Assembly (NCBI GenBank): GCA_001735895.1
Contig: DS021200.1
Span: forward strand, 158,670-218,315
DNA length: 59,646 nt
Direction: 5' to 3'
Origin: Olavius algarvensis Gamma 3 endosymbiont
Lineage (GTDB): Bacteria; Pseudomonadota; Gammaproteobacteria; GCA-001735895
Shown here: piece by piece, positions 1 through 59,646 of the stretch
Layout: the number at the start of each line of letters is the position of its first letter
How positions within the stretch are numbered: the stretch's first letter is position 1
The notes under the pieces: model-generated
Seen by the model: the letters and a program-made list of their open reading frames with translations, nothing else
Database searches by the model: none
Told to the model about the DNA's origin: nothing
Translations under genes and position numbers: made by a program

Positions 1-287
1 CGTCTTGACAAAACCGGATTACGGCGTTGATTGGCATCCGACAGGGTGGAACGCCGGATCGGCCCCGTGCCTAAATGGTAATGATGGGCTGCCTGGGCGT
101 TGAAACCCGTCTCGAGCTCTCTCAGGCTACGGACGCCTGAGATCTGGCCGTATAACAATGCCAATAGGTGGTCATAGGGCTTGAAGGATTTATCGTAACG
201 GCCAGCCTGGAGGCTAGACGAAATTCGATCAATCAAATTACGCGGAAGGGCTTCTAAAAGTTGATGAAATCGAGTATTACTGTACAC
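1..287 (-). CDS. IS4-family transposase, N-terminal part (cut by window edge)
   Basis: Reading leftward from a GTG at 287, the frame stays open to the window edge and gives about 95 residues typical of the N-terminal (DUF4372-type) domain of IS4-family transposases. Recognisable stretches are the start VYSNTRFHQLLEALPR, then YDHLLALLYGQISGVRSLRELE and a HYHLGTGPIRRSTLSDAN stretch. GTG was chosen because an AGGA sits about 9 nt upstream and no ATG is available. The catalytic DDE domain would lie outside the window, so I cannot say whether the element is intact. The IS end nearest glnS was not located. Confidence 0.75.
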   Translation of the reverse strand, partial: MYSNTRFHQLLEALPRNLIDRISSSLQAGRYDKSFKPYDHLLALLYGQISGVRSLRELETGFNAQAAHHYHLGTGPIRRSTLSDANQRRNPVLSR

Positions 288-525
288 CTTGTTGTTCCTT
301 TTGTTTTTGAGTTCGCACTCGGGGTTGTAACCCCAAACATTAGGAACAGCAAGACCTTTACTTCCTTCTTCAGTTTTTCCCCGGACAGCTATGCGCGCAA
401 GCGGGGACCTTGCAATGACGGGATGACGTGATTCGTGGGGATGGGCCGTTTAGCGGGCAAACCGATTCAGCTTTAGTCCCGGATCGGTTAAAATCCGGCG
501 ATTCGATTTCCTGGCTGAAAATTCA
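288..525. other. Leader between IS4 transposase and glnS
   Basis: No gene is seen here. A GGGGTT-GT-AACCCC hairpin (321-334) lies in the transposase leader. A second inverted repeat, CCGGAT (479-484) with ATCCGG (493-498), sits 27 nt before the glnS start codon and could form a leader hairpin. The glnS promoter must lie between the IS end and about 490, but I see no convincing -35/-10 pair. The IS may therefore have replaced the native upstream region. Confidence 0.4.
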
Positions 526-2205
526 ATGTCCGAATCCAGCGCTGACGCAAGCGACAGTTCCAATTTTATCCGCGATATGATCGACGCCGACCTGGCCGCG
601 AACCGGGTATCGACCGTGGTTACCCGGTTTCCGCCGGAACCCAACGGCTACCTGCATATCGGGCACGCCAAGTCCATTTGTCTCAATTTCGGCATCGCGC
701 GCGATTATGGCGGTTACTGCAATCTGCGTTTCGACGACACCAACCCGGAAAAAGAAGAGCAGGAATACATCGACTCGATTCGCCGCGACGTCGAGTGGCT
801 GGGTTTCGAGTGGCACGGCAATCCGTTCGCGTCGGATTACTTCGATCAGCTATACGGCTTTGCCATCGACTTGATCAAACAGGGTAAGGCCTATGTCGAC
901 AGCCAGAACGCCGAGGAAATCCGTGCCGGACGCGGCACTCTGAAGACCCCCGGCGAAGACGGTCCCTACCGCAATCGCAGCGTCGCGGAAAACCTGCAAT
1001 TGTTCGAGGCGATGAGGAACGATGAATTCGACGACGGCGAACATGTGCTGCGTGCTAAAATCGACATGCAGTCGCCGAATATCAATATGCGCGATCCGGT
1101 ATTGTACCGCATTCGCCACGTGACCCATCACAATACCGGCGATAAGTGGTGCATCTACCCGCTCTACGACTTTACCCATGGCCTGTCCGACGCGATCGAA
1201 GGCGTCACCCATTCGCTATGCACGCTGGAATTTGAAGATCATCGCCCGCTCTACGACTGGATTCTCGATAATCTCGAAACCCCGTCCCGTCCGCGGCAAA
1301 CCGAGTTTGCGCGGCTGCAGCTGGAGTTTTCTTTGACCAGCAAACGCAAGCTCAACGCCCTGGTCAGCGAGGGCCACGTCAGCGGCTGGGACGATCCGCG
1401 CATGCTGACCATCTCAGGCATGCGGCGGCGCGGTTTTACCCCGGAGTCGATCGTCAACTTTTGCGATATGATCGGCGTCACCAAGAAGGACAGCACCATC
1501 GAAATGGGGGTGCTCGAAACCGCGCTGCGCGACGATCTCAATGCCCGCGCGGTACGGCGCATGGCGGTGATCAACCCGCTTAAGGTCGTAATCGAAAATT
1601 ATCCCGCGGACCGGGAAGAAGTGTTCAAAGGCGCTAACCACCCGCAAAACCCGGATTACGGCACCCGTGAGATACCCTTCGCGCGTGAGATTTACATCGA
1701 ACGCGACGATTTCATGGAGGATGCGCCGCGTAAGTTTTTCCGTCTGAGCCCGGGTCGCGAGGTACGACTGCGCTTTGCCTATTACATCACCTGCCAGCGA
1801 GTCATTAAAAATCCCGACGGTGAAATCGAGTCGTTAATCTGCACCTACGACCCGGAAAGCCGCGGCGGTAGCAGTCCCGACGGTCGCAAGGTCAAGGGCA
1901 CGATTCACTGGGTTAGCGCGCGCCACGCGGTGGACGCGACGGTCAATCTTTACGACCGCCTGTTCACCGTGCCGAACCCGGGTGCGGCGGCTGACTTGCA
2001 TCGGGTGCTCAACCCCGACTCCCGCGTCGTCATGGATAACGCCAAGTTCGAAGCCGCGATCGAGTTGACCGATAACCCGCTCGCCTACCAGTTCGAACGC
2101 CTGGGTTATTTCGTCAGCGATTATGATTCGACCGTCGAACGGCCGATTTTCAATCGCACCATGACCTTGCGCGACAGTTGGGCGAAGATCGGGCAAGCGC
2201 AGTAA
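526..2205 (+). CDS. glnS: Glutaminyl-tRNA synthetase
   Basis: Class I aminoacyl-tRNA synthetase that charges tRNA-Gln with glutamine in the cytoplasm. The 559 residues match the usual length of bacterial GlnRS. The ATP-binding HIGH motif is at residues 44-47, within [15 protein letters not shown]. The KMSKS loop appears as LTSKR at residues 270-274, where E. coli has VMSKR. The middle and C-terminal parts carry the expected anticodon-binding beta-barrel sequence. The ATG at 526 precedes [12 protein letters not shown] and fits the family start; the ribosome-binding site is weak. The following acyltransferase starts within 15 nt, so the two are probably co-transcribed. Confidence 0.97.
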
Positions 2206-2218
2206 ATTGCAGCAACCG

Positions 2219-3073
2219 ATGCTTCAACGCTGGCTCGAGCTACTGTCGCGTTTTTCGCTGCGAAACCAGTACCGGCTGGCCGAATTGATCAGCCTGTTCT
2301 TAAGCAATACTTCGAACCAGGTTTCCCGCCAGGCGCGCGCGAATATTCGCCTGTGTTTCGCCGATCTGGAACCTTCAGCGCAGCGGGTGCTGTATCGCGA
2401 TGTCATGCGCCATACCTGTTATGCGATGACCGAACTGGCGGCCGTGTGGTGCTGGCCGGTGGAACGGGTGCTGGAGCGAATCACCTCGACCGATATTTGC
2501 GATGAATTCCTGCGCTCGAGCCGCGCCCGCATTATCCTGGCGCCCCATCTCGGCAGCTGGGAAACTCTGGCGCTCTGGCTAGGCCATAACAGCAACGCGA
2601 TCATGTTGTACAAGCGGCGTAAAAACCGGGAGCTCGACAGCTTCATCCGGCAGGCGCGCGCGCGTAGCGGCGGCAGTCTGGTACCGACCAAGAAACGCGG
2701 CCTGCGCCAGCTACTGATCGGGTTGAAGGACGGCAAGAGCCTGATGATACTGCCGGATCAGAAACCGGGCGGTAAAAAGGCTTACATCGAATCCCGCTTT
2801 TTCGGTTTTAGCGCGCCGACCACCACGCTGGTGCAAAATCTGTGCAGCAAGATAGACTGCGATGTATTCATTGCTAACATGTGCCGCAGCGAGCCGCCGG
2901 GCGAATTCAGCCTGCAGATCCGCCCGCTGGAACATGCGCGGCTGGCGGCGGACGACATCGCGAGCGCGCAATACATGAACGATCGGATCGAGGCGCTGGT
3001 GCGGCGGCAACTGGCGCAGTATCAATGGGGCTATCGCCGCTTTGATTCCAGGGTTTACGCCGCGGCGAAATAA
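2219..3073 (+). CDS. LpxL/HtrB-type lysophospholipid acyltransferase family protein
   Basis: Member of the lipid A biosynthesis acyltransferase family, which transfers a fatty acyl chain to a lipid acceptor at the inner membrane. The H(X)4E catalytic motif is present as HLGSWE (residues 110-115 from this start), followed by PDQKPGGKKAYIESRFFG, which corresponds to the substrate-binding segment of LpxL. ATG at 2219 is preferred; an in-frame TTG at 2207 would add four residues, and neither has a strong ribosome-binding site. The 284-residue length is slightly short for true LpxL. The gene lies directly upstream of an MMPL/RND exporter, so the acceptor could be a lipid other than lipid A. Confidence 0.8.
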   Translation: MLQRWLELLSRFSLRNQYRLAELISLFLSNTSNQVSRQARANIRLCFADLEPSAQRVLYRDVMRHTCYAMTELAAVWCWPVERVLERITSTDICDEFLRSSRARIILAPHLGSWETLALWLGHNSNAIMLYKRRKNRELDSFIRQARARSGGSLVPTKKRGLRQLLIGLKDGKSLMILPDQKPGGKKAYIESRFFGFSAPTTTLVQNLCSKIDCDVFIANMCRSEPPGEFSLQIRPLEHARLAADDIASAQYMNDRIEALVRRQLAQYQWGYRRFDSRVYAAAK

Positions 3074-3086
3074 GGATAAAAAAAAC

Positions 3087-5519
3087 ATGCTCTCCAAGTT
3101 TATCTGGGCCTACGACCGGCTGGTGCTGAAGCAGCCGCTGGCGACGCTGATCGCCCTGACCGCCGTCATTGTCTATTTCCTGCTGTTTATCCCCGACTTC
3201 GAACTCGACGCCTCGGCCGATTCACTGGTGCTGGAAAACGACACTAGCCTGCAATACTACCGCAGCGTGCGTGAACGTTACGGCTCCGACGACTTCCTGA
3301 TCGTCACCTATAGCCCGCGGGATGAACTCTTCAGCCCGCAGGTGCTGGCCGATATTACCCGGCTGCGCGGCGAACTGATCGCGCTGGAGCAAATCGACTC
3401 GGTAGTCAGCCTGCTCGATGTCCCGCTGGTCGACAGCCCGCCGATGACGCTGAGCGAAATCTCGCGCCGGGTGCGCACCCTGGAAAGCGACGACGTCGAT
3501 ATCGGGCTTGCCGAACGGGAAATGCGGCATAGCCCGCTCTACCAAAACCTGGTGGTCAACAGTCAGGGCGATACCACCGCGATGCAGTTGAATCTGGTAA
3601 GCAATCGAAAACTGATTGATCTGATCAATAGTCGCGACAGCTTATACGCCAAACTGGGCACTAATCCGGAGGCGCGCGCGCGCCTCGACGAACTGTCGGC
3701 ACAGATCAAGATCGAAAACCTGGCGCAAAAGCTGCGGCTTGAAAAATCCATTGCCGAAGTTCGCGCCGTGATGGAGCGGTACCGCGGCAAGGCCACGCTT
3801 TACCTCGGCGGGGTGCCGATGATCGCCTCCGATTCGATCGAGTTCATCCGCAGCGATCTCAAGGTTTTCGGCGCCGGTGTGGTGCTGTTTATCGTGATCA
3901 TCCTGGCGTTTTCGTTCAGGAATTTACGCTGGGTGGTGCTGCCGCTAGCGGTGTGTCTGACCAGCGCCATGACGATGATGGGTTACCTCGGCTGGGCGCA
4001 ATGGTCGGTAACGGTGGTGTCGTCGAATTTCATCTCGCTGCTGCTAATCATCACGCTGTCGCTGATTATTCACCTGGTGGTGCGCTACCGCGAACTCGCG
4101 ATGATCAAACCCGAGGCCGAGCAATATGAACTGGTCAGCGAAACCGTGCATAGCAAGTTCACACCGAGTTTCTATACCGCGATTACCACCATGGTGGCCT
4201 TCGGTTCATTACTGGTCAGCGGGATTCGCCCCGTCATCGATTTCGGCTGGATGATGGTCATCGGCATTAGCCTGTCCTTCGTGCTGGCATTCACGCTGTT
4301 TCCGGCCGCGCTAATGCTGCTGCCGCGGCTCAACACCCGCAGCAAGAAAGACATGACCGGTGCGGTAACAGCCGGAATTGCCCATTTTATCCAGCACCGC
4401 ACCCGCGCCACGCTGCTGCTCTTCGTCGGGCTGATTATCGTCGCCTTAACCGGAATCCCGCGACTTTCGGTGGAAAACCGATTTATCGACTATTACAAGG
4501 ACAGCACCGAGATTTATCAGGGCATGACCCTGATCGACACCAAGCTCGGCGGCACCACGCCGATGGACGTCATCATCGATGCACCGGCCGACGAAGTGCT
4601 GACGGAAGACGAGATTTACGACGTCGCCGACATCACTTCGAACAGTTACTGGTTCAATCGCGACGGCTTGCGCGAAGTGGCCCGCTTTCATCAGTACCTG
4701 GACGAGTTGCCGGAAACCGGCAAGGTGTTATCGGTGCACACCGCCATGCAAATGCTGGAGTCGTTAAATGACGGCAAGCCCTATAACGATTTCAAGCTCG
4801 CGGTGGTCTACAAGCGCCTGCCCGAGGATGTGAAACAGGCGCTGATAACGCCCTATCTGTCGGCGGACGGCAACCAGCTGCGTTTCAGCATCCGCCTGTA
4901 CGAATCCGACAAATCGCTGCGCCGCCAGGAGTTGATCGAGAAAATATACTTCGACCTGACCAACGAGTACGGACTCGCGCCGGAGCAGGTCACCATCTCG
5001 GGCATGGCGGTACTCTACAATAATCTGCTGCAAAGCCTGTTTCGCTCGCAAATTCTGACCCTGGGCGCGGTCTTCGGCGCGATCCTGCTGATGTTCATCG
5101 CTTTGTTTCGGGCGGTGCGATTATCGCTGGCCGCGATCGTGCCGAATATTATCGCCGCCGGCCTGATCCTCGGTTTGATGGGTTGGATCGGCATCCCGCT
5201 CGACATCATGACGATTACCATCGCCGCGATTAATATCGGCATCGGCGTCGACGATTCGATTCACTATATCCACCGCTTTCGCGGCGAATTCTTACAGGAC
5301 CGTAATTTCTGGGAAGCGATCAAACGCTGCCATAACAGTATCGCGCGCGCGATGTACTACACCTCGGTAACCGTGGTGCTGGGATTTTCGATCCTGGCGC
5401 TGTCGAATTTCATCCCGACGATCTATTTCGGAATATTGAGCGGGTTGGCGATGGTTACCGCGCTCATCGCCAACCTGATGCTACTGCCGATCCTGATCGC
5501 GCGATTCCGGTTGAGCTGA
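3087..5519 (+). CDS. MMPL/RND-superfamily exporter
   Basis: Large integral membrane protein (810 residues) of the predicted-exporter branch of the RND superfamily, probably proton-driven export of a lipid or hydrophobic compound. One N-terminal transmembrane helix is followed by a periplasmic domain and a five- to six-helix bundle; this arrangement is then repeated. The second bundle contains the characteristic GIGVDDSIHYIHRFRGE segment after TM helices. The start at 3087 is chosen because TAAGGATAAAAAAAAC places AAGGA just upstream; an earlier in-frame ATG at 3042 lies inside the acyltransferase gene. No periplasmic adaptor or outer-membrane gene is adjacent, as is usual for MMPL-like rather than HAE1 transporters. 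Confidence 0.88.
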   Translation: MLSKFIWAYDRLVLKQPLATLIALTAVIVYFLLFIPDFELDASADSLVLENDTSLQYYRSVRERYGSDDFLIVTYSPRDELFSPQVLADITRLRGELIALEQIDSVVSLLDVPLVDSPPMTLSEISRRVRTLESDDVDIGLAEREMRHSPLYQNLVVNSQGDTTAMQLNLVSNRKLIDLINSRDSLYAKLGTNPEARARLDELSAQIKIENLAQKLRLEKSIAEVRAVMERYRGKATLYLGGVPMIASDSIEFIRSDLKVFGAGVVLFIVIILAFSFRNLRWVVLPLAVCLTSAMTMMGYLGWAQWSVTVVSSNFISLLLIITLSLIIHLVVRYRELAMIKPEAEQYELVSETVHSKFTPSFYTAITTMVAFGSLLVSGIRPVIDFGWMMVIGISLSFVLAFTLFPAALMLLPRLNTRSKKDMTGAVTAGIAHFIQHRTRATLLLFVGLIIVALTGIPRLSVENRFIDYYKDSTEIYQGMTLIDTKLGGTTPMDVIIDAPADEVLTEDEIYDVADITSNSYWFNRDGLREVARFHQYLDELPETGKVLSVHTAMQMLESLNDGKPYNDFKLAVVYKRLPEDVKQALITPYLSADGNQLRFSIRLYESDKSLRRQELIEKIYFDLTNEYGLAPEQVTISGMAVLYNNLLQSLFRSQILTLGAVFGAILLMFIALFRAVRLSLAAIVPNIIAAGLILGLMGWIGIPLDIMTITIAAINIGIGVDDSIHYIHRFRGEFLQDRNFWEAIKRCHNSIARAMYYTSVTVVLGFSILALSNFIPTIYFGILSGLAMVTALIANLMLLPILIARFRLS

Positions 5520-5570
5520 GCCGGTAGCGCGGTTAATATTGCCGGCTTCGAAAATACGGCCAGTCAAACC

Positions 5571-5963
5571 ATGAACGAAATACAGATTCCGATTTCTCCC
5601 GGCGAGTTACTCGACAAGATCACCATTTTGCAGATCAAAGCGGAACGGATCAGCGATGCGGCCAAGGTAGCGAATGTCAAAACCGAACTCGATATGCTGA
5701 GCAAGGTTTGGCATCAGGCGGTCGCGGCCGACGCCGAAATCATCGCGCTTACCGCCGAACTCAAGTCGATCAACGAGGCATTGTGGGAAATCGAGGACGA
5801 TATCCGCGACGAGGAACGCAACAAACGTTTCGGCGAGCGCTTCATCGAGCTGGCGCGCGCGGTATATGTCACCAACGATGAACGCGCCAACGCCAAAAAA
5901 AAGGTTAACCTGCACCTGAACTCGAGTATCGTCGAGGAAAAGTCGTACCAGGACTACCAGTAA
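5571..5963 (+). CDS. DUF6165 family protein
   Basis: Small, predicted soluble, helical protein of 130 residues with no signal peptide. The start MNEIQIPISPGELLDKITIL followed by charged coiled-coil-like helices is typical of the DUF6165 family, whose members often sit in glycan or LPS-core gene clusters. Its function is not known. It ends 14 nt before the ATG of the GT9 glycosyltransferase, which supports co-transcription and a role linked to surface glycan assembly (inference). The gap before it (5520-5570) holds a weak AGCCGG/CCGGCT inverted repeat and no T-run. Confidence 0.75.
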   Translation: MNEIQIPISPGELLDKITILQIKAERISDAAKVANVKTELDMLSKVWHQAVAADAEIIALTAELKSINEALWEIEDDIRDEERNKRFGERFIELARAVYVTNDERANAKKKVNLHLNSSIVEEKSYQDYQ

Positions 5964-5977
5964 CGGCATTGCCGCCA

Positions 5978-7009
5978 ATGCCAGAACCCAATCCCCTGGT
6001 TTGTCGCTTCGGTGCCTTCGGCGACATGGTTATGATTACGCCTTTGCTCAAGCACCTCTACCGGCGCTCGGGTCTGGCCTGCGATATTGTCGCCATCGGG
6101 GCCTGGAACCGATTATTGTTCGAACAAATGCCATATGTGCGTCAGGTATTCACCATCGAGTCACGCGCCAGGCCCTATTGGATCAACCCCGGCCAACGCG
6201 AGCTGGTGGCTACGCTTAAAGCACAGCGGCATCTATTCGCCTGGATTTGCGAAACCGATAGCCGCTCTTATCGTTTGCTGGCGCGGGCCGGCATCAAGCG
6301 CAGCAGCAGTGCAACCCAACTCGATCTGGCCGCGGTAAAGGCCGAACACTATTGTGAAAAATGGCTGCGCCTGGCGAACCTGTCACCCGCCGGTTTCGAA
6401 TATCCCCAACTAGCGCCGCCAAACCTCGATACCGAGCTGTTTGTCAGTGACGAGGAAGTCGAGGCTTGCCGTCAATGGTTGCGGCGGCGCGGCCTGGACC
6501 CGGACGCCCCGATAGTCTGCATTCAGGCCGGCAGCAAGCGCACCACTCGCCGCAGTAAGGCCGACCGCAAAAGTAATACCAAGTTCTGGCATCAAAGCAA
6601 CTGGGCGCAGGTGATCGAAGGGCTGCTCGAACATAAACCCGAAACGCAAGTGCTGCTGTGCGGCGTGCCGGCCGAGGCCGACATGTGTGATGCCATTTTA
6701 GCGCACTGCAAGGCCAGCGATCGGGTTCAATCGGCCGCGCAAGACCTGCCGTTGCGGCGCCTGTTGGCCCTGCTGAGCCTGGCGCACAGCTGTATTTCGG
6801 TGGATACCGGTCCGGCGCACGCCGCCGCCGCGCTCAACTGCCCGCTAGTCGTGTTATTCGGCAAGGCAAATCCGGGGCGGTTTCGCCCGATCAGCAGCCA
6901 AAGCCCGGTAGCGGTCATCACCGGAGAGGCTGAAAATTCCGAGCCCGACATCAGCCGAATTACGCCTCGACAAGTGCTCGACAGCTGGATTTCGAATTTG
7001 AGTCTCTAA
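5978..7009 (+). CDS. Glycosyltransferase family 9 (heptosyltransferase-like)
   Basis: GT9-type, GT-B-fold transferase of 343 residues. GT9 enzymes add heptose or another sugar to LPS core in the cytoplasm. The N-terminal domain begins with the usual RFGAFGDMVMITPLLKHLYR. The C-terminal donor-binding domain carries DTGPAHAAAALNCPLVVLFG near residue 276, the family hallmark. ATG at 5978 is taken as the start; an in-frame TTG nine bases earlier is less likely. It does not look close enough to WaaC, WaaF or WaaQ to assign a donor or acceptor. It converges on torT with 42 nt between them. Confidence 0.85.
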   Translation: MPEPNPLVCRFGAFGDMVMITPLLKHLYRRSGLACDIVAIGAWNRLLFEQMPYVRQVFTIESRARPYWINPGQRELVATLKAQRHLFAWICETDSRSYRLLARAGIKRSSSATQLDLAAVKAEHYCEKWLRLANLSPAGFEYPQLAPPNLDTELFVSDEEVEACRQWLRRRGLDPDAPIVCIQAGSKRTTRRSKADRKSNTKFWHQSNWAQVIEGLLEHKPETQVLLCGVPAEADMCDAILAHCKASDRVQSAAQDLPLRRLLALLSLAHSCISVDTGPAHAAAALNCPLVVLFGKANPGRFRPISSQSPVAVITGEAENSEPDISRITPRQVLDSWISNLSL

Positions 7010-7051
7010 CTCCAGCCAACAAGAGTGGCCGGATTGATTTAAATCCAAGTG

Positions 7052-8116
7052 CTAAGGCCAGACAAAGGCCGGCGAAAAAGAAGGCGGCGCCAGCGAATCC
7101 AATATATTGAATGCCTGCCAGTTAGCTTGATCGATCATCTGGATTTGCGGGCCGGTGTGTCTCAGGAGATCGCGTCCTTCCAAGATGCGCACTGCCTGAT
7201 CGATCGAAATACGACCCTGCATCACGGGTGCGTCGGTGGGTGCGGCGAGAATGCGTCCACGCCGAATGCCGCGATATACCGCCGGGGTAAAATAAGTCGA
7301 AACAACCTCGATTTGACGATTGAGGTTGCGATTGCGCAAGGTACTGATAGCCGCTTCGGCCATCAGCGCATTACCGACGATATAGTCAACCTGCGGGTGA
7401 CTTTCCAGCACTTCCTGTACCAGGGTTCGCTGGATTTCCTTACCGGTATCACCCCATTTGGTTATGACAATCTCGACTGCGCTATCTTTCAGGCCCTGCT
7501 TGAATCCGGTTTCGATAAAATCGACCCAACCCGCACCCTGCGGTCCGGGGAACCAGGCCACCGTTACCGGTTCGCTTCCGGCTTGGTGTTTGCGCGCGAG
7601 ATACTCGCCGGTTACCTGACCCATAGTGGTCCAGGATACGCCGGACTTTGCGCTAATTCCGGTATCTTCAATATCGTTTACGGTCGCCAATACGGGCATT
7701 TTTTTGGCAATCCTGGTAATGCTTCGATTGAGTCCCCGAAATGAAACCGTACCGACGATCAAGGCATCGGCGCCTTGGGTAGTGCACTGTTCTATTTGCT
7801 GCCGCTGGCGTTCGAGATTGGGATAACCACCCGCTTCGACCAGGGTAAACGAGATACCGAGTCGGCGTGCTTCCTGCACCATGCCGTAGTTTACGTTCAA
7901 CCAATAGGCGTCTTTCAAGTGCGGGTAGGAAATACAGAGATGCCATTTCCGGCTGGCTGCGGTGGTCGGTTGATAATCGATCATTCGACTATCGCTGGAA
8001 TAGTCAAACGGTGTCGCCCAGGTTTCGAGCTTCCAAACCTCGGCCCTGGCAGTAGGGGCTGCGATTAGTATGACTAAAAGACAGGCAAGAATTGGAAAAA
8101 AATAGAAGCTTTTCAA
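7052..8116 (-). CDS. torT: TorT-like periplasmic TMAO sensor protein
   Basis: Periplasmic-binding-protein-like sensor that in E. coli binds TMAO and signals to TorS. From the TTG at 8116 the product is 354 residues and starts with a clean signal peptide, MKSFYFFPILACLLVILIAA then PTARA; AGGA lies 5-6 nt upstream of this TTG. A longer frame from an ATG at 8218 has no signal peptide at its start and would overlap the torS start, so it was rejected. The mature protein has the sugar-binding-type fold of TorT (HLCISYPHLKDAYWLNVNYG; ADALIVGTVSF; DYIVGNALMAEAA). It is divergent from torS, as in other tor systems. The ligand is inferred from the family and neighbours. Confidence 0.85.
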   Translation of the reverse strand: MKSFYFFPILACLLVILIAAPTARAEVWKLETWATPFDYSSDSRMIDYQPTTAASRKWHLCISYPHLKDAYWLNVNYGMVQEARRLGISFTLVEAGGYPNLERQRQQIEQCTTQGADALIVGTVSFRGLNRSITRIAKKMPVLATVNDIEDTGISAKSGVSWTTMGQVTGEYLARKHQAGSEPVTVAWFPGPQGAGWVDFIETGFKQGLKDSAVEIVITKWGDTGKEIQRTLVQEVLESHPQVDYIVGNALMAEAAISTLRNRNLNRQIEVVSTYFTPAVYRGIRRGRILAAPTDAPVMQGRISIDQAVRILEGRDLLRHTGPQIQMIDQANWQAFNILDSLAPPSFSPAFVWP

Positions 8117-8156
8117 TATTTTCCTGACAGTAAAACCTGAGGTGAAAACATTGTAC

Positions 8157-8179
8157 CCTTGCAATTTGCGACTGCAAGG
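8157..8179. promoter_or_regulatory. Inverted repeat in the torT-torS divergent region
   Basis: Perfect 7-bp arms CCTTGCA (8157-8163) and TGCAAGG (8173-8179) separated by 9 bp, ending 14 bp before the torS ATG. It could be an operator in the shared 77-bp intergenic region or a hairpin in the torS leader. It does not resemble the decamers upstream of tmoX, so I do not assign it to TorR. Confidence 0.35.
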
Positions 8180-8193
8180 TGCAGCATTTTGAA

Positions 8194-11130
8194 ATGCGTA
8201 AGCTCGGCATTGCGACAAAAATTTATCTGGCCTTCGGTGGGATTTTCCTACTGGCGGTAGTGGCGTCTTCCATCGGTTGGAAGGGATTTACGCGTGTCAC
8301 TGAATCGCAAAACTCGGTCATCGACCGGGCGATTCCCGGATTGCGACAGGCGCATCGGCTGTCCGCATTGAATGCTTCGATCGGGGCTGCCTCCGCACAG
8401 CTATTGCGCAGCAACAACGAAACCGAACGTATCGAGATCAGTGCCGCCTTGTTCTCCGAAGTCGCTCAGGTCAATGCATTACTGGACGATTTCGAGCGAA
8501 AAGGATTCTCGCTGGGATCATTGCAGTCGCTACGCCAAACGGTGAGCAACATAGAATACATGCTGCGCCGGCAAAACGATCTGGTTGGTCAACGAATTCG
8601 CCAGCAGGCGCGTTTCACGCAACTGGCCGCCAGTTTGATCGCCACTACCGAAGAGTTAAACGATCTGGCGGATTCCTTGGTTGCCAATGCCGCGGCGACC
8701 ACCACTGCAATCACCTCGAATCTGTATGACATGGTCGAGGACGACGCCAATAAGCAACAACTTTACCAGGTTTTCGACAGGCTGGTCGAAGTCGATCTAG
8801 ACGCGATGGAACGTATGTACGAACTGCGGCTGCGTAGTGCAAATTTGAATGGGCTGTTTAACCGGGTAGCGAAGGAATCCGATTTACAGGAGTTGGATCT
8901 CCTGCGCCGACGCACCGCGGAAACCATTTCGATCCTGAAACACCGGGTGAGTGAGATCAACGACCCGCAAAGGCGTGACAAGGCAACCGGACTGCTTTCC
9001 GCAATGGAAATCGACAATGGGCCGCTCTATGTCTACGGTATTTTCGAAACGCGCATTTCCTTACTGGAAATAGACAATTCCCTGACCCGGCTTTCCCTTG
9101 AAACGGCCCAGGCCTCGCAAGCACTGAACGGTATCGTCAATGAATTAAACGCGACCGGCGGCGCATTGATTAACCGGGTTTCGACGACCGCAAAGGATTC
9201 ACTCGATAGCAGTCGCCGATTGTTCGGCGGAATATCGATTGTTTCGATACTGGTCGCTGCAGCCATCTTATGGTGGTTTATAAAGCGCAATGTGGTACGG
9301 CGGCTGTTGTCGCTGCAATCGGCTACGCATTCGATCACCCGCGGCGATTACGACGTCGATATCATCGTCGAAGGCCACGACGAGTTAACCGATATGGGCA
9401 TGGCACTGCGCGGTTTCCGTAATTATGCAATCCACAACCGCAAGCTGGATGAAGAACTACGCCAGCACAAGGCGCATCTGGAAGAACTGGTTGAAGAACG
9501 CTCCGAACAGTTGCGGGAAACCAACCAGATGTTATCCGAGGAAGTGCAGAATCATGCGTTGGCACGCGTTAAAGCCGAGCAGGCGAACCAAGCCAAAACG
9601 GCATTCCTCGCCACCATGAGCCATGAATTGCGCACGCCCTTGAGCGGGGCGCTAGGCACATTGAGATTACTTTCGGAGACTGATTTACAGTCGCTGCAAC
9701 TCGACTACGTACGCATCATTAGTGCGGCCAATGAAAGCTTGCTGGATATCGTAAATGATATTTTAGGTTACTCACAACTCGAAGCAGGTAAGTTGAATAT
9801 CGAAAACAGGCGCTTTGATCTGACCGAACTGCTAGCCAACGTGATTGGCTTAATGATGGTCTCGGTGCGTGAGAAAAACAATAGTTTGCAGCTACAAATG
9901 GAAGACCTGCCAACACGCTGGTTGGAAGGCGATTCGGGCAAATTGCACCAAATCCTGATCAACCTGATCGGCAACGCCAATAAGTTTACCGATAACGGCA
10001 GGATAATACTGCAAGTCGATAGGCTGCCTAACGATCGCCCGGAATCGATGACTTTGCGTTTCTCGGTAGTCGACACCGGTATCGGTATTGCCCGGGAGAA
10101 ACAGGAAGATATTTTTCAGGCGTTTACCCAGGTCGATACCAGCAGCGCCAGGCTTTATGGCGGTATCGGCCTCGGCCTCGCCATCTGCGAACGGCTGGTC
10201 AATGCGATGGGCGGCAAAATAATACTGGAAAGCGAACTCGGTAAAGGTACTAGCATCGGCATTGAAATCGATCTGGAAATCAGCCAATCGGTTTCTCCGG
10301 CGCAACCGAATCCGGTATCGACAGCTGCCATCATCGAAGGAGTCGGGGTACTGATGGTCGAAGACGATGCCACCAACAGTATGGTTACCGCCAATTACCT
10401 GCAACAGCTGGGGCACCATGTGACTGCCGCTGAGAGCGGCGAAGCAGCGTTAATGCTGCTGGATGAAGGCGGTATGTCGCTGGTGCTACTCGATATCAGC
10501 TTGCCCGGCATCGATGGCTTGACGATTCTAAAATACATTCGCACCCATGCCGACGCCACAATTGCGAATTTGCCGGTGATAGCGATGTCGGCACATGTTT
10601 TTACCGAAGAGGTCGATCAATATCTAAGTGCCGGCATGAACGGTTTTCTGGGCAAGCCGTTTTCGATGGAGGATCTCGAACAAGCGATTGCAAAAGCATT
10701 CAGGGGGGACGCTGCTTTTATCACCAAAAGCAGCGAACCGAGAGACTACAGCCGCCTGAAACAAATCGATACCTCGATGATCGAGCTTGATATCAATCGG
10801 CTGGGTATGGCAAACGTCGAGCGCTTGGCGGGATTATTTTTTCAATCCGCCGAACAACTGAAATCCGAATTGATCGCGGCGCTGAATCGGGGTGATTTCG
10901 AAAAAATTGAAAAACTGGCGCATAAAATGAACGGCGCGGCCGGCAACTTTGGTCTCGAAAGATTATGTGCGCTGCTGGCCGGGATCGAAACCGAGGCCGG
11001 CCAGGGCGTTGCCGTAACGGCTGCCTCACGTAAACGATTCGAGACGGAATATAACGCGGCCGTCGCCGCGCTTGACATTTACCTGTCGCAACAGGGCAAA
11101 CCATCGGGGAAACGGGTTTCATATAATTAA
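8194..11130 (+). CDS. torS: TorS-like hybrid sensor histidine kinase (HK-receiver-HPt)
   Basis: Inner-membrane sensor of a four-step phosphorelay; TorS reads TorT and phosphorylates TorR. From the ATG at 8194 (GTG at 8179 is an alternative) it has 978 residues. An N-terminal TM helix is followed by a long all-helical periplasmic domain (about residues 30-345), a second TM helix near 350, HAMP, coiled coil, HisKA with SHELRTP (H477), HATPase with N and G boxes, a receiver with D767 in VLLDISLPG, and a C-terminal HPt with H910 in AHKMNGAAGNF. This order and the periplasmic domain are those of TorS, not BarA or ArcB. It converges on torR with 13 nt between stop codons. Confidence 0.92.
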   Translation: MRKLGIATKIYLAFGGIFLLAVVASSIGWKGFTRVTESQNSVIDRAIPGLRQAHRLSALNASIGAASAQLLRSNNETERIEISAALFSEVAQVNALLDDFERKGFSLGSLQSLRQTVSNIEYMLRRQNDLVGQRIRQQARFTQLAASLIATTEELNDLADSLVANAAATTTAITSNLYDMVEDDANKQQLYQVFDRLVEVDLDAMERMYELRLRSANLNGLFNRVAKESDLQELDLLRRRTAETISILKHRVSEINDPQRRDKATGLLSAMEIDNGPLYVYGIFETRISLLEIDNSLTRLSLETAQASQALNGIVNELNATGGALINRVSTTAKDSLDSSRRLFGGISIVSILVAAAILWWFIKRNVVRRLLSLQSATHSITRGDYDVDIIVEGHDELTDMGMALRGFRNYAIHNRKLDEELRQHKAHLEELVEERSEQLRETNQMLSEEVQNHALARVKAEQANQAKTAFLATMSHELRTPLSGALGTLRLLSETDLQSLQLDYVRIISAANESLLDIVNDILGYSQLEAGKLNIENRRFDLTELLANVIGLMMVSVREKNNSLQLQMEDLPTRWLEGDSGKLHQILINLIGNANKFTDNGRIILQVDRLPNDRPESMTLRFSVVDTGIGIAREKQEDIFQAFTQVDTSSARLYGGIGLGLAICERLVNAMGGKIILESELGKGTSIGIEIDLEISQSVSPAQPNPVSTAAIIEGVGVLMVEDDATNSMVTANYLQQLGHHVTAAESGEAALMLLDEGGMSLVLLDISLPGIDGLTILKYIRTHADATIANLPVIAMSAHVFTEEVDQYLSAGMNGFLGKPFSMEDLEQAIAKAFRGDAAFITKSSEPRDYSRLKQIDTSMIELDINRLGMANVERLAGLFFQSAEQLKSELIAALNRGDFEKIEKLAHKMNGAAGNFGLERLCALLAGIETEAGQGVAVTAASRKRFETEYNAAVAALDIYLSQQGKPSGKRVSYN

Positions 11131-11143
11131 CCCGGGCTACCGA

Positions 11144-11860
11144 CTAAAATACCTCGCTGGCAAATAAATATCCCTCACCATGCACCGTCAAGATTATCTG
11201 CGGTGCGTGGCTATCCTGTTCGATTTTATTGCGCAGACGCAAAACCAGCACATCGATAGTCCGTTCGTTGGGCGACCATACCCTGTGGGTTACTTTTTCC
11301 ATCAACCATTCGCGATGCAATATTTTACCGGGATGCTCGAGGAAGGTCACCAGCAATTCGAACTCGCCACGCGTCAGTGACAGTTTATCTTGCGTATTCG
11401 ATGACAGGCAGCGGCGAGACAAATCCAGCGTCCAACCTGAAAATGTCTTGCTGCGCTGCTTATGCAGTCGGCTTTGGTCGGACTGCTTGCGTCGAATCAA
11501 ATTTTTTACCCGTGCCAGCAACTCGCGCGGGTTGAAAGGTTTAGTGACGTAATCGTCGGCGCCGATTTCGAGGCCGACTATGCGGTCGACCTCATCGTCA
11601 CGCGCCGTCACCAAAATAATGCCGACATCGGTTTTTTCACTAAGCTCTCTTGCAATTTGCAGACCATCGTTGCCGGGCAATTTAATATCCAGCAACACCA
11701 CATCTATGGCCGACTCTGTAACCATACGCGCGACGTCATTGCCATCTTCCGACTGACTAACGCGATAATTTTCGGACTCGAAATAGGCCGCGATTCGGGC
11801 CCGCGTGACAGCGTCATCCTCAACAATTAGCACATGATGAGTGAAGTTGGTATCAGCCAC
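11144..11860 (-). CDS. torR: TorR-like OmpR-family response regulator
   Basis: Two-component regulator of 238 residues: receiver with phospho-acceptor D58 in VVLLDIKLPG and the conserved K in VTKPFNP, then an OmpR/PhoB winged helix (TRGEFELLVTFLEHPGKILH; RTIDVLVLRLRNKIE). Sequence and position next to torS and torT support TorR. It is read divergently from tmoX, with the 327-bp intergenic region between them holding candidate TorR sites. In E. coli TorR activates torCAD; here its likely target is the adjacent importer (inference). The start ATG at 11860 has no strong ribosome-binding site. Confidence 0.9.
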   Translation of the reverse strand: MADTNFTHHVLIVEDDAVTRARIAAYFESENYRVSQSEDGNDVARMVTESAIDVVLLDIKLPGNDGLQIARELSEKTDVGIILVTARDDEVDRIVGLEIGADDYVTKPFNPRELLARVKNLIRRKQSDQSRLHKQRSKTFSGWTLDLSRRCLSSNTQDKLSLTRGEFELLVTFLEHPGKILHREWLMEKVTHRVWSPNERTIDVLVLRLRNKIEQDSHAPQIILTVHGEGYLFASEVF

Positions 11861-11970
11861 TTTGATCGCGATTTATTTCAGGATGACCCCCTGGAAGGCC
11901 TAGGATGGTATCAGATACTTCCCACGCGGACTATACGAACCACTTTCAAAATACTTTTTCGATTAATGAA

Positions 11971-12045
11971 ATGTTAACCGATATTAACCGATTGTTTTTT
12001 CTGTTAACAATTTGAAATCCACGGTTTTTAATCACTAATTATAAT
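11971..12045 (+). promoter_or_regulatory. Candidate tor boxes and -10 element of the tmoX promoter
   Basis: Three related decamers fall on an exact 10-bp register: ATGTTAACCG (11971-11980), ATATTAACCG (11981-11990) and, one register later, CTGTTAACAA (12001-12010); the slot 11991-12000 is ATTGTTTTTT. E. coli TorR binds direct repeats of the decamer CTGTTCATAT, which resembles the last copy. A consensus TATAAT lies at 12040-12045 with no recognisable -35, as expected for an activator-dependent promoter. With a start site near 12052 the repeats would span about -81 to -42. Binding by TorR is inference. Confidence 0.6.
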
Positions 12046-12187
12046 CGTTATTGCTACCGCAGCGGCGACCTTGCCGCCGGCGAGTAATCTAAAACGGAAT
12101 TCTATAAAAACATTCGAATTATAAGGCGCCCTCAAGATTGAAGCGGCAGCCGTATTTACAACCAATTCATAATCCTGAGGAGGAAAA

Positions 12188-13138
12188 ATGAATTTCTCGA
12201 AACTTAGAAATAAAATGATGGCCGGGGCTATTGCACTGGTATTTGCCAGTATCGGCACTCAGGCATGGGCCAAAGACTCCAGCAAGCCAATCGTGATTCC
12301 TACGCACAACTGGTCAAGCCAGGTGGTAATGGCCTATGTCATTGGCGGGATATTCGAAAGCATGGGTAACAATGTCGAGTACAAACCGGCGGATTCCCAG
12401 GCTGTATACGAAGCGATTCGTCTCGGTGATATCACCATTTCGCACGAAGTCTGGCAATCAACCTTCGGCAAGTCGTTTTATAACGCCATGGCCAAAGGCG
12501 GAGTTATCGACGCCGGCACGCATGCTGCGCCGACACTTGAAGAAATGGGTGTCCCGCAGTACGTGATTGACGACAATCTCTGCCCGGGCCTACCCAACTG
12601 GGAAGCATTGAAAAACTGTAAAGACGTATTTTCGACCGCTGATTCCGGTGGCAAAGGCCGTTGGCTGGAAGGCCCGCAAAGCTGGCATGGCGACCTGATG
12701 CCGGTGCGCGTTAAAGCACTGGGCCTGGAAGACGACTATGTCGTCAAATTCGCCGGCGGCGCCGATGCAATCTGGGCGGAACTGGCGTCGGCCAAGAAAG
12801 AAGGCTGCGGCATCATTACCTTTAACTGGACGCCGAACTTTACCGATGCGGAAGGTTTCGTATTCATCAAGTTTCCGGGATATACCGATGGCTGCCGCGT
12901 GGTTGACGGCGGTGACGGAGCTTGTGGTTCACCCAACGGCTGGCTCAAAAAAGCGGCTAACTATAAATTCCCCAAGACCCACCCGGCCGCTTATACCGCG
13001 TTTTCCAAACTGTCATTCACGACCGCTCAGATCGGGCAAATGGCCGCACTGGTTGACGTCGATAAAATGAGTCATCAAGACGCCGCCAAGAAGTGGCTGG
13101 CCGATAATAAAGACGTCTGGATGCCTTTTACCCAATAA
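12188..13138 (+). CDS. tmoX: TMAO/betaine-type ABC transporter substrate-binding protein (TmoX-like)
   Basis: Secreted binding protein of 316 residues from the OpuAC/ProX superfamily. The signal peptide ends at AWA (residues about 1-28), giving a mature N-terminus near KDSSKPIVIPTHNW. Several Trp and Tyr residues that could build a cation-pi box for a trimethylammonium ligand are seen (THNWSSQ, EVWQSTF, GPQSWHGD, FNWTPNF). The resemblance is closer to TmoX of marine bacteria than to E. coli ProX, and the TorTSR neighbours point to TMAO; choline, betaine or carnitine cannot be excluded. A strong GAGGAGG lies upstream of ATG 12188. An intrinsic terminator follows, suggesting that the binding protein is made in excess over the membrane parts. 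Confidence 0.75.
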   Translation: MNFSKLRNKMMAGAIALVFASIGTQAWAKDSSKPIVIPTHNWSSQVVMAYVIGGIFESMGNNVEYKPADSQAVYEAIRLGDITISHEVWQSTFGKSFYNAMAKGGVIDAGTHAAPTLEEMGVPQYVIDDNLCPGLPNWEALKNCKDVFSTADSGGKGRWLEGPQSWHGDLMPVRVKALGLEDDYVVKFAGGADAIWAELASAKKEGCGIITFNWTPNFTDAEGFVFIKFPGYTDGCRVVDGGDGACGSPNGWLKKAANYKFPKTHPAAYTAFSKLSFTTAQIGQMAALVDVDKMSHQDAAKKWLADNKDVWMPFTQ

Positions 13139-13195
13139 TAACTAGCAGTACCGGTGCTCGTTACCCCATAGAGGCGAAGCATCGTTGAGCTCCGA

Positions 13196-13233
13196 CCCTC
13201 CCTCGACGTGCGTGGTCTTGGGAGGGATTTTTT
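13196..13233 (+). terminator. Intrinsic terminator/attenuator after tmoX
   Basis: CCCTCCC (13196-13202) pairs with GGGAGGG (13220-13226), with an inner GAC/GTC pairing, and is followed by A and six T. A second hairpin, GGTTCCC (13235-13241) with GGGAACC (13250-13256), follows at once. Partial termination here would lower tmoV and tmoW expression relative to tmoX. Confidence 0.75.
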
Positions 13234-13269
13234 CGGTTCCCGCCATACAGGGAACCAGACTCGCTTTGT

Positions 13270-13275
13270 TATAAT
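13270..13275 (+). promoter_or_regulatory. Candidate -10 of a second promoter upstream of tmoV
   Basis: A consensus TATAAT lies 37 bp after the tmoX terminator and 107 bp before tmoV. No good -35 is visible at the expected distance. It could provide tmoVW transcription independent of tmoX. Confidence 0.4.
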
Positions 13276-13382
13276 CGCACTCGTTCAGGTTTGTATTGTT
13301 TTAGTCGATAGGCTGAGATGGCCGGATTACCGCAGCAGCAATTTGAGATGACTCCGTTTTGAGATGAATCCAAGGAACAAAA

Positions 13383-14489
13383 ATGACTAACGAAACCAGC
13401 AATACTAGCGATACCGCCCATACCGACAACGATCGTCCCGTTATCAAGTGTGATTCCGTCTTTAAGATATTCGGTGAAAACACCACAGAATTGATGCAAC
13501 AAGCAAACGGCCGGATTGACGTAGAAGCGTTCAAGCAGGCGGGGTGTATCTTTGGCGTCAACAATGCATCCTTTGAAGTTCACAAAGATGAAATGCTCAT
13601 CGTCATGGGCTTGTCCGGATCCGGAAAATCAACGCTGTTACGCTGTATTTCGAAACTGACTGACACCACCGCCGGCAATATATACATCGATGGCGAAGAT
13701 TTATTGGCGATGAATCCAAAGCAGCTGATCGAGCTCCGTCGCAACAAGATGGGCATGGTATTTCAGAGTTTCGCGCTGTTGCCGCATAAAACCGTTCTCG
13801 AAAATATCGCCTTCCCGTTGCAGGTTAAGGGCACGAACACAAAAGATAGTATGCAACGCGCCATGAAAATGGTTGAGCTGGTTGATCTCGGCGGGCGTGA
13901 GAATTACTTTCCGAGACAATTGTCCGGTGGTCAGCAGCAACGGGTTGGTATTGCCAGATCCCTGGCGGTAGAGCCGGATATCTGGTTTCTGGATGAACCG
14001 TTTTCAGCGCTTGATCCGCTGATCCGAAAAGAAATGCAGGATGAATTTTTACGTCTGCAGGAAATGCTGCATAAAACGATTCTATTTGTGACGCATGATT
14101 TCGACGAAGCCCTGCGACTGGCTGACAGAATTGCAATCATGAAAGATGGAGTAATCGAACAATGCGATACGCCGGCGAATATTGTTCTTCATCCGGTCAC
14201 CGAATATGTCGCAAAGTTCACCAACGACGTGCCGCGCGAAAAGGTATTGACTTGCGGCAACGTCATGGAAGATATCGCTACCGCATCCGATCTGAGTGAA
14301 TTAAAGGTCAGCCGAGACGCAATTATCGAAACGGTTGCCGAAGCGATCCTGAGCGAGGAGAAACCGGTTGCCGTCGTAGACGAAAATAATGAAGCGGTAG
14401 GTAGCTTACATGCGTCCCACGTAATCCACGTACTGTTTAGCAAGGACCAACCGGGAACATCGCAAGACCTTCTCAGGGCGGGCAAATGA
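13383..14489 (+). CDS. tmoV: ABC transporter ATP-binding protein (TmoV-like, ProV family)
   Basis: ATPase subunit of 368 residues for quaternary-amine uptake. Walker A is GLSGSGKST (residues 76-84), the signature is LSGGQQQRVGIARSL, and Walker B is WFLDEPFSALD. The C-terminal 80-90 residues keep only a weak trace of the paired CBS domains that act as the ionic-strength switch in OpuA/ProV (one VAVVDENNEAVG stretch). This suggests that the transporter is not a classical osmotic-stress importer. AAGGA precedes ATG 13383. The tmoW gene starts within 5 nt of the stop codon. Confidence 0.82.
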   Translation: MTNETSNTSDTAHTDNDRPVIKCDSVFKIFGENTTELMQQANGRIDVEAFKQAGCIFGVNNASFEVHKDEMLIVMGLSGSGKSTLLRCISKLTDTTAGNIYIDGEDLLAMNPKQLIELRRNKMGMVFQSFALLPHKTVLENIAFPLQVKGTNTKDSMQRAMKMVELVDLGGRENYFPRQLSGGQQQRVGIARSLAVEPDIWFLDEPFSALDPLIRKEMQDEFLRLQEMLHKTILFVTHDFDEALRLADRIAIMKDGVIEQCDTPANIVLHPVTEYVAKFTNDVPREKVLTCGNVMEDIATASDLSELKVSRDAIIETVAEAILSEEKPVAVVDENNEAVGSLHASHVIHVLFSKDQPGTSQDLLRAGK

Positions 14490-14493
14490 TGTG

Positions 14494-16554
14494 ATGAATA
14501 ATATTTCCAGGCATCTGCAACTCACACAATTTGCAGCTTTGCTGGTCGTGTTTTTCATTTTATGTTTTGCGATCGATCCGTCGGAAAACAACATCCTCTG
14601 GCGTCTGCCCGCATTTTTGGCCGCCGTCCCCGAGATGCTGAATAGTTCAGTCGAATACGCGATGTTCGAATGGATGCCGATTCAAACCTATAACCCGGAA
14701 ATCGAAGATTACGAAGATTCGGCGCTATTAATTGAAGTAACCCGATCCATATCGCGCGCCGTGCTTTTCGGGATTGAATTAATCCGCGAAATTCTGGTGG
14801 GCGGCCAAAAAACCATAGTCGCTTTCACCAGCTGGGACTTTGTCAGCGAAAATGAGTGGGCGGTCTGGCCGGCACTGCCCTGGACCGTCGTCGCCGGGGT
14901 CGCAATTATCCTGGGTTACGCGCTCAGCGGGCGCTGGCTTGCAATCCTGGTGGGCTGCGCGACTACCTATATTGCTGTTTTCGGTCAATGGGAACCCGCA
15001 ATGGAAACGCTCTCGTTCGTATTGGTTGCGGCGCCGGCCTCGGTCTTGCTCGGAGTTTTCCTGGCTATTCTGGCCTTTAAGTTTCGAGTTTTTGAAAGCG
15101 CATTGATGCCATTGCTCAACGTAGCCCAGACCATGCCCCATTTTTCCTATCTGGTGCCGGTAACCGTATTTTTTGGTGTGGGCGACCATGCCGGCGCCAT
15201 CGCGACCATCATTTTTGCAACGCCGCCGATGATTCGGCTGACCTTATTAGGCCTCAAAGGGGTATCCCCGGAAGTGCTCGAAGCGGGCATGATGAACGGC
15301 TGCAACAAGCTTCAACTCATGTTCAAGGTGCTGATACCTACGGCCCGGCACGATATTCTGGTAGGGGTAAACCAGGTAATCATGCAATGCCTGGCAATGG
15401 CGGTCATTGCTTCATTTATCGGGGCCAAAGGCCTTGGCTTCAATCTATTGCTGGCACTGAATCAGCTCAGAATAGGGCAAGCCCTGGAACTGGGTATCTG
15501 TATCGTATTGATTGCCGTGGTTCTCGATAAGCTATCGCTGGGCTGGGCTAACAAGCAAATCGACTATTTTGCCGACCTCTCTTTCAGCCAACGCAATAAG
15601 TACCCTCTCATGATGGCTGCGATCCTGGTGTTAGGCGTGTTATTGGCGTCCATCGGCAGCCTGATTTTCAAGAACGAGATCAATTATTTTTATCTCATCC
15701 CGCACAACCAGGGAATTACCACGGAAAACTTTTGGCAATCCGGCGTCGACTGGATGGTGGAAAATTGGTATGCGAGCCTGCAAGCCTTCAACAAGGGGTT
15801 GATTATTAACCTGCTGGTGCCAATGAAAAATGCTTACCTGAGCATGCCGGTAGCAGCAACCTTTGTATTGGTGATGGGGATTGGCTACATCGTGGGCGGC
15901 CTTAGATCGGCTTTAGTCGTAGGTGGGTTACTGCTATTTATCGCATCCACCGAATGGTGGGACAGAGCGCTGATTACGGCTTATATGGCAACCTTTGGGG
16001 TGCTGGTATCGGTAGTAATTGGCACGGTGACCGGTTCCTTATGCGCACAGAACTCATTCGCGACAAGAGCTATCCTCCTGCTTTGCGATACCTTCCAGAC
16101 CTTCCCGTCGTTCATTTATTTGATTCCGGTTATCATGCTCTTTGGCGTCACCGATACTTCGGTGTTAATTGCCGTCGTTATTTACGCTACCATCCCTGCG
16201 ATTCGCTACACGGTGGAAGGACTCAGCAATGTGCCGCAATCCCTGCAGGATGCCGGCACCATGTCGGGCGTCAGTCGAATCCAGCGATGGCTGCAGATAG
16301 AAATGCCGCTTGCCTTTCCCCACATCATGCTGGGTATCAATCAAACCGTGGTTTTTGCACTATTTATGGTAATCATCGGCGCGATGATCGGAACCGATGA
16401 TTTGGGGCAGCTTATCTTGAAGTCCCTATCGGATAAACACGGTATCGGCAATGGACTGATGCTGGGCCTGTGTGTCGCTTTTATAGGATTGGCGGTCGAT
16501 CAAATATTGCGCACCTGGGCGCATCAAAGAAAACAGGCACTGGGATTGGCGTAA
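14494..16554 (+). CDS. tmoW: ABC transporter permease with two fused permease domains (TmoW-like)
   Basis: Membrane protein of about 686 residues containing two BPD_transp_1 modules in tandem, so one chain could supply both halves of the channel. Each module has the EAA-type loop: LEAGMMNGCNKLQLMFKVLIP in the first and LQDAGTMSGVSRIQRWLQIEM in the second. Classical ProW is about half this length with one module; the double form is the arrangement I associate with TmoW. A GTG at 14491 is an alternative start three bases before this ATG. Gene order X-V-W and the tight V-W junction support one uptake system. Confidence 0.8.
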   Translation: MNNISRHLQLTQFAALLVVFFILCFAIDPSENNILWRLPAFLAAVPEMLNSSVEYAMFEWMPIQTYNPEIEDYEDSALLIEVTRSISRAVLFGIELIREILVGGQKTIVAFTSWDFVSENEWAVWPALPWTVVAGVAIILGYALSGRWLAILVGCATTYIAVFGQWEPAMETLSFVLVAAPASVLLGVFLAILAFKFRVFESALMPLLNVAQTMPHFSYLVPVTVFFGVGDHAGAIATIIFATPPMIRLTLLGLKGVSPEVLEAGMMNGCNKLQLMFKVLIPTARHDILVGVNQVIMQCLAMAVIASFIGAKGLGFNLLLALNQLRIGQALELGICIVLIAVVLDKLSLGWANKQIDYFADLSFSQRNKYPLMMAAILVLGVLLASIGSLIFKNEINYFYLIPHNQGITTENFWQSGVDWMVENWYASLQAFNKGLIINLLVPMKNAYLSMPVAATFVLVMGIGYIVGGLRSALVVGGLLLFIASTEWWDRALITAYMATFGVLVSVVIGTVTGSLCAQNSFATRAILLLCDTFQTFPSFIYLIPVIMLFGVTDTSVLIAVVIYATIPAIRYTVEGLSNVPQSLQDAGTMSGVSRIQRWLQIEMPLAFPHIMLGINQTVVFALFMVIIGAMIGTDDLGQLILKSLSDKHGIGNGLMLGLCVAFIGLAVDQILRTWAHQRKQALGLA

Positions 16555-16591
16555 ACCCGGATCAATTCCGCAACAAGCCCTAAAGCCAAAC

Positions 16592-16614
16592 GGGGGGGGG
16601 GTAGAATTCTACCC
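16592..16614. repeat. G10 tract next to a perfect 16-bp palindrome
   Basis: Ten consecutive G (16592-16601) run into the palindrome GGGTAGAATTCTACCC (16599-16614), 45 bp after the tmoW stop. The palindrome can act as a 3' hairpin for tmoW transcripts but lacks a T-run. The homopolymer is unusual in this window and prone to slippage or sequencing error. The remaining bases to 16788 show no gene. Confidence 0.5.
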
Positions 16615-16788
16615 AATTTAACGGCTTTCATGGTTCGTTATACTTCGGTTGCCGTATCTTTCCAAATCGATTGAGCCGATTTCAATATCCCGTAAGGCTA
16701 CTAGAATAAACGGGCGTGGGTCGATTATCGGCACCAGATTTCGTATCCTGTGTTGTCCGAGCAGCATAACCTGAGTGAGGACAAGATA

Positions 16789-17103
16789 ATGCCTAAGTAC
16801 ATATTTGCATATCACGGCGGTGACATGCCGGAAACCGAAGCAGAAGGCGCACAGGTCATGGCCGAATGGACGGCCTGGTTCGAAGGCATGGGTGACGCCG
16901 TCGTCGACGGGGGCAATGCGGTGGGGCCGTCATCGACGGTGCAAAGCGACGGGACGATTTCCTGCGACGGCGGCCCAAATCCATTGAGCGGTTACAGCCT
17001 GATCCAGGCCGATGACATCGAGCAGGCGACCGCAATCGCCAGGGATTGCCCCATCCTGAAGGCGCGGGGGTCGGTCGAAATCGCCGAAGCCATGGAAATG
17101 TAA
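16789..17103 (+). CDS. YCII-related domain protein
   Basis: Short cytoplasmic protein of 104 residues with the dimeric alpha-beta barrel (YCII/DGPF-like) fold: MPKYIFAYHGGDMPETEAEG, a central AEWTAWFEGMG helix, and a C-terminal GSVEIAEAMEM strand. Family members are small enzymes or accessory proteins of unclear substrate, sometimes near sigma factors. The ATG at 16789 is chosen over one at 16750 because GAGGAC is correctly placed before it and the YCII fold starts there. It stands alone, converging on the BKACE gene. Confidence 0.75.
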   Translation: MPKYIFAYHGGDMPETEAEGAQVMAEWTAWFEGMGDAVVDGGNAVGPSSTVQSDGTISCDGGPNPLSGYSLIQADDIEQATAIARDCPILKARGSVEIAEAMEM

Positions 17104-17116
17104 CTATACGGCACGA

Positions 17117-17134
17117 CCGGCCGATCCCGGCCGG
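17117..17134. terminator. Hairpin between convergent YCII and BKACE genes
   Basis: CCGGCC (17117-17122) pairs with GGCCGG (17129-17134) across GATCCC. There is no T-run on either side, so it is at best a weak or Rho-assisted terminator. The rest of 17104-17257 shows no gene. Confidence 0.3.
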
Positions 17135-17257
17135 ATGCCTGCCGGGCATTGCTGCCGAGACCAATAGTACTCGGGCTTCGAAAGCGAGTAATTCGTCACC
17201 GGGTCACCCGCTCGTAGGGTAGATGATCGATCCGGATCAGTTACAAGCTTGCCATCG

Positions 17258-18133
17258 TTAGCGATTAATTCCGAGACGCAATGCGGCCTGGCTGGGCGTA
17301 GCGGGTTCGCGACCGAGTTCGCGAATGATACGCACCGCGCGCTCGACCAGTTGAAGATTGGTAGCGAATTCGCCTTTGTCGAGATAGAGATTGTCTTCCA
17401 GACCGACGCGGCAATTGCCGCCCTGGCTGGCCGCCTGGGCGACAATCGGAAACTCCTTGCGCGATATCCCGAACGCACTCCAGACGGCATTCGGCGGCAG
17501 CAAGCCTTTCATCACGCTCAGTATTTCGGGAGTCGCCGGTGAAGCATGTGGAATACCCAGGCAAAGCTGAAACATCGGCGCGCCGTCGATCAAGCCTTCC
17601 TCGATCAGCCGCCGCGCGAACATGATATGCCCGGGTTCGAATACTTCCAGTTCCGGTTTCACCCCGAGTTCGCGGATGCGCTGCGCCATGATGCGCAAAT
17701 GCGCCGGCGTGTTGACAAAAATCGTTTCGCCGAAATTGAAGCTGCCGACGTCGAGGGTACAGATATCGGGCTGTAATTCCTCGATGTGACGCAAACGCTC
17801 GAGCGGCTGCACCAGGGTGGTCCCGGGACCGCCGACTGCGGCGTCTTCTTGTCCGGGAGCAAAACGCGCACCCTCGCTGGTAGTCAGGTTGATCAGCACC
17901 TCGCTACCGGAGTCACGGATGCGCTCGACTACCTCGCGAAACAGCGCCGGATCGCCCGAGCGCATCCCGCTCTCGGGATCGCGCACGTGAATATGCACGA
18001 TCGCGGCGCCCGCGCCGGCGGCGGCGATACAATCAGCGGCAATTTGCGCGGGTGTAATCGGGTAATCGGGATGTTTCCCTTGATTGTTGTGACCGCCGCA
18101 AACCGCGCAGGTCAGAATCACTTCGTCGACCAT
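17258..18133 (-). CDS. BKACE family beta-keto acid cleavage enzyme
   Basis: Zinc-dependent enzyme of 291 residues in the 3-keto-5-aminohexanoate cleavage enzyme family (Kce, DUF849). These enzymes condense a beta-keto acid with acetyl-CoA to give acetoacetate and a new acyl-CoA. The metal-binding VHIHVRD (HxH) motif and the conserved GLEDNLYLD near the C-terminus are present. The family covers many substrates, including dehydrocarnitine; the sequence alone does not tell me which. A crotonase gene ends 6 nt upstream, so the two are an operon and probably act in sequence on a CoA intermediate. Confidence 0.85.
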   Translation of the reverse strand: MVDEVILTCAVCGGHNNQGKHPDYPITPAQIAADCIAAAGAGAAIVHIHVRDPESGMRSGDPALFREVVERIRDSGSEVLINLTTSEGARFAPGQEDAAVGGPGTTLVQPLERLRHIEELQPDICTLDVGSFNFGETIFVNTPAHLRIMAQRIRELGVKPELEVFEPGHIMFARRLIEEGLIDGAPMFQLCLGIPHASPATPEILSVMKGLLPPNAVWSAFGISRKEFPIVAQAASQGGNCRVGLEDNLYLDKGEFATNLQLVERAVRIIRELGREPATPSQAALRLGINR

Positions 18134-18139
18134 GGACGT

Positions 18140-18949
18140 CTACTCCCCCTTGAAGTTCGGCGTTCGATTTTCGTTAAACGCCAGCACCCCTTCGCGCCGA
18201 TCCGCCGTAGGCACGGTGCGGTTATAGGCTTCTATTTCGAAGGCCAGCCCATCGGCCAGCGACATTTGCAAACCGCGATGGATAGCCGCCTTGGCCTGGC
18301 GCACGGCAAGCGGCGCATTGCCGGCAATTTCGGAGGCTACCTGCAGGACTTCTTCGAGCAATTTATCCGCTGCAAAGACTTCGTTGACCAGGCCCCATCG
18401 ATACGCCTCCGCCGCATCGAAGCGCCGCGCCGACAGAATCAATTCCTTGGCGCGACGCTCGCCCAGCGCCCGCGCCAGGTTTTGCGTGCCGCCGGCGCCC
18501 GGAATGATCCCGAGGCTGGTTTCGGTCATCGCAAACTGGGCGCTGTCGGCGGCATAAATAAAGTCCGCCGCGCAAGCCAGCTCACAGCCGCCGCCAACGG
18601 CGGCGCCATTGACCGCGGCAATCAGCGGAACCGGGCAATCGATGACCGCGCGGATCATGCGCTCAAATATCAGATGTTGAGCCCGCCAGGCCGCGTCGCT
18701 CATGCCGCCGCGCTCCTTGAGATCGCCGCCGGCGCAAAACGCGCGCTCGCCGGCGCCGGTCAATACGATACAGCGAGTATCGCCCGCGTCCAGCGCGAGA
18801 GTTTCAAAACAGAGTATCAGCTCGGTCGCCATTTGCGTATTGAAGGCATTGGCGCTATCCGGTCGATTCAAACTGAGCTGCAAAACCTGTGGGCGGGGAT
18901 TTGCCAGCGCGAGCGTAGCATAGCTGTTATCGGTCATACTGGGTGGCAA
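18140..18949 (-). CDS. Enoyl-CoA hydratase/isomerase (crotonase) family protein
   Basis: Crotonase-fold CoA enzyme of 269 residues. The oxyanion-hole segments are present (GERAFCAGGDLKE and AAVNGAAVGGGCELACAADF), as is the TETSLGIIPGAGGTQNLAR segment carrying the usual catalytic Glu region. The TTG at 18949 has GGAG five bases upstream; an ATG at 18937 without such a site is the alternative. It is the first gene of the pair with the BKACE enzyme and is divergent from a 36-residue membrane protein gene. The substrate is unknown; a hydratase acting on a carnitine- or amino-acid-derived acyl-CoA is possible. Confidence 0.85.
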   Translation of the reverse strand: MPPSMTDNSYATLALANPRPQVLQLSLNRPDSANAFNTQMATELILCFETLALDAGDTRCIVLTGAGERAFCAGGDLKERGGMSDAAWRAQHLIFERMIRAVIDCPVPLIAAVNGAAVGGGCELACAADFIYAADSAQFAMTETSLGIIPGAGGTQNLARALGERRAKELILSARRFDAAEAYRWGLVNEVFAADKLLEEVLQVASEIAGNAPLAVRQAKAAIHRGLQMSLADGLAFEIEAYNRTVPTADRREGVLAFNENRTPNFKGE

Positions 18950-19008
18950 TTATTCTCCGGCTTCGGCACTATATAGTACTTGAATAAATATCCGAGGAGG
19001 AACAAAAC

Positions 19009-19119
19009 ATGAATCCGGATCAAGACGATAAAACCACCACCAAGCACATGGCGATCACCTTCATCGCTTTCGCGGTACTTGCCGTCGTATTAATTGTCGG
19101 CGCCAACATGCTCGGCTAA
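19009..19119 (+). CDS. Small single-pass membrane protein, 36 residues
   Basis: ATG at 19009 with a near-perfect ribosome-binding site (GAGGAGGAACAAAAC) opens a frame of 36 codons. The product has a charged N-terminus (MNPDQDDKTTTKHMAI), then one hydrophobic helix of about 20 residues (FIAFAVLAVVLIVGA) and ends NMLG. Gene-like signs are the strong Shine-Dalgarno, a clean TM segment and an AT-rich upstream stretch (ATATAGTACTTGAATAAATA). Function unknown. It may regulate or stabilise a membrane complex, as many proteins of this size do, but nothing here shows which. The next 199 nt to the amidase start show no other gene. Confidence 0.65.
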   Translation: MNPDQDDKTTTKHMAITFIAFAVLAVVLIVGANMLG

Positions 19120-19318
19120 GCGCCGGACCGTAGCTTGTCTAACCCGCATCCGGCCAGCAGCCGTTCCCGAGTCGGCAGTGGGACATGAACCTCACGAGCA
19201 GCCTGCTCGAAACGCCGTCAAACTCGTCACGCTCGACCGGGCGCTGCGATGTATGCCACAGGCCGGCCTCGGACTTTGACCGGGTTATTGTCTTCGCGGC
19301 AACCAACGAGATTCATCG

Positions 19319-20713
19319 ATGACCGATTTATGGCGCTTGAGCGCATCTGAAATAGCAACGCGGGTTAAACAGCGCGATCTATCCGCCACAGAGATAATCG
19401 AGAGCACGCTGCAGCGATTACAGCGGGTCAACCCAAAAATCAACGCCGTGGTGCAGCAGATGCCCGGCCGGGCGCTCGCCGCAGCGCGCGCGCTCGACGA
19501 GCGCATCGTGGCAGGTGGATCGACTGGATTACTGGCCGGGGTACCGGTAACGATCAAAGTCAATATCGATCAGCAGGGATTTGCAAACACCAACGGCATC
19601 CGCCTGCAGCAGGATCTGGTGGCGCAACAGGACAGTCCGATAGTCGCAAACTTGCGCCTGGCGGACGCAATCATCGTCGGCAGAACTAATACCCCCGCGT
19701 TTTCGATGCGCTGGTTCACCCGTAACTCGCTGCATGGGCATACCCGAAATCCGCGTAATTCGGAATTGACCCCGGGGGGATCCTCGGGTGGCGCTGCCGC
19801 TGCGGTGGCAGCCGGCATCTGCGCCATCGGGCAGGGTACCGACATCGCCGGATCGATCCGCTATCCCGCTTACGCCTGCGGACTGCACGGCATTCGCCCG
19901 AGCCACGGGCGGGTTCCGGCATTCAATCTGTCGCTACCCGAGCGCCACATTGGCGCACAACTGACCGCGGTGTCGGGCCCGATCGCACGCAGCATCGGCG
20001 ATCTCAGGCTCGGTTTCGAAGCGCTGTCGGCAGCGAGTCCGTTGGACCCCTGGTGGGTGCCGGCTCCGTTGCAGCAGCCCGCACCGCCGAAACGAATCGC
20101 GCTGTGTATCGCACCCGACGGTCTCGCGGTAACCGCCGCAGTCGAACAAGCCTTGCGTCATGCCGCCAGCCAGCTGGAAGAGGCCGGCTGGGAAATTGTT
20201 GAAGTCGAAATCCCGCCGATGCGCGAGGCGATGCAGCTGCAGCTGTTGTTATGGATGTCCGAATATGCCTATAACGGCGGTACGGCGGTCGCGCGCGAAG
20301 ATGATCCGGATGCGAATTTCGTTTATGCCCAATTGCGCGAACGCTGCCCAACACCGACCATGGAAAACCTGATGGAAGCATTGCAACGCCGCCTCACGCT
20401 AGCGCGAGACTGGCAGTTATTCCTGACCGAGTATCCGCTATTGTTGTGTCCGGTTTCCGCAGACCCCCCCTTCCCCGACCAGCTGGATATCGAGTCGGCG
20501 GCAGCCTTCGAGCGCGTAGTAGAAGCGCAGATGACGCAAATCGCGCTGCCGCTGATGGGCCTGCCGGCGATTGCGGTGACAACCAGCGGTAACTGCGCCG
20601 ACCCCATGGGGGTCCAGCTGGTGGCGGCACGGTTTCGCGAAGACGTTTTGTTTGCCGCGGCGGGCGATATCGAAGCGCGAAATCCAGCACTCGAAGCGGT
20701 AGATCCGGATTGA
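19319..20713 (+). CDS. Amidase signature family protein
   Basis: Cytoplasmic hydrolase of 464 residues. The Ser-cisSer-Lys triad of the amidase signature family is readable: K80 in VTIKVN, S155 in GGSSGG and S179 in GTDIAGSIR. It is a stand-alone amidase, not GatA: there is no gatB or gatC nearby and several GatA-specific segments are missing. The substrate cannot be predicted. A zinc-finger protein and an Fe/2-oxoglutarate oxygenase follow on the same strand with short gaps, so the three may be one transcript. ATG 19319 follows directly on GAGATTCATCG; the ribosome-binding site is weak. Confidence 0.88.
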   Translation: MTDLWRLSASEIATRVKQRDLSATEIIESTLQRLQRVNPKINAVVQQMPGRALAAARALDERIVAGGSTGLLAGVPVTIKVNIDQQGFANTNGIRLQQDLVAQQDSPIVANLRLADAIIVGRTNTPAFSMRWFTRNSLHGHTRNPRNSELTPGGSSGGAAAAVAAGICAIGQGTDIAGSIRYPAYACGLHGIRPSHGRVPAFNLSLPERHIGAQLTAVSGPIARSIGDLRLGFEALSAASPLDPWWVPAPLQQPAPPKRIALCIAPDGLAVTAAVEQALRHAASQLEEAGWEIVEVEIPPMREAMQLQLLLWMSEYAYNGGTAVAREDDPDANFVYAQLRERCPTPTMENLMEALQRRLTLARDWQLFLTEYPLLLCPVSADPPFPDQLDIESAAAFERVVEAQMTQIALPLMGLPAIAVTTSGNCADPMGVQLVAARFREDVLFAAAGDIEARNPALEAVDPD

Positions 20714-20768
20714 ATTGCGCCGACTACCGGTGCAAAATAAGCAACTTAAGCGAATTGCGGAGGCAATC

Positions 20769-21035
20769 ATGGCCACAGGCTGGGCACGCGACGGGGCGGT
20801 TCAGGATCAGATCGACGCCAGCGTCGCAGACGCGGTCGAACTGGCGCGCAGCCGTTTACCCAAAGGGCAAAGCCTGATCCATTGCGAGGACTGCGGTAAC
20901 GATATACCCGAGGCGCGGCGGCTGGCGATAGCCGGGGTGCGCCTGTGTGTGGCCTGTCAGGAGGAAGTCGACCGCGATCAGGCCGCCCAGGCGGGATTTA
21001 ATCGCCGCGCCAGCAAGGATAGCCAACTGCGTTAA
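20769..21035 (+). CDS. DksA/TraR-type small zinc-finger protein (YbiI-like)
   Basis: 88-residue cytoplasmic protein with the C4 zinc finger of the DksA/TraR family: CEDCGNDIPEARR followed by GVRLCVACQEE. It matches E. coli YbiI in length and layout and lacks the long coiled coil with acidic tip of DksA, so a DksA-like action on RNA polymerase is not expected. The start at ATG 20769 has GGAGG five to nine bases upstream; a start further upstream at 20715 lacks support. It lies between the amidase and the oxygenase genes. Confidence 0.82.
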   Translation: MATGWARDGAVQDQIDASVADAVELARSRLPKGQSLIHCEDCGNDIPEARRLAIAGVRLCVACQEEVDRDQAAQAGFNRRASKDSQLR

Positions 21036-21056
21036 GACCACAGCGGGAAATCGATC

Positions 21057-21911
21057 ATGTCAGCCAGCCTCAGCTGCCGCGAAGTAATCAACCACGACGA
21101 CTATCCAATCGACGAAATCGAAAATCCCGTCTGCCGCGAAGTAGTCGATCAGGTCAGGTCGGAGCTGGCCGCGGACGGTTGCGCTGTGATTCGCAATTTC
21201 TTCAGCCCGGCCGGTTTGCAGGCGCTGCGGACCGAAGCAAACCAGCGCAAGGCAAAAACCTATTATTCGCCACGCAAATCCTGCAACGCCTATCTCAACG
21301 ACGGTGCAGCCAATTTTGCGCAAGACCATCCGCTCAACGTTTTTATGCCGCGCAGCAATGGCTTTATCACGGCCGATTTGTTCGGCGCCGAAACCACCGC
21401 TCACCGGCTTTACTACTGGCAACCGCTGAAGCGCTTTCTTGCCGCATGCCTGGACAAGCAGGAACTGTTTATCTACGAAGACCCGGTGTCGAACATGATC
21501 GTCAATGTCGGCCGACCCGGACAACAGTTCAACTGGCATTTCGATACCAACGAATTCACCATCACGATGTTGTTGCAAGCCGCCGCCGCGGGCGGAATAT
21601 TCGAATATGTTCCGAACCTGCGCAGCGCCGCGGACGAATGCTACGACGAGGTCAAGGCGGTGCTGGACGGCGACCGCGGCCGCGTCAAACGCCTGCAGCT
21701 AAACGCCGGCGATCTACAGTTCTTCCTGGGCCGTTATTCACTGCACCAGGTGACCGCAAACAGCGGCGACAGCGACCGTCTGTTGTTGATCATGTCCTTC
21801 AGCGAAAAACCGGGCATGGTCGGCAGCAAGGCCCGGGTTAAAAACCTCTACGGCAAAACCACCGGGGCGCACGCCGAATCCAAGGTGCGCGCCGACAATC
21901 TGGTCGACTAA
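21057..21911 (+). CDS. Fe(II)/2-oxoglutarate oxygenase of the HalD/BesD/ArpA type
   Basis: Cupin-fold oxygenase of 284 residues. The iron site reads H161-F-D163 (in WHFDTNEFTITML) and H230 (in RYSLHQVTAN), with R241 as candidate 2-oxoglutarate ligand. Overall layout matches proteins often labelled HalD/BesD-family halogenase. Halogenases of that family replace the acidic ligand with Gly (HxG) to make room for chloride; this protein keeps Asp, so hydroxylation or desaturation of a small molecule such as an amino acid is more likely. The neighbouring amidase gives no clear substrate. The 3' end overlaps the convergent gene by 4 nt. Confidence 0.75.
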   Translation: MSASLSCREVINHDDYPIDEIENPVCREVVDQVRSELAADGCAVIRNFFSPAGLQALRTEANQRKAKTYYSPRKSCNAYLNDGAANFAQDHPLNVFMPRSNGFITADLFGAETTAHRLYYWQPLKRFLAACLDKQELFIYEDPVSNMIVNVGRPGQQFNWHFDTNEFTITMLLQAAAAGGIFEYVPNLRSAADECYDEVKAVLDGDRGRVKRLQLNAGDLQFFLGRYSLHQVTANSGDSDRLLLIMSFSEKPGMVGSKARVKNLYGKTTGAHAESKVRADNLVD

Positions 21912-22318
21912 CGGCAGGCCATCAACTCGCGGGTAACGAAATCATCCGACCAGCGAATCCGTAAGCTGTCCTGTTGCAAGCGCAGGGTTAACCGGTACTC
22001 TCGCAGGTCATCCTCGCCGCACTGTGCCACAGCGTAAGCCCGCAAGCGCGCGCCGTTATTATCCTGCCCGCGCCAAGATAAATAACAATAGATATGCCCC
22101 TGCCTGATCCAGTCGCCGGTCATGTGGTATGGCAACAGCGCGGGATTGTCACCTGCGCCCGCGGCATGGGCGGCGCACTGTTCGGCGGTACCCCAGATCC
22201 CGAGCATCGATTCCGGTACCTGTTGCGACCCGGCCTTCGGCTGCAGCGAAAACTGCGACTGCGCCGCAAGCGGCCCCGCAAACAACAGTAGCAGTGCGCA
22301 GGCATTCGACAATTTCAT
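21908..22318 (-). CDS. Secreted protein of unknown function
   Basis: From ATG 22318 the product has 136 residues and starts with a signal peptide (MKLSNACALLLLFAGPLAAQ), so it is probably periplasmic. The mature part has several Cys (EQCAAHAAG, YCYLSWRG, AQCGEDD, MACR) that could form disulfides, and a WIRQGHIYCYLSW strand. It resembles in outline small beta-rich secreted proteins, but I do not recognise the family. An ATG-less extension upstream to 22432 reads Arg-rich and was rejected in favour of the signal-peptide start. Confidence 0.6.
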   Translation of the reverse strand: MKLSNACALLLLFAGPLAAQSQFSLQPKAGSQQVPESMLGIWGTAEQCAAHAAGAGDNPALLPYHMTGDWIRQGHIYCYLSWRGQDNNGARLRAYAVAQCGEDDLREYRLTLRLQQDSLRIRWSDDFVTRELMACR

Positions 22319-22421
22319 GCCTCGAGTATGCAAACCCGGGACCCATTTGCAAGCCCGGGCACAGGCACGCATTAGGGCGCGACGATGGGTGGGGAATGGA
22401 CTTCCCGTTCGGCAATTCCAA

Positions 22422-22844
22422 CTATATGACATCGCCGAGCTTATCGAGAATACAGCCCCAGCCGCCCTCGTGGTCCGAACGCGCTTCCTCGTGCAGAAAC
22501 TTCACATGGGTTAGCTCCACCTCAGTGGTATCGGCGTCGATGGAGGTAAAATCGAGCGTCACGGTACTGTCTTCCGGTGAATAAGCCGACTGCCAGCTAA
22601 ACTTTAAGCGATGCGGGCGTTCGATGACCAGATAGCTGCCGGTATGCGGCAGCCTGTCGTCACCCGCAATCATGATAATCGTAAAATGTCCGCCCTCGCG
22701 CGGGTCGTTTTCAACCTCGGGCTGGGGCATGCTGGGATCCGGCAATATGAAACGGGTCAGCATTGCCGGATCGAGCCAGGCATCGAATACGCGGTCAATC
22801 GGCGCATTTACGGTTTTTTTCAAGTTTACGGTCAAGTCGGTCAT
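22422..22844 (-). CDS. SRPBCC/AHSA1-family protein
   Basis: 140-residue START-like (AHSA1/SRPBCC) fold protein: TVNLKKTVNAPIDRVFDAWL, central PREGGHFTIIMI, then LTHVKFLHEEARSDHEGGW and a C-terminal helix. Such proteins bind small hydrophobic molecules or act as stress factors. Its ATG overlaps the stop codon of the ArsR gene (ATGA, 22841-22844), a very common pairing in which the ArsR-type regulator controls the SRPBCC gene. It is therefore expected to be derepressed together with its regulator. Confidence 0.85.
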   Translation of the reverse strand: MTDLTVNLKKTVNAPIDRVFDAWLDPAMLTRFILPDPSMPQPEVENDPREGGHFTIIMIAGDDRLPHTGSYLVIERPHRLKFSWQSAYSPEDSTVTLDFTSIDADTTEVELTHVKFLHEEARSDHEGGWGCILDKLGDVI

Positions 22845-23182
22845 TCTTCTTCTCCAGTATTTAAAACGTCTTCGAGTCGATCCAGGCTGAGCGCCCAAAT
22901 CGATCTGAGCGAAGCGAACCAATTCGACACGATTTCAACCTGGCTCAGGTCGGCTTCGATTAAATGGGTTCTGCCTATGGTTGTGCGCTTTACCAGCCCG
23001 GCGCCCTCCAGTACCTTGATATGTTTGGAAATGGCGTTAAGCGACATATCGTAGTGCGTGGCGAGATCGGTAACCCGGCTCGCTCCCTGCTGGCAAACCT
23101 GGGTTAACAACGCACGGCGGGTGCTATCGCTAACCGCCTTGAGCAGCCGGGATAATTTCGTATCATCAATTGATTCAACCAT
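22841..23182 (-). CDS. ArsR-family transcriptional repressor
   Basis: Winged-helix repressor of 113 residues. The helix-turn-helix is VTDLATHYDMSLNAISKHIKVLEGAGLV, followed by the beta-wing VKRTTIGRTHLIE. No Cys metal-binding box of the ArsR/SmtB metal sensors (ELCVCDL) is seen, so it is of the non-metal subgroup typically paired with SRPBCC proteins. The ATG at 23182 lies inside an inverted repeat that is likely its own operator; longer starts up to 23254 would read through both operators and were rejected. Confidence 0.87.
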   Translation of the reverse strand: MVESIDDTKLSRLLKAVSDSTRRALLTQVCQQGASRVTDLATHYDMSLNAISKHIKVLEGAGLVKRTTIGRTHLIEADLSQVEIVSNWFASLRSIWALSLDRLEDVLNTGEEE

Positions 23183-23230
23183 ATAGTTGAATATATATAG
23201 ATCTAAATTATTTGTCAACCAAAAGGTTGA
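23174..23230. promoter_or_regulatory. Twin inverted-repeat operators of the ArsR gene
   Basis: Inverted repeat 1 is TTCAAC (23174-23179) with GTTGAA (23186-23191) and covers the arsR-like start codon. Inverted repeat 2 is TCAACC (23215-23220) with GGTTGA (23225-23230). Their centres are 40 bp apart, close to four helical turns, and share the half-site GGTTGAAT/AGTTGAAT. The AT-rich stretch between them (ATATATATAG) is the likely promoter. Autorepression is inferred. Confidence 0.6.
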
Positions 23231-23374
23231 ATAAAATTCCAATACAGTCAACACAAACTACTGGCTAGCGGCGATCGGCATCCAACTCAAACCGCATTAC
23301 GCCGAGGTACTCCCAGCTGCAGAGTCCTGCATGCTAGACTAACCGCTAGCCCGATATTTCGTCCCAGGTAGAAA

Positions 23375-24151
23375 ATGCCAAACACGATGCAATCCATGTT
23401 TCAACTCGACGGCAAGGTAGCGCTGGTCACCGGCGCCAGTAGGGGTATCGGTGCGTCGATCGCGCGCGGACTGGCCGAATTTGGCGCCAGGGTCGTGCTC
23501 TGCGGCCGTCACCAGGAAACGCTCGACAACGTCGCCGGAGAATTTGATGAAAGCGGCCTCGAGGCCACCGGAATCGCCGCCAACATGGGCAACATAGACG
23601 ATATTCAGGCATTGGTCGAGCGCTCGGTGGGGGTTTACGGCGGTCTCGATATCATTGTCAACAACGCCGCCGCCAATCCGGTTTTCGGTCCGCTGCAAGA
23701 CACGGAACAGCGCGCCTTCGATAAAATTATCGACGTTAACTTGAAGGGGCCATTCGAACTGTGCAAGCTGGCCTACCCGATTCTGAAAGCGCGCGGTGGC
23801 GGTTCGATTATCCATATCGGTTCGATCGGCGGTCACAAGCCCGAGCCCGACATCGGCATTTACAGCGTAAGCAAAGCCGCGATCATCAGTTTGACCAAGG
23901 CGATGGCGCAGGATTGGGGTGCCGACAATATCCGCGTCAATGCGATTTGTCCCGGCTTGATCCGAACCCGTTTCAGCGAAGCCCTCTGGCTCGACGACAA
24001 GGTAAGCGAACGTTTCGAAACGAATATTCCGCTGGGCAGAATCGGCGAGCCGGAGGATATTGCCGGGTTAGCGGTGTTTCTCGCCTCGAATGCATCGAGT
24101 TATTGCAGCGGCGCCTGTTACCTGGTCGACGGCGGCTACTCGATCAACTAA
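23375..24151 (+). CDS. SDR-family oxidoreductase (DHRS4-like)
   Basis: Classical NAD(P)-dependent short-chain dehydrogenase of 258 residues: cofactor motif TGASRGIG, NNAA motif, catalytic Ser in IHIGSIGG, and YSVSK. The C-terminal GRIGEPEDIAGLAVFLAS and YLVDGGYSIN are standard. The overall pattern is close to DHRS4-like carbonyl or 3-hydroxyacyl dehydrogenases. AGG precedes ATG 23375; in-frame ATGs at 23387 and 23396 are also possible. It is followed after 32 nt by an aldo/keto reductase on the same strand, so both probably form one transcript. Confidence 0.9.
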   Translation: MPNTMQSMFQLDGKVALVTGASRGIGASIARGLAEFGARVVLCGRHQETLDNVAGEFDESGLEATGIAANMGNIDDIQALVERSVGVYGGLDIIVNNAAANPVFGPLQDTEQRAFDKIIDVNLKGPFELCKLAYPILKARGGGSIIHIGSIGGHKPEPDIGIYSVSKAAIISLTKAMAQDWGADNIRVNAICPGLIRTRFSEALWLDDKVSERFETNIPLGRIGEPEDIAGLAVFLASNASSYCSGACYLVDGGYSIN

Positions 24152-24183
24152 TCATCCGGCGGGTAATTAACAAGAGAGCTCGT

Positions 24184-25122
24184 ATGAAACAGATTCTAGG
24201 CACCATGACATTCGGCGATCAAGTCGATCAGGACAGCGCGCAAGACTTGATCGAGCAATTTAGCGCCGCCGGCAACCGCGAACTCGACACCGCGCATATC
24301 TATTGCGAAGGCAAGACCGAGGAAATGCTGGGTAAGCTTTTTCCCCTGCTATCCGGCAGCGATTTCTATCTCGCCTCCAAGGTCAATCCGTGGAATGATG
24401 AGGGCCTTCAGCCGCAACGGGTGAAACGACAATTCGACGAAATTCTGAGCCGCCTCGGCCGCGACCACATCGATTTGTTGTATCTGCATTCGCCCGATCT
24501 CGAAACCCCGGTGGCGCAAACGCTGGAAGCCTGCTTCGAACTGTATCAACAGGGTAAATTCAAAGACTTCGGTTTAAGCAACTACGCCGCGTGGCAAGTT
24601 GCCGAAGTGGTCGAAACCTGTCGCCGCCACGGCTGGATGCAGCCCCGAGTTTACCAGGGCATGTACAACGCCCTGACGCGCGACGTCGAACGCGAGCTGT
24701 TCCCTTGCCTGCGCAACTACGGCATCAGCTTTTACGCTTACAACCCGCTCGCCGGCGGTATGCTGACCGGCAAACATCTGTCACATGACGTCTTACCCGA
24801 CAGCGGGCGCTTCAGTACGGAGCCCGGCTACCTCGAACGTTACTGGCGCGAGGATTATTTCGACGTATTGCGGGACCTCGCGAATGCCTGCCGTGAACTC
24901 GGCTTGAAACCGGTCGATGTCGCGCTGGGCTGGCTGGTCAATCACTCGCTGCTCGACGCCGAACGGGGCGACGGCATTATCCTCGGCGCCAGCAAAGCCG
25001 ATCATCTGGCGCAAAACATGGTGGCCTGCGGGCATGCGCCGCTGGATCAGAAAATACTCGACATATTGGACCGCGGATGGGAAGTCATCAAACCGAACTG
25101 TTTCAAATACTTCCGCCCCTAA
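24184..25122 (+). CDS. Aldo/keto reductase (AKR7-like)
   Basis: 312-residue NADPH-dependent oxidoreductase with the AKR tetrad visible: D and Y in LDTAHIY, K in LASKVNP and H in LYLHSPD. The C-terminal GIILGASKADHLAQNM is the cofactor phosphate-binding segment. Sequence style is closest to the AKR7/aflatoxin aldehyde reductase group. The start ATG 24184 follows GAGAGCTCGT. An open frame continues upstream on this strand to 23761, but that part is a shadow of the SDR gene. Likely role: reduction of reactive aldehydes. Confidence 0.88.
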   Translation: MKQILGTMTFGDQVDQDSAQDLIEQFSAAGNRELDTAHIYCEGKTEEMLGKLFPLLSGSDFYLASKVNPWNDEGLQPQRVKRQFDEILSRLGRDHIDLLYLHSPDLETPVAQTLEACFELYQQGKFKDFGLSNYAAWQVAEVVETCRRHGWMQPRVYQGMYNALTRDVERELFPCLRNYGISFYAYNPLAGGMLTGKHLSHDVLPDSGRFSTEPGYLERYWREDYFDVLRDLANACRELGLKPVDVALGWLVNHSLLDAERGDGIILGASKADHLAQNMVACGHAPLDQKILDILDRGWEVIKPNCFKYFRP

Positions 25123-25225
25123 AGCCGGCGCCAACGGGAGCTTCGCGCTAAACCCGAGCGGGGCTTAACGGAGACCGCGGGAACTCCGACGACGATCACC
25201 CCGAGTCAGGCGCGCTACCCGGAAT

Positions 25226-26503
25226 TTAATCGGGCAGTAGCGCCAGACTCAAGGTTGGCCAGTAGGTAATGATTAGCACCGAAATCAGCAATACGACGAA
25301 AAACGGGATAGTCGCCACATAGAGGGTCATTACCGGTTTTTCGAAACGGTAACTGGCGATAAACAGATTCATTCCGACGGGTGGTGTGAAATAGCCCAAC
25401 TGCATGTTGGCGAGAAAAATAATACCGAGGTGCACCGGATGAATGCCATAACCGACGGCGATCGGCAATATGATCGGTACGATAATGACAATCGCCGAAA
25501 AGATGTCGAGCATCATCCCCAGCGCCAGTAAAAACAGATTCAGCACTATCAAAAACGTCAGCTTTTCATCGATGTGCTGCTGCACGAATTCGAACATGCG
25601 CGTCGGGACGTCGGCGTCGATCAGGTAGTTGGTCGACGCCAGCGAAACCCCGACGATGATCAGGATGCCGCCGACCAGCATCATGGCCTCGCGCATGATA
25701 TTGGGTAATTCGGAGACCTTGATTTCGCGGATGATCAACACTTCGACAATCAGCACGTAGAGGGCGGTTACCGCGGCGGCTTCAGAGACCGCAAAATAAC
25801 CGCCATAAATACCGCCGAGCACCAGCACCGGCAGCGGGATTTCCCACTTGGCCGCCTTGATAGCGGCTATCGCTGCCGGCCATTCAAAACGCGTGCGTTG
25901 GCTTTGAACGCGCGGTTGCAGCATCGAGTAAACCGAAAGCATGACCAGCATCAACAGGCCGGGGAAAATACCGGCGAGGAACAAGTCGGTGATGCCAACG
26001 GGTTGATCCAGATCCATTTGCTGAGCGACCACGCCATAGAGGATGAGCGGCAGGGAGGGCGCGAATAACAGCCCGAGGCTGCCGGAACTGGTGATCAGTC
26101 CGAGGTTGAAGTTTTCCAGATAGCCGGCCTCTTTCAAGGCCGGATACAGTAATCCGCCGAGCGCGACTATGGTAATTCCGGAGGCGCCGGTAAACGCGGT
26201 AAACAGCGCGCAGCTAAAAATAGCGACTATGGCCAGCCCGCCCGGCATCCAACCCAGCAGGCTATTGCTCAGGTTCACCAATCGCGTGGACGCATGGCCC
26301 TCGCCCAACAGGTAGCCGGCAAAAGTGAACAGCGGGATGGCGATCATCACCGGCATTTCGGCGAGCCGGTAAATTTCGATGCTGATGACCGACAAGTCCA
26401 CTTCCTGGCTGTAGAAGCCGATCATCGCGCTGAGTGCGATAACCACGAACAGGGGGGTTCGCAGAATCGCCAGCAACAATAACAGCGGTGCGGCAAAACT
26501 CAT
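25226..26503 (-). CDS. dctM: TRAP transporter large permease (DctM)
   Basis: 425-residue inner-membrane protein with about 12 helices, the main channel subunit of a tripartite ATP-independent periplasmic transporter driven by a sodium gradient. Typical segments: FAGYLLGEG, GASGITIVALGGLLYPALKEAGY, and GYFTPPVGMNLFIAS. Its ATG overlaps the dctQ stop codon by 4 nt (ATGA). It is last in the order TatT-DctP-DctQ-DctM. The gap to the aldo/keto reductase (25123-25225) shows no clear terminator. Confidence 0.93.
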   Translation of the reverse strand: MSFAAPLLLLLAILRTPLFVVIALSAMIGFYSQEVDLSVISIEIYRLAEMPVMIAIPLFTFAGYLLGEGHASTRLVNLSNSLLGWMPGGLAIVAIFSCALFTAFTGASGITIVALGGLLYPALKEAGYLENFNLGLITSSGSLGLLFAPSLPLILYGVVAQQMDLDQPVGITDLFLAGIFPGLLMLVMLSVYSMLQPRVQSQRTRFEWPAAIAAIKAAKWEIPLPVLVLGGIYGGYFAVSEAAAVTALYVLIVEVLIIREIKVSELPNIMREAMMLVGGILIIVGVSLASTNYLIDADVPTRMFEFVQQHIDEKLTFLIVLNLFLLALGMMLDIFSAIVIIVPIILPIAVGYGIHPVHLGIIFLANMQLGYFTPPVGMNLFIASYRFEKPVMTLYVATIPFFVVLLISVLIITYWPTLSLALLPD

Positions 26504-26961
26504 TTCGCCGCCCTGCGAGCAAGCTTACGATGCCGTATATATCGCTGCGCCCAACTGGCGGACAGGATCAGATAGCGCAGCCCGATCAACGCAAAGCTCA
26601 GCGGGATAATCACCTCCAGCATCCAGGCGGGAATGCCGGCAAACGACGGCACGCCGTCCAGATAGTCGAGATGAATCCATTTGAATCCATACCAGGCGAT
26701 TACCAGACAAGTCCAGGCGCTGACCTGCCCTACGAACGACTGCAGCAAGCGATGCGTGTTGCGTTCGAAAAACCGTGACAGCAGGTCGATGCGGATGTGT
26801 TTATTGGCGCGCGTAGCAACGGTAGCGCCGATCAATCCCAGCCAAAGCACCAAGACCCGCAATATCGGGTCGACCCAGACGATTCCGGAATCAAAAAAAT
26901 TGCGTAGCAGAATCTGTGTGCTGGCGAGCAGAATCATCGCCGTCAACAGGGTGACCAGCAA
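26500..26961 (-). CDS. dctQ: TRAP transporter small permease (DctQ)
   Basis: Four-helix membrane subunit of 153 residues that partners DctM. Hallmarks are the N-terminal helix, VLWLGLIGATVATRANKHIRID and the final SFALIGLRYLILS. The start is uncertain: TTG at 26961 with GAGG five bases before it is the best option, and no upstream ATG exists before a stop just after dctP. TTG would give a slightly short N-terminal helix. Confidence 0.85.
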   Translation of the reverse strand: MLVTLLTAMILLASTQILLRNFFDSGIVWVDPILRVLVLWLGLIGATVATRANKHIRIDLLSRFFERNTHRLLQSFVGQVSAWTCLVIAWYGFKWIHLDYLDGVPSFAGIPAWMLEVIIPLSFALIGLRYLILSASWAQRYIRHRKLARRAAK

Positions 26962-27002
26962 CGCATCCTCGACGCGATGCAGTCTCTCTACCTAGGCTTG
27001 CA

Positions 27003-28004
27003 TTACTGGCTGTCGCGGAAGTTTTGCAGGTGGTTCCTGACCTGGCTGACAACATCGCTGGAAACAACCCCGTCAGTAATCATATTATCGATCGATTGAT
27101 CCGATATTTGTCGCCAACGCTCGGGTTCGCCGGACTTCGGATTGACGAAAGTTATCCCCTGCTTCGCCAGCGCCGCTTTGGCCGCCTGATTATCGTCACG
27201 GTTCAGCTTGTCCAGGCGTTTGAAAACCTCGCTCATCTCTTGTCTGACGATCTCCTGGTCGGGCGCCGACAATTGGTTGAAAGCCTTTTGCTGCACCGCC
27301 AACACACCGATGATGAAGATTATCGGCAGGTCGGTCATATAGGCGGTACTGGTATGCCACTGAAACGCGATGGCCGATGTCGGATTGACCGCAACCGTTT
27401 CTATCAGTCCGGTCTGCAAGCCGGTGAATACATCGGATATCGGCAATGAAATCGGAGAGATGCCGAGCGCTCTGAATACGGTTTGCCCGACCCGATCGCC
27501 TTCGGGAACCCAGACTTTGCTGGCGCGAATCGATTCCAGGTCCTGCATCGGTTGCTTGGAAAGTATGCGCGCGAAACCGCCTTCGGATATACCCAGGATG
27601 ACGAAACCGTTTTTTTCCATCTGCTGCTTTAGTACCGCGTCGATCCTGGCACGCACATAGTCGACTTCCGCGAGCGACTTGAACAACATCGGCAAACCCA
27701 ATGATTGAATACTGGGATCGATATTGGCTAGCCCGCCGGGCGTAAAGGCGCCGCCGTGCAACTGACCGATTTTGATCTTGCGATGCACGCTCTGATCGTT
27801 ACCCATGACGCCGCCGGGATAGAATTTCAGTTTAACCCGACCTTCGGTACGCTGCTTTATCGATTTGGCTCCGGCCTTCATTTCTTTCATCCAGGTCGTG
27901 CCGGCCGGCGCGAGCGTTGCTATTTTGAGCGTCTTTGCATGGATACCGGTGCTGATAGTAAGCAACACAATAGCCAGGCCTGATGTCTTTACGAATTTGT
28001 TCAA
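27003..28004 (-). CDS. dctP: TRAP transporter substrate-binding protein (DctP family)
   Basis: Secreted binding protein of 333 residues with signal peptide ending HAK (residues about 1-23). The DctP-type domain is clear: KTLKIATLAPAGTTWMKEMK, YPGGVMGNDQSVHRKIKIGQLHGG, and the LPISDVFTGLQTGLIETVAVNP ligand helix region. The conserved ligand-binding Arg expected around KVWVPEGDRVGQ is replaced by a VPEGD stretch, as in TatP-type proteins of TPAT systems, so the ligand may not be a simple C4-dicarboxylate. It follows the TatT gene by 50 nt. Confidence 0.88.
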   Translation of the reverse strand: MNKFVKTSGLAIVLLTISTGIHAKTLKIATLAPAGTTWMKEMKAGAKSIKQRTEGRVKLKFYPGGVMGNDQSVHRKIKIGQLHGGAFTPGGLANIDPSIQSLGLPMLFKSLAEVDYVRARIDAVLKQQMEKNGFVILGISEGGFARILSKQPMQDLESIRASKVWVPEGDRVGQTVFRALGISPISLPISDVFTGLQTGLIETVAVNPTSAIAFQWHTSTAYMTDLPIIFIIGVLAVQQKAFNQLSAPDQEIVRQEMSEVFKRLDKLNRDDNQAAKAALAKQGITFVNPKSGEPERWRQISDQSIDNMITDGVVSSDVVSQVRNHLQNFRDSQ

Positions 28005-28054
28005 GGTGAAATCCTGATATCGATGATTGGAGCCTTTGGTTCGGTAATAGTTTC

Positions 28055-28903
28055 CTAAAAAAAATCGGCCGATTCCGCCAGCAACCTGTCGGCTTCGAGT
28101 TTTGCCAACGAATTGATCAGCGTATAACCGGAATAATCGGCTGCTGCCGCCTTGACCGCAACCAGCAAGCTATCATGCAATTCCTGGTCAAAAACGTTAC
28201 GCGCGTAATGTTTTGCCATTAACACCTTGACCATCAGATTTTCGCCGCCCGAGATATCGATCGCGCGTTCGAAATGCCGTCGCGCAAGCTCCGGTTTCCC
28301 ACCTAATGCAGCCGGTCGCAACGACTTGATTACGCCGAGATAAACATGGGCACCGCCGCCATCGTGGGATTCGTCAAGCTCGATACAGCGCTCGAACAAT
28401 GCTTCGATCTTCGCCAGGTCGGCAACGGCATTCCAGTCAGAAGAGTTGATCTGTACCCAGGAGGCCCAGGCCACGCCGTATGCGTAGAGCGCCGCCAGTC
28501 CGGATTTTCCGGTTGCGGCAAGCGCAGGCTTGAAAACGTCGAGCCGGTCTTCGCTGGCCGCGCAGGCGCTTGCATTTTGCAGGCATAGCGCCTTGCGAGC
28601 ATAGAGCAGTGACTTGCCCGCCAAACGTTGCGCCCGGGACTCTTCCTCGATGAAGGCGCCGGCATAAGAACCATAGAGCCGCGCCCCGGTTAACAGTAAG
28701 CCGGTATTTTCAGGGTCGCCCTCGATCAGGCCGTCGATCATCAGCAAATAGGCCGGCGCGCCATCCCGCACCGTGGCTGGATCATCCTGGTTTAGAATTG
28801 CCAGTGAAATATTGTCCGCCATGCGCGTGGTCGCGGAACTGATCAAGCTGGCGCAGCCCGTCGACAGGGACAGAATCAGTAAAATCCAGAGAGGCCTTGA
28901 CAT
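28055..28903 (-). CDS. TRAP-associated TatT-family lipoprotein
   Basis: 282-residue lipoprotein: MSRPLWILLILSLSTGC gives a lipobox with the modified Cys at residue 17. The remainder is all-helical with TPR-like repeats (YARKALCLQNAS; LFERCIELDESHDGGGAHVYLG; ARRHFERAIDISGG), as in TatT (Tp0956) of Treponema. TatT forms trimers that associate with the DctP-type partner in TPAT-type TRAP systems, possibly for a hydrophobic ligand. The start at 28903 has AGGTGGA nine bases upstream; a start at 28945 would put 14 residues before the signal peptide. It heads the four-gene operon. Confidence 0.85.
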   Translation of the reverse strand: MSRPLWILLILSLSTGCASLISSATTRMADNISLAILNQDDPATVRDGAPAYLLMIDGLIEGDPENTGLLLTGARLYGSYAGAFIEEESRAQRLAGKSLLYARKALCLQNASACAASEDRLDVFKPALAATGKSGLAALYAYGVAWASWVQINSSDWNAVADLAKIEALFERCIELDESHDGGGAHVYLGVIKSLRPAALGGKPELARRHFERAIDISGGENLMVKVLMAKHYARNVFDQELHDSLLVAVKAAAADYSGYTLINSLAKLEADRLLAESADFF

Positions 28904-29405
28904 CAAGTTCGTTCCACCTGGGCTTGCGCCCTTATTGTTTTCCATATCGAATTAGCCTTAGCTCTCCATATCGGTAAGCAGCTCCCGGACTTCACCGACA
29001 GCGGCTTGGTCCTGCATTCGAGCCAAGCCTTCGATCGCTGATTGCATCAAGCCCTAACATCGATCAACAGCGTTCGCAGCACGCGATCCGGCGGCACTAC
29101 CCTGTGTTCTTTGACGCTGGGAAAGATGCTCATGTTGTTACTATTCCGCGATGACTGCGCGCCACTGGCGGCGACAAAAATATACCTAAAATTGCGTTCG
29201 AAATACAGCGCCGCGATATTAACCTACCCACCTTTATCTCTCACCGATTCGCGTCGCGGGGAGGCGCCAGCCGGCGCGTTGTCGTATTTTCACGAGCCCT
29301 GGCCGCGCCGGCAGTATCAACACTCGACGGAGCGCGTCGACCGAATGCAAACCAGGCGGCTAGCGGCATCAGGTCGCCGCGGCAGGAAATCCGTGAGATC
29401 GACGA
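28904..29405 (-). other. Gap upstream of TatT with two overlapping mini-frames
   Basis: 502 bp without a recognised gene. On the - strand two short frames are coupled by TGATG: 28 codons at 29047-29133 (MSIFPSVKEHRVVPPDRVLR...) and 29 codons at 28958-29047 (MQSAIEGLARMQDQAAVGEV...). Both look protein-like in composition but lack good ribosome-binding sites; they may be a frameshifted gene end or chance. A + strand open frame across 29042-29635 mostly shadows the DUF3754 gene. No promoter for the TRAP operon was identified with confidence. Confidence 0.3.
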
Positions 29406-30638
29406 TTAGGCATCCGCGACGAAATAATTATCCCAACGGCGATCCAGTAAGCGGATGGCATCTTCGACGGCGACCGCGGCCAGCCGTCCTTCCGATTCTT
29501 GCACCAGTCCAAGGACTAGCAACTTGCCCAAGGCATCGTCGATTTCGAAATCGACACGGTAATTCCAGCGTGCTTCAAACCAGCTTTCTATCGCTCGGTC
29601 CAACTCCGATTTGCTCAGCCGCTGTTCGGCAGTGAGTAAAAAATAATAGGCCAGAATCGCTTCCTTCGACTCTTCCTCTTCGGCGTCATTGGCGAGCCGG
29701 TGAAACACCCCGGCGTTATTGTCCAGATTCTTGAAGTAAAGATTTTGCGTTAAGGCTTGCATGAATCGAAGCTTGCGGTTCTTGAAATTGCTAAACTTCT
29801 TCCACAGGTATCCACCCAATGCCACCAACCCAGCCAACAGCACCACGATCCCGGCCTGATTCAGCTGCACAGGCTGGTTGCTGACTCCGAGCCAGTAACC
29901 CAACAACGAACCGAGCAGCGCCAGGGAAGCGCCGAGCTTAGTGGTCAACACGATGCCGCCGCTAACCAGCGCCGGAATACCGATTAACAGCTTGTCCATC
30001 AGGCGCATCCGCACCCGCGTATTTGGGAATAACATTTCGAGATCCGCCTTGGGCACGTTGCGAAACAGCTTTAGCAGCGTGGCGCCGGCACGGCAGCTGG
30101 CGAAATCGTGTTTCGAGTGCTGGTAGCCGTCACGAATCCTGATATATAAGACCACGCGATCGTAGTTGGTGAATTCGACTGTTTTCGTGCCTAGACCAAA
30201 CCAGGTCGGCAGCTCTTCGCGTCGACTCGATACACCTCTGGCGAACAGGGAAATCTCGGAAAAATCCGCAAACTCGACATGCAAGCGGATCTTGAACAGC
30301 GATGACTCCGCCAGCGCCTGTTTCAAATCGGATTCGGTAATGCGCTCATAGTTGGCTTTTTCCAACAATCCATCGAGTAATTTTACAAACGATTGCGAAG
30401 CCGGTTGATGCACGATATCCGGACGCCGCGTATCCCTGTCGGGATCGAGATCGGCATAGGCGTTTTTCAGAGCTTCGATCACCTGGTGGAATTCGAAATG
30501 GAAAATTTGATCCAGCATATAGCTCAACTGGCGAAAATCATCGGCCAGCGCTGGGAGCCGGTTCTCTTGCAGGCACATCTCGACAATATCGCGCCGGCGA
30601 AAGGGTATGAATCTGAGCGGTCTATGGTCGGTGTTCAT
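29406..30638 (-). CDS. DUF3754 (TMEM143-like) membrane protein
   Basis: 410-residue protein with a long soluble N-terminal part, two closely spaced TM helices at about residues 220-280 (LLIGIPALVSGGIVLTTKLGA and IVVLLAGLVALGGYLW) and a soluble C-terminal part. The N-terminal RFIPFRRRDIVEMCL and the central LFARGVSSRREE segment match the DUF3754/TMEM143 family found in bacteria and mitochondria. Function unknown. A standalone gene, 69 nt downstream of the PAS kinase and on the same strand, so it could be the distal gene of that transcript. Confidence 0.78.
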   Translation of the reverse strand: MNTDHRPLRFIPFRRRDIVEMCLQENRLPALADDFRQLSYMLDQIFHFEFHQVIEALKNAYADLDPDRDTRRPDIVHQPASQSFVKLLDGLLEKANYERITESDLKQALAESSLFKIRLHVEFADFSEISLFARGVSSRREELPTWFGLGTKTVEFTNYDRVVLYIRIRDGYQHSKHDFASCRAGATLLKLFRNVPKADLEMLFPNTRVRMRLMDKLLIGIPALVSGGIVLTTKLGASLALLGSLLGYWLGVSNQPVQLNQAGIVVLLAGLVALGGYLWKKFSNFKNRKLRFMQALTQNLYFKNLDNNAGVFHRLANDAEEEESKEAILAYYFLLTAEQRLSKSELDRAIESWFEARWNYRVDFEIDDALGKLLVLGLVQESEGRLAAVAVEDAIRLLDRRWDNYFVADA

Positions 30639-30707
30639 AGAATATTAATGCCTGTATTGAAAGCCCCGGGAAAGGTTTGCTCTGTATCGTCGCGGTCGCG
30701 CAGGAAG

Positions 30708-33587
30708 TTAGATAACTTCTGCGGTCAGCTGGTTGCCTTGCCCGGGATCGACCGGGGCGGTGATGGTGACGCGGGTACCCTGTTTGGATGATTCGATATC
30801 GATCTCAGCGCCCAGCAGTCGCAGCCGCTCTTTGGCGGCGAATAAGCCGAAACCGCCCTCGGTCGCCCGCTTGGCCTGCGAAGTCTCGGCATCGAATCCA
30901 ACGCCATCGTCCTGCACGGTCAATACTACGCTAGCGGCATTATGCGACCAGTCGATCGAGACCTGTTGCGCCTGCGCATGCTTGGCGATATTAACCAGCA
31001 ACTCGCGCGCCGTCTGGAACACGACGATATTCATCTCCTCGGCCAGCCGGGTGCTGCGTTCGTCGCCGGTAATACGGACTACCAACCCGGTGCGCTGTTG
31101 GTAATGTTCAGCCAGCCATTCTACGGCTGATTCCAGTCCCAGCTCATACAATACCGGCGGGCTGATTTCAAAAATCAGCGAGCGCGTTTCCCGCAGCGAA
31201 GCCTCCAGCAAATCGTTTATACTGTCGGCAAGCTGTTCGCTCTGCCCGGATTCGAGCGTCGCGCGCAAATTGGCGAGATGAATTCGCGCCAACACCAGGT
31301 TCTGGATGGTGCCGTCGTGCAGCTCCGAAGAAATCCGCCGCCGCTCGCCCTCTTCGGCAGCCGAAATCTTGCCGGCGAGGGAGCGCAGTTCTTCCTGGTA
31401 ACTGCGCAAACGGTCGGCGGTTTCCACCTCGGCGGTCAGATCGTGGATCGAACTCAGTACCCGCGACCAGTCATCCCGGTCGCTGCTGATCAGCCCGGAA
31501 TCACGCACCATGGTAAACGCTTCTCCGTTTGCCCTGAGGCTGCCGCAGCGCACGCTCGCGCGCCGGCTCCCGGCGGCGAATTTACCCAAAACCTCGATCA
31601 TGGCCGCGCGCTGATCCGCATTCATAGGCCCCTCGATATATTCGATCAACTGTTCCCGCGTGCTCGCCTGGTAAACCTTAAGCGCCTCGCGATTCAGATT
31701 GGTTAGGCACATAATCCGGTCACGCCGCTCCACCAGTTCAGGATGCCGGTTCAGGTAAGCCGCGACATCTTCGATTCCCTGTGCGCGCAAGTCATCGACC
31801 AGGGCTTTACCATTCGACCAGTCGGATTCGAACAACGCGGCAGGCGCCGATTCAAATAATCGACGATAGCGCATTTCACTCATGCGCACCGCTTCTTCCG
31901 CGCTAATATCCCGGACCGTCAGCAAGACCTGCGACCAGTCTTCAGGATCTGAGCTATAAACTTCGGCCACGCGTATCACCGGAAATTCTTCACCGTCGAT
32001 CCGCCAGTTGCTAGAGCGAATCGTCGAGCGGCGCTGGCCGCTGGCAAGATTGGTCAATTCTTCGATTAATGTGAGTCGTTGCGATTCATTCAATTCGCTC
32101 GCGGCATAATCGATGAGCTCCTGTTCGCTCTCGGCCCGGTAAGCCCGTACGGCTTCGCGGTTGAGCCTCAAAACCCTCATGGCCTGATCTTGCCGCCGCA
32201 GCAATTCGGGGTGTTCGATCAAGTGCTGTCGAATATCTTCCACGCCTTGTCGCCGCAGCGCGTCGACTATTTTCTTGCCCTCGCTCCAGTCGGTTTCGCA
32301 CAGAACCGCCGGCGCCGACTCGAACAGATTGCGGTAGCGTTGTTCGCTCAGTCGCACCGCCTCGGTCGCACTGTCATCCCTGATCGTAATCAAGACCAGC
32401 GTCCAGTCGTCGGGATCGTGACCCTGCAATTCCGAATCGCGAATAATCGGGAATTCCTCGCCATCCTGGCGTCGCGCCCAGGTGTGCACGGTGCTGCGCC
32501 ACTTGCCGGCCGCAAATGCGGCCAGATCGTCGATTAGCGCGAGTCGTTCTAACGGATTTAGCGCCTGCTCCAGAAAATCCCTTAACGACGCCTTGGATTC
32601 CGATTTATGTACCCGCAACGCTTCCTGGTTTACGGTTAAAAGTTCCATAATATCGCCCCGATGCAGCAGTAACTCCGGACGATCGATCAGGTGCAGTCTA
32701 ATGTCGTCGACGCCCTGCCGACTCAAATCTTCGACCAGAGCCCTGCCCCGCGACCAGTCGGTTTCGGCGAGTACTACCGGGGCCGATTCAAACAGACGCC
32801 GGTAGCGCCGCTCACTGGCGCGCAGGGCCTCCTGCACGCGGTGGCGTTCGGTAGCATCGCTACTACTGGAGCCAATTGCCAGGATACCTCCGTCGTCGCC
32901 GAATACCGGGAACTTGGTGATGTCTGCATGCCGGACTATGTTATCCGCGGTCCACAGAAACCGCCGCTCCATCGAAATGGTCTCACCCTGCTCCATAACC
33001 CGACGCTCGTGTTGCTGCACGATTTCGATATTTTCAGTATTGGGTGGAAAAACATCTTGCGTCGTTTTGCCGTAGATCTGGTCGGCGGATTTACCGAGCC
33101 AGGCTTGAAACTGCCGGTTAACGTAGAGGAAGCGCCCCTCCAGATCTTTGAGCGAAATCGCGTCCGGAATATTGTCCAGGAACATTTGGTAAAGTAGCTC
33201 GTTTTCCTTGCCGGCTTTACGTTCGCTGATATCGAACACCATGCCGAGGATACGTAGCGCCCGACCCTGGGCATCGCGCTCGCTAACGACACCGCGAGTC
33301 TGGAGCCACACATATTGCCCATTCTTCTGTCTGAAGCGGAGCTCGCAATCAAAATATCTGCTGTGGCCCTTGATGCTGCCGGCATAGCACTGTTGCCATT
33401 GCGACAAATCGTCGGGATGGATATTGCCTGCGACCCAGTCCCTGTCGATTTCCATTTCATTAGGCGCGTAGCCGATCAATTCGAAAAATTCGTCGCTGAA
33501 AGCAAGGTCGTCGGCGGGCAGATCGTATTCCCAGCTGCAACCACCCAGGGAATTGAGAACCAGCTGCTGAAGTTCTTCGGTTTTCAT
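30708..33587 (-). CDS. Multi-PAS sensor histidine kinase (HisKA_3/NarL-pair type)
   Basis: Cytoplasmic kinase of 959 residues without TM helices. Domain order: PAS (PAS_3-like, residues about 20-125), PAS (about 130-250), three tandem PAS-type units of 156 residues each (261-416, 417-572, 573-728), a dimerisation domain with SSELHDGTIQNLVLAR (phospho-acceptor H757), and a HATPase with VQDDGVGFD and GGFGLFAAKERL. HisKA_3 kinases phosphorylate NarL-type receivers; a lone NarL-type receiver is encoded 143 nt upstream. Start at 33587 (MKTEELQQ); an ATG-free extension to 33626 is unlikely. The signal is unknown; no haem- or flavin-binding motif was seen. Confidence 0.85.
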   Translation of the reverse strand: MKTEELQQLVLNSLGGCSWEYDLPADDLAFSDEFFELIGYAPNEMEIDRDWVAGNIHPDDLSQWQQCYAGSIKGHSRYFDCELRFRQKNGQYVWLQTRGVVSERDAQGRALRILGMVFDISERKAGKENELLYQMFLDNIPDAISLKDLEGRFLYVNRQFQAWLGKSADQIYGKTTQDVFPPNTENIEIVQQHERRVMEQGETISMERRFLWTADNIVRHADITKFPVFGDDGGILAIGSSSSDATERHRVQEALRASERRYRRLFESAPVVLAETDWSRGRALVEDLSRQGVDDIRLHLIDRPELLLHRGDIMELLTVNQEALRVHKSESKASLRDFLEQALNPLERLALIDDLAAFAAGKWRSTVHTWARRQDGEEFPIIRDSELQGHDPDDWTLVLITIRDDSATEAVRLSEQRYRNLFESAPAVLCETDWSEGKKIVDALRRQGVEDIRQHLIEHPELLRRQDQAMRVLRLNREAVRAYRAESEQELIDYAASELNESQRLTLIEELTNLASGQRRSTIRSSNWRIDGEEFPVIRVAEVYSSDPEDWSQVLLTVRDISAEEAVRMSEMRYRRLFESAPAALFESDWSNGKALVDDLRAQGIEDVAAYLNRHPELVERRDRIMCLTNLNREALKVYQASTREQLIEYIEGPMNADQRAAMIEVLGKFAAGSRRASVRCGSLRANGEAFTMVRDSGLISSDRDDWSRVLSSIHDLTAEVETADRLRSYQEELRSLAGKISAAEEGERRRISSELHDGTIQNLVLARIHLANLRATLESGQSEQLADSINDLLEASLRETRSLIFEISPPVLYELGLESAVEWLAEHYQQRTGLVVRITGDERSTRLAEEMNIVVFQTARELLVNIAKHAQAQQVSIDWSHNAASVVLTVQDDGVGFDAETSQAKRATEGGFGLFAAKERLRLLGAEIDIESSKQGTRVTITAPVDPGQGNQLTAEVI
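31404..32807 (-). repeat. Three 468-bp tandem units coding the PAS-type repeats
   Basis: Units at 32340-32807, 31872-32339 and 31404-31871 encode 156 residues each with no net insertion or deletion between the unit starts (RYRRLFESAP, RYRNLFESAP, RYRRLFESAP). Shared landmarks are DWSxGK, the QGVEDIRxHL-type helix, HPEL, LNREAL/NQEAL, and a closing DDWSxVLxxI/DxSA stretch. This indicates internal triplication after gene birth. The protein copies have diverged visibly. Confidence 0.8.
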
Positions 33588-33730
33588 TAACGTTCGAGCA
33601 CTATCGAAAGCGGGAATCAATAGCAAAATAGCATATCAGCTAATAGAATTTTTTGCAGTTTCTTGGCCGATAGAATAATTAAATCAGCCGAGCAGACAGT
33701 CCGAGCAAGCCTTTGAGATTCAGAGTCTAT

Positions 33731-34135
33731 TTATACCGGATCGACGGAAAGACCGGTGCCGATCCATTGGCCGCCTTGCATGATAGTCATGATCGCATCG
33801 AGGATTTCGCCGGGACCGTTATCCTTTAACATATAGCCGCTAGCACCGGCATTGATCATACCGCGCACATAAACCGAATTGGCATGCGCCGATACCGCCA
33901 GTAGGCGCGCATCCTGCCATTTCCGTTTCGGCTTGCGGGCAATGTCGACCCCCGACGTGGTTCCCAGTGAAACGTCCAGCAAGATTAGATCGGGTCTCTG
34001 TTCGAGCGCCGTACTAATGGCAGTTTCGCCGTCGGTCTCAGTGGCAACGACCTGCGCGATGCCGGTATTCTCGACCAATGTGACCAAACCGGCTAGAATT
34101 GCGGGCTGATCGTCTACCAGCATTACGGAAAACAT
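33731..34135 (-). CDS. Stand-alone NarL-type receiver protein without output domain
   Basis: 134-residue receiver domain: DDQ acidic pocket, phospho-acceptor Asp in LILLDVSLGTTSG, the Ser/Thr in LAVSAHANS, and the conserved K in SGYMLKDNGPGEILDAI. These are features of the NarL/FixJ receiver class, whose members normally carry a LuxR-type helix-turn-helix of about 65 more residues. Here translation stops after WIGTGLSVDPV, and the following 143 nt show no helix-turn-helix remnant in any frame I checked. It may act as a phosphate sink or protein-interaction switch for the adjacent multi-PAS kinase. Confidence 0.82.
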   Translation of the reverse strand: MFSVMLVDDQPAILAGLVTLVENTGIAQVVATETDGETAISTALEQRPDLILLDVSLGTTSGVDIARKPKRKWQDARLLAVSAHANSVYVRGMINAGASGYMLKDNGPGEILDAIMTIMQGGQWIGTGLSVDPV

Positions 34136-34529
34136 ATGAGGACGCTCCTTACAACTCGGTTCTCTAACAGACCGGCTGGATCACCCAAGTCCGTCTCGCG
34201 GCGCCGAAGTGAGTTCTGATTTGGCAAAACCTCGAAGAATGCGGGTAATTTACACCAATCTCCTGCGGGTCGTCGAGTACAAACTGGTATTCGGCTATGC
34301 AACGCATTTTTTATATCGACCCGTTGCTACCCCGGCCACAGGGCTGAAGTCCATCGCATATTTCGATAGTTTCCCGGGTTTTTAGCCGCATTGCCTTATT
34401 CTGAGTGTGCCGGCGTTTGTCGCCGCTTTTGAAAATTGATATCGTCAGTGCCCGGCAATAAGGTCAAATCCAGGGTGGGATTTCACTGTCAGACAAACCA
34501 AAGCCAGCTGTCAATGGTGACCAGGATAA
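34136..34529. other. Intergenic region between the lone receiver and cpdA
   Basis: 394 bp with no gene. It should hold divergent promoters for the receiver/kinase pair and for the cAMP phosphodiesterase. A short hairpin, CGGCG (34411-34415) with CGCCG (34421-34425) followed by CTTTT, lies about 100 bp before cpdA. I see no convincing -35/-10 pair or CRP-like site. Confidence 0.3.
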
Positions 34530-35369
34530 ATGACTGCAGAACAATCAAATGAGAAAAAACCAGGGCGACCAGCGGTTCCGCTCGCGCACCGCACGCTGCA
34601 CCTGGTGCAAATCACCGACTGTCACATTTTCGAGTCCGAGCAAGGAATTCTGCAGGAACTTAACACCCGTCGCAGTTTCGAGGCGGTGAAAAAGGCCGTA
34701 TTCGAATCCGGCGATAATACGGATCTGCTGCTGGCAACCGGCGATCTGTCGCAGGACGGATCGGCCGCTTCCTATCGATACCTGGCGCAACAATTCGATG
34801 AATTCGAACTACCCGTCTTCTGGTTGCCCGGCAATCACGACGCAGTCGGGGTCATGTTAAAAAACTTCACCGGCATAAATATCGATGCGAGCAAACATAT
34901 CGTGGCGGGCGCCTGGCAAATTGTAATGCTGGATTCGACTATCCCGGGCGAAGTCCATGGTTGCGTTGCGCCATCCCAACTGGACTTCCTCGAGACCAGC
35001 CTGCGCCAGCATCCCGACAAGCATGCCCTGGTCTGCCTGCATCACCAGGCGCTCGATACCGGCAGCGACTGGCTCGACAACAAGGGATTGGACGCGGCGG
35101 ACCGTCTGCTCGATCGTATCGGGCAACACGGCAATATCAGGGCCGTGTTATGGGGGCATGTACACCAGGATTTCCATCGCAGGATCAACGGTGTCGAATG
35201 GATGTCAACGCCATCGACCTGTGTCCAGTTCAAACCGCGCAGCAAGACCTTTGCCATCGGCGATGAAGCTCCCGGTTATCGTCATCTCAGGCTCAATTCC
35301 GACGGCAGTATAGAGACCAGGGTGCACCGCATCGATTACCTCGACCTTGCTCTCGACAGATCACCATAG
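34530..35369 (+). CDS. cpdA: 3',5'-cyclic-AMP phosphodiesterase (CpdA-like)
   Basis: Class III metallophosphoesterase of 279 residues that hydrolyses cAMP to AMP in the cytoplasm. The five metal-binding blocks are in order: ITDCH, ATGDLSQDG, GNHD, CLHHQ and WGHVHQD. Length and motifs match CpdA rather than the other calcineurin-like phosphatases. AGGA lies seven bases before ATG 34530. It converges with the receiver-kinase gene (2 nt between stops). Its location among sensor kinases may link cAMP turnover to the same signals, but this is only proximity. Confidence 0.85.
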   Translation: MTAEQSNEKKPGRPAVPLAHRTLHLVQITDCHIFESEQGILQELNTRRSFEAVKKAVFESGDNTDLLLATGDLSQDGSAASYRYLAQQFDEFELPVFWLPGNHDAVGVMLKNFTGINIDASKHIVAGAWQIVMLDSTIPGEVHGCVAPSQLDFLETSLRQHPDKHALVCLHHQALDTGSDWLDNKGLDAADRLLDRIGQHGNIRAVLWGHVHQDFHRRINGVEWMSTPSTCVQFKPRSKTFAIGDEAPGYRHLRLNSDGSIETRVHRIDYLDLALDRSP

Positions 35370-35371
35370 GA

Positions 35372-36553
35372 CTACTCGATCGCGGGAATCGAAAACAGAA
35401 AGGTACTACCCTGCCCCAGGCCGTCGGATTCGGCCCAGATTTTGCCCTGATGAAACTCGACGATCCGCTTGGCTAGGGCGAGCCCGATACCGGTCCCTTC
35501 AATTTGCGGGTTTAGCCTTTCAAACAGGTTAAATACACGTTCCAGGTATTCGGTTTCGATGCCGATACCATTGTCGCGCACATGGCACAGCACTTGCCCG
35601 TCGGAAATCTCGGCGCCGACCTCGATACGGGACTGCCGATGGTTGTCCACAAACTTGATCGCGTTGCCGATTAGATTCTGTAAAACCTCAAATATCCGAC
35701 CCTCGTCGCCATAGGCGATCGGCATTGTCGCATCGATTTTCACATCCACATCGCATTCCGCGATAGCCCCGGAATACATCGCGACCACGGCGGCGGCCAT
35801 CTCGGACAGATTGATTTCAACTGGAGGGTTCACCAGGCGCCCAACCCGCGATAGCTCGAGCAGTTCGTCTAACTGCCTGGCCATACGATCGGTGGCGTCG
35901 GATATCTGCTTGATATCGGATTCGATGCTGCGATCTTTACCGCCTTCGATATCCCGCTTCAGCAAGCCGATAAAACCCTTGATGGTGACCAGCGGTGCGC
36001 GCAAATCGTGCGAAACGGAATAGGTGTAACGTTCGAGCTCGGCATTTTGCTGTTCTAGCTCCTGGTTTTTAACCCGAATTTCATCGAGCAATTGTTGCTG
36101 CTTTTCGCGACTGGCATTGAGTTCGGACATGGTGCTGAGGAAGCTGTAGGTGAGGGTGTCGACTACCGTCGGGCTCACATAAATACGCCCTTCCGACAGG
36201 GTTTGTACCGCCGCCGCCAGCTCGCTGTTGGCGGCGTCTTTCAGCAAATAACCCCTGGCGCCGGCTTCGAGCATGCCCTTGACGAAGAAGCCGTCGTTGT
36301 GACCGGATAAGGCGAGCACCCGCACCTCGGGCGCGGAGCGGGTGATTTCGCGGGTAGCGTCGACGCCGTTTATGCCCGGCATGGCCACATCCATAACTAC
36401 CACGTCGGGTTGCAATTCGGAAACCAGTTTCACGGTATCGCGGCCGTTCCCGGCTTCGGATATTACTTCGATATTGTCGTCGGACTCGAGAATTCCGCGA
36501 AAGCCCGCGCGCAGACTTTCATGATCGTCGGCTATTATGACTCTTATTCCCAT
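35372..36553 (-). CDS. NarL-type receiver fused to a histidine kinase
   Basis: 393 residues. The N-terminal receiver (1-125) is of NarL type: DDHESLRAG, Asp in VVVMDVAMPG, and GYLLKDAANSE. Where a NarL regulator would carry a helix-turn-helix, a coiled coil leads into a HisKA domain (YSVSHDLRAPL with the phospho-acceptor His) and a HATPase (NLIGNAIKF, DNGIGIE, GTGIGLALAKRIVE) similar to bacteriophytochrome-type kinases. The protein could receive phosphate from an upstream kinase and change its own kinase activity. No obvious DNA-binding regulator lies beside it. Confidence 0.85.
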   Translation of the reverse strand: MGIRVIIADDHESLRAGFRGILESDDNIEVISEAGNGRDTVKLVSELQPDVVVMDVAMPGINGVDATREITRSAPEVRVLALSGHNDGFFVKGMLEAGARGYLLKDAANSELAAAVQTLSEGRIYVSPTVVDTLTYSFLSTMSELNASREKQQQLLDEIRVKNQELEQQNAELERYTYSVSHDLRAPLVTIKGFIGLLKRDIEGGKDRSIESDIKQISDATDRMARQLDELLELSRVGRLVNPPVEINLSEMAAAVVAMYSGAIAECDVDVKIDATMPIAYGDEGRIFEVLQNLIGNAIKFVDNHRQSRIEVGAEISDGQVLCHVRDNGIGIETEYLERVFNLFERLNPQIEGTGIGLALAKRIVEFHQGKIWAESDGLGQGSTFLFSIPAIE

Positions 36554-36656
36554 GTACCGAGACTATAGCCGAAATCCAATAATATTATTAACCCGGAGAT
36601 AAAATAGTGGTGCCGGAGTGAAAAATAGATTGTAGCAGCGCATTACGAATGCTGGC

Positions 36657-37070
36657 TCAGCGGCGCTGCTGCACATCGAACAGCGATTCCAGAATAGGAC
36701 AGGTATCGGCACTCTTGTCCGAGCCGTCGCAAAATGACGAAATCTGACTCAGGCGCTTTTTTATTTTTTGCAAATCCCGGATCTTCGCGGCAATTTCATC
36801 GATGTGATTCTCGGTCAGGGATTTGACATCAGCGCGAGTATGGTTACCGCCGGGGTCGGTCAGTTGGAGCAATTCCTTAATCTGCTCGCTGGAAAAACCC
36901 AGATCTTTGGCGCGTTGAATAAAATTGAGACGGTACAGATGCTCGTCGCTGTAGCTGCGATAACCCGACTGCGTGCGCACCGGCATCGGTATCAGCCCAA
37001 TTGCCTCGTAGTAGCGAATGGTTTCAATATTGCAACCGGTCGCGGATGCCAGTTTGCCTCGAGTCAGCAT
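36657..37070 (-). CDS. MerR-family metal-responsive-type regulator
   Basis: 137-residue MerR-family activator: winged helix (LASATGCNIETIRYYEAIGLI; QSGYRSYSDEHLYRLNFIQRA), a dimerisation helix, and a C-terminal loop FCDGSDKSADTCPILESL with two Cys spaced ten residues apart. This layout is that of the CueR/ZntR/MerR branch that senses metals through Cys pairs, so a metal ligand is likely; the ion cannot be named. The gene follows a decayed DUF4396-like gene on the same strand. Its original promoter is probably the MerR-type element at 38514-38544, now separated from it by an IS5 insertion. Confidence 0.85.
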   Translation of the reverse strand: MLTRGKLASATGCNIETIRYYEAIGLIPMPVRTQSGYRSYSDEHLYRLNFIQRAKDLGFSSEQIKELLQLTDPGGNHTRADVKSLTENHIDEIAAKIRDLQKIKKRLSQISSFCDGSDKSADTCPILESLFDVQQRR

Positions 37071-37335
37071 GATCGTGTCCCAATCTGATGGCAGGCCTCA
37101 CCCCATTTTTTAAGCATAATAACCGTTTCCAGCGCGATGCTGGCGAGCAGGCCGTTGATGATCGCGAGTATCATAATTCTCAGCACCGGTTTCACTGATT
37201 TGAAAAAAGGCGATGGTACCAATCGCCGAGCGCACAGCCGAAAAGACACTAGAAAGTGTTTTTAGCGCTGGCACGGCAGCTGTGACGGCAGCTCCAGAAA
37301 CCGAGCGCCGGTAGAATCGAAATACTACCAAACAT
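37064..37335 (-). pseudogene. Decayed DUF4396-like membrane protein gene
   Basis: Three reading frames in succession on the - strand give pieces that together resemble a DUF4396-type protein. From an ATG at 37335, frame one gives FWSCRHSCRASAKNTF, then a TAG stop, then CLFGCALGD. Frame two gives IGTIAFFQISETGAEN. Frame three gives MILAIINGLLASIALETVIM and ends by overlapping the merR-type start. At least two frameshifts and one stop are needed to join them. The family is assigned from memory of its Cys-rich start and helical ends, so the name is moderate confidence; the broken state is clear from the sequence. Confidence 0.55.
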
Positions 37336-37360
37336 AAATAGTCTACGAAAAACAATCTAG

Positions 37361-38507
37361 GGAACCTCTGAAGAACCCGTTAAATTCTTATCGCCGACAA
37401 CCGGGTGATATTTTTTCCTAGGGTTTCTCGGATAAGTTTCTGGTTTTTGGTATTTTCTTCTGAATGTCATCATCATTTCCCTATTCAGGGCGCACTAACC
37501 CTGCAGTGCCTGTAATTCCCTTCGGCACAGATACAGGTTTGCCAGCGCAAACAGGGTAAATACTTGCGCTGCATTTTTCTCGATTCCTTTGTAGCGAGTC
37601 TTGCTATAGCCCCACAAATCCTTCACGATTCGAAAGGCGTGTTCTCCCTTGGCGCGGGTTCGATTGCTCTTCCGGTTAAACGACCGATCCGCAATGTTCA
37701 GTTTCTTCCCTCGCCTCGCTTTACGGTTGATTCGCCACTCGACTCCAGACTCTTCAAATCGGGCTTTCTTCTCGGCATCTGCGTAAGCCTTGTCACCATA
37801 AACGACTTGCTCCTCGCCATGAACCAGTTCCTCCATCATCTGGGAATCGTGAACCGCTGCATCCGTCACCGCGACACTGTGCACCCGGCCATGCGTATCC
37901 GTGCCAACATGCGCCTTCATCCCAAAGTACCACTGGTTACCCTTTTTCGTTTGCCTCATCTCCGGATCACGCTGCTTCTCCTTGTTCTTGGTCGAGCCCG
38001 AGGCACCAATGATAGTCGCATCCACAATCGTGCCTTCATTCACGATTAAACCATGATCGCTCAGATAACCTTCAACCTGCTGAAACAGCTTTGTGGTTAG
38101 ACCCTCTCGTTCCAGCCGATGGCGAAATCGACAGATTGTAGTTTCATCCGGTATCGACTCCAGATCTACGCCCACAAACCGGCGCATGGATTCCGTATCG
38201 TACAAACTGTCCTCTGCAGCCGGGTCACTCAGTCCATACCACTGTTGTAAAAAATAGATTCGCAACATTGATTCCAATGCGATCGGTGGCCTGCCCGTAT
38301 GACCTTTCGGATAAAACCGCTTGATTGGCTTTACCAGTAATCCCCACGGAATAATGGAGTCCATTTCCTGAAGAAAGCGCTCGCGTCGAGTCGTCTTTTT
38401 CTTATTGGCATATTCAAGATCGGAAAAGCTCGGTTGTTTCATCATTCAATCTCTGAAAACTTGTTCGACGTATTTTATCCCGCTAATATGACTTTTGCAG
38501 AGATTCC
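37361..38507 (-). mobile_element. Complete IS5-family insertion sequence, 1147 bp
   Basis: Ends are imperfect inverted repeats: GGAACCTCTGAA at 37361 and, on the other strand, GGAATCTCTGCA at 38507 (10 of 12 match). Both sides are flanked by CTAG (37357-37360 and 38508-38511), a 4-bp target duplication of the CTAR type used by IS5-group elements. It holds one transposase gene on the - strand. The insertion fell between a MerR-type promoter and the genes it probably served. Confidence 0.92.
37495..38445 (-). CDS. IS5-family transposase
   Basis: 316-residue DDE transposase, apparently intact. An N-terminal DUF772-type domain (ALESMLRIYFLQQWYGLSDP; DETTICRFRHRLE) is followed by the catalytic core: first Asp in VDATIIGA, second Asp in VVYGDKAYADAEKK, and Glu in RAKGEHAFRIVKDLWGY. 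The length is usual for the IS5 group. ATG 38445 lies 62 nt inside the right end. Transcription may come from its own end or from the MerR-type promoter immediately outside the IS. Confidence 0.95.
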   Translation of the reverse strand: MMKQPSFSDLEYANKKKTTRRERFLQEMDSIIPWGLLVKPIKRFYPKGHTGRPPIALESMLRIYFLQQWYGLSDPAAEDSLYDTESMRRFVGVDLESIPDETTICRFRHRLEREGLTTKLFQQVEGYLSDHGLIVNEGTIVDATIIGASGSTKNKEKQRDPEMRQTKKGNQWYFGMKAHVGTDTHGRVHSVAVTDAAVHDSQMMEELVHGEEQVVYGDKAYADAEKKARFEESGVEWRINRKARRGKKLNIADRSFNRKSNRTRAKGEHAFRIVKDLWGYSKTRYKGIEKNAAQVFTLFALANLYLCRRELQALQG

Positions 38508-38513
38508 CTAGAT

Positions 38514-38544
38514 ATAATAAGTCCTGTACCGACTACAGAGTCAA
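38514..38544 (-). promoter_or_regulatory. MerR-type promoter reading into the IS5 element
   Basis: On the - strand: -35 TTGACT (38544-38539), exactly 19 bp of spacer, and -10 TATTAT (38519-38514). The spacer holds the perfect dyad CTGTA-N5-TACAG (38524-38538). A 19- to 20-bp spacer with a dyad between the hexamers is the hallmark of promoters activated by MerR-family proteins. The expected start site, about 7 bp downstream, falls at 38507, the first base of the IS. The + strand side, 38545-38779, shows no convincing gene. Confidence 0.75.
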
Positions 38545-38779
38545 TCAAAGAATGAAGATCAGCTTGACCTTGCAGACGCTACCGGTTTTATCATTAAGAC
38601 AAGCCGTCAAAGCGGAGCACTATCGATGCATACGACCGGAATTTTGGTAATTTCCTGGTGGCTGCTGCCCGCCTTCGCCGCCACTCGATGGCAGCGCCCA
38701 TGCCTGGCATCAGAGCGGTTCAAACCCTGAACCCGGTCTCTGCTATGATATGGCATCGCATGCACTAACAGGAACCGCC

Positions 38780-39082
38780 ATGGCGCTAGGTAATTTTTTC
38801 AAATCTATGTTCGGCGGAGCCGGAGGAGACGAGCAACCGCAGCCGACTCCCCCGGAGGAATACGCGGGTTATGCGATCGAAGCCGCCCCGATCAACGAGG
38901 ATGGCAAGTATCGCACCGCCGGCTTCATCAGCGGCGAAATCGACGGCGAACCCAAGCGGGTTCAATTTATCCGGGCCGATCAAAATAGCGATTTACAGGC
39001 GGCGATCGAGCATTCGATGCTCAAGGCGCGACAGATCATCGATGAACAGGGTCCCGACCTGCTCAATAAACCCCACCTCTAA
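38780..39082 (+). CDS. HlyU-family protein
   Basis: 100-residue protein: a short N-terminal MALGNFFKSMFGG, a Pro-rich linker, then the HlyU domain (YAGYAIEAAPINEDGKYRTAGFISGEI; RVQFIRADQ; AIEHSMLKARQIIDEQG). HlyU homologues here are small domains lacking the winged helix of Vibrio HlyU, so despite the name a DNA-binding role is not implied. ATG 38780 follows AGGA at a good distance; an upstream frame from 38750 is less likely. Confidence 0.78.
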   Translation: MALGNFFKSMFGGAGGDEQPQPTPPEEYAGYAIEAAPINEDGKYRTAGFISGEIDGEPKRVQFIRADQNSDLQAAIEHSMLKARQIIDEQGPDLLNKPHL

Positions 39083-39107
39083 CAACGGTGATGCATGCGG
39101 GCTAGCG

Positions 39108-39662
39108 TCAAACCGTTTCCCTGGCCATTTCCTGTTTCAATAACTCGATGCGGCGCGGCGCATCGGCAGCATTGGGTTTGATTTCGAGCAGACGTTCGAA
39201 GGCCCTTATTGCGCGTTGAAAATCACGCCGCGACCCGAGAATCATGCCCAAGCCCCAGATTGCTCCAAAATGCCTGGGCTCAAGCCTCAGGGTTTGTTCG
39301 ATATCCGCCAGCGAGCCCTCGAAGTCGCGCCGATAAAAGCGTACCGTAGCACGCCGGTTCCAGCCCTCGGAGAATCCGGGCAAGGTCGTAATCACCTCCG
39401 AGTAAATGACTTCCGCGGCGGCCAGTTCGCCGCCCCTGACCAGCACGGCGGCCTGCTGCATCAATTCGTCGACTTCGGCCGCGCCACTATCGAACCAGAG
39501 GTCCCAGATCGCCGCCTCGGCTTCCTGTAAGACTTTTTGATCCCGACTGCTTTGCAGCGCCTCGAACAAGGGCACCAGGCGTTGGTCGGTTTGATCACTG
39601 CTGCCGAGCGTGGGAAAACACAGCGCCAACGCCAGCATAGTCAGGATGTTTATCGGCTTCAT
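39108..39662 (-). CDS. Periplasmic TPR-repeat protein
   Basis: 184 residues with a signal peptide (MKPINILTMLALALCFPTLG, cleavage near SS). The mature part carries two to three TPR units (AEVIYSEVITTLPGFSEGWNRRA; SLADIEQTLRLEPRHFGAIWGL; AIRAFERLLEIKPNAADAPRR). It probably serves as a protein-interaction scaffold in the periplasm; no partner is indicated. An ATG pair at 39671 lies nine bases upstream and would add three residues. The 3' end is convergent with the HlyU gene. Confidence 0.8.
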   Translation of the reverse strand: MKPINILTMLALALCFPTLGSSDQTDQRLVPLFEALQSSRDQKVLQEAEAAIWDLWFDSGAAEVDELMQQAAVLVRGGELAAAEVIYSEVITTLPGFSEGWNRRATVRFYRRDFEGSLADIEQTLRLEPRHFGAIWGLGMILGSRRDFQRAIRAFERLLEIKPNAADAPRRIELLKQEMARETV

Positions 39663-39943
39663 GGGCATCACTCCCGGCAGCTGTAATCGATCAATGCTAA
39701 CAGTGTTTATGCCGGCGGACTATTAACCCGGCGACAATATATGTCGTATTCAGGGGCTCAAGAAAGCGTCAGATCAAGGCGCGACTCGCCGGCCGGTAAA
39801 AAACCGCACATCGGTCCCGGTCATAGCGCGCCGATCGCTGCCGCCTTGCGCGATGGCGCTGGTATCGAACCGTCGAACATAATATCCATGCGCGCAAAAT
39901 AACACTAGAATAACAACGTCGTCCCTGATCTAAAGAGTTTCGC

Positions 39944-40597
39944 ATGCTGCCACCGGATTTAAGCGCGAACCAGGCCCGGGTCATCGGCTGTCTGATGGAA
40001 AAATCCGTCACCACGCCGGACCAGTATCCGCTTAGCCTGAACTCGCTAACCAACGCCTGTAACCAGAAATCCTCGCGCAACCCGGTGATGTCGCTGGCGC
40101 CGGGAGCGGTGCAGCATACGGTACGCGAACTGGAGGACCGGCATTTACTGCGGGTGGAGGATAATTTCAAACGCGGGACGGAAAAGTATTCACAACGTTT
40201 CTGTAATACATCCTTCAGCGAGTTGCAGTTCGATGCCCCCCAATTCGCCATTGTATGCCTGCTGCTGCTGCGCGGCCCGCAGACGCCGGGTGAGTTGCGC
40301 GCGCGCAGCGGGAGATTGCATGAATTCGCCGACAACCAAGCGGTGGTCGAGTCACTCGATGCATTGAACACACTTCAGGCCGATCCGCTGGTGGTGAAAC
40401 TGCCGCGCACGCCGGGGCGCAAGGATTCGGAATATATGCACCTGTTCAGCGGACCGGTGGACATGACCGTGCAGGCCAAACCGGTTCAGGTAAGCAAAAC
40501 CGCCGATTCTCCCGCACTTTCCAGCATCGCCGAGCTCGAACAACGCCTCGGCGATCTCGAGGCTGAAGTAGCGGAATTGAAACGCTTGCTCGACTAG
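39944..40597 (+). CDS. YceH/DUF480 family protein
   Basis: 217-residue protein of the UPF0502 (YceH) family, two winged-helix-like domains followed by a C-terminal coiled coil (IAELEQRLGDLEAEVAELKRLL). Diagnostic stretches are ARVIGCLMEKSVTTPDQYPLSLNSLTNACNQKSSRNPV and LLLRGPQTPGELRARSGRLHEF. Function unknown; the family is typical of gammaproteobacteria and relatives. It converges on the Rieske gene with 3 nt between stops. The ATG at 39944 follows GAGTTTCGC with a weak ribosome-binding site. Confidence 0.9.
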   Translation: MLPPDLSANQARVIGCLMEKSVTTPDQYPLSLNSLTNACNQKSSRNPVMSLAPGAVQHTVRELEDRHLLRVEDNFKRGTEKYSQRFCNTSFSELQFDAPQFAIVCLLLLRGPQTPGELRARSGRLHEFADNQAVVESLDALNTLQADPLVVKLPRTPGRKDSEYMHLFSGPVDMTVQAKPVQVSKTADSPALSSIAELEQRLGDLEAEVAELKRLLD

Positions 40598-40600
40598 CGC

Positions 40601-42205
40601 CTATTCCTTGGCCACGAACTGCAACGATTGAAATGCGGTGCGCCGGGCCTGGCGGCGCTTCAGCGGCGACTCGAAGAAACGGGTCAGGGCCACCACTAGA
40701 AGTTCGGCATCGGACTGCTCGAGCCCGTGGATTTCACGGCGTACCGCCAGCGCCGTTTTCAGTAAATGCACCGCAACGATATGCTCACCCTGGCCGTGAT
40801 CCAGCACTTGTTTCAGTATTTTTTCCATTTTGCTGCCGACATCGTCGGGGCGCCATTGATCGAGCGCAAGATCAGGGGTGGTAAAGGCGGCATTGCGACC
40901 GTTAAAGCAGGCCATCTGCAACAAGCCCTGCGGCCATAATTCAGGGAAGCGCAAACATTGCTGACGCACCGCGGCGGCAAAGGTCAGGCCATGCGTAAAA
41001 TCGAGCCAACCGACATTGCCGGACACCGAAACATGAATCTTGTCCTGTTGCGAAATATCGAAAGCAAGCAGGTTATTCGCGTTCGCCAGCAGTAACGCAT
41101 GATAAATCTGTTGCGGCGGACAGCCGCTGCAGTCGATCGTCGCCTCGAGCGACTTGTTTATGCCCTGCCGTCGCCATAATCCGGGAACCGGGTTTTGGTT
41201 TTTATGCCGGCCCCATTTTTTCAGCTGGCCGCGATAGCCGCGAAACTCGGGAATTTTGTCTTCGCGCGAGGCGCAAACCATCTCGCGCAGCAGCGCCAGC
41301 AACAGGGGTTCCATAACCCCATTACCCAGACGTTCGATCAGCGCGCCGGCCTTGCTTACGTAAATCAGCGAGTGCCCGAAATCATTGTAGTGCTGCAGGG
41401 CGGCGCGCGTCAGCGCCTGCTCGAAATCCGCAAACTTCAACCCGTCGCGAATGCCGCCGCGAATAGCCGCTACCGCCGCGTTTTCGTTTTCCGCTTCGAT
41501 GTCTGCCACCAACCGATCCGCGTCGAAAGCCGTTACCTCGTCGCTGTATTCGTACTCGGGTTCGCGCAACACGTCAAAAGCTATATGCGCGACACTTTCG
41601 ACCAGACACACCAGCTGTATTTCGGCGTCATCCGGGTGTTCGTCGTAGAGTTGCAGCCAATCCGCCATGCCGGCATAGGCATGCGTCCAGCCAAATTCCA
41701 TTTTCTGCCAGGACCAGTCGATGGCCAGGCGCAACGCGTCCAGCGGATCGGCGCCGAGACGCCCGAGGCGTGCAATCTCGCGCGCGACGCGATCGTAACT
41801 GTAATCATCGAAGGCGTCGCGCAGGCTGCCGGTAATCGACAAGTATCTTGACTCATAGGGTGCTTCGGTTATATCGATCCAGATTTCGTCGGCTCGAATT
41901 TCGAGCGCATAGGTACGCAGCCGATCCCCGCCATACAGGTTTTCGCCGGTCTCTAGATTAAACTTCCAGTTATGCCAGTTGCAGGTCAGAATGCATTCCG
42001 GCGACAGGCTGCCCTCCGAAAGCGGGTAACCCTCATGCGGGCAGCGATTATCGCAAGCCCTCGGGCCTGCGGCGGTCTTGAACACGGCGATTTGTCTACC
42101 GGCGACACGCTTCATCGTCACCGCTCGCGATTCGAGTTCCGCCAGCGGCATCAATAACTGCCAGTCTCGCTCATCGCCGCCAGTTTTGCTTTGTGACTTT
42201 GCCAT
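40601..42205 (-). CDS. Rieske [2Fe-2S] protein with a large C-terminal domain
   Basis: 534 residues. The N-terminal domain (about 15-120) is a Rieske ferredoxin fold with both cluster motifs: CPH in CDNRCPHEGYPL and CNWH in ILTCNWHNWKF. The remaining 400 residues are helical, with conserved-looking His clusters (HYNDFGHSLIYVSKAG; FTHGLTFAAAVRQQC). They do not read as the catalytic domain of a ring-hydroxylating oxygenase, lacking its D/E-x-x-H-x-x-x-H mononuclear iron motif; I do not recognise the family. It is divergent from soxR and has a SoxR-type promoter with a 19-bp spacer. ATG 42205 is chosen; an upstream in-frame TTG exists at 42232. Confidence 0.75.
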   Translation of the reverse strand: MAKSQSKTGGDERDWQLLMPLAELESRAVTMKRVAGRQIAVFKTAAGPRACDNRCPHEGYPLSEGSLSPECILTCNWHNWKFNLETGENLYGGDRLRTYALEIRADEIWIDITEAPYESRYLSITGSLRDAFDDYSYDRVAREIARLGRLGADPLDALRLAIDWSWQKMEFGWTHAYAGMADWLQLYDEHPDDAEIQLVCLVESVAHIAFDVLREPEYEYSDEVTAFDADRLVADIEAENENAAVAAIRGGIRDGLKFADFEQALTRAALQHYNDFGHSLIYVSKAGALIERLGNGVMEPLLLALLREMVCASREDKIPEFRGYRGQLKKWGRHKNQNPVPGLWRRQGINKSLEATIDCSGCPPQQIYHALLLANANNLLAFDISQQDKIHVSVSGNVGWLDFTHGLTFAAAVRQQCLRFPELWPQGLLQMACFNGRNAAFTTPDLALDQWRPDDVGSKMEKILKQVLDHGQGEHIVAVHLLKTALAVRREIHGLEQSDAELLVVALTRFFESPLKRRQARRTAFQSLQFVAKE

Positions 42206-42233
42206 TGCATGCACCCGATTAAAAATTGACAAC

Positions 42234-42264
42234 AGTATAGAAGTTAAAGTTAACTTGAAGTCAA
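42234..42264 (-). promoter_or_regulatory. SoxR-type promoter of the Rieske gene
   Basis: On the - strand: -35 TTGACT (42264-42259), 19-bp spacer, -10 TATACT (42239-42234). The spacer contains TCAAGTTAACTT centred on GTTAAC at 42249-42254, which matches the core of the SoxR operator (CCTCAAGTTAACTTGAGG). Redox-activated SoxR would therefore turn on the Rieske gene directly. The soxR start codon is 25 bp beyond the -35. Confidence 0.8.
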
Positions 42265-42288
42265 GCAGCAGTAAATCCAGGACAAAAT

Positions 42289-42756
42289 ATGACCGCTCCC
42301 AGCAGTTTGCTTAGCATCGGTGAAACCGCAACGCGCAGCGGCGTTGCCACCTCCACCCTGCGTTTTTATGAAAGCTGCGGTTTGATAAGTTCACTGCGAG
42401 CCGCCGGCAATCATCGGCGTTATCACCGGTCCACGCTGCGCCGTATAGCCATCATCCGCATCGCGCAAATGCTGGGACTGAGTTTGCATGAAATCGGCGA
42501 CGCCTTCGCGCGCCTGCCGAAAAATCGCACGCCGACCAAAAAGGACTGGAGCCGACTTGCGGCAAGCTGGGGCAAACAATTGGATCGGCGCATCGCCGAA
42601 CTGCAGAATTTACGCACCAGACTCAATGGCTGTATCGGCTGCGGCTGCCTGTCGATGAAAAATTGCAGTCTTTACAATACGGATGACGAGGCTGCGGGCC
42701 TCGGTCCCGGTCCGCGCTATCTGCTGGGCGACAGCCCGCCTCACCGCAAGGATTAA
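42289..42756 (+). CDS. soxR: Redox-sensitive transcriptional activator SoxR
   Basis: 155-residue MerR-family regulator with winged helix (SIGETATRSGVATSTLRFYESCGLI) and the C-terminal [2Fe-2S] site CIGCGCLSMKNC, whose four Cys (C-x2-C-x-C-x5-C) define SoxR. Oxidation of the cluster by redox-cycling compounds activates it. No soxS is present in the window; outside enterics SoxR usually controls a few genes directly. AGGA lies before ATG 42289. The SoxR box lies in the divergent promoter of the Rieske gene, its evident target. Confidence 0.93.
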   Translation: MTAPSSLLSIGETATRSGVATSTLRFYESCGLISSLRAAGNHRRYHRSTLRRIAIIRIAQMLGLSLHEIGDAFARLPKNRTPTKKDWSRLAASWGKQLDRRIAELQNLRTRLNGCIGCGCLSMKNCSLYNTDDEAAGLGPGPRYLLGDSPPHRKD

Positions 42757-42965
42757 GCAACTCGACCGCTGGCGAGAAAGCGGAGGGGAATTTCAGGTCT
42801 TGCATCCGCCCTCGGGCGCGCGTTCGCTGGATTACCCCGCATAGTCGCAAACCGAGATGCTAGTGACAGAAACCGTAAACCTCGATCAGCGATAGTGAAA
42901 TTCAATAATGGATTTCCTGTGCTATGCTTTTTTAGTGATATCCCCAATTCACGCGAGGAATTCCG

Positions 42966-43514
42966 ATGAGTGAAGCGAATCCATATACCGCACCCGAGGC
43001 GGCGCTGGATAGCGGGCAGAAAATACTTTATCAGCCCAAGGTATTTTCCTTCAATGGACGCATCGGCCGACTGCGTTACCTGGCTTACGGAATCGGTATC
43101 AACCTGGCCTTGATGATGGTAATGGGTCCGCTGCTGGGCGCATCCGCGGTGATGGGCGGCGATCCTACCACGTCGGTTCTCGGGATTGCCGCGATCGGGA
43201 TTTTCTACCTGGTGACCATCGTCGTGTCGGTGATGTTCGCCAAGCGCCGGTTAAACGATCTAAACCGCAGCGGCTGGTGGTTTTTACTGTTCATTATCCC
43301 GCTGGCGAATCTGTTACTCGCCATTTACCTGGTGTTTTTCCCGGGCACCGCCGGGGATAACAACTACGGTCACGCGCCGGTGGCAAACTCACTCGGCGTC
43401 AAAATCCTGGCCTGGATGCTGCCGCTGGTTTTCATCCTCGGCATCCTCGCCGCCATCGCAATACCCCAATACCAGGACTACCAGTCGCGCGCGCAGGCGA
43501 CGCAAACCCAGTAA
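42966..43514 (+). CDS. DUF805 membrane protein
   Basis: 182-residue inner-membrane protein. After a soluble N-terminus (MSEANPYTAPEAAL) comes FNGRIGRLRYLAYGIGINLAL, the DUF805 signature, then further helices with KRRLNDLNRSGWWFLLFI and YLVFFPGTAGDNNYG. An extra C-terminal helix followed by AIAIPQYQDYQSRAQ resembles the start of type IV pilin-like proteins, a combination often seen in this family. Function unknown. GAGGAA precedes ATG 42966. Confidence 0.85.
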   Translation: MSEANPYTAPEAALDSGQKILYQPKVFSFNGRIGRLRYLAYGIGINLALMMVMGPLLGASAVMGGDPTTSVLGIAAIGIFYLVTIVVSVMFAKRRLNDLNRSGWWFLLFIIPLANLLLAIYLVFFPGTAGDNNYGHAPVANSLGVKILAWMLPLVFILGILAAIAIPQYQDYQSRAQATQTQ

Positions 43515-43539
43515 CCGTCGCCGCCGTGACGGCCCAGAC

Positions 43540-44577
43540 TCAGGCAAAAGCGGGCATTACTTCGGTACAAAACAACTCGAGCGAGCGCTTCTGTTGCTGT
43601 TGCCCGAGGCCCATGCTGGCGTAGTAAATAAACTCGTCTACGCCGAGCGCCTGGTACGACTTCAGTTTGGCAATAACCGTTTCGGGGAAACCGAACATCA
43701 GGTTTTCCTCTAGCATTGCGGCATTGTACTGTTCGCGCTCGGTCAATTCGTCCAGCGGAATTTGTTTCGGGAAACCATTGTCGACATCGCCCAGATTACG
43801 GAACAGATTTTCGAACTGACCCAGGACGGTCTGAATCGACCGGATCGCGGCATCGCGACCGGCGGCATCGTCATACAGGGCGGTATGACGCATCAAGGCA
43901 AAACTGGGGCGATTCGAGTCGGGATTGGCGGCGACGGCATCATCCAGCAGGGTTTTGTACAATTCGGCCTCGGCGAAGGGCCGCGTCAACGGCCACGACA
44001 TGACGTTGCAATTGTTTTTTATCGCATAATCAAAGGTAATCGGGGAACGCGCCGCAACCCAGATCGGCGGATGCGGCTGCTGCAGCGGTTTCGGCACCGA
44101 AGTCGAGGTAGGAAAAGACCAGAATTCCCCTTTGTGTTCGTAGTCGCCGGCCCATAGCGCCTTCAGCGCCGGCAGCATTTCGTGCATGTATTTGTAGGCG
44201 TCGGATTGCTTGAGCCCGGGATGCATGCGATCGAATTCACGCTGGTAAGCGCCCGAACCGATGCCGAACTCGAGGCGGCCACCGCTGATTAAATCGGTCA
44301 TCGCAGCTTCGCTCGCGAGATTGATCGGATGCCAGTAAGCCGCGACCGCGACCGCAGTGCCGAGGCGAATATTATCGGTGTGACTGGCCCACCAGGTAAG
44401 AATCTGAAAGGGATTCGGCGCGATCGTCATTTCCAGCGCATGGTGCTCCGCGGCCCAGGCAATTCTGAAACCGGCCTGATCGGCCATCTGCACCATTTCC
44501 AGCGTGTGCCGGGCGACATCCCTCATATCGCTGCTGTTGTCCAAGCGTTCGAGATTGATTGCTAACTGAAATTTCAT
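43540..44577 (-). CDS. LLM-class flavin-dependent oxidoreductase
   Basis: 345-residue luciferase-like monooxygenase with the TIM-barrel pattern of the bacterial luciferase family: AWAAEHHALEMT, RLGTAVAVAAYWHP, FGIGSGAYQREFDRM, and a C-terminal FGFPETVIAKLKSYQALGVDEF. It needs reduced FMN from a partner reductase; none is adjacent. Divergent from a LysR regulator, which is the usual arrangement for a regulator and its target. The substrate is unknown. Confidence 0.87.
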   Translation of the reverse strand: MKFQLAINLERLDNSSDMRDVARHTLEMVQMADQAGFRIAWAAEHHALEMTIAPNPFQILTWWASHTDNIRLGTAVAVAAYWHPINLASEAAMTDLISGGRLEFGIGSGAYQREFDRMHPGLKQSDAYKYMHEMLPALKALWAGDYEHKGEFWSFPTSTSVPKPLQQPHPPIWVAARSPITFDYAIKNNCNVMSWPLTRPFAEAELYKTLLDDAVAANPDSNRPSFALMRHTALYDDAAGRDAAIRSIQTVLGQFENLFRNLGDVDNGFPKQIPLDELTEREQYNAAMLEENLMFGFPETVIAKLKSYQALGVDEFIYYASMGLGQQQQKRSLELFCTEVMPAFA

Positions 44578-44838
44578 TTTGTTTACCTGCTACACAGCTG
44601 CGCCTCGGCGGACAGCGGACTCATACAACGCTCGAGGTCTACTCCATGGGTTGCTTTTCGAAACTGCCGCCGTCGACAGTGGAATCGCCCCCCGTAATAA
44701 ATCGATGAGCCACGCCCGGTCGGCTTGAACCCGCCTCGAATTCAAGAATACAGGACCACCTGCGAGTGGCAGAAATCACCGAAGCCTAATATGCCAGATA
44801 GCATAGGTATCTGAAAAGCGAAAGTTTCTGTATTATAT

Positions 44839-44855
44839 ATTCGATTTTTTCGAAT
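44839..44855. promoter_or_regulatory. Inverted repeat upstream of the LysR gene
   Basis: ATTCG (44839-44843) and CGAAT (44851-44855) flank TTTTTT-rich sequence, an IR with 7-bp spacing centred 21 bp before the LysR start. It has the T-N11-A-like form of LysR-type sites and could serve autoregulation or control of the divergent LLM gene. The rest of 44578-44867 shows no gene. Confidence 0.4.
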
Positions 44856-44867
44856 TAATAATCTTTC

Positions 44868-45767
44868 ATGAATCTCGTGACCCTGCAAACTTTCCTGTCA
44901 ATACTGGAAACCGGTAGCCTGGCGCGGGCTGCAAAACGCCTGCACGTGAGTCAGTCGACAGTTACCGCCCGGTTGCAAAAACTGGAGGAGGAAATTGGTC
45001 AATCGCTGTTTCACCGCCACAAATCCGGCGTCTTGCTTACTGCGTCCGGACTAAAATTCAGACGCTACGCCGAAGCGATGACTGATTTGTGGCAGCAGGC
45101 GCGTCAGGAAACCTCGATGCCCGAGGGTATCGATGCGGTTTGCAATCTGGGTAGCGAATTCGATCTGTGGCCGATATTGGGTCGGCACTTGCTGGCCAGG
45201 ATTCACCGGGAATACCCGCTAACGGCGCTCTCCGCCTGGCCCGGTAAACATAATGAACTGGAGCAGTGGCTCGCTACCGGTTTGATCGACGCCGCCCTCA
45301 CGTTTCAACCGATCAGTCAGGATCATTTGAGCAGTCATGAATTGGGCAGTGAAACCCTGGTGCTGGTTTCAACCCGTGCGGGCAGCCCGGCGCGTTCCGA
45401 TCCCGGTTACATCTATGTCGACGCGGGACAGGATTTCGGTCGCCGACACGCCGCTGCCTACACCGATGCGGGTATCGCGAAAGTCAGCTTCGGCTGCTCG
45501 GTTTGGGCCCTGGAATTTTTGCTGGATCGCGGCGGCTCGGCCTATTTGCCGAAATCGATAGCGGCACCCGGTCTGGCGGCCGGTAAGTTACACCTGATCG
45601 CCGACACGCCGGTCTTTACCCGCCATACCTATTTGATTTGCAACGACAGGGTGGCGCAAGCCTGGCCCTGGTTGACGCGACTCGGCGACTGGTTCGATCA
45701 GGCCAGGGGAATTACGGCCAGTCAGGCTAGTCGGAAAGCGATTCGAGGAACTCCGCGATCGCGGTAA
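44868..45767 (+). CDS. LysR-family transcriptional regulator
   Basis: 299-residue LTTR. The N-terminal helix-turn-helix is TFLSILETGSLARAAKRLHVSQSTVTARLQKLEEEIG; the ligand domain follows (residues about 90-290). Its last 41 bases overlap the 3' end of the convergent hydrolase gene. A possible target is the divergent LLM-class oxidoreductase. The effector is not predictable from the sequence. Confidence 0.9.
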   Translation: MNLVTLQTFLSILETGSLARAAKRLHVSQSTVTARLQKLEEEIGQSLFHRHKSGVLLTASGLKFRRYAEAMTDLWQQARQETSMPEGIDAVCNLGSEFDLWPILGRHLLARIHREYPLTALSAWPGKHNELEQWLATGLIDAALTFQPISQDHLSSHELGSETLVLVSTRAGSPARSDPGYIYVDAGQDFGRRHAAAYTDAGIAKVSFGCSVWALEFLLDRGGSAYLPKSIAAPGLAAGKLHLIADTPVFTRHTYLICNDRVAQAWPWLTRLGDWFDQARGITASQASRKAIRGTPRSR

Positions 45768-46524
45768 TGAAAAAAGATGAATTTTCTACCAGTCCCATGT
45801 GCCGCAACGACGGCACCACGATTACCTGCGATCCGTCAATTTCCGCGGCGATGTGCTGGCTCATGGCCGGTGTACTGCCGCTGTCGTTTTCACAGGTGAC
45901 GATTAGGGTCGGATGGGTAATCGGCGGCCGCGGCCGAATCAATTCGATCACGCCGGATGCCAGCACTTGCCGACATTGGGCATAAACTTCCGGGTCATTG
46001 GCCAACACCCAGCTGCGAACCTGGGCAATATAGTCGGGATTGGCGCTTATGAACTCGGCCGTAAACCAGCGCTCGATGGTCGCGTCGAGGGTTGCACCCG
46101 GCCCGCCGGCGGCGGCATCAAACACGCTTTTTTCGAGCCGTTCCTGCGCCACCGGATCACGTTCATGCGGAGAATTAAGTATCGCCATAGCCCGCAGGCG
46201 TTCACCATGGTCGATCGCAAAACGCCGATTGATCATGCCACCCAGCGAAAACCCGACAATCGAACAGCGCTCGATGACAAGCTCGTCCAGCAGACCGCAC
46301 AACTGTTCGGAAAACAATGTCAGCGACGGCTTCCCGGGGGGCGGCGCGCTTTCCCCATGCCCATACAGGTCGTAGTTCAAAACCCGGTAGCGATGCGCAA
46401 ATCGCGCCGCATAACTGTCCCAAAGCTGTCGATTCAAACCCAGCCCGTGGACCAGCACGAGCACCGGCGCATCGCTTGGCCCGCTGATCCGGTATGCACT
46501 TCCGTTACGGCTGTATTCAGGCAT
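45727..46524 (-). CDS. Alpha/beta hydrolase (3-oxoadipate enol-lactonase-like)
   Basis: 265-residue alpha/beta-fold hydrolase. The oxyanion region HGLGLNRQLWD, the nucleophile elbow GFSLGGM (Ser), an Asp in CENDSGSTP and the final His in RHMGLVE give a full triad. The style is that of PcaD/enol-lactonase relatives, but no other beta-ketoadipate pathway gene is present, so the substrate is open. It overlaps the end of the LysR gene on the other strand. Confidence 0.85.
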   Translation of the reverse strand: MPEYSRNGSAYRISGPSDAPVLVLVHGLGLNRQLWDSYAARFAHRYRVLNYDLYGHGESAPPPGKPSLTLFSEQLCGLLDELVIERCSIVGFSLGGMINRRFAIDHGERLRAMAILNSPHERDPVAQERLEKSVFDAAAGGPGATLDATIERWFTAEFISANPDYIAQVRSWVLANDPEVYAQCRQVLASGVIELIRPRPPITHPTLIVTCENDSGSTPAMSQHIAAEIDGSQVIVVPSLRHMGLVENSSFFITAIAEFLESLSD

Positions 46525-46665
46525 TTATAAAAAGGGGCTGGCTGAAGGAATCCGGATAATTTAACCCGGATAGGGCGAAATAGAGAACAAATATTGATCC
46601 TGCCGTACTTTTCAAACAGTCGACCGCGATGCCGCGGGCCGAGCCGCTAGGCTTGCTGCTACGCA

Positions 46666-47232
46666 TCAGGGCAACAATTGCAGGCAATGGTCGCGCGTGT
46701 CGCCAATCATCGCGGCGGGCGCACCTCCCTTAGCGAGTACCCGTACGCCGAAATAGGCGCTGACAATGAAAGCCGCCAGCGAGGCCGCCCGGTCCTCGTC
46801 GGCAACTTGCGCGCGCAGCGCTTCCATGATCGCCAGCTTCAAGCGGCGGATTGTGGTTTTAACCTCGTTTTTGACCGGGCGATTGATTGCCGCCATTTCC
46901 AGGCTCGCGTTGCATAGCAAACAACCGCCGGCAAAAATACCTCGTTTGGTCGACTCTATTACACTATCGAATAGACGCGCGATCTTCTGTCTGGGGCTGC
47001 CGTCACCGTCGAGCATATCGATTCCTGCCTGAATTCGGGTTCGATCGTAGTGCTTGAGCGCCGCGAGGTAGAGTGCATGCTTATCGCCAAAGGCACCGTA
47101 AAGACTCCCCTTGAGCAGCCCCGATGCGGCCACGAGGTCCTGCATCGAAGTCGCCTCGTAACCTTTTTCCCAAAACACCTTCATCAAACTTTCGATTACC
47201 TCGGTCTCGTCGAACTGTCTGGGTCGCGCCAT
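46666..47232 (-). CDS. TetR/AcrR-family repressor
   Basis: 188-residue regulator. The N-terminal helix-turn-helix reads VIESLMKVFWEKGYEATSMQDLVAASGLLKGSLYGAFGDKHALY, as in the AcrR/NemR-like group. Two Cys occur in FAGGCLLCNASLE, close to positions used for electrophile sensing in NemR-type repressors, so a redox or electrophile ligand is possible (inference). ATG 47232 is the proper start; a longer frame from 47319 would run across the operator. It is divergent from a flavin-disulfide oxidoreductase with two operators between them. Confidence 0.88.
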   Translation of the reverse strand: MARPRQFDETEVIESLMKVFWEKGYEATSMQDLVAASGLLKGSLYGAFGDKHALYLAALKHYDRTRIQAGIDMLDGDGSPRQKIARLFDSVIESTKRGIFAGGCLLCNASLEMAAINRPVKNEVKTTIRRLKLAIMEALRAQVADEDRAASLAAFIVSAYFGVRVLAKGGAPAAMIGDTRDHCLQLLP

Positions 47233-47262
47233 CTTTATATTCCTATAAATTAATTTGAACTT

Positions 47263-47348
47263 ATTATTGACCAATTGGTCAATAATATTATCTGAAACAT
47301 GCCTGCTTCGCAGCCTCAATTTTCAACTAGTTTATGACCATTTGGTCA
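47263..47348. promoter_or_regulatory. Two TetR-type operators in the divergent region
   Basis: Operator 1 is a perfect 24-bp palindrome (47263-47286) with core TTGACCAATTGGTCAA. Operator 2 is TGACCA-TT-TGGTCA (47335-47348), 26 bp before the flavoprotein start. Centres are 67 bp apart. Shared half-sites (TGACCA/TGGTCA) point to one repressor binding both and controlling both genes. Confidence 0.75.
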
Positions 47349-47374
47349 ACTATTCAACAACAAGGGTCAATGTT

Positions 47375-48721
47375 ATGTCAAAACGTTACGATATCGTCAT
47401 TCTCGGGGCCGGCAACGCCGGCTTCGGAGTTTCCCAGGTGGCCCACGCCGCCGGTAAATCAATCGCCTTCGTCGAGTCCGACGAATTCGGCGGCACTTGC
47501 CCGAACCGCGGCTGTACTCCGAAAAAAGTACTGGTAGCCGCGGCCAATGCGCTGCACGAAATCGAACTCGCCGCCGAACACGGGATCGAGGTCGGTCCCG
47601 CCAAACTCGACTGGGCGAAACTTATCGGTCGCAAAAACGATATGATCGACTTTATCCCGGGCGCAATGGAAGAGACCGCGCGCAGCCGCGGTCAGGTATT
47701 CCGGGGCAAAGCCCGATTCGTCGCTGCCGATGCCATCGAGGTCAACGACGAGCGCATCGAAGCCGATAATTTCGTTATCGCCACCGGATCGATTACCCGC
47801 CCATTGGCAATACCCGGTGCCGAGCATCTGATTACTTCGGATGACGTCTTGACCGAGCGCACATTGCCCGACCAGGTCGTGTTTATCGGCGGCGGGGTCA
47901 TCGCGATGGAATTCAGTCATGTCTACGCCCGCGCCGGCGCCCGCGTCACAATCCTCGAAATGGCGCCGCAGGTACTACCGCGCCACGATACCGACGCGGT
48001 CGCGGCGATCCGCGCCGAGAGCGAGCGCCTTGGCATCACGATCAAAACCGGAGTAGGGGTCGAAGCAGTCGAAAAAACCGGCGATCGTTTCCAGGTGCAT
48101 TATCTGGATGGCGACGAACGACAATTCGTCACGGCCGACCGAGTCGTCAATGGCAGCGGCAGAATCGCCAATGTGGCCGATCTCGATCTAGCGGCCGCAA
48201 ATGTAAAGCATGACGGCATTCGTATCGAAGTCGATTCGACCCTGCGTTCGGTTTCCAACCCCGCAGTCTGGGTTGCGGGCGATGCGCTGGTGCATTCGGC
48301 GCAACTATCGCCCCTGGCGACCTATGAAGGACGCATCGTCGGACAAAATATCGTTGCCGGCGCGTCGCTGGAACCCGACTACTCCATCGTACCGAGCGCG
48401 GTCTACACGGTACCGGCATTAAGCAGCGTCGGTCTGAACGAGGCCGAGGCTGAGCGGGCCGGAATCGATGTCGAAGTGTTAACTTCCGACATGTCAGGCT
48501 GGTTCTCGGCACGCTTTTATGCCGAAACGGTTGCCTGGGCCAAAATCCTGGTCGAAAAGAGCAGTCGAAAAATTGTCGGCGCACACCTGGTGGGACACCA
48601 CGGCGAGGAACTGGTGCATTTGTTCGCGCTGGCGATGCGCCACGGCATCAGCGCCGATCAACTGGGCGATGAAATGTACGCCTTTCCGACCTTCGCGGCC
48701 GATATCAAAAGCATGCTGTAG
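47375..48721 (+). CDS. Pyridine nucleotide-disulfide oxidoreductase, catalytic His missing
   Basis: 448-residue flavoprotein of the lipoamide dehydrogenase/glutathione reductase/MerA family: FAD site GAGNAGFG, redox pair C-x4-C in GGTCPNRGCTPKK, NAD(P) site GGGVIAMEFSHVYARAG, and second FAD motif VWVAGDAL. The C-terminal dimerisation helix reads YAFPTFAADI where the family has HPT..E; Phe replaces the catalytic His and Asp the Glu. A subfamily with this change exists, and the physiological substrate is unclear. Start at 47375, since earlier in-frame starts would include the TetR operator. A terminator follows 22 nt after the stop. Confidence 0.85.
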   Translation: MSKRYDIVILGAGNAGFGVSQVAHAAGKSIAFVESDEFGGTCPNRGCTPKKVLVAAANALHEIELAAEHGIEVGPAKLDWAKLIGRKNDMIDFIPGAMEETARSRGQVFRGKARFVAADAIEVNDERIEADNFVIATGSITRPLAIPGAEHLITSDDVLTERTLPDQVVFIGGGVIAMEFSHVYARAGARVTILEMAPQVLPRHDTDAVAAIRAESERLGITIKTGVGVEAVEKTGDRFQVHYLDGDERQFVTADRVVNGSGRIANVADLDLAAANVKHDGIRIEVDSTLRSVSNPAVWVAGDALVHSAQLSPLATYEGRIVGQNIVAGASLEPDYSIVPSAVYTVPALSSVGLNEAEAERAGIDVEVLTSDMSGWFSARFYAETVAWAKILVEKSSRKIVGAHLVGHHGEELVHLFALAMRHGISADQLGDEMYAFPTFAADIKSML

Positions 48722-48743
48722 TTGAGGATTGTGGGTAGCTGGA

Positions 48744-48772
48744 CAACCCGGTCGGCTCGACCGGGTTGTTTT
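48744..48772 (+). terminator. Intrinsic terminator of the flavoprotein gene
   Basis: An 11-bp perfect stem, CAACCCGGTCG (48744-48754) with CGACCGGGTTG (48758-48768), GCT loop, followed by TTTT. It is the cleanest terminator in the window. Confidence 0.9.
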
Positions 48773-48829
48773 GGCATGAATACCCAGACGGATTGACGAG
48801 AGCCGAAAAATCGTTTCAGGCGGTCTGAC

Positions 48830-49231
48830 GGCGCCAAGCTGGTGACGGGCCTGCTGATCGACCGCTACAGCGCAATTCGCATGGTACCGCTGGTGGCGCT
48901 GCCGATGGGCGTCGGATTAGTCGTCCTGGCCTATTCCACCAGCCTGGTCGGAGCAGCTGTCTTCCTGGTGTTGACCGGCATCACGGCCGGTTCCCAATCG
49001 ACCGCCACCGCGCCCTTTTGGGCGGAGATGTACGGCAGCCGGCATCTCGGCGCGATCAAATCGCTGGGCGCCGCTGCGATGGTTTTCTGCACCGCCTTAT
49101 CCCCATTCGTCATAGGTTGGCAAATCGATATCGGCACCGGCATGAACAGCCTGGCCATCGGCGCGGCGATATATATTCCTGACCTCGGCGCTCGCTTACT
49201 ATGCTTATCGCAGCCGAGTTTAAAATCGTGA
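48830..49231 (+). pseudogene. MFS transporter relic
   Basis: The frame reads SDGAKLVTGLLIDRYSA from about 48824, entering an MFS transporter in the middle: the LIDRYSA segment corresponds to a cytoplasmic loop motif, followed by several hydrophobic helices (MVPLVALPMGVGLVVLAYST, AAVFLVLTGITAGSQST). It has no N-terminal half. Near the end, after GAAIYI, a shift of one base restores YIFLTSALAYYAYRSRV, the expected last helix, whereas the open frame gives IPDLGARLL. Hence it is both truncated and frameshifted. Confidence 0.75.
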
Positions 49232-49505
49232 ACCTAGGGAAATTTCAATCGCGGCAGGATGAACGGGGGACTTGGGAATCACCCTAGTAGCTGTTCAATA
49301 GCCTTTTAACTGCCTTTTCAGCGCGGAGTCGTTACCCCGCGCGGGGTACAGCCGCCCGGGTTGCGGGCTAGCCGTAGATTTCTGCGGCCTTAACAAGGCC
49401 GTTCCCTGTGGGCATGCCTATCGACGCCGATTTCAACAAAATCGACCTTATTGTCGTTAAATTCGGTAGGCAATTTTTTGCATGTTTGACACCAGCCGGC
49501 CGGAT
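49232..49505. other. Palindrome-rich intergenic region
   Basis: No gene is seen. It contains a 16-bp palindrome TACCCCGCGCGGGGTA (49333-49348) and a hairpin CGGCCTT-AAC-AAGGCCG (49385-49401). Neither has a T-run. They may be REP-like elements or relics from the decayed region around them; I did not find further copies in the window. Confidence 0.4.
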
Positions 49506-50105
49506 TTAATCGACGCAAAATACCTGGCCCGTCAGGCAGCCTTCGACCGCCTTGCTGTAAGCCAGCCCGACCGCCTCGTTCGACACGTGGGCGTGACCGC
49601 GGAAAAAGCCGTCGTATTTTTCGCGTGAAACTTCGAGCACTTCCGGGCTGACGCAATTGATGCGAATACCGCGTGGCATATCGACCGCGGCGCCGAGCAC
49701 GAATCCATCGAGTGCGCCATTGGCCGCGGCCCCGCATGAACCCCCGGGGATTGGATCCCGATTCAATACCCCACTAGTCAGCGTAAACGAACCGCCGTCA
49801 TTGATAGCGTCGAAACCTTCCAACACGAGGTTCACCTGCGGCAAAACCTTGTGCAGGATGCCTTGCATGAATTGCTCGCTGGTCATCGCGTCGACGGCGC
49901 CAAAATGGCCATGCCCGATAGCGCTGACTACGGCGTCGACCTTTCCCAGTTGGCGGTACATCGCGCGAATACTGTCGACGTCCTCGACATCAACCTGCAA
50001 ATCGCCGCTGCTGTGACCAACTTTGATGACTTCATGCCGTGGCGACAGGGCGTCAACCGCAGTTTTGCCGACGGCACCATTGGCACCGATAACGATAATT
50101 TTCAC
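49506..50105 (-). CDS. Short (199 aa) SDR-family protein without YxxxK
   Basis: NAD(P)-binding Rossmann protein: cofactor motif IGANGAVG, SAIGHGHFG, SFTLTSGVL and RGIRINCVSPEV. The catalytic YxxxK of SDRs is replaced by a GSCGAAANGALDGF segment, as in a known subgroup of short SDR-like proteins. Its activity is therefore uncertain. ATG 50105 with an upstream AGG in GGGAGGTCG is a good start. The flanks on both sides are decayed genes, but this one is intact in length. Confidence 0.82.
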   Translation of the reverse strand: MKIIVIGANGAVGKTAVDALSPRHEVIKVGHSSGDLQVDVEDVDSIRAMYRQLGKVDAVVSAIGHGHFGAVDAMTSEQFMQGILHKVLPQVNLVLEGFDAINDGGSFTLTSGVLNRDPIPGGSCGAAANGALDGFVLGAAVDMPRGIRINCVSPEVLEVSREKYDGFFRGHAHVSNEAVGLAYSKAVEGCLTGQVFCVD

Positions 50106-50137
50106 AGGCGACCTCCCCGGGTGGTAAGCACCCCATA

Positions 50138-50309
50138 TTAACCCTTCCCGCAGTAACGCGCGATTCTATTTTTTAATGTTTCGGCGAGGACCGGCAGCAG
50201 TGGCGTTTCCCGGGCCGCGAATACATGCGCATCGATGCGATTAACCGCAATCAACTCGGCTCCGGTTCCGCTCAGGAAACATTCCTCGGCGGCAGGTAAA
50301 ACGTTTAAG
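50138..50309 (-). pseudogene. C-terminal relic of a class-IV aminotransferase
   Basis: On the - strand, 50309 down to a TAA at 50138 reads NVLPAAEECFLSGTGAELIA, then VNRIDAHVF and RETPLLPVLAETLKNRIARY. This matches the end of branched-chain-type (class IV, fold IV PLP) aminotransferases: the F-x-S/T-GT-x-A-E-x-x-x-V core followed by the last helix. No start or PLP-lysine region is present; the frame ends at an abrupt junction with an unrelated relic near 50309. Confidence 0.7.
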
Positions 50310-50456
50310 CCTCACGCCGCAAGGCGCAAAGCTCAAGTATGAACTGACCGAGGTTCAACGTCGCGCTTTGACGGAATTTTCAAACAGCTGGGGCCCGTGG
50401 CGGAAAAGCATTGGCGCCGGGTGATGACCCTGCTTAGCGAACAAATCGAATTCTGA
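50310..50456 (+). pseudogene. C-terminal relic of a MarR-type regulator, frameshifted
   Basis: On the + strand, about 50308-50375 reads SLTPQGAKLKYELTEVQRRA then LTEF, after which one base must be skipped to continue as FKQLGPVAEKHWRRVMTLL and SEQIEF before the stop TGA at 50454-50456. LTPxG-xx-L followed by two helices is the wing and dimerisation helix of MarR-type regulators. The DNA-binding half is missing. The junction with the aminotransferase relic suggests a deletion. Confidence 0.5.
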
Positions 50457-50473
50457 GGGCTAGCGCTCCTGCT

Positions 50474-51253
50474 TCAAGCGCGGCTACCACCGTCGAGCAC
50501 CAGCGGATAGCCGGTTATGCAACGTGCTGATTCGCTGCCGGCATAAAGCACCATCGCGGCTACTTCTGCAGCACTGCAGACCTGGTTTAACGGCACCCCC
50601 GCGGCGGATTCCCTGAGTCCGATTTCGGCTTCGAGGCCGCGCTCACGGAATTCTCCGCGTAACATCGGGGTATCGACATCGCCCGGGCATATCGGCACGA
50701 TGCGGATGCCTTCGCGCGCGTAGTCGAGCGCCATGGCACGCGTCATCTGCAAGACGGCGCCCTTGCTAGCACAGTAAGCAGTCAGGTGACGACTGCCGCT
50801 CAAGGCCGCATCGGAGGCGATATTGATAATCGTTCCCTTGCTGCTGCGCAAATGCGGCAGTGCAGCCCGGCATAGATAAAACATGCCGTTGACGTTGACG
50901 TTCATCGTCTCCAGCCATTGCTCGTCGGTAGTTTCTTCGACGGTTGCATGATAAATAATGCCGGCGCTGTTAACCAGAATATCGAGTCCGCCGAGTATAC
51001 CCGCAGCCTCGGTAATAATCATGTCGCATTGTTTGCGTTTTCGGATATCGCCCGCGACAAATGCAATGTCGCCCCCTGCGCCCTTGCAGCGCTGCATGAT
51101 TTCCTGCGCGCGCGGCCGGTCGCGGCCGGTGATCACCACCTTCGCTCCGGCTTCGACAAAGGCCTGCGCACTAGCCTCGCCAATACCGGAAGTTCCGCCG
51201 GTTATCAACACACGATACTGGCTGAAATCAAACCGGAGAGATGCCTTTTTCAT
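50474..51253 (-). CDS. SDR-family oxidoreductase
   Basis: Classical SDR of 259 residues: GGTSGIGEA cofactor motif, VNSAG, catalytic Ser in IASDAALSG, and YCASK. The C-terminal YPLVLDGGSRA is usual. It lies 10 nt downstream of the aldehyde dehydrogenase gene, in the same direction, so the pair may oxidise an alcohol to the acid via the aldehyde (inference). Confidence 0.9.
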   Translation of the reverse strand: MKKASLRFDFSQYRVLITGGTSGIGEASAQAFVEAGAKVVITGRDRPRAQEIMQRCKGAGGDIAFVAGDIRKRKQCDMIITEAAGILGGLDILVNSAGIIYHATVEETTDEQWLETMNVNVNGMFYLCRAALPHLRSSKGTIINIASDAALSGSRHLTAYCASKGAVLQMTRAMALDYAREGIRIVPICPGDVDTPMLRGEFRERGLEAEIGLRESAAGVPLNQVCSAAEVAAMVLYAGSESARCITGYPLVLDGGSRA

Positions 51254-51263
51254 TGGTATAGTG

Positions 51264-52697
51264 TTAACAGGCCCTGGCGCGTGCGCCCGTGATGGCTTTT
51301 AACTCGAGGAACTCCTCGAGCCCCCACTTACCCTTTTCGCGACCGTTCCCCGACTGCTTGTAACCACCAAACGGCGTATCGGTGGTGCCACCGATGTAAT
51401 TAATCGCAACCTGTCCGGCACGCAAGCGCCGGGCAACCAGCTTGGCGCGCTCCATTTCGGTTGAACAGACATAGGCGGCGAGACCAAAGTCGGTATCGTT
51501 GGCGATTGCCACCGCCTCGTCTTCGCTATCGTAACCGATAATCACCAGCACCGGCCCGAAAATCTCCTGGCGCGCGATTGTCATCCGGTTATCGACATGC
51601 GCGAATACCGTCGGTTTGACATAATAGCCGGTCGGCAAATGATCCGGGCGACCGCAGCCACCGGTAACCAGGGTTGCACCCTCGTCGATACCCTGCTGAA
51701 TCAGCGACTGAATCTTATCGAACTGGATCTGGTTAACGACCGGTCCGATATGTCCACCGCTTTTGCTCGGGTCATCGACGGCAACGCTTTCCGCCGCCGC
51801 CCGCGCCGCCTCGATCGCTTCCTCCATTCTGACATTCGGCACCAGCATGCGAGTCGGGGCATTGCAGGACTGACCGCTATTGTCCATCATGTAAAACACA
51901 CCTTCGGTGACCGCCTTGGCGATGTCGGCGTCCTTCAGGATAATATTGGCGGACTTGCCGCCCAGCTCCTGAGCGACGCGCTTGACCGTGTCCGCCGCGG
52001 CCTTGGCCACCGCGACACCGCCGCAGGTGGAACCGGTGAAAGACATCATATCGATACCCGGATGCTTCGCCATGGCTTCCCCGACTACCGGGCCATAACC
52101 ATTGACTAGATTAAACACACCCGCGGGAACGCCGGCTTCGCGTAACACCTCGGTGAAGATCATCGCGTCCAGCGGGGATTCCTCGCTGGGTTTCAAAACC
52201 ATGGTACAGCCGGCGGCCAGCGCCGGGATCACCTTGACCGCGACCTGGTTCATCGGCCAGTTCCAGGGTGTGATCATGCCGCAGACCCCGATCGGCTCGT
52301 AGCGCAAAATCACATCGAATTCGCTTGTTTCGAAACTGAAATTCAACAGCGCCTTGATCGCGCTTTTGATGTGGGCGTGACCGAGCTTGGCCTGCGAACC
52401 GCGCGCCAGGTCGATGGGGGCGCCCATTTCATCCGAAATCGCCTGCGCGATGTCGTCAAAATAGTCCTTGTAAATGGCGCGTATCTTTTCCAGCACTTCG
52501 AGTCGCTGTTGTACACTCCATTGCGAATAGTCAACAAAGGCGCGCCGCGCCGCGGCAACCGCCAGATCGACGTCCTCGGGGCTGCCGGCGCCGATCTGGG
52601 TAAAGGCCTTTTCCGTCGCCGGATTGATGACGTCGATCGTGGCCGGGGTTACCGGGTCAACCCAGGCGCCATCGATATAAAACTTGAGGTGGTCCAT
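51264..52697 (-). CDS. Aldehyde dehydrogenase family protein
   Basis: 477-residue NAD(P)-dependent ALDH. Visible motifs: PWNWPMNQVAVKVIPALAAG (cofactor), catalytic Glu in QELGGKSANIIL, catalytic Cys in NSGQSCNAPTRM, and EIFGPVLVIIGY. ATG 52697 (MDHLKFYIDGAWVDP) is the true start, with AGGA ahead of it. The open frame continues upstream to 53087 but that extension is Arg-rich, overlaps the EamA gene and lacks a homologous pattern. Substrate unknown. Confidence 0.92.
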   Translation of the reverse strand: MDHLKFYIDGAWVDPVTPATIDVINPATEKAFTQIGAGSPEDVDLAVAAARRAFVDYSQWSVQQRLEVLEKIRAIYKDYFDDIAQAISDEMGAPIDLARGSQAKLGHAHIKSAIKALLNFSFETSEFDVILRYEPIGVCGMITPWNWPMNQVAVKVIPALAAGCTMVLKPSEESPLDAMIFTEVLREAGVPAGVFNLVNGYGPVVGEAMAKHPGIDMMSFTGSTCGGVAVAKAAADTVKRVAQELGGKSANIILKDADIAKAVTEGVFYMMDNSGQSCNAPTRMLVPNVRMEEAIEAARAAAESVAVDDPSKSGGHIGPVVNQIQFDKIQSLIQQGIDEGATLVTGGCGRPDHLPTGYYVKPTVFAHVDNRMTIARQEIFGPVLVIIGYDSEDEAVAIANDTDFGLAAYVCSTEMERAKLVARRLRAGQVAINYIGGTTDTPFGGYKQSGNGREKGKWGLEEFLELKAITGARARAC

Positions 52698-52963
52698 GCT
52701 GTTGCTTTCCTGGAAGATCGAATCTGTAGTGGAATGTGAAATGTGCCGCGATGCGATTGTTTGTGCAAGTAAATTCTTAAAAATCCCTAAACTTTCGAAT
52801 CGAACTTGATCCGGTATTGCGGTCCGCGCGGCTTCAGCCTCCATCCCCGCTGCGATTCCTCCAATCGATTGTGTGCGACGCGCTGTAAAAACACGTATCG
52901 GCGCCCCGAATTGCTCACTATAATCGATGTTTTCCAGTACCCGGATCAGTTTTCGACGACCGC

Positions 52964-53893
52964 ATGATCGAGCATCGTCTGTTTCCCTATCTGCTGATTC
53001 TCGGCGCCGGCGCCATCTGGGGCGGAGTCTTTTCCCTGACCCTGATCGCCACAGCCGGGGGTGCGCATCCCCTCGGGCTATCCGCATGGCAGGTAGCGCT
53101 GACCGCGATATTTTTTCTGGCGGCCTGCCTGTTGGGGCGAGTAACAGCTTTCAAGCTAACAAACTTGCGCCACTACCTGGTGCTGGCGCTGATCGGCATC
53201 ACCGTCCCAAATCTGCTTTACTACTATGCCGCGCCCTTTCTGTCGGCGGGCATCCTGGCGATTACCGTTTCGACTGTACCCTTGTTTACTTACGCCATCA
53301 TGTTGGTACTGCGCTTCGAGTCGGTAGTCTCACGCCGCCTCGCCGGCATCGTGCTCGGCATGATCGCAATTCTGCTGCTGGTTGTTCCCGATCAGGGGCT
53401 GAGCAGTGACGACGCCAGTTTTTGGATTCTGCTGGTATTGCTATGCGCGTTGCTATACGCAGTCGAAAACGTCTACATCGGCCGCGGCGTTCCGCCCCGG
53501 ATCGATATTCGCGAACTGCTGTTCGCGTCCAATCTGGTCGCCTGCCTGGTCCAGTTTCCCCTCGCCATCTATCTCGGCGTGGACCAGGCGCCGGCCTGGC
53601 TCGTCACCAAAGCGGGCTTGGCGATCGGCGGCATTGCCTTCGGCAGCGCGATCGCATACGCCATGTTTTTCTACACGATCAAGGTCTCGGGGCCGGTATT
53701 TGCAAGCCAGTGCGCCTACGTGGTAACCATTTCGGGTGTAATCTGGGGTATTATTGTTTTTTCGGAGCAACATACTCTCTGGATTTGGACATCGGTGATC
53801 GTTATGCTACTCGGATTGTTACTGGTCAGTCCGGATGATGGAGATCAAACCGATGAAGTCAGCGCAATCCCAAGTACCGAATCATCTCAGTAG
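52964..53893 (+). CDS. EamA/DMT-family transporter
   Basis: 309-residue inner-membrane protein with ten helices in two EamA repeats (ILGAGAIWGGVFSLTLIATA; second repeat from LLCALLYAVENVYIG). The family exports or imports small metabolites such as amino acids. It is the first of four + strand genes with gaps of 12 and 25 nt and a 4-nt overlap, so a common transcript is likely. The 266 bp before it, up to the divergent aldehyde dehydrogenase gene, should hold both promoters; I saw no clear elements. Confidence 0.87.
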   Translation: MIEHRLFPYLLILGAGAIWGGVFSLTLIATAGGAHPLGLSAWQVALTAIFFLAACLLGRVTAFKLTNLRHYLVLALIGITVPNLLYYYAAPFLSAGILAITVSTVPLFTYAIMLVLRFESVVSRRLAGIVLGMIAILLLVVPDQGLSSDDASFWILLVLLCALLYAVENVYIGRGVPPRIDIRELLFASNLVACLVQFPLAIYLGVDQAPAWLVTKAGLAIGGIAFGSAIAYAMFFYTIKVSGPVFASQCAYVVTISGVIWGIIVFSEQHTLWIWTSVIVMLLGLLLVSPDDGDQTDEVSAIPSTESSQ

Positions 53894-53905
53894 CGATGCT
53901 TTGCA

Positions 53906-54790
53906 ATGATCATTACATTTTACGGCGTGCGAGGCTCAACCCCGGCGCCCGGACCGCTGACCGTAAAATATGGCGGCAACACCTCTTGTGTGCACATCGA
54001 GCTGGAAACCGGCCACGACCTGATCCTCGATGCGGGTACCGGCATCCGGTCGCTGGGACATAAACCCGCAAAGAAATCGACCCCGGCCAGCATTTTGCTA
54101 TCGCACGGGCACTGGGATCATATTCAGGGTTACCCCTTCTTCGATCCCATTTACCAACCGGATCGCGATATCCACGTTTACATCAGCGTGCAGTCGGGTC
54201 GAAAATTATTGAGCACGCTGTTCTCCCAGATGGACGGTACCCATTTTCCCGTTAGGGCCGAGGACTTGCCGTCGAACCATTTCCCGAAATTCAAGGGCAT
54301 CGAAAGCGAGCTCTACGAACGCGAGGGCATACAGGTGGTTAAACAGCCGCTCAATCATCCGGGCGGAGGCGTCGCATACCGCATCAACGAAAACGGCGCC
54401 AGTTGCGCCTATGTCACCGACAATGAACTCGAGCCGCCGAAAAAACTCACCACCCGTTACGATCAATGGGTCAATTATCTGCACGGCGTGGACGTGCTAA
54501 TTCACGATGCGCAATACACCGAGGACGACATGCCGCATAAACACGGCTGGGGGCATTCGCTAATCTCGCAGGTGCGGCAGCTGGCCACCGATGCCGAGGT
54601 CGGCACGCTGGTTATGTTTCACCACGATCCCGAACGCAGCGATTCGGAACTCGATGAAATTCAGATCGAAAACGAAAAATATCTCAAATCGAAGCACGCG
54701 CCGACGCGCAGCGTCTGTGCCGCGGAAGGCATGCGCATCAGCCTCGACAAACCGGTATTGGGCGGCGCGACCCGGATCGGCATCGACTGA
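53906..54790 (+). CDS. MBL-fold metallo-hydrolase
   Basis: 294-residue metallo-beta-lactamase-fold protein. The metal motif HGHWDH (in LLSHGHWDHIQGYPF), the ITFYGVRGSTPAPG start, and later NHPGG, HDAQY and FHHDPERSD are as in a branch of phosphodiesterase-like MBL proteins that includes signal-transduction proteins. No regulatory domain is fused here. The substrate is unknown, with cyclic nucleotides a possibility from the family. Second gene of the four-gene operon. Confidence 0.85.
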   Translation: MIITFYGVRGSTPAPGPLTVKYGGNTSCVHIELETGHDLILDAGTGIRSLGHKPAKKSTPASILLSHGHWDHIQGYPFFDPIYQPDRDIHVYISVQSGRKLLSTLFSQMDGTHFPVRAEDLPSNHFPKFKGIESELYEREGIQVVKQPLNHPGGGVAYRINENGASCAYVTDNELEPPKKLTTRYDQWVNYLHGVDVLIHDAQYTEDDMPHKHGWGHSLISQVRQLATDAEVGTLVMFHHDPERSDSELDEIQIENEKYLKSKHAPTRSVCAAEGMRISLDKPVLGGATRIGID

Positions 54791-54815
54791 AACATCACTT
54801 AGCGAATCGCCGAAC

Positions 54816-56105
54816 ATGAACAACCAGAAGTTGATCGCGCGCCGCAGTAAGACGCTTGGTCCTACTTATCAGAATTTTTTCGACCAACCCTTGCACCTGG
54901 TGCGCGGCGCGGGCACGGCAGTATGGGACGCCGACGGCCGCGAGTATCTCGATTGCTATAATAACGTGGCTTCAGTCGGGCACTGTCACCGCCATGTGGT
55001 CCAGGCCTTGTGCAATCAGGCCGCCACCCTGAACACGCATACGCGCTACCTGCACGCGGGCGTCGTCGAACTCGGCGAAAAACTGGTGGAAGGATTGCCC
55101 GGCGAAATCGAAGTCTGCATTTTTACCTGCACCGGCAGCGAGGCCAACGATTTGGCGGTCCAGATCGCACGCCAGGTCACCGGGCAGCAGGGCGTCATCG
55201 TCAGCGAAGCCTCGTATCATGGCGTCTCGGAGCTGACGCGGCGGCTTTCCACCGACAGCTACCCAAGCGCAGACCGACCCGAATGGCTGGCTGTGATCGA
55301 GCCGCCCAATCTTTATCGCGGACCCTATCGCCGCGACGATCCGGAAGCGGGACGCAAATACCTGGAGCTGGCGCGCCAGGAACTCGACCGGCTGGAGCAA
55401 CGTGGTTACCGGCCCGCGGCAATCATGATCGACCTGATTTGGGATTCCAACGGACCGTTGATCGCGCCTAAGGATTACCTGCAGGGTTTGTGCAGCGAAG
55501 TTCGCAAACGCGGCGGCCTGGTGATCGCCGACGAGGTGCAATCGGGTTATTGCCGCAGCGGTCGGAATTGGTGGGCCAGCGACAATTACGGGATCACTCC
55601 CGATATTCTGACCTGCGGCAAACCCATGGGCGGCGGGCATCCGCTGGCGCTGATGTCGACCACGCGCGCTATCATTAAAGACTACTCGCGCCAGCATCAT
55701 TACTTCAACACCTTCGGCGGCAACCCGGTATCGGCCGCGGTCGGCAAGGCCGTCATCGAGGTGATCGAAAACGAGGATTTGTTGCAAAACGTCAATCGGA
55801 CCGGAGCCTATCTGGAGGCGGGATTACGGCAGCTGGCGAGCCGCCACGAATCGATCGGCGACGTCCAGGGTTGCGGCCTGTTCTGGGGTCTGGACATGGT
55901 CGCCGATCCCGCAACGAGAGATCCCCTGACCCGACAACAAATGACCCGCCTTGGCAGTCTGCTGGTCGAACAGGGCGTTGTCACCGGAACTTCGGGACGC
56001 TACGGCCAGGTGCTGAAACTGCGGCCGCCGCTACCCTTTTCCAAAAACGACGCCGACCGGGCGCTGGCCGCCATCGATGCCGCCTTGCCCCAACTGCAGT
56101 TATGA
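54816..56105 (+). CDS. Class-III PLP-dependent aminotransferase
   Basis: 429-residue fold-I aminotransferase. PLP-Lys is K269 in LTCGKPMGGGHPLA; the Asp contacting the pyridine nitrogen is in VIADEVQSGYCRSG; TCTGSEANDLAVQIAR binds the phosphate. Family members act on omega-amino acids, amino-alcohol phosphates or amines. Phospholyases such as EtnppL are also in this group and share the DLIWDSNG-type segment, so a lyase cannot be excluded. ATG at 54816; longer open frame upstream overlaps the MBL gene. The stop codon overlaps the next start (ATGA). Confidence 0.88.
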   Translation: MNNQKLIARRSKTLGPTYQNFFDQPLHLVRGAGTAVWDADGREYLDCYNNVASVGHCHRHVVQALCNQAATLNTHTRYLHAGVVELGEKLVEGLPGEIEVCIFTCTGSEANDLAVQIARQVTGQQGVIVSEASYHGVSELTRRLSTDSYPSADRPEWLAVIEPPNLYRGPYRRDDPEAGRKYLELARQELDRLEQRGYRPAAIMIDLIWDSNGPLIAPKDYLQGLCSEVRKRGGLVIADEVQSGYCRSGRNWWASDNYGITPDILTCGKPMGGGHPLALMSTTRAIIKDYSRQHHYFNTFGGNPVSAAVGKAVIEVIENEDLLQNVNRTGAYLEAGLRQLASRHESIGDVQGCGLFWGLDMVADPATRDPLTRQQMTRLGSLLVEQGVVTGTSGRYGQVLKLRPPLPFSKNDADRALAAIDAALPQLQL

Positions 56106-57307
56106 ATGCAAACGACGATAACCCGGCGGCGGGATTCACCCGCTCCGGTCTGGCCGACATCGACCGCCTGATGAGGGACTACGTCAGCGCGGGTAAATCC
56201 GCCGGCATGCTGACCTTGGTTAGTCGGCACGGCCAGATTGCCCAGCTGTCCTGCCGCGGGAAGGCCGACATCGCCAGCGGCCGGCCGATCCGTCCGGACA
56301 CGATGTTCCGCATTTATTCGATGACCAAACCGATTACCAGCGTGGCCCTGATGACCCTGCTCGAGCGCGGGCATCTCGAACTCGACGATGCCGCCAAACG
56401 CTGGATTCCGGCACTGGCAAAGCTCGAAGTTTACCGCCAGGGCAAGCTCGAATCCGACATTACGATTCGCCAATTGTTAACCCACACCGCGGGGTTCAGC
56501 TATGGTTTCCTGCCCGAGCAATATCCCGTGGACGAACTCTATGCCGAAGTCTGGCGCGGCCGCATCCAGGATCAGACCCTCGAACAATTGCTGCAAACCC
56601 TATTCGAATTTCCACTGGTGGCGCAACCCGGCACGCTGTGGAACTACAGTATCGCAACCGACATTTGCGGTTATTTGATCGAACTGATCAGCGACATGCC
56701 GCTGGCCGACTATCTGCAACGAACCATCTTCGACCCGCTGGAAATGATCGATACCGCCTTCGAAGTCAGCGCGGACAAGATCGAGCGCTTCGCCACGCTC
56801 TACGGCTATCGCGCGGACGATCCCCTGGCCCAGCTCGAAAGCAACGATACTTCACCTTTCATCTCGGCAATTTCGGGAATCCCGGTCAGGCTGCAGTCGG
56901 GCGGCGGCGGATTGGTTTCTACCGCTGCGGACTACTGGCGTTTTGCGCAGATGATGTTGAATGGCGGGAGTCTGGACGGGCGCCGGATTATCGAGGCCGA
57001 CACCGTAGCCGCAATGACCCGCAATCAGGTATCGGAAAACCTGCTGCCGCTTAGCTTTAACGGCGTCGCCCCCGGCGCTTTCAGCGGTTACGGCTTCGGT
57101 CTCGGTTATTGCATTAACATGGACCCGGCCAACACGGCCGCGGCCGGTTCGCGTGGCGACTTCGGCTGGGGCGGCATGGCCGACACCTACTGCTGGGTCG
57201 ATCCCGAACGGCAGCTGGTGGCGATTTTGATGCAACAGTATCTACCATCGCTGCAGCACGCCGGCAGGCTGGATTTCCGCAACGCGGTTTACCGCGCACT
57301 CGACTAA
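56102..57307 (+). CDS. Serine hydrolase of the beta-lactamase/class C family
   Basis: 401-residue cytoplasmic or surface hydrolase without a signal peptide. The SxxK motif is SMTK (S73, K76); the second motif reads YSIATD, where penicillin-binding proteins have YxN, and GWGGMADTYCWVDP is the third-strand motif (H/KTG replaced by GWGG), as in esterases of this family (EstB-like). It is more probably an esterase than a beta-lactamase. Translation is coupled to the aminotransferase. It converges on the nqr operon. Confidence 0.87.
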   Translation: MNANDDNPAAGFTRSGLADIDRLMRDYVSAGKSAGMLTLVSRHGQIAQLSCRGKADIASGRPIRPDTMFRIYSMTKPITSVALMTLLERGHLELDDAAKRWIPALAKLEVYRQGKLESDITIRQLLTHTAGFSYGFLPEQYPVDELYAEVWRGRIQDQTLEQLLQTLFEFPLVAQPGTLWNYSIATDICGYLIELISDMPLADYLQRTIFDPLEMIDTAFEVSADKIERFATLYGYRADDPLAQLESNDTSPFISAISGIPVRLQSGGGGLVSTAADYWRFAQMMLNGGSLDGRRIIEADTVAAMTRNQVSENLLPLSFNGVAPGAFSGYGFGLGYCINMDPANTAAAGSRGDFGWGGMADTYCWVDPERQLVAILMQQYLPSLQHAGRLDFRNAVYRALD

Positions 57308-57322
57308 GCGCGGCAATTGAAC

Positions 57323-57727
57323 TCAGGGCGTCTTTTGCAGATAGATTTCATCCAAAGCACGCATCACATCGTGGCGACTGATCTGACCGACAAGTCGGCC
57401 GTCGCGCATCACCGGAAAACGTCTGAACTTCGAGGCCTGTAATTTTTCGGCCGCCTCGAGCACGCTGCAATCGGCGTCGATAGTTTCGATCTCGCGGCTC
57501 ATGTACTGCTCGACCCGGCCGCCCCAGTCCTGGTGGTAAGCGGTGTTATAAACGATTTCGAGGCAATCTTTTTGCGATAGTAGGCCGATCAAGCGCCGCT
57601 CGGAATCCAGCACCGGCGCACCGGAAAAATGCCGCTCCAGCAGCTGCCGCATGGCTGCGACGATATCGTCATCGGGTCCGAAGCTGAGCAGCTCGGTCGC
57701 CATATAGTCTTCGATACCGTGACTCAT
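57323..57727 (-). CDS. CBS-domain pair protein in the nqr operon
   Basis: 134-residue protein made of two CBS domains: MATELLSFGPDDDIVAAMRQLLERHFSGAPVLD and YMSREIETIDADCSVLEAAEKLQASKFRRFPVMRDGRLVG. CBS pairs bind adenosine nucleotides and regulate partner proteins. The start at 57727 is fixed by the ATGA overlap with the nqrM-like stop codon (57724-57727). Being translationally coupled to the last Nqr maturation gene suggests a role linked to Nqr or energy state (inference). No other domain is present. Confidence 0.85.
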   Translation of the reverse strand: MSHGIEDYMATELLSFGPDDDIVAAMRQLLERHFSGAPVLDSERRLIGLLSQKDCLEIVYNTAYHQDWGGRVEQYMSREIETIDADCSVLEAAEKLQASKFRRFPVMRDGRLVGQISRHDVMRALDEIYLQKTP

Positions 57728-57864
57728 GATCCGGCCCTGCGCATAATACATTCGCTGCAGTTACCGCAACTGCCGCACAAAGGCCGCTTTCTCAGGATCA
57801 CTCCCAGCGCCAGTCCGGCAACCGCGAGCAGGAACAAAGGTATCGCGATAATCAGTGTCGTCAT
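57724..57864 (-). CDS. nqrM: NqrM-like maturation factor, 46 residues
   Basis: Reading from ATG 57864 the product is one TM helix (MTTLIIAIPLFLLAVAGLAL), then RKRPLCGSCGNCSECIMRR with four Cys at 30, 33, 36 and 39 (C-x2-C-x2-C-x2-C). NqrM is a small membrane protein with essential Cys that helps to insert Fe into the NqrD/NqrE site, and is encoded near nqrF. Position directly after nqrF (21 nt) and before the CBS gene (4-nt overlap) supports this. It is shorter than the Vibrio protein and has a denser Cys cluster, so it is a divergent member. GAG lies before the ATG. Confidence 0.72.
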   Translation of the reverse strand: MTTLIIAIPLFLLAVAGLALGVILRKRPLCGSCGNCSECIMRRAGS

Positions 57865-57885
57865 CTCGGAACTCCCCGGGCTTGG

Positions 57886-59106
57886 TTAACTGCCAAAATC
57901 GTCATAATGGATATTCTCCGGCGCGACGCCGAGCGAATCGAGCATCGCCAGCACCGACTGCACCATTAGCGGTGGCCCGCATAAATAGTAGTCACAGGTT
58001 TCGGGAGCCGGGTGGCGAAGCAAATAATTGTCGTAGGCGACCTGGTGGATATAGCCGCTCAAACCCTGCCAGTTATCGCTCGGCTCGGCCTCTGATAGCG
58101 CCGGATGCCAGGTGAAATTGTCGTGCTCCCGCTGCAACTCTTCGAATAATTCGGCATAGTAGAGTTCGCGCCGCGAGCTCGCGCCATACCAGTAACTCAT
58201 GCGGCGTTCGGCGCCCTGGGTTTGCAGCAAATCCAGTATCTGCGCGCGCAGCGGCGCCATGCCGGCGCCGCCGCCGATAAACACCAACTCACGCTCGGAA
58301 GCTTCGACCGCGAAATGCCCATAGGGGCCGCGCAGCGTCACCGGGTCTCCCGGCTTGAGCGAAAACAACCAACTCGAAACCACGCCCGGCGGCGCTGCAG
58401 GCTGCCCGGTCGGCGGCAGCGCGATACGTATATTAAGAATAATCAAACCCTGTTCCGCGGGATGGTTTGCCATCGAATAGGCGCGCGTCACTTCGCGTTC
58501 GCTGCCGGCCTGCAAACGCCATAGGCCCATCTTGTCCCAGACATCGCGATACTCGGCTTCGATATCGAGCTCGCTGAAATCGAGGCGATACGGCGGGCTG
58601 GTCAGCTCGACGAATCCGCCGGCGCGGAAATCCATCGGTTCCCCGGGCGGCAAGCGCAATACGATTTCGCGAATCAGGGTACTGACATTGGCCGTTTTTT
58701 CGACCCGGCATTGCCAGGTCTTGATATCGAAATAGGCTTCGTCCACTTCGATCGACATCGGACCCAGCACGCGTACCTGGCAGGCAAGACGCCCGCCCCT
58801 GGCGGCTTCGCGCCGACTCAAATGCGCCAGTTCCTGCGGCCCGGCCTCGCCGCCGCCGCTAACCACGCGCGCCTTGCATAAGCCGCAGGTACCCGCGCCC
58901 GCGCAGGCGCTCGGTAGCGACACGCCGGCTTGCTGACAAACGCCGAGCAGGCGCTGGCCGATCTCGGCCTGCACGATCTTGCGCCCGTTAATTTCGATCC
59001 GGCATTCGCCGCTTGGTACCAGCAGGTGGCGCGCGCCGAGCACGAACAGCGTTAGCAGCAACACGATGCCGCAAAAGAACAGGATGCCGAGGGTCGCTTC
59101 GAACAT
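57886..59106 (-). CDS. nqrF: Na+-translocating NADH:quinone reductase subunit F
   Basis: 406-residue entry subunit of Na+-NQR: N-terminal TM helix (ILFFCGIVLLLTLFVLG), a [2Fe-2S] ferredoxin domain with CAGAGTCGLC and a later Cys in GGRLACQVRV, then an FNR-type FAD domain (RAYSMAN) and an NADH domain (IGGGAGMAPLRA; YYLCGPPLMV). It oxidises NADH on the cytoplasmic side and passes electrons to the sodium-pumping core. ATG 59106 overlaps the nqrE stop codon (TGATG); the longer open frame to 59253 was rejected. Confidence 0.97.
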   Translation of the reverse strand: MFEATLGILFFCGIVLLLTLFVLGARHLLVPSGECRIEINGRKIVQAEIGQRLLGVCQQAGVSLPSACAGAGTCGLCKARVVSGGGEAGPQELAHLSRREAARGGRLACQVRVLGPMSIEVDEAYFDIKTWQCRVEKTANVSTLIREIVLRLPPGEPMDFRAGGFVELTSPPYRLDFSELDIEAEYRDVWDKMGLWRLQAGSEREVTRAYSMANHPAEQGLIILNIRIALPPTGQPAAPPGVVSSWLFSLKPGDPVTLRGPYGHFAVEASERELVFIGGGAGMAPLRAQILDLLQTQGAERRMSYWYGASSRRELYYAELFEELQREHDNFTWHPALSEAEPSDNWQGLSGYIHQVAYDNYLLRHPAPETCDYYLCGPPLMVQSVLAMLDSLGVAPENIHYDDFGS

Positions 59107-59646
59107 CAACCCATCCCCGCGAAGGCGAGAAATCCGAGCGACATGATGCCCGCAATGATGAAGTTCATGCCCAGGCCCTGCAGTCCGTCGGGGATATCGG
59201 CATACTTGAGGCGCTCGCGGATCGCCGCGAACATGACGATGGCCAAGGCCCAACCGAAGCCGGAACCAAATCCGAACACCAGGCTTTCGCTGAAGCTGTA
59301 ACTGCGTTCGACCATGAACAGGCTGCCGCCGAGGATGGCGCAGTTAACCGTGATCAGCGGCAGGAAAATACCCATCGCGCGATGCAGCTTGGGCAAGTGA
59401 AATTCGAGCGTCATCTCGAGCACTTGCACCATCGCTGCGATCACCCCGATAAATGCAATCAGGCGCAAAAACGAAAGATCGAGGTCGCCGTGGCCAGCCC
59501 ATTCCAGCGCTCCGGGTGCGAGCAACCAGACATAGATCAGATTATTGACCGGTATCGTCACGGTTTGCACAAACATCATCGCCAGGCCGACGCCGAAGGC
59601 GGTGTCGACGCGCTTCGAAACCGCGAGAAAAGTACACATACCGAGG
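59106..59646 (-). CDS. nqrE: Na+-translocating NADH:quinone reductase subunit E (partial)
   Basis: Membrane subunit of Na+-NQR cut by the right window edge. About 180 residues are visible from [18 protein letters not shown] to the stop codon, lacking only the first helix. Conserved Cys in LGMC and TVNCAILGG are the ligands of the iron centre shared with NqrD. The remaining helices match the family ([42 protein letters not shown]). The upstream genes nqrA-D would lie beyond the window. Confidence 0.95.

Follow-up and report, generated by a model that had tools for sequence, protein, structure and literature searches.

A TorTSR sensor relay beside a TmoXVW importer in the Olavius algarvensis Gamma 3 endosymbiont: a probable Tor branch for TMAO uptake and demethylation

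In Escherichia coli, the TorTSR relay acts on torCAD and so on TMAO respiration. The window analysed here, by which we mean the whole 59,646-nucleotide stretch of the Olavius algarvensis Gamma 3 endosymbiont genome, resembles that system in encoding the same three proteins with their phosphorelay domains, in having torR divergent from its target operon, and in the direct-repeat boxes that precede this operon. However, the neighbouring operon encodes an importer, torCAD is absent from the locus, and the positions of torT and torS are swapped; the E. coli-type layout was itself seen on plasmid pF16EC0470-1. The second point of comparison is the TmoXVW importer of Ruegeria pomeroyi and SAR11, with which the window shares a TmoX pocket identical at 7/7 positions to that of R. 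pomeroyi and a TMAO demethylase (Tdm) in the same genome. In contrast to those importers, for which no TorTSR coupling was found in the available parts of the literature, a two-component relay and a box array adjoin the importer here. The sensor and the importer are each already known, and their coupling is apparently undescribed: a search mostly outside subscription journals found no published account, and neither the available parts of six papers (PMC8918994, PMC10662104, PMC9239176, PMC4543880, PMC3925955, PMC5520151) nor a word search of PMC6814406 revealed it. The open reading frames of torT, torS, torR and the importer were confirmed at the coordinates of the initial annotation, and the locus has the following parts:

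7052..8218, minus strand: torT, predicted periplasmic TMAO sensor (TIGR02955, 356.8 bits, cut-off 310; start probably near 8128)
8179..11130, plus strand: torS, hybrid sensor kinase with Hpt (TIGR02956, 738.5 bits, cut-off 676.5; start probably 8194)
11144..11860, minus strand: torR, OmpR-type response regulator (NF008034, 287.3 bits, cut-off 275)
11972..12008, plus strand: predicted TorR-box array of three TGTTAAC-like boxes (offsets 0, +10 and +30; 0 mismatches to the three-box pattern)
12040..12045, plus strand: predicted tmoX promoter -10 (TATAAT); the putative -35, just downstream of the boxes, is poor
12188..13138, plus strand: tmoX, predicted TMAO-binding protein, OpuAC-type (4xz6, 274 bits; seven pocket residues)
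13383..14489, plus strand: tmoV, ATPase (ABC_tran PF00005; TIGR01186, 324.3 bits, just below 326.6)
14491..16554, plus strand: tmoW, double permease (two BPD_transp_1 stretches, Pfam)

TorT, TorS and TorR all exceeded the cut-offs of their curated models (TIGR02955, TIGR02956 and NF008034), and the domains attributed to them in the initial annotation are present according to Pfam, comprising a sensor domain, HAMP, HisKA, HATPase, receiver and Hpt in TorS, and a receiver and Trans_reg_C in TorR. TorS fell below the cut-off of a second TorS model (NF008543, 393 of 982). Its phosphorelay residues had been given as H477, D767 and H910, which is exact when counted from Met6; from the GTG start the numbering becomes H482, D772 and H915. 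Judged from the sequence and from relatives, the probable starts are Met6 (8194) for torS and a GTG near 8128 for torT. Six TorT residues that we take to be the TMAO contacts in 3o1h (D103, Y105, W106, Y132, W196 and Y309) are common to 24/24 tmo-group and 4/4 reductase-group rows of the alignment. The tryptophan W196 is present in all of these rows and in the gammaproteobacterium F7, and is F or P in 14/14 ABC-type rows. The window TorT combines the two marks of a sensor, an adjacent torS and the sensor-type W196, and its pocket is of the TorT type, predicting TMAO binding. In the TorT tree it is separate from the four reductase-group rows, the tmo group as drawn including two loci cut by contig ends (L057, L061) and one with torT away from torS (L059). 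We rejected the possibility that it serves a CUT2-type ABC importer as binding protein, as such look-alikes form their own group (100/99) and lack W196; they are named TorT in records, and no TorS was found in the stretches opened around them.

The genes next to the relay had been assigned to a TmoXVW-type importer, and this assignment held. The closest solved protein to the window TmoX is R. pomeroyi TmoX (4xz6, 274 bits; next 27), and W42, W89, F93, E118, W166, F212 and W214 reproduce all seven TMAO-pocket residues of that protein as described in the available part of PMC8918994. In the comparative tree that had been proposed as a check, the window TmoX falls inside a 98/96 fork holding 4xz6, apart from other OpuAC-type proteins. 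This tree omits two short pieces (L041, L165) and five Rhodobacteraceae loci (L084, L085, L088, L090, L091) and contains no characterised ChoX or ProX sequences, which were compared by model scores alone; the importer missed the ProX, ChoX and ChoV cut-offs (40.2 of 215, 27.2 of 379 and 312.5 of 484, respectively). By sequence, the grouping with choline- or proline-binding proteins that would have spoken against the initial assignment did not occur; the importer is of the TmoX type and predicted to transport TMAO. No CBS domain was found in the TmoV ATPase with Pfam, in keeping with the near-absence noted initially, though this absence says nothing on regulation in particular and does not bear out the control by ligand read from it.

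The six-gene order is present in 16/21 TorT loci of a named-genome scan, from uncultured Gammaproteobacteria and Rhodobacteraceae (one of these loci having its tmoW truncated where the contig ends), and in 4/20 plasmid loci opened from 82 records with a TorT match. An order scan identified TorT in 8/41 genomes, in seven of which torR or the whole relay adjoins tmoX, torT lying inside the cluster in five of the seven. The contig of the eighth (G025) ends inside torR, and a close TmoX was not found in this 66% complete assembly, in which the relay is present. Gammaproteobacterium F7 has TorTSR without an importer beside it and Tdm not above the cut-off. The same chromosomal site was seen with and without the relay among relatives. 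Because the relay-importer pairing recurs in two classes, chance neighbourhood was rejected as an explanation.

Between torR and tmoX, TGTTAAC-like boxes stand in 10-bp register. When up to 3 mismatches are allowed, a three-box pattern drawn from the window promoter and related promoters matches the 4.87 Mb genome at a single place, namely 11972-12008 with 0 mismatches. Box scores were 15-21 of 21 in 7/7 linked tmoX promoters and 11-13 in 9/10 unlinked ones, the 7-base box having been defined on the same gammaproteobacterial promoters that were later scored with it and three unlinked loci (L029, L033, L035) lying outside the scoring; an unlinked promoter (L071) scores 15, with 1 of 300 shuffles as high. 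Five sites with up to 2 mismatches occur in the window's genus, all upstream of linked tmoX. At up to 3 mismatches the 41-genome scan gave 12 genus sites versus 10 for a reversed control whose mismatches are unlisted, and weight is placed only on the low-mismatch sites; in that scan the pattern failed to detect the linked tmoX promoters in two genomes (G001 and G023). The E. coli tor box was matched beyond shuffles (at most 1 of 500) in 12/15 alphaproteobacterial loci, many of which are closely related. It was significant in 0/7 gammaproteobacterial promoters and likewise not in L080, and its unchanged use in the gammaproteobacterial promoters was rejected. The TATAAT is kept in 5/7 aligned gammaproteobacterial loci. 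In the window's genome, neither Tdm-like gene was found to have an array nearby; control of Tdm by these boxes was therefore also rejected, and Tdm may lie outside the regulon.

A genome search for tdm, suggested in the initial annotation, identified TMAO demethylase (1217.7 bits, cut-off 1100) on the contig of the window, approximately 150 kb from the cluster, while a further demethylase-like gene lies on a different contig. Tdm is above the cut-off in 10/11 Rhodobacteraceae carriers. We infer that periplasmic TMAO is the signal, which when bound by TorT would activate the TorS phosphorelay. TorR~P would then bind the tandem array at 11972-12008, beside a promoter whose -10 is good and whose -35 is poor, and would switch on tmoXVW rather than repress it. 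TmoXVW would bring TMAO into the cytoplasm, where the demethylase would remove a methyl as a C1 unit, leaving dimethylamine. With TMAO imported and then demethylated, the relay would serve TMAO uptake and catabolism, not TMAO respiration, and the purpose of uptake would be nutritional. That the relay may govern TMAO uptake instead of a reductase had been proposed initially, and is supported by the linkage in two classes, the box array, the TMAO-type pockets in both TorT and TmoX, the demethylase, and the lack of a detectable TorA/BisC. Because it stands beside the importer with a matching array, in other bacteria too, the relay most likely activates the uptake of TMAO as food, and a Tor relay branch controlling TMAO import for demethylation is, on these sequence data, the probable identity of the system. 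Osmoprotection shares the regulatory part of this explanation, but the imported TMAO would be retained as a compatible solute or pressure protectant instead of being mainly catabolised. The importer does belong to the betaine/proline family (Pfam), and no HODM-type dimethylamine enzyme, the one enzyme type sought for a dimethylamine route, was found in the window's genome. However, the genome encodes a TMAO demethylase, Tdm lies near torT or tmoW in relatives, and an FMO-like gene (one copy confirmed to be a trimethylamine monooxygenase) shares the tdm contig in relatives, making osmoprotection unlikely.

The initial annotation had left room for a reductase elsewhere in the genome, but none of the TorA/BisC type was found in the 87% complete assembly by a bisC-family search of the whole genome (best 131 bits against a cut-off of 1017.55, which an E. 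coli control exceeded in the same search). Of the 10 molybdopterin-family matches in the genome, seven loci were scanned by NCBIfam, with L007 and two C1 fragments outside that scan, and three members scanned whole reached at most 162 bits against 1017.55. Continued control of a TMAO reductase elsewhere by the relay, with its location next to the importer incidental or reflecting a dual regulon, is therefore highly unlikely. Such a role has the precedent of torCAD control by TorTSR in E. coli and of Azospirillum ramasamyi, in which the relay adjoins a molybdoenzyme, and BisC-type genes occur elsewhere in 5/8 TorT-positive genomes of the genus (884-963 bits) and BisC-family genes in 3/13 other TorTSR genomes. 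Yet no TorA/BisC-type reductase was found in 9/11 Rhodobacteraceae carriers, the contigs of the BisC-type genes in the genus have no listed box site, and the BisC-type copy examined (L094) leaves no space for a signal peptide and scores below the TorA cut-offs.

The TorS locus of Paracoccus aminophilus plasmid pAMI5 contains the window's six relay and importer genes in unchanged order. In the available part of PMC3925955 the pAMI5 TorS is assigned to a TMAO reductase operon and no importer link was found; this is most likely the TorS of the six-gene locus, the old and new locus tags being unmatched. As this example illustrates, TorS and TorT genes are easily taken as a sign of TMAO respiration. 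On balance, we favour a distinct Tor branch in uncultured Gammaproteobacteria and Rhodobacterales, with TMAO uptake as its regulon, joined by the demethylase in some members, in which a respiratory target has been swapped for a nutritional one and which moves between genomes with the importer and its own boxes. If this branch is real, some TorS/TorT annotations point to uptake and demethylation, altering genome-based predictions of methylamine turnover, and the relay becomes a candidate tmoXVW switch, testable in culturable strains.

Just as improbable as the reductase alternative is an importer mainly for choline, betaine or carnitine, with the relay sensing that compound or TMAO as its proxy: choline is bound by TmoX of SAR11 (Kd 2.5 uM) and of DSS-3 according to the available part of PMC8918994, and M replaces one pocket phenylalanine in four linked gammaproteobacterial TmoX proteins and L080, but the window TmoX has the complete TMAO pocket, falls far below the ChoX and ProX cut-offs and is paired with a TorT-type sensor pocket. 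Downstream of tmoXVW are genes encoding an enoyl-CoA hydratase and a beta-keto acid cleavage enzyme. The latter could suggest a choline/betaine operon, a reading that we rejected, as relatives lacking the relay retain both genes at this site.

TorT, TorS and TorR of the window each exceed a curated model cut-off for their family, and every expected domain was detected in TorS. The gene positions given for torTSR and the importer in the initial annotation are correct, with open reading frames at each place; the phosphorelay residues it numbered in TorS agree if Met6 is taken as the start, and are shifted otherwise. Following the relay is an operon whose products are an OpuAC-type binding protein, an ATPase (TmoV) in which a domain search found no CBS domain, and a permease carrying two transport domains. 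The nearest solved structure to the binding protein is TmoX of Ruegeria pomeroyi (4xz6; 274 bits, runner-up 27), and all seven TmoX pocket residues named in PMC8918994 (W55, W102, F106, E131, W177, F220 and W222) are matched. F106 is replaced by M in L080 and in four gammaproteobacterial relatives with TorTSR beside tmoX (L053, L054, L055 and L058; such loci are hereafter termed linked). The assignment as a TmoX also held in a tree, where the window protein groups with 4xz6 inside a fork with 98/96 support; L080 falls outside this fork on a long branch. Relay and importer are each ordinary members of their families, and the variant is their coupling.

The window's assembly (4.87 Mb, 87% complete) belongs to an order represented by 41 genomes in three genera. 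Eight of these have a TorT above the cut-off, all in the window's genus, as do 3 of 369 sampled genomes of the class, again all in that genus. Five of the eight (G000, G001, G008, G010 and G023) carry torT, torS, torR and tmoX-V-W as one cluster of unchanged order and orientation; the tmoW of G001 is cut. G022 has torS, torR and tmoXVW together and torT on a different contig, near the TMAO demethylase gene tdm; the cluster of G011 is broken by contig ends, a partial torR adjoining tmoX; and the contig of G025 stops inside torR, with no close TmoX found in this 66% complete assembly. A scan of named genomes returned 21 TorT loci. The six-gene order is present in 16 of them, which come from four MAGs of the window's genus, from MH1_Bin6 and from 11 Rhodobacteraceae (chiefly Leisingera). 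The remaining five comprise two that stop at contig edges, the G022 torT, an ABC-type look-alike, and Gammaproteobacterium F7, where TorTSR is present without the importer alongside. TorT matches also occur in 82 plasmid records, and 20 of these loci were opened. The six-gene set is found in four (Paracoccus aminophilus, Leisingera thetidis, Gemmobacter fulvus and Paracoccus yeei), a molybdoenzyme adjoins the relay in two, two Vibrio stretches carry torS-torT only, and the other 12 are of ABC type and lack a TorS in the stretch opened, three of them unannotated there and assigned by tree position. Eight plasmid records (L159-L164, L166 and L173) apply the name TorT, wrongly it appears, to the binding protein of a CUT2-type ABC importer; its neighbours are pxpA-like, biotin carboxylase and carboxyltransferase genes, TorS is absent from the stretch, and W196 is replaced.

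Six TorT positions, taken here as TMAO contacts on the basis of the Vibrio structure 3o1h, do not vary across the 24 TorT proteins of the importer-associated (tmo) group and the four of the reductase group. One of them, W196, is replaced by F or P in 14/14 ABC-type proteins. With this pocket kept, TMAO most likely remains the ligand of the window's TorT. A phylogeny of 43 TorT sequences recovers the ABC-type (support 100/99) and reductase-group proteins (98/94) each as a single group, and places the 24 importer-associated proteins and F7 under one fork with modest support (83/52).

The initial annotation had allowed for a reductase elsewhere in the genome. A full-genome search found no TorA/BisC-type gene, the best match being 131 bits against a cut-off of 1017.55, which the E. 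coli control exceeded; three family members scanned whole scored at most 162 bits. Nothing above 170 bits was found in 9 of the 11 Rhodobacteraceae carriers, and such matches occur in the other two and in MH1_Bin6. Within the genus, five of the eight genomes with TorT have a BisC-type gene (884-963 bits) elsewhere. The sole copy examined, L094, is below both TorA cut-offs and its start leaves no room for a signal peptide; none of the control-site matches listed (described below) is on the contigs of these five genes. Separately, BisC-type molybdoenzyme genes are no more than a few kb from the gene of a distantly related TmoX-like binding protein (28-29% identity) on G022:C131, G023:C57, G024:C223 and G030:C26, a possible pairing of an importer with a cytoplasmic N- or S-oxide reductase.

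The search for tdm, proposed at the same time, was positive: the window's genome encodes a TMAO demethylase (Tdm) at C3:5892-8246 (1217.7 bits, cut-off 1100), on the contig that holds the window and ~150 kb before it, and a second demethylase-like stretch on C10 gave 1009 bits when that piece was scanned. The tdm gene is close to torT in G022 and G023, occurs as a fragment at a contig end in G008, and lies near tmoW in the unlinked relative L062 and straight after tmoW in MH1_Bin6. Among the 11 Rhodobacteraceae carriers, ten have a Tdm above the cut-off and one has the gene split over two contig pieces; no protein passes in F7. At least eight genomes of the genus (G002, G004, G016, G017, G021, G022, G023 and G029) carry FMO-like genes of the size of trimethylamine monooxygenase on the tdm contig, and the G022 copy is a trimethylamine monooxygenase (826.6 bits, cut-off 675). 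No such gene was found in the window's genome, where tdm is close to a contig end, nor was an HODM-type dimethylamine enzyme, which is present in 1/41 genomes.

In seven gammaproteobacterial loci, the torR-tmoX gap contains common boxes that resemble TGTTAAC and keep a 10-bp register, and five of the seven have TATAAT after them. With the boxes scored at offsets 0, 10 and 30 (maximum 21), linked promoters reach 15-21, a score attained by 0/300 shuffles in six of seven and by 3/300 in L055. Because the motif was derived from the linked set, the unlinked promoters are the meaningful control: nine of ten score 11-13, and L071 scores 15 with 1/300 shuffles equally high. When the 41 genomes were scanned, a single site was found in the genome of the window, at 11972-12008 with no mismatches, and all five sites with two or fewer mismatches in the genus are upstream of linked tmoX; the pattern misses the linked promoters of G001 and G023. 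Totals at three or fewer mismatches are unremarkable (in the genus, 12 sites with the pattern and 10 with its reversed control; in a second genus, 15 and 14), and a three-mismatch site between an ammonium transporter gene and tdm in G023 is suggestive only. As an outside motif we used the E. coli tor box (CTGTTCATAT, from PMC9239176), comparing the two best sites per locus with 500 shuffles; the E. coli promoter itself scores 20/20. Twelve of 15 alphaproteobacterial loci, many of these being close relatives, beat shuffles with this box (≤1/500), the exceptions being L156 (8/500), L093 (12/500) and L154 (189/500); it is not significant in any of the seven gammaproteobacterial loci or in L080.

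The most economical account of these sequences is that TorT-TorS-TorR would sense TMAO and switch on tmoXVW via the predicted array at 11972-12008, and that the imported TMAO would be supplied to Tdm. This departs from the view that TorS indicates TMAO respiration, which PMC3925955 takes for a pAMI5 TorS of P. aminophilus. Our literature search found no published description of TorTSR-tmoXVW coupling.

Linkage to TorTSR requires six changes on the TmoX tree, and well-supported branches force at least four of them, so the relay has been gained or lost repeatedly beside related importers. torTSR is absent from the same chromosomal site in G016, G029 and G002, which reads glnS, acyltransferase gene, RND gene, tmoXVW, cleavage enzyme, hydratase. 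In the window, the beta-keto acid cleavage enzyme and enoyl-CoA hydratase genes (17258-18949) are convergent with tmoW, and both are kept at the site in relatives without torTSR. Downstream of tmoW, several relatives encode a universal stress protein, a DAO-type FAD oxidoreductase or both (L053:12334-14242, L060:4376-6336 and L055:15287-16615); a search of the window found no match to either. A stand-alone GcvT-like protein is encoded directly upstream of tmoX in loci lacking TorTSR (L064:10560-11741, L065:7547-8722 and L070); the TMAO demethylase model gives the L064 copy 185 bits, and this protein lacks the N-terminal half of the model. In G029, tmoV was recovered as two tblastn pieces (L066:8618-9579), possibly through a frameshift that is either real or an assembly error.
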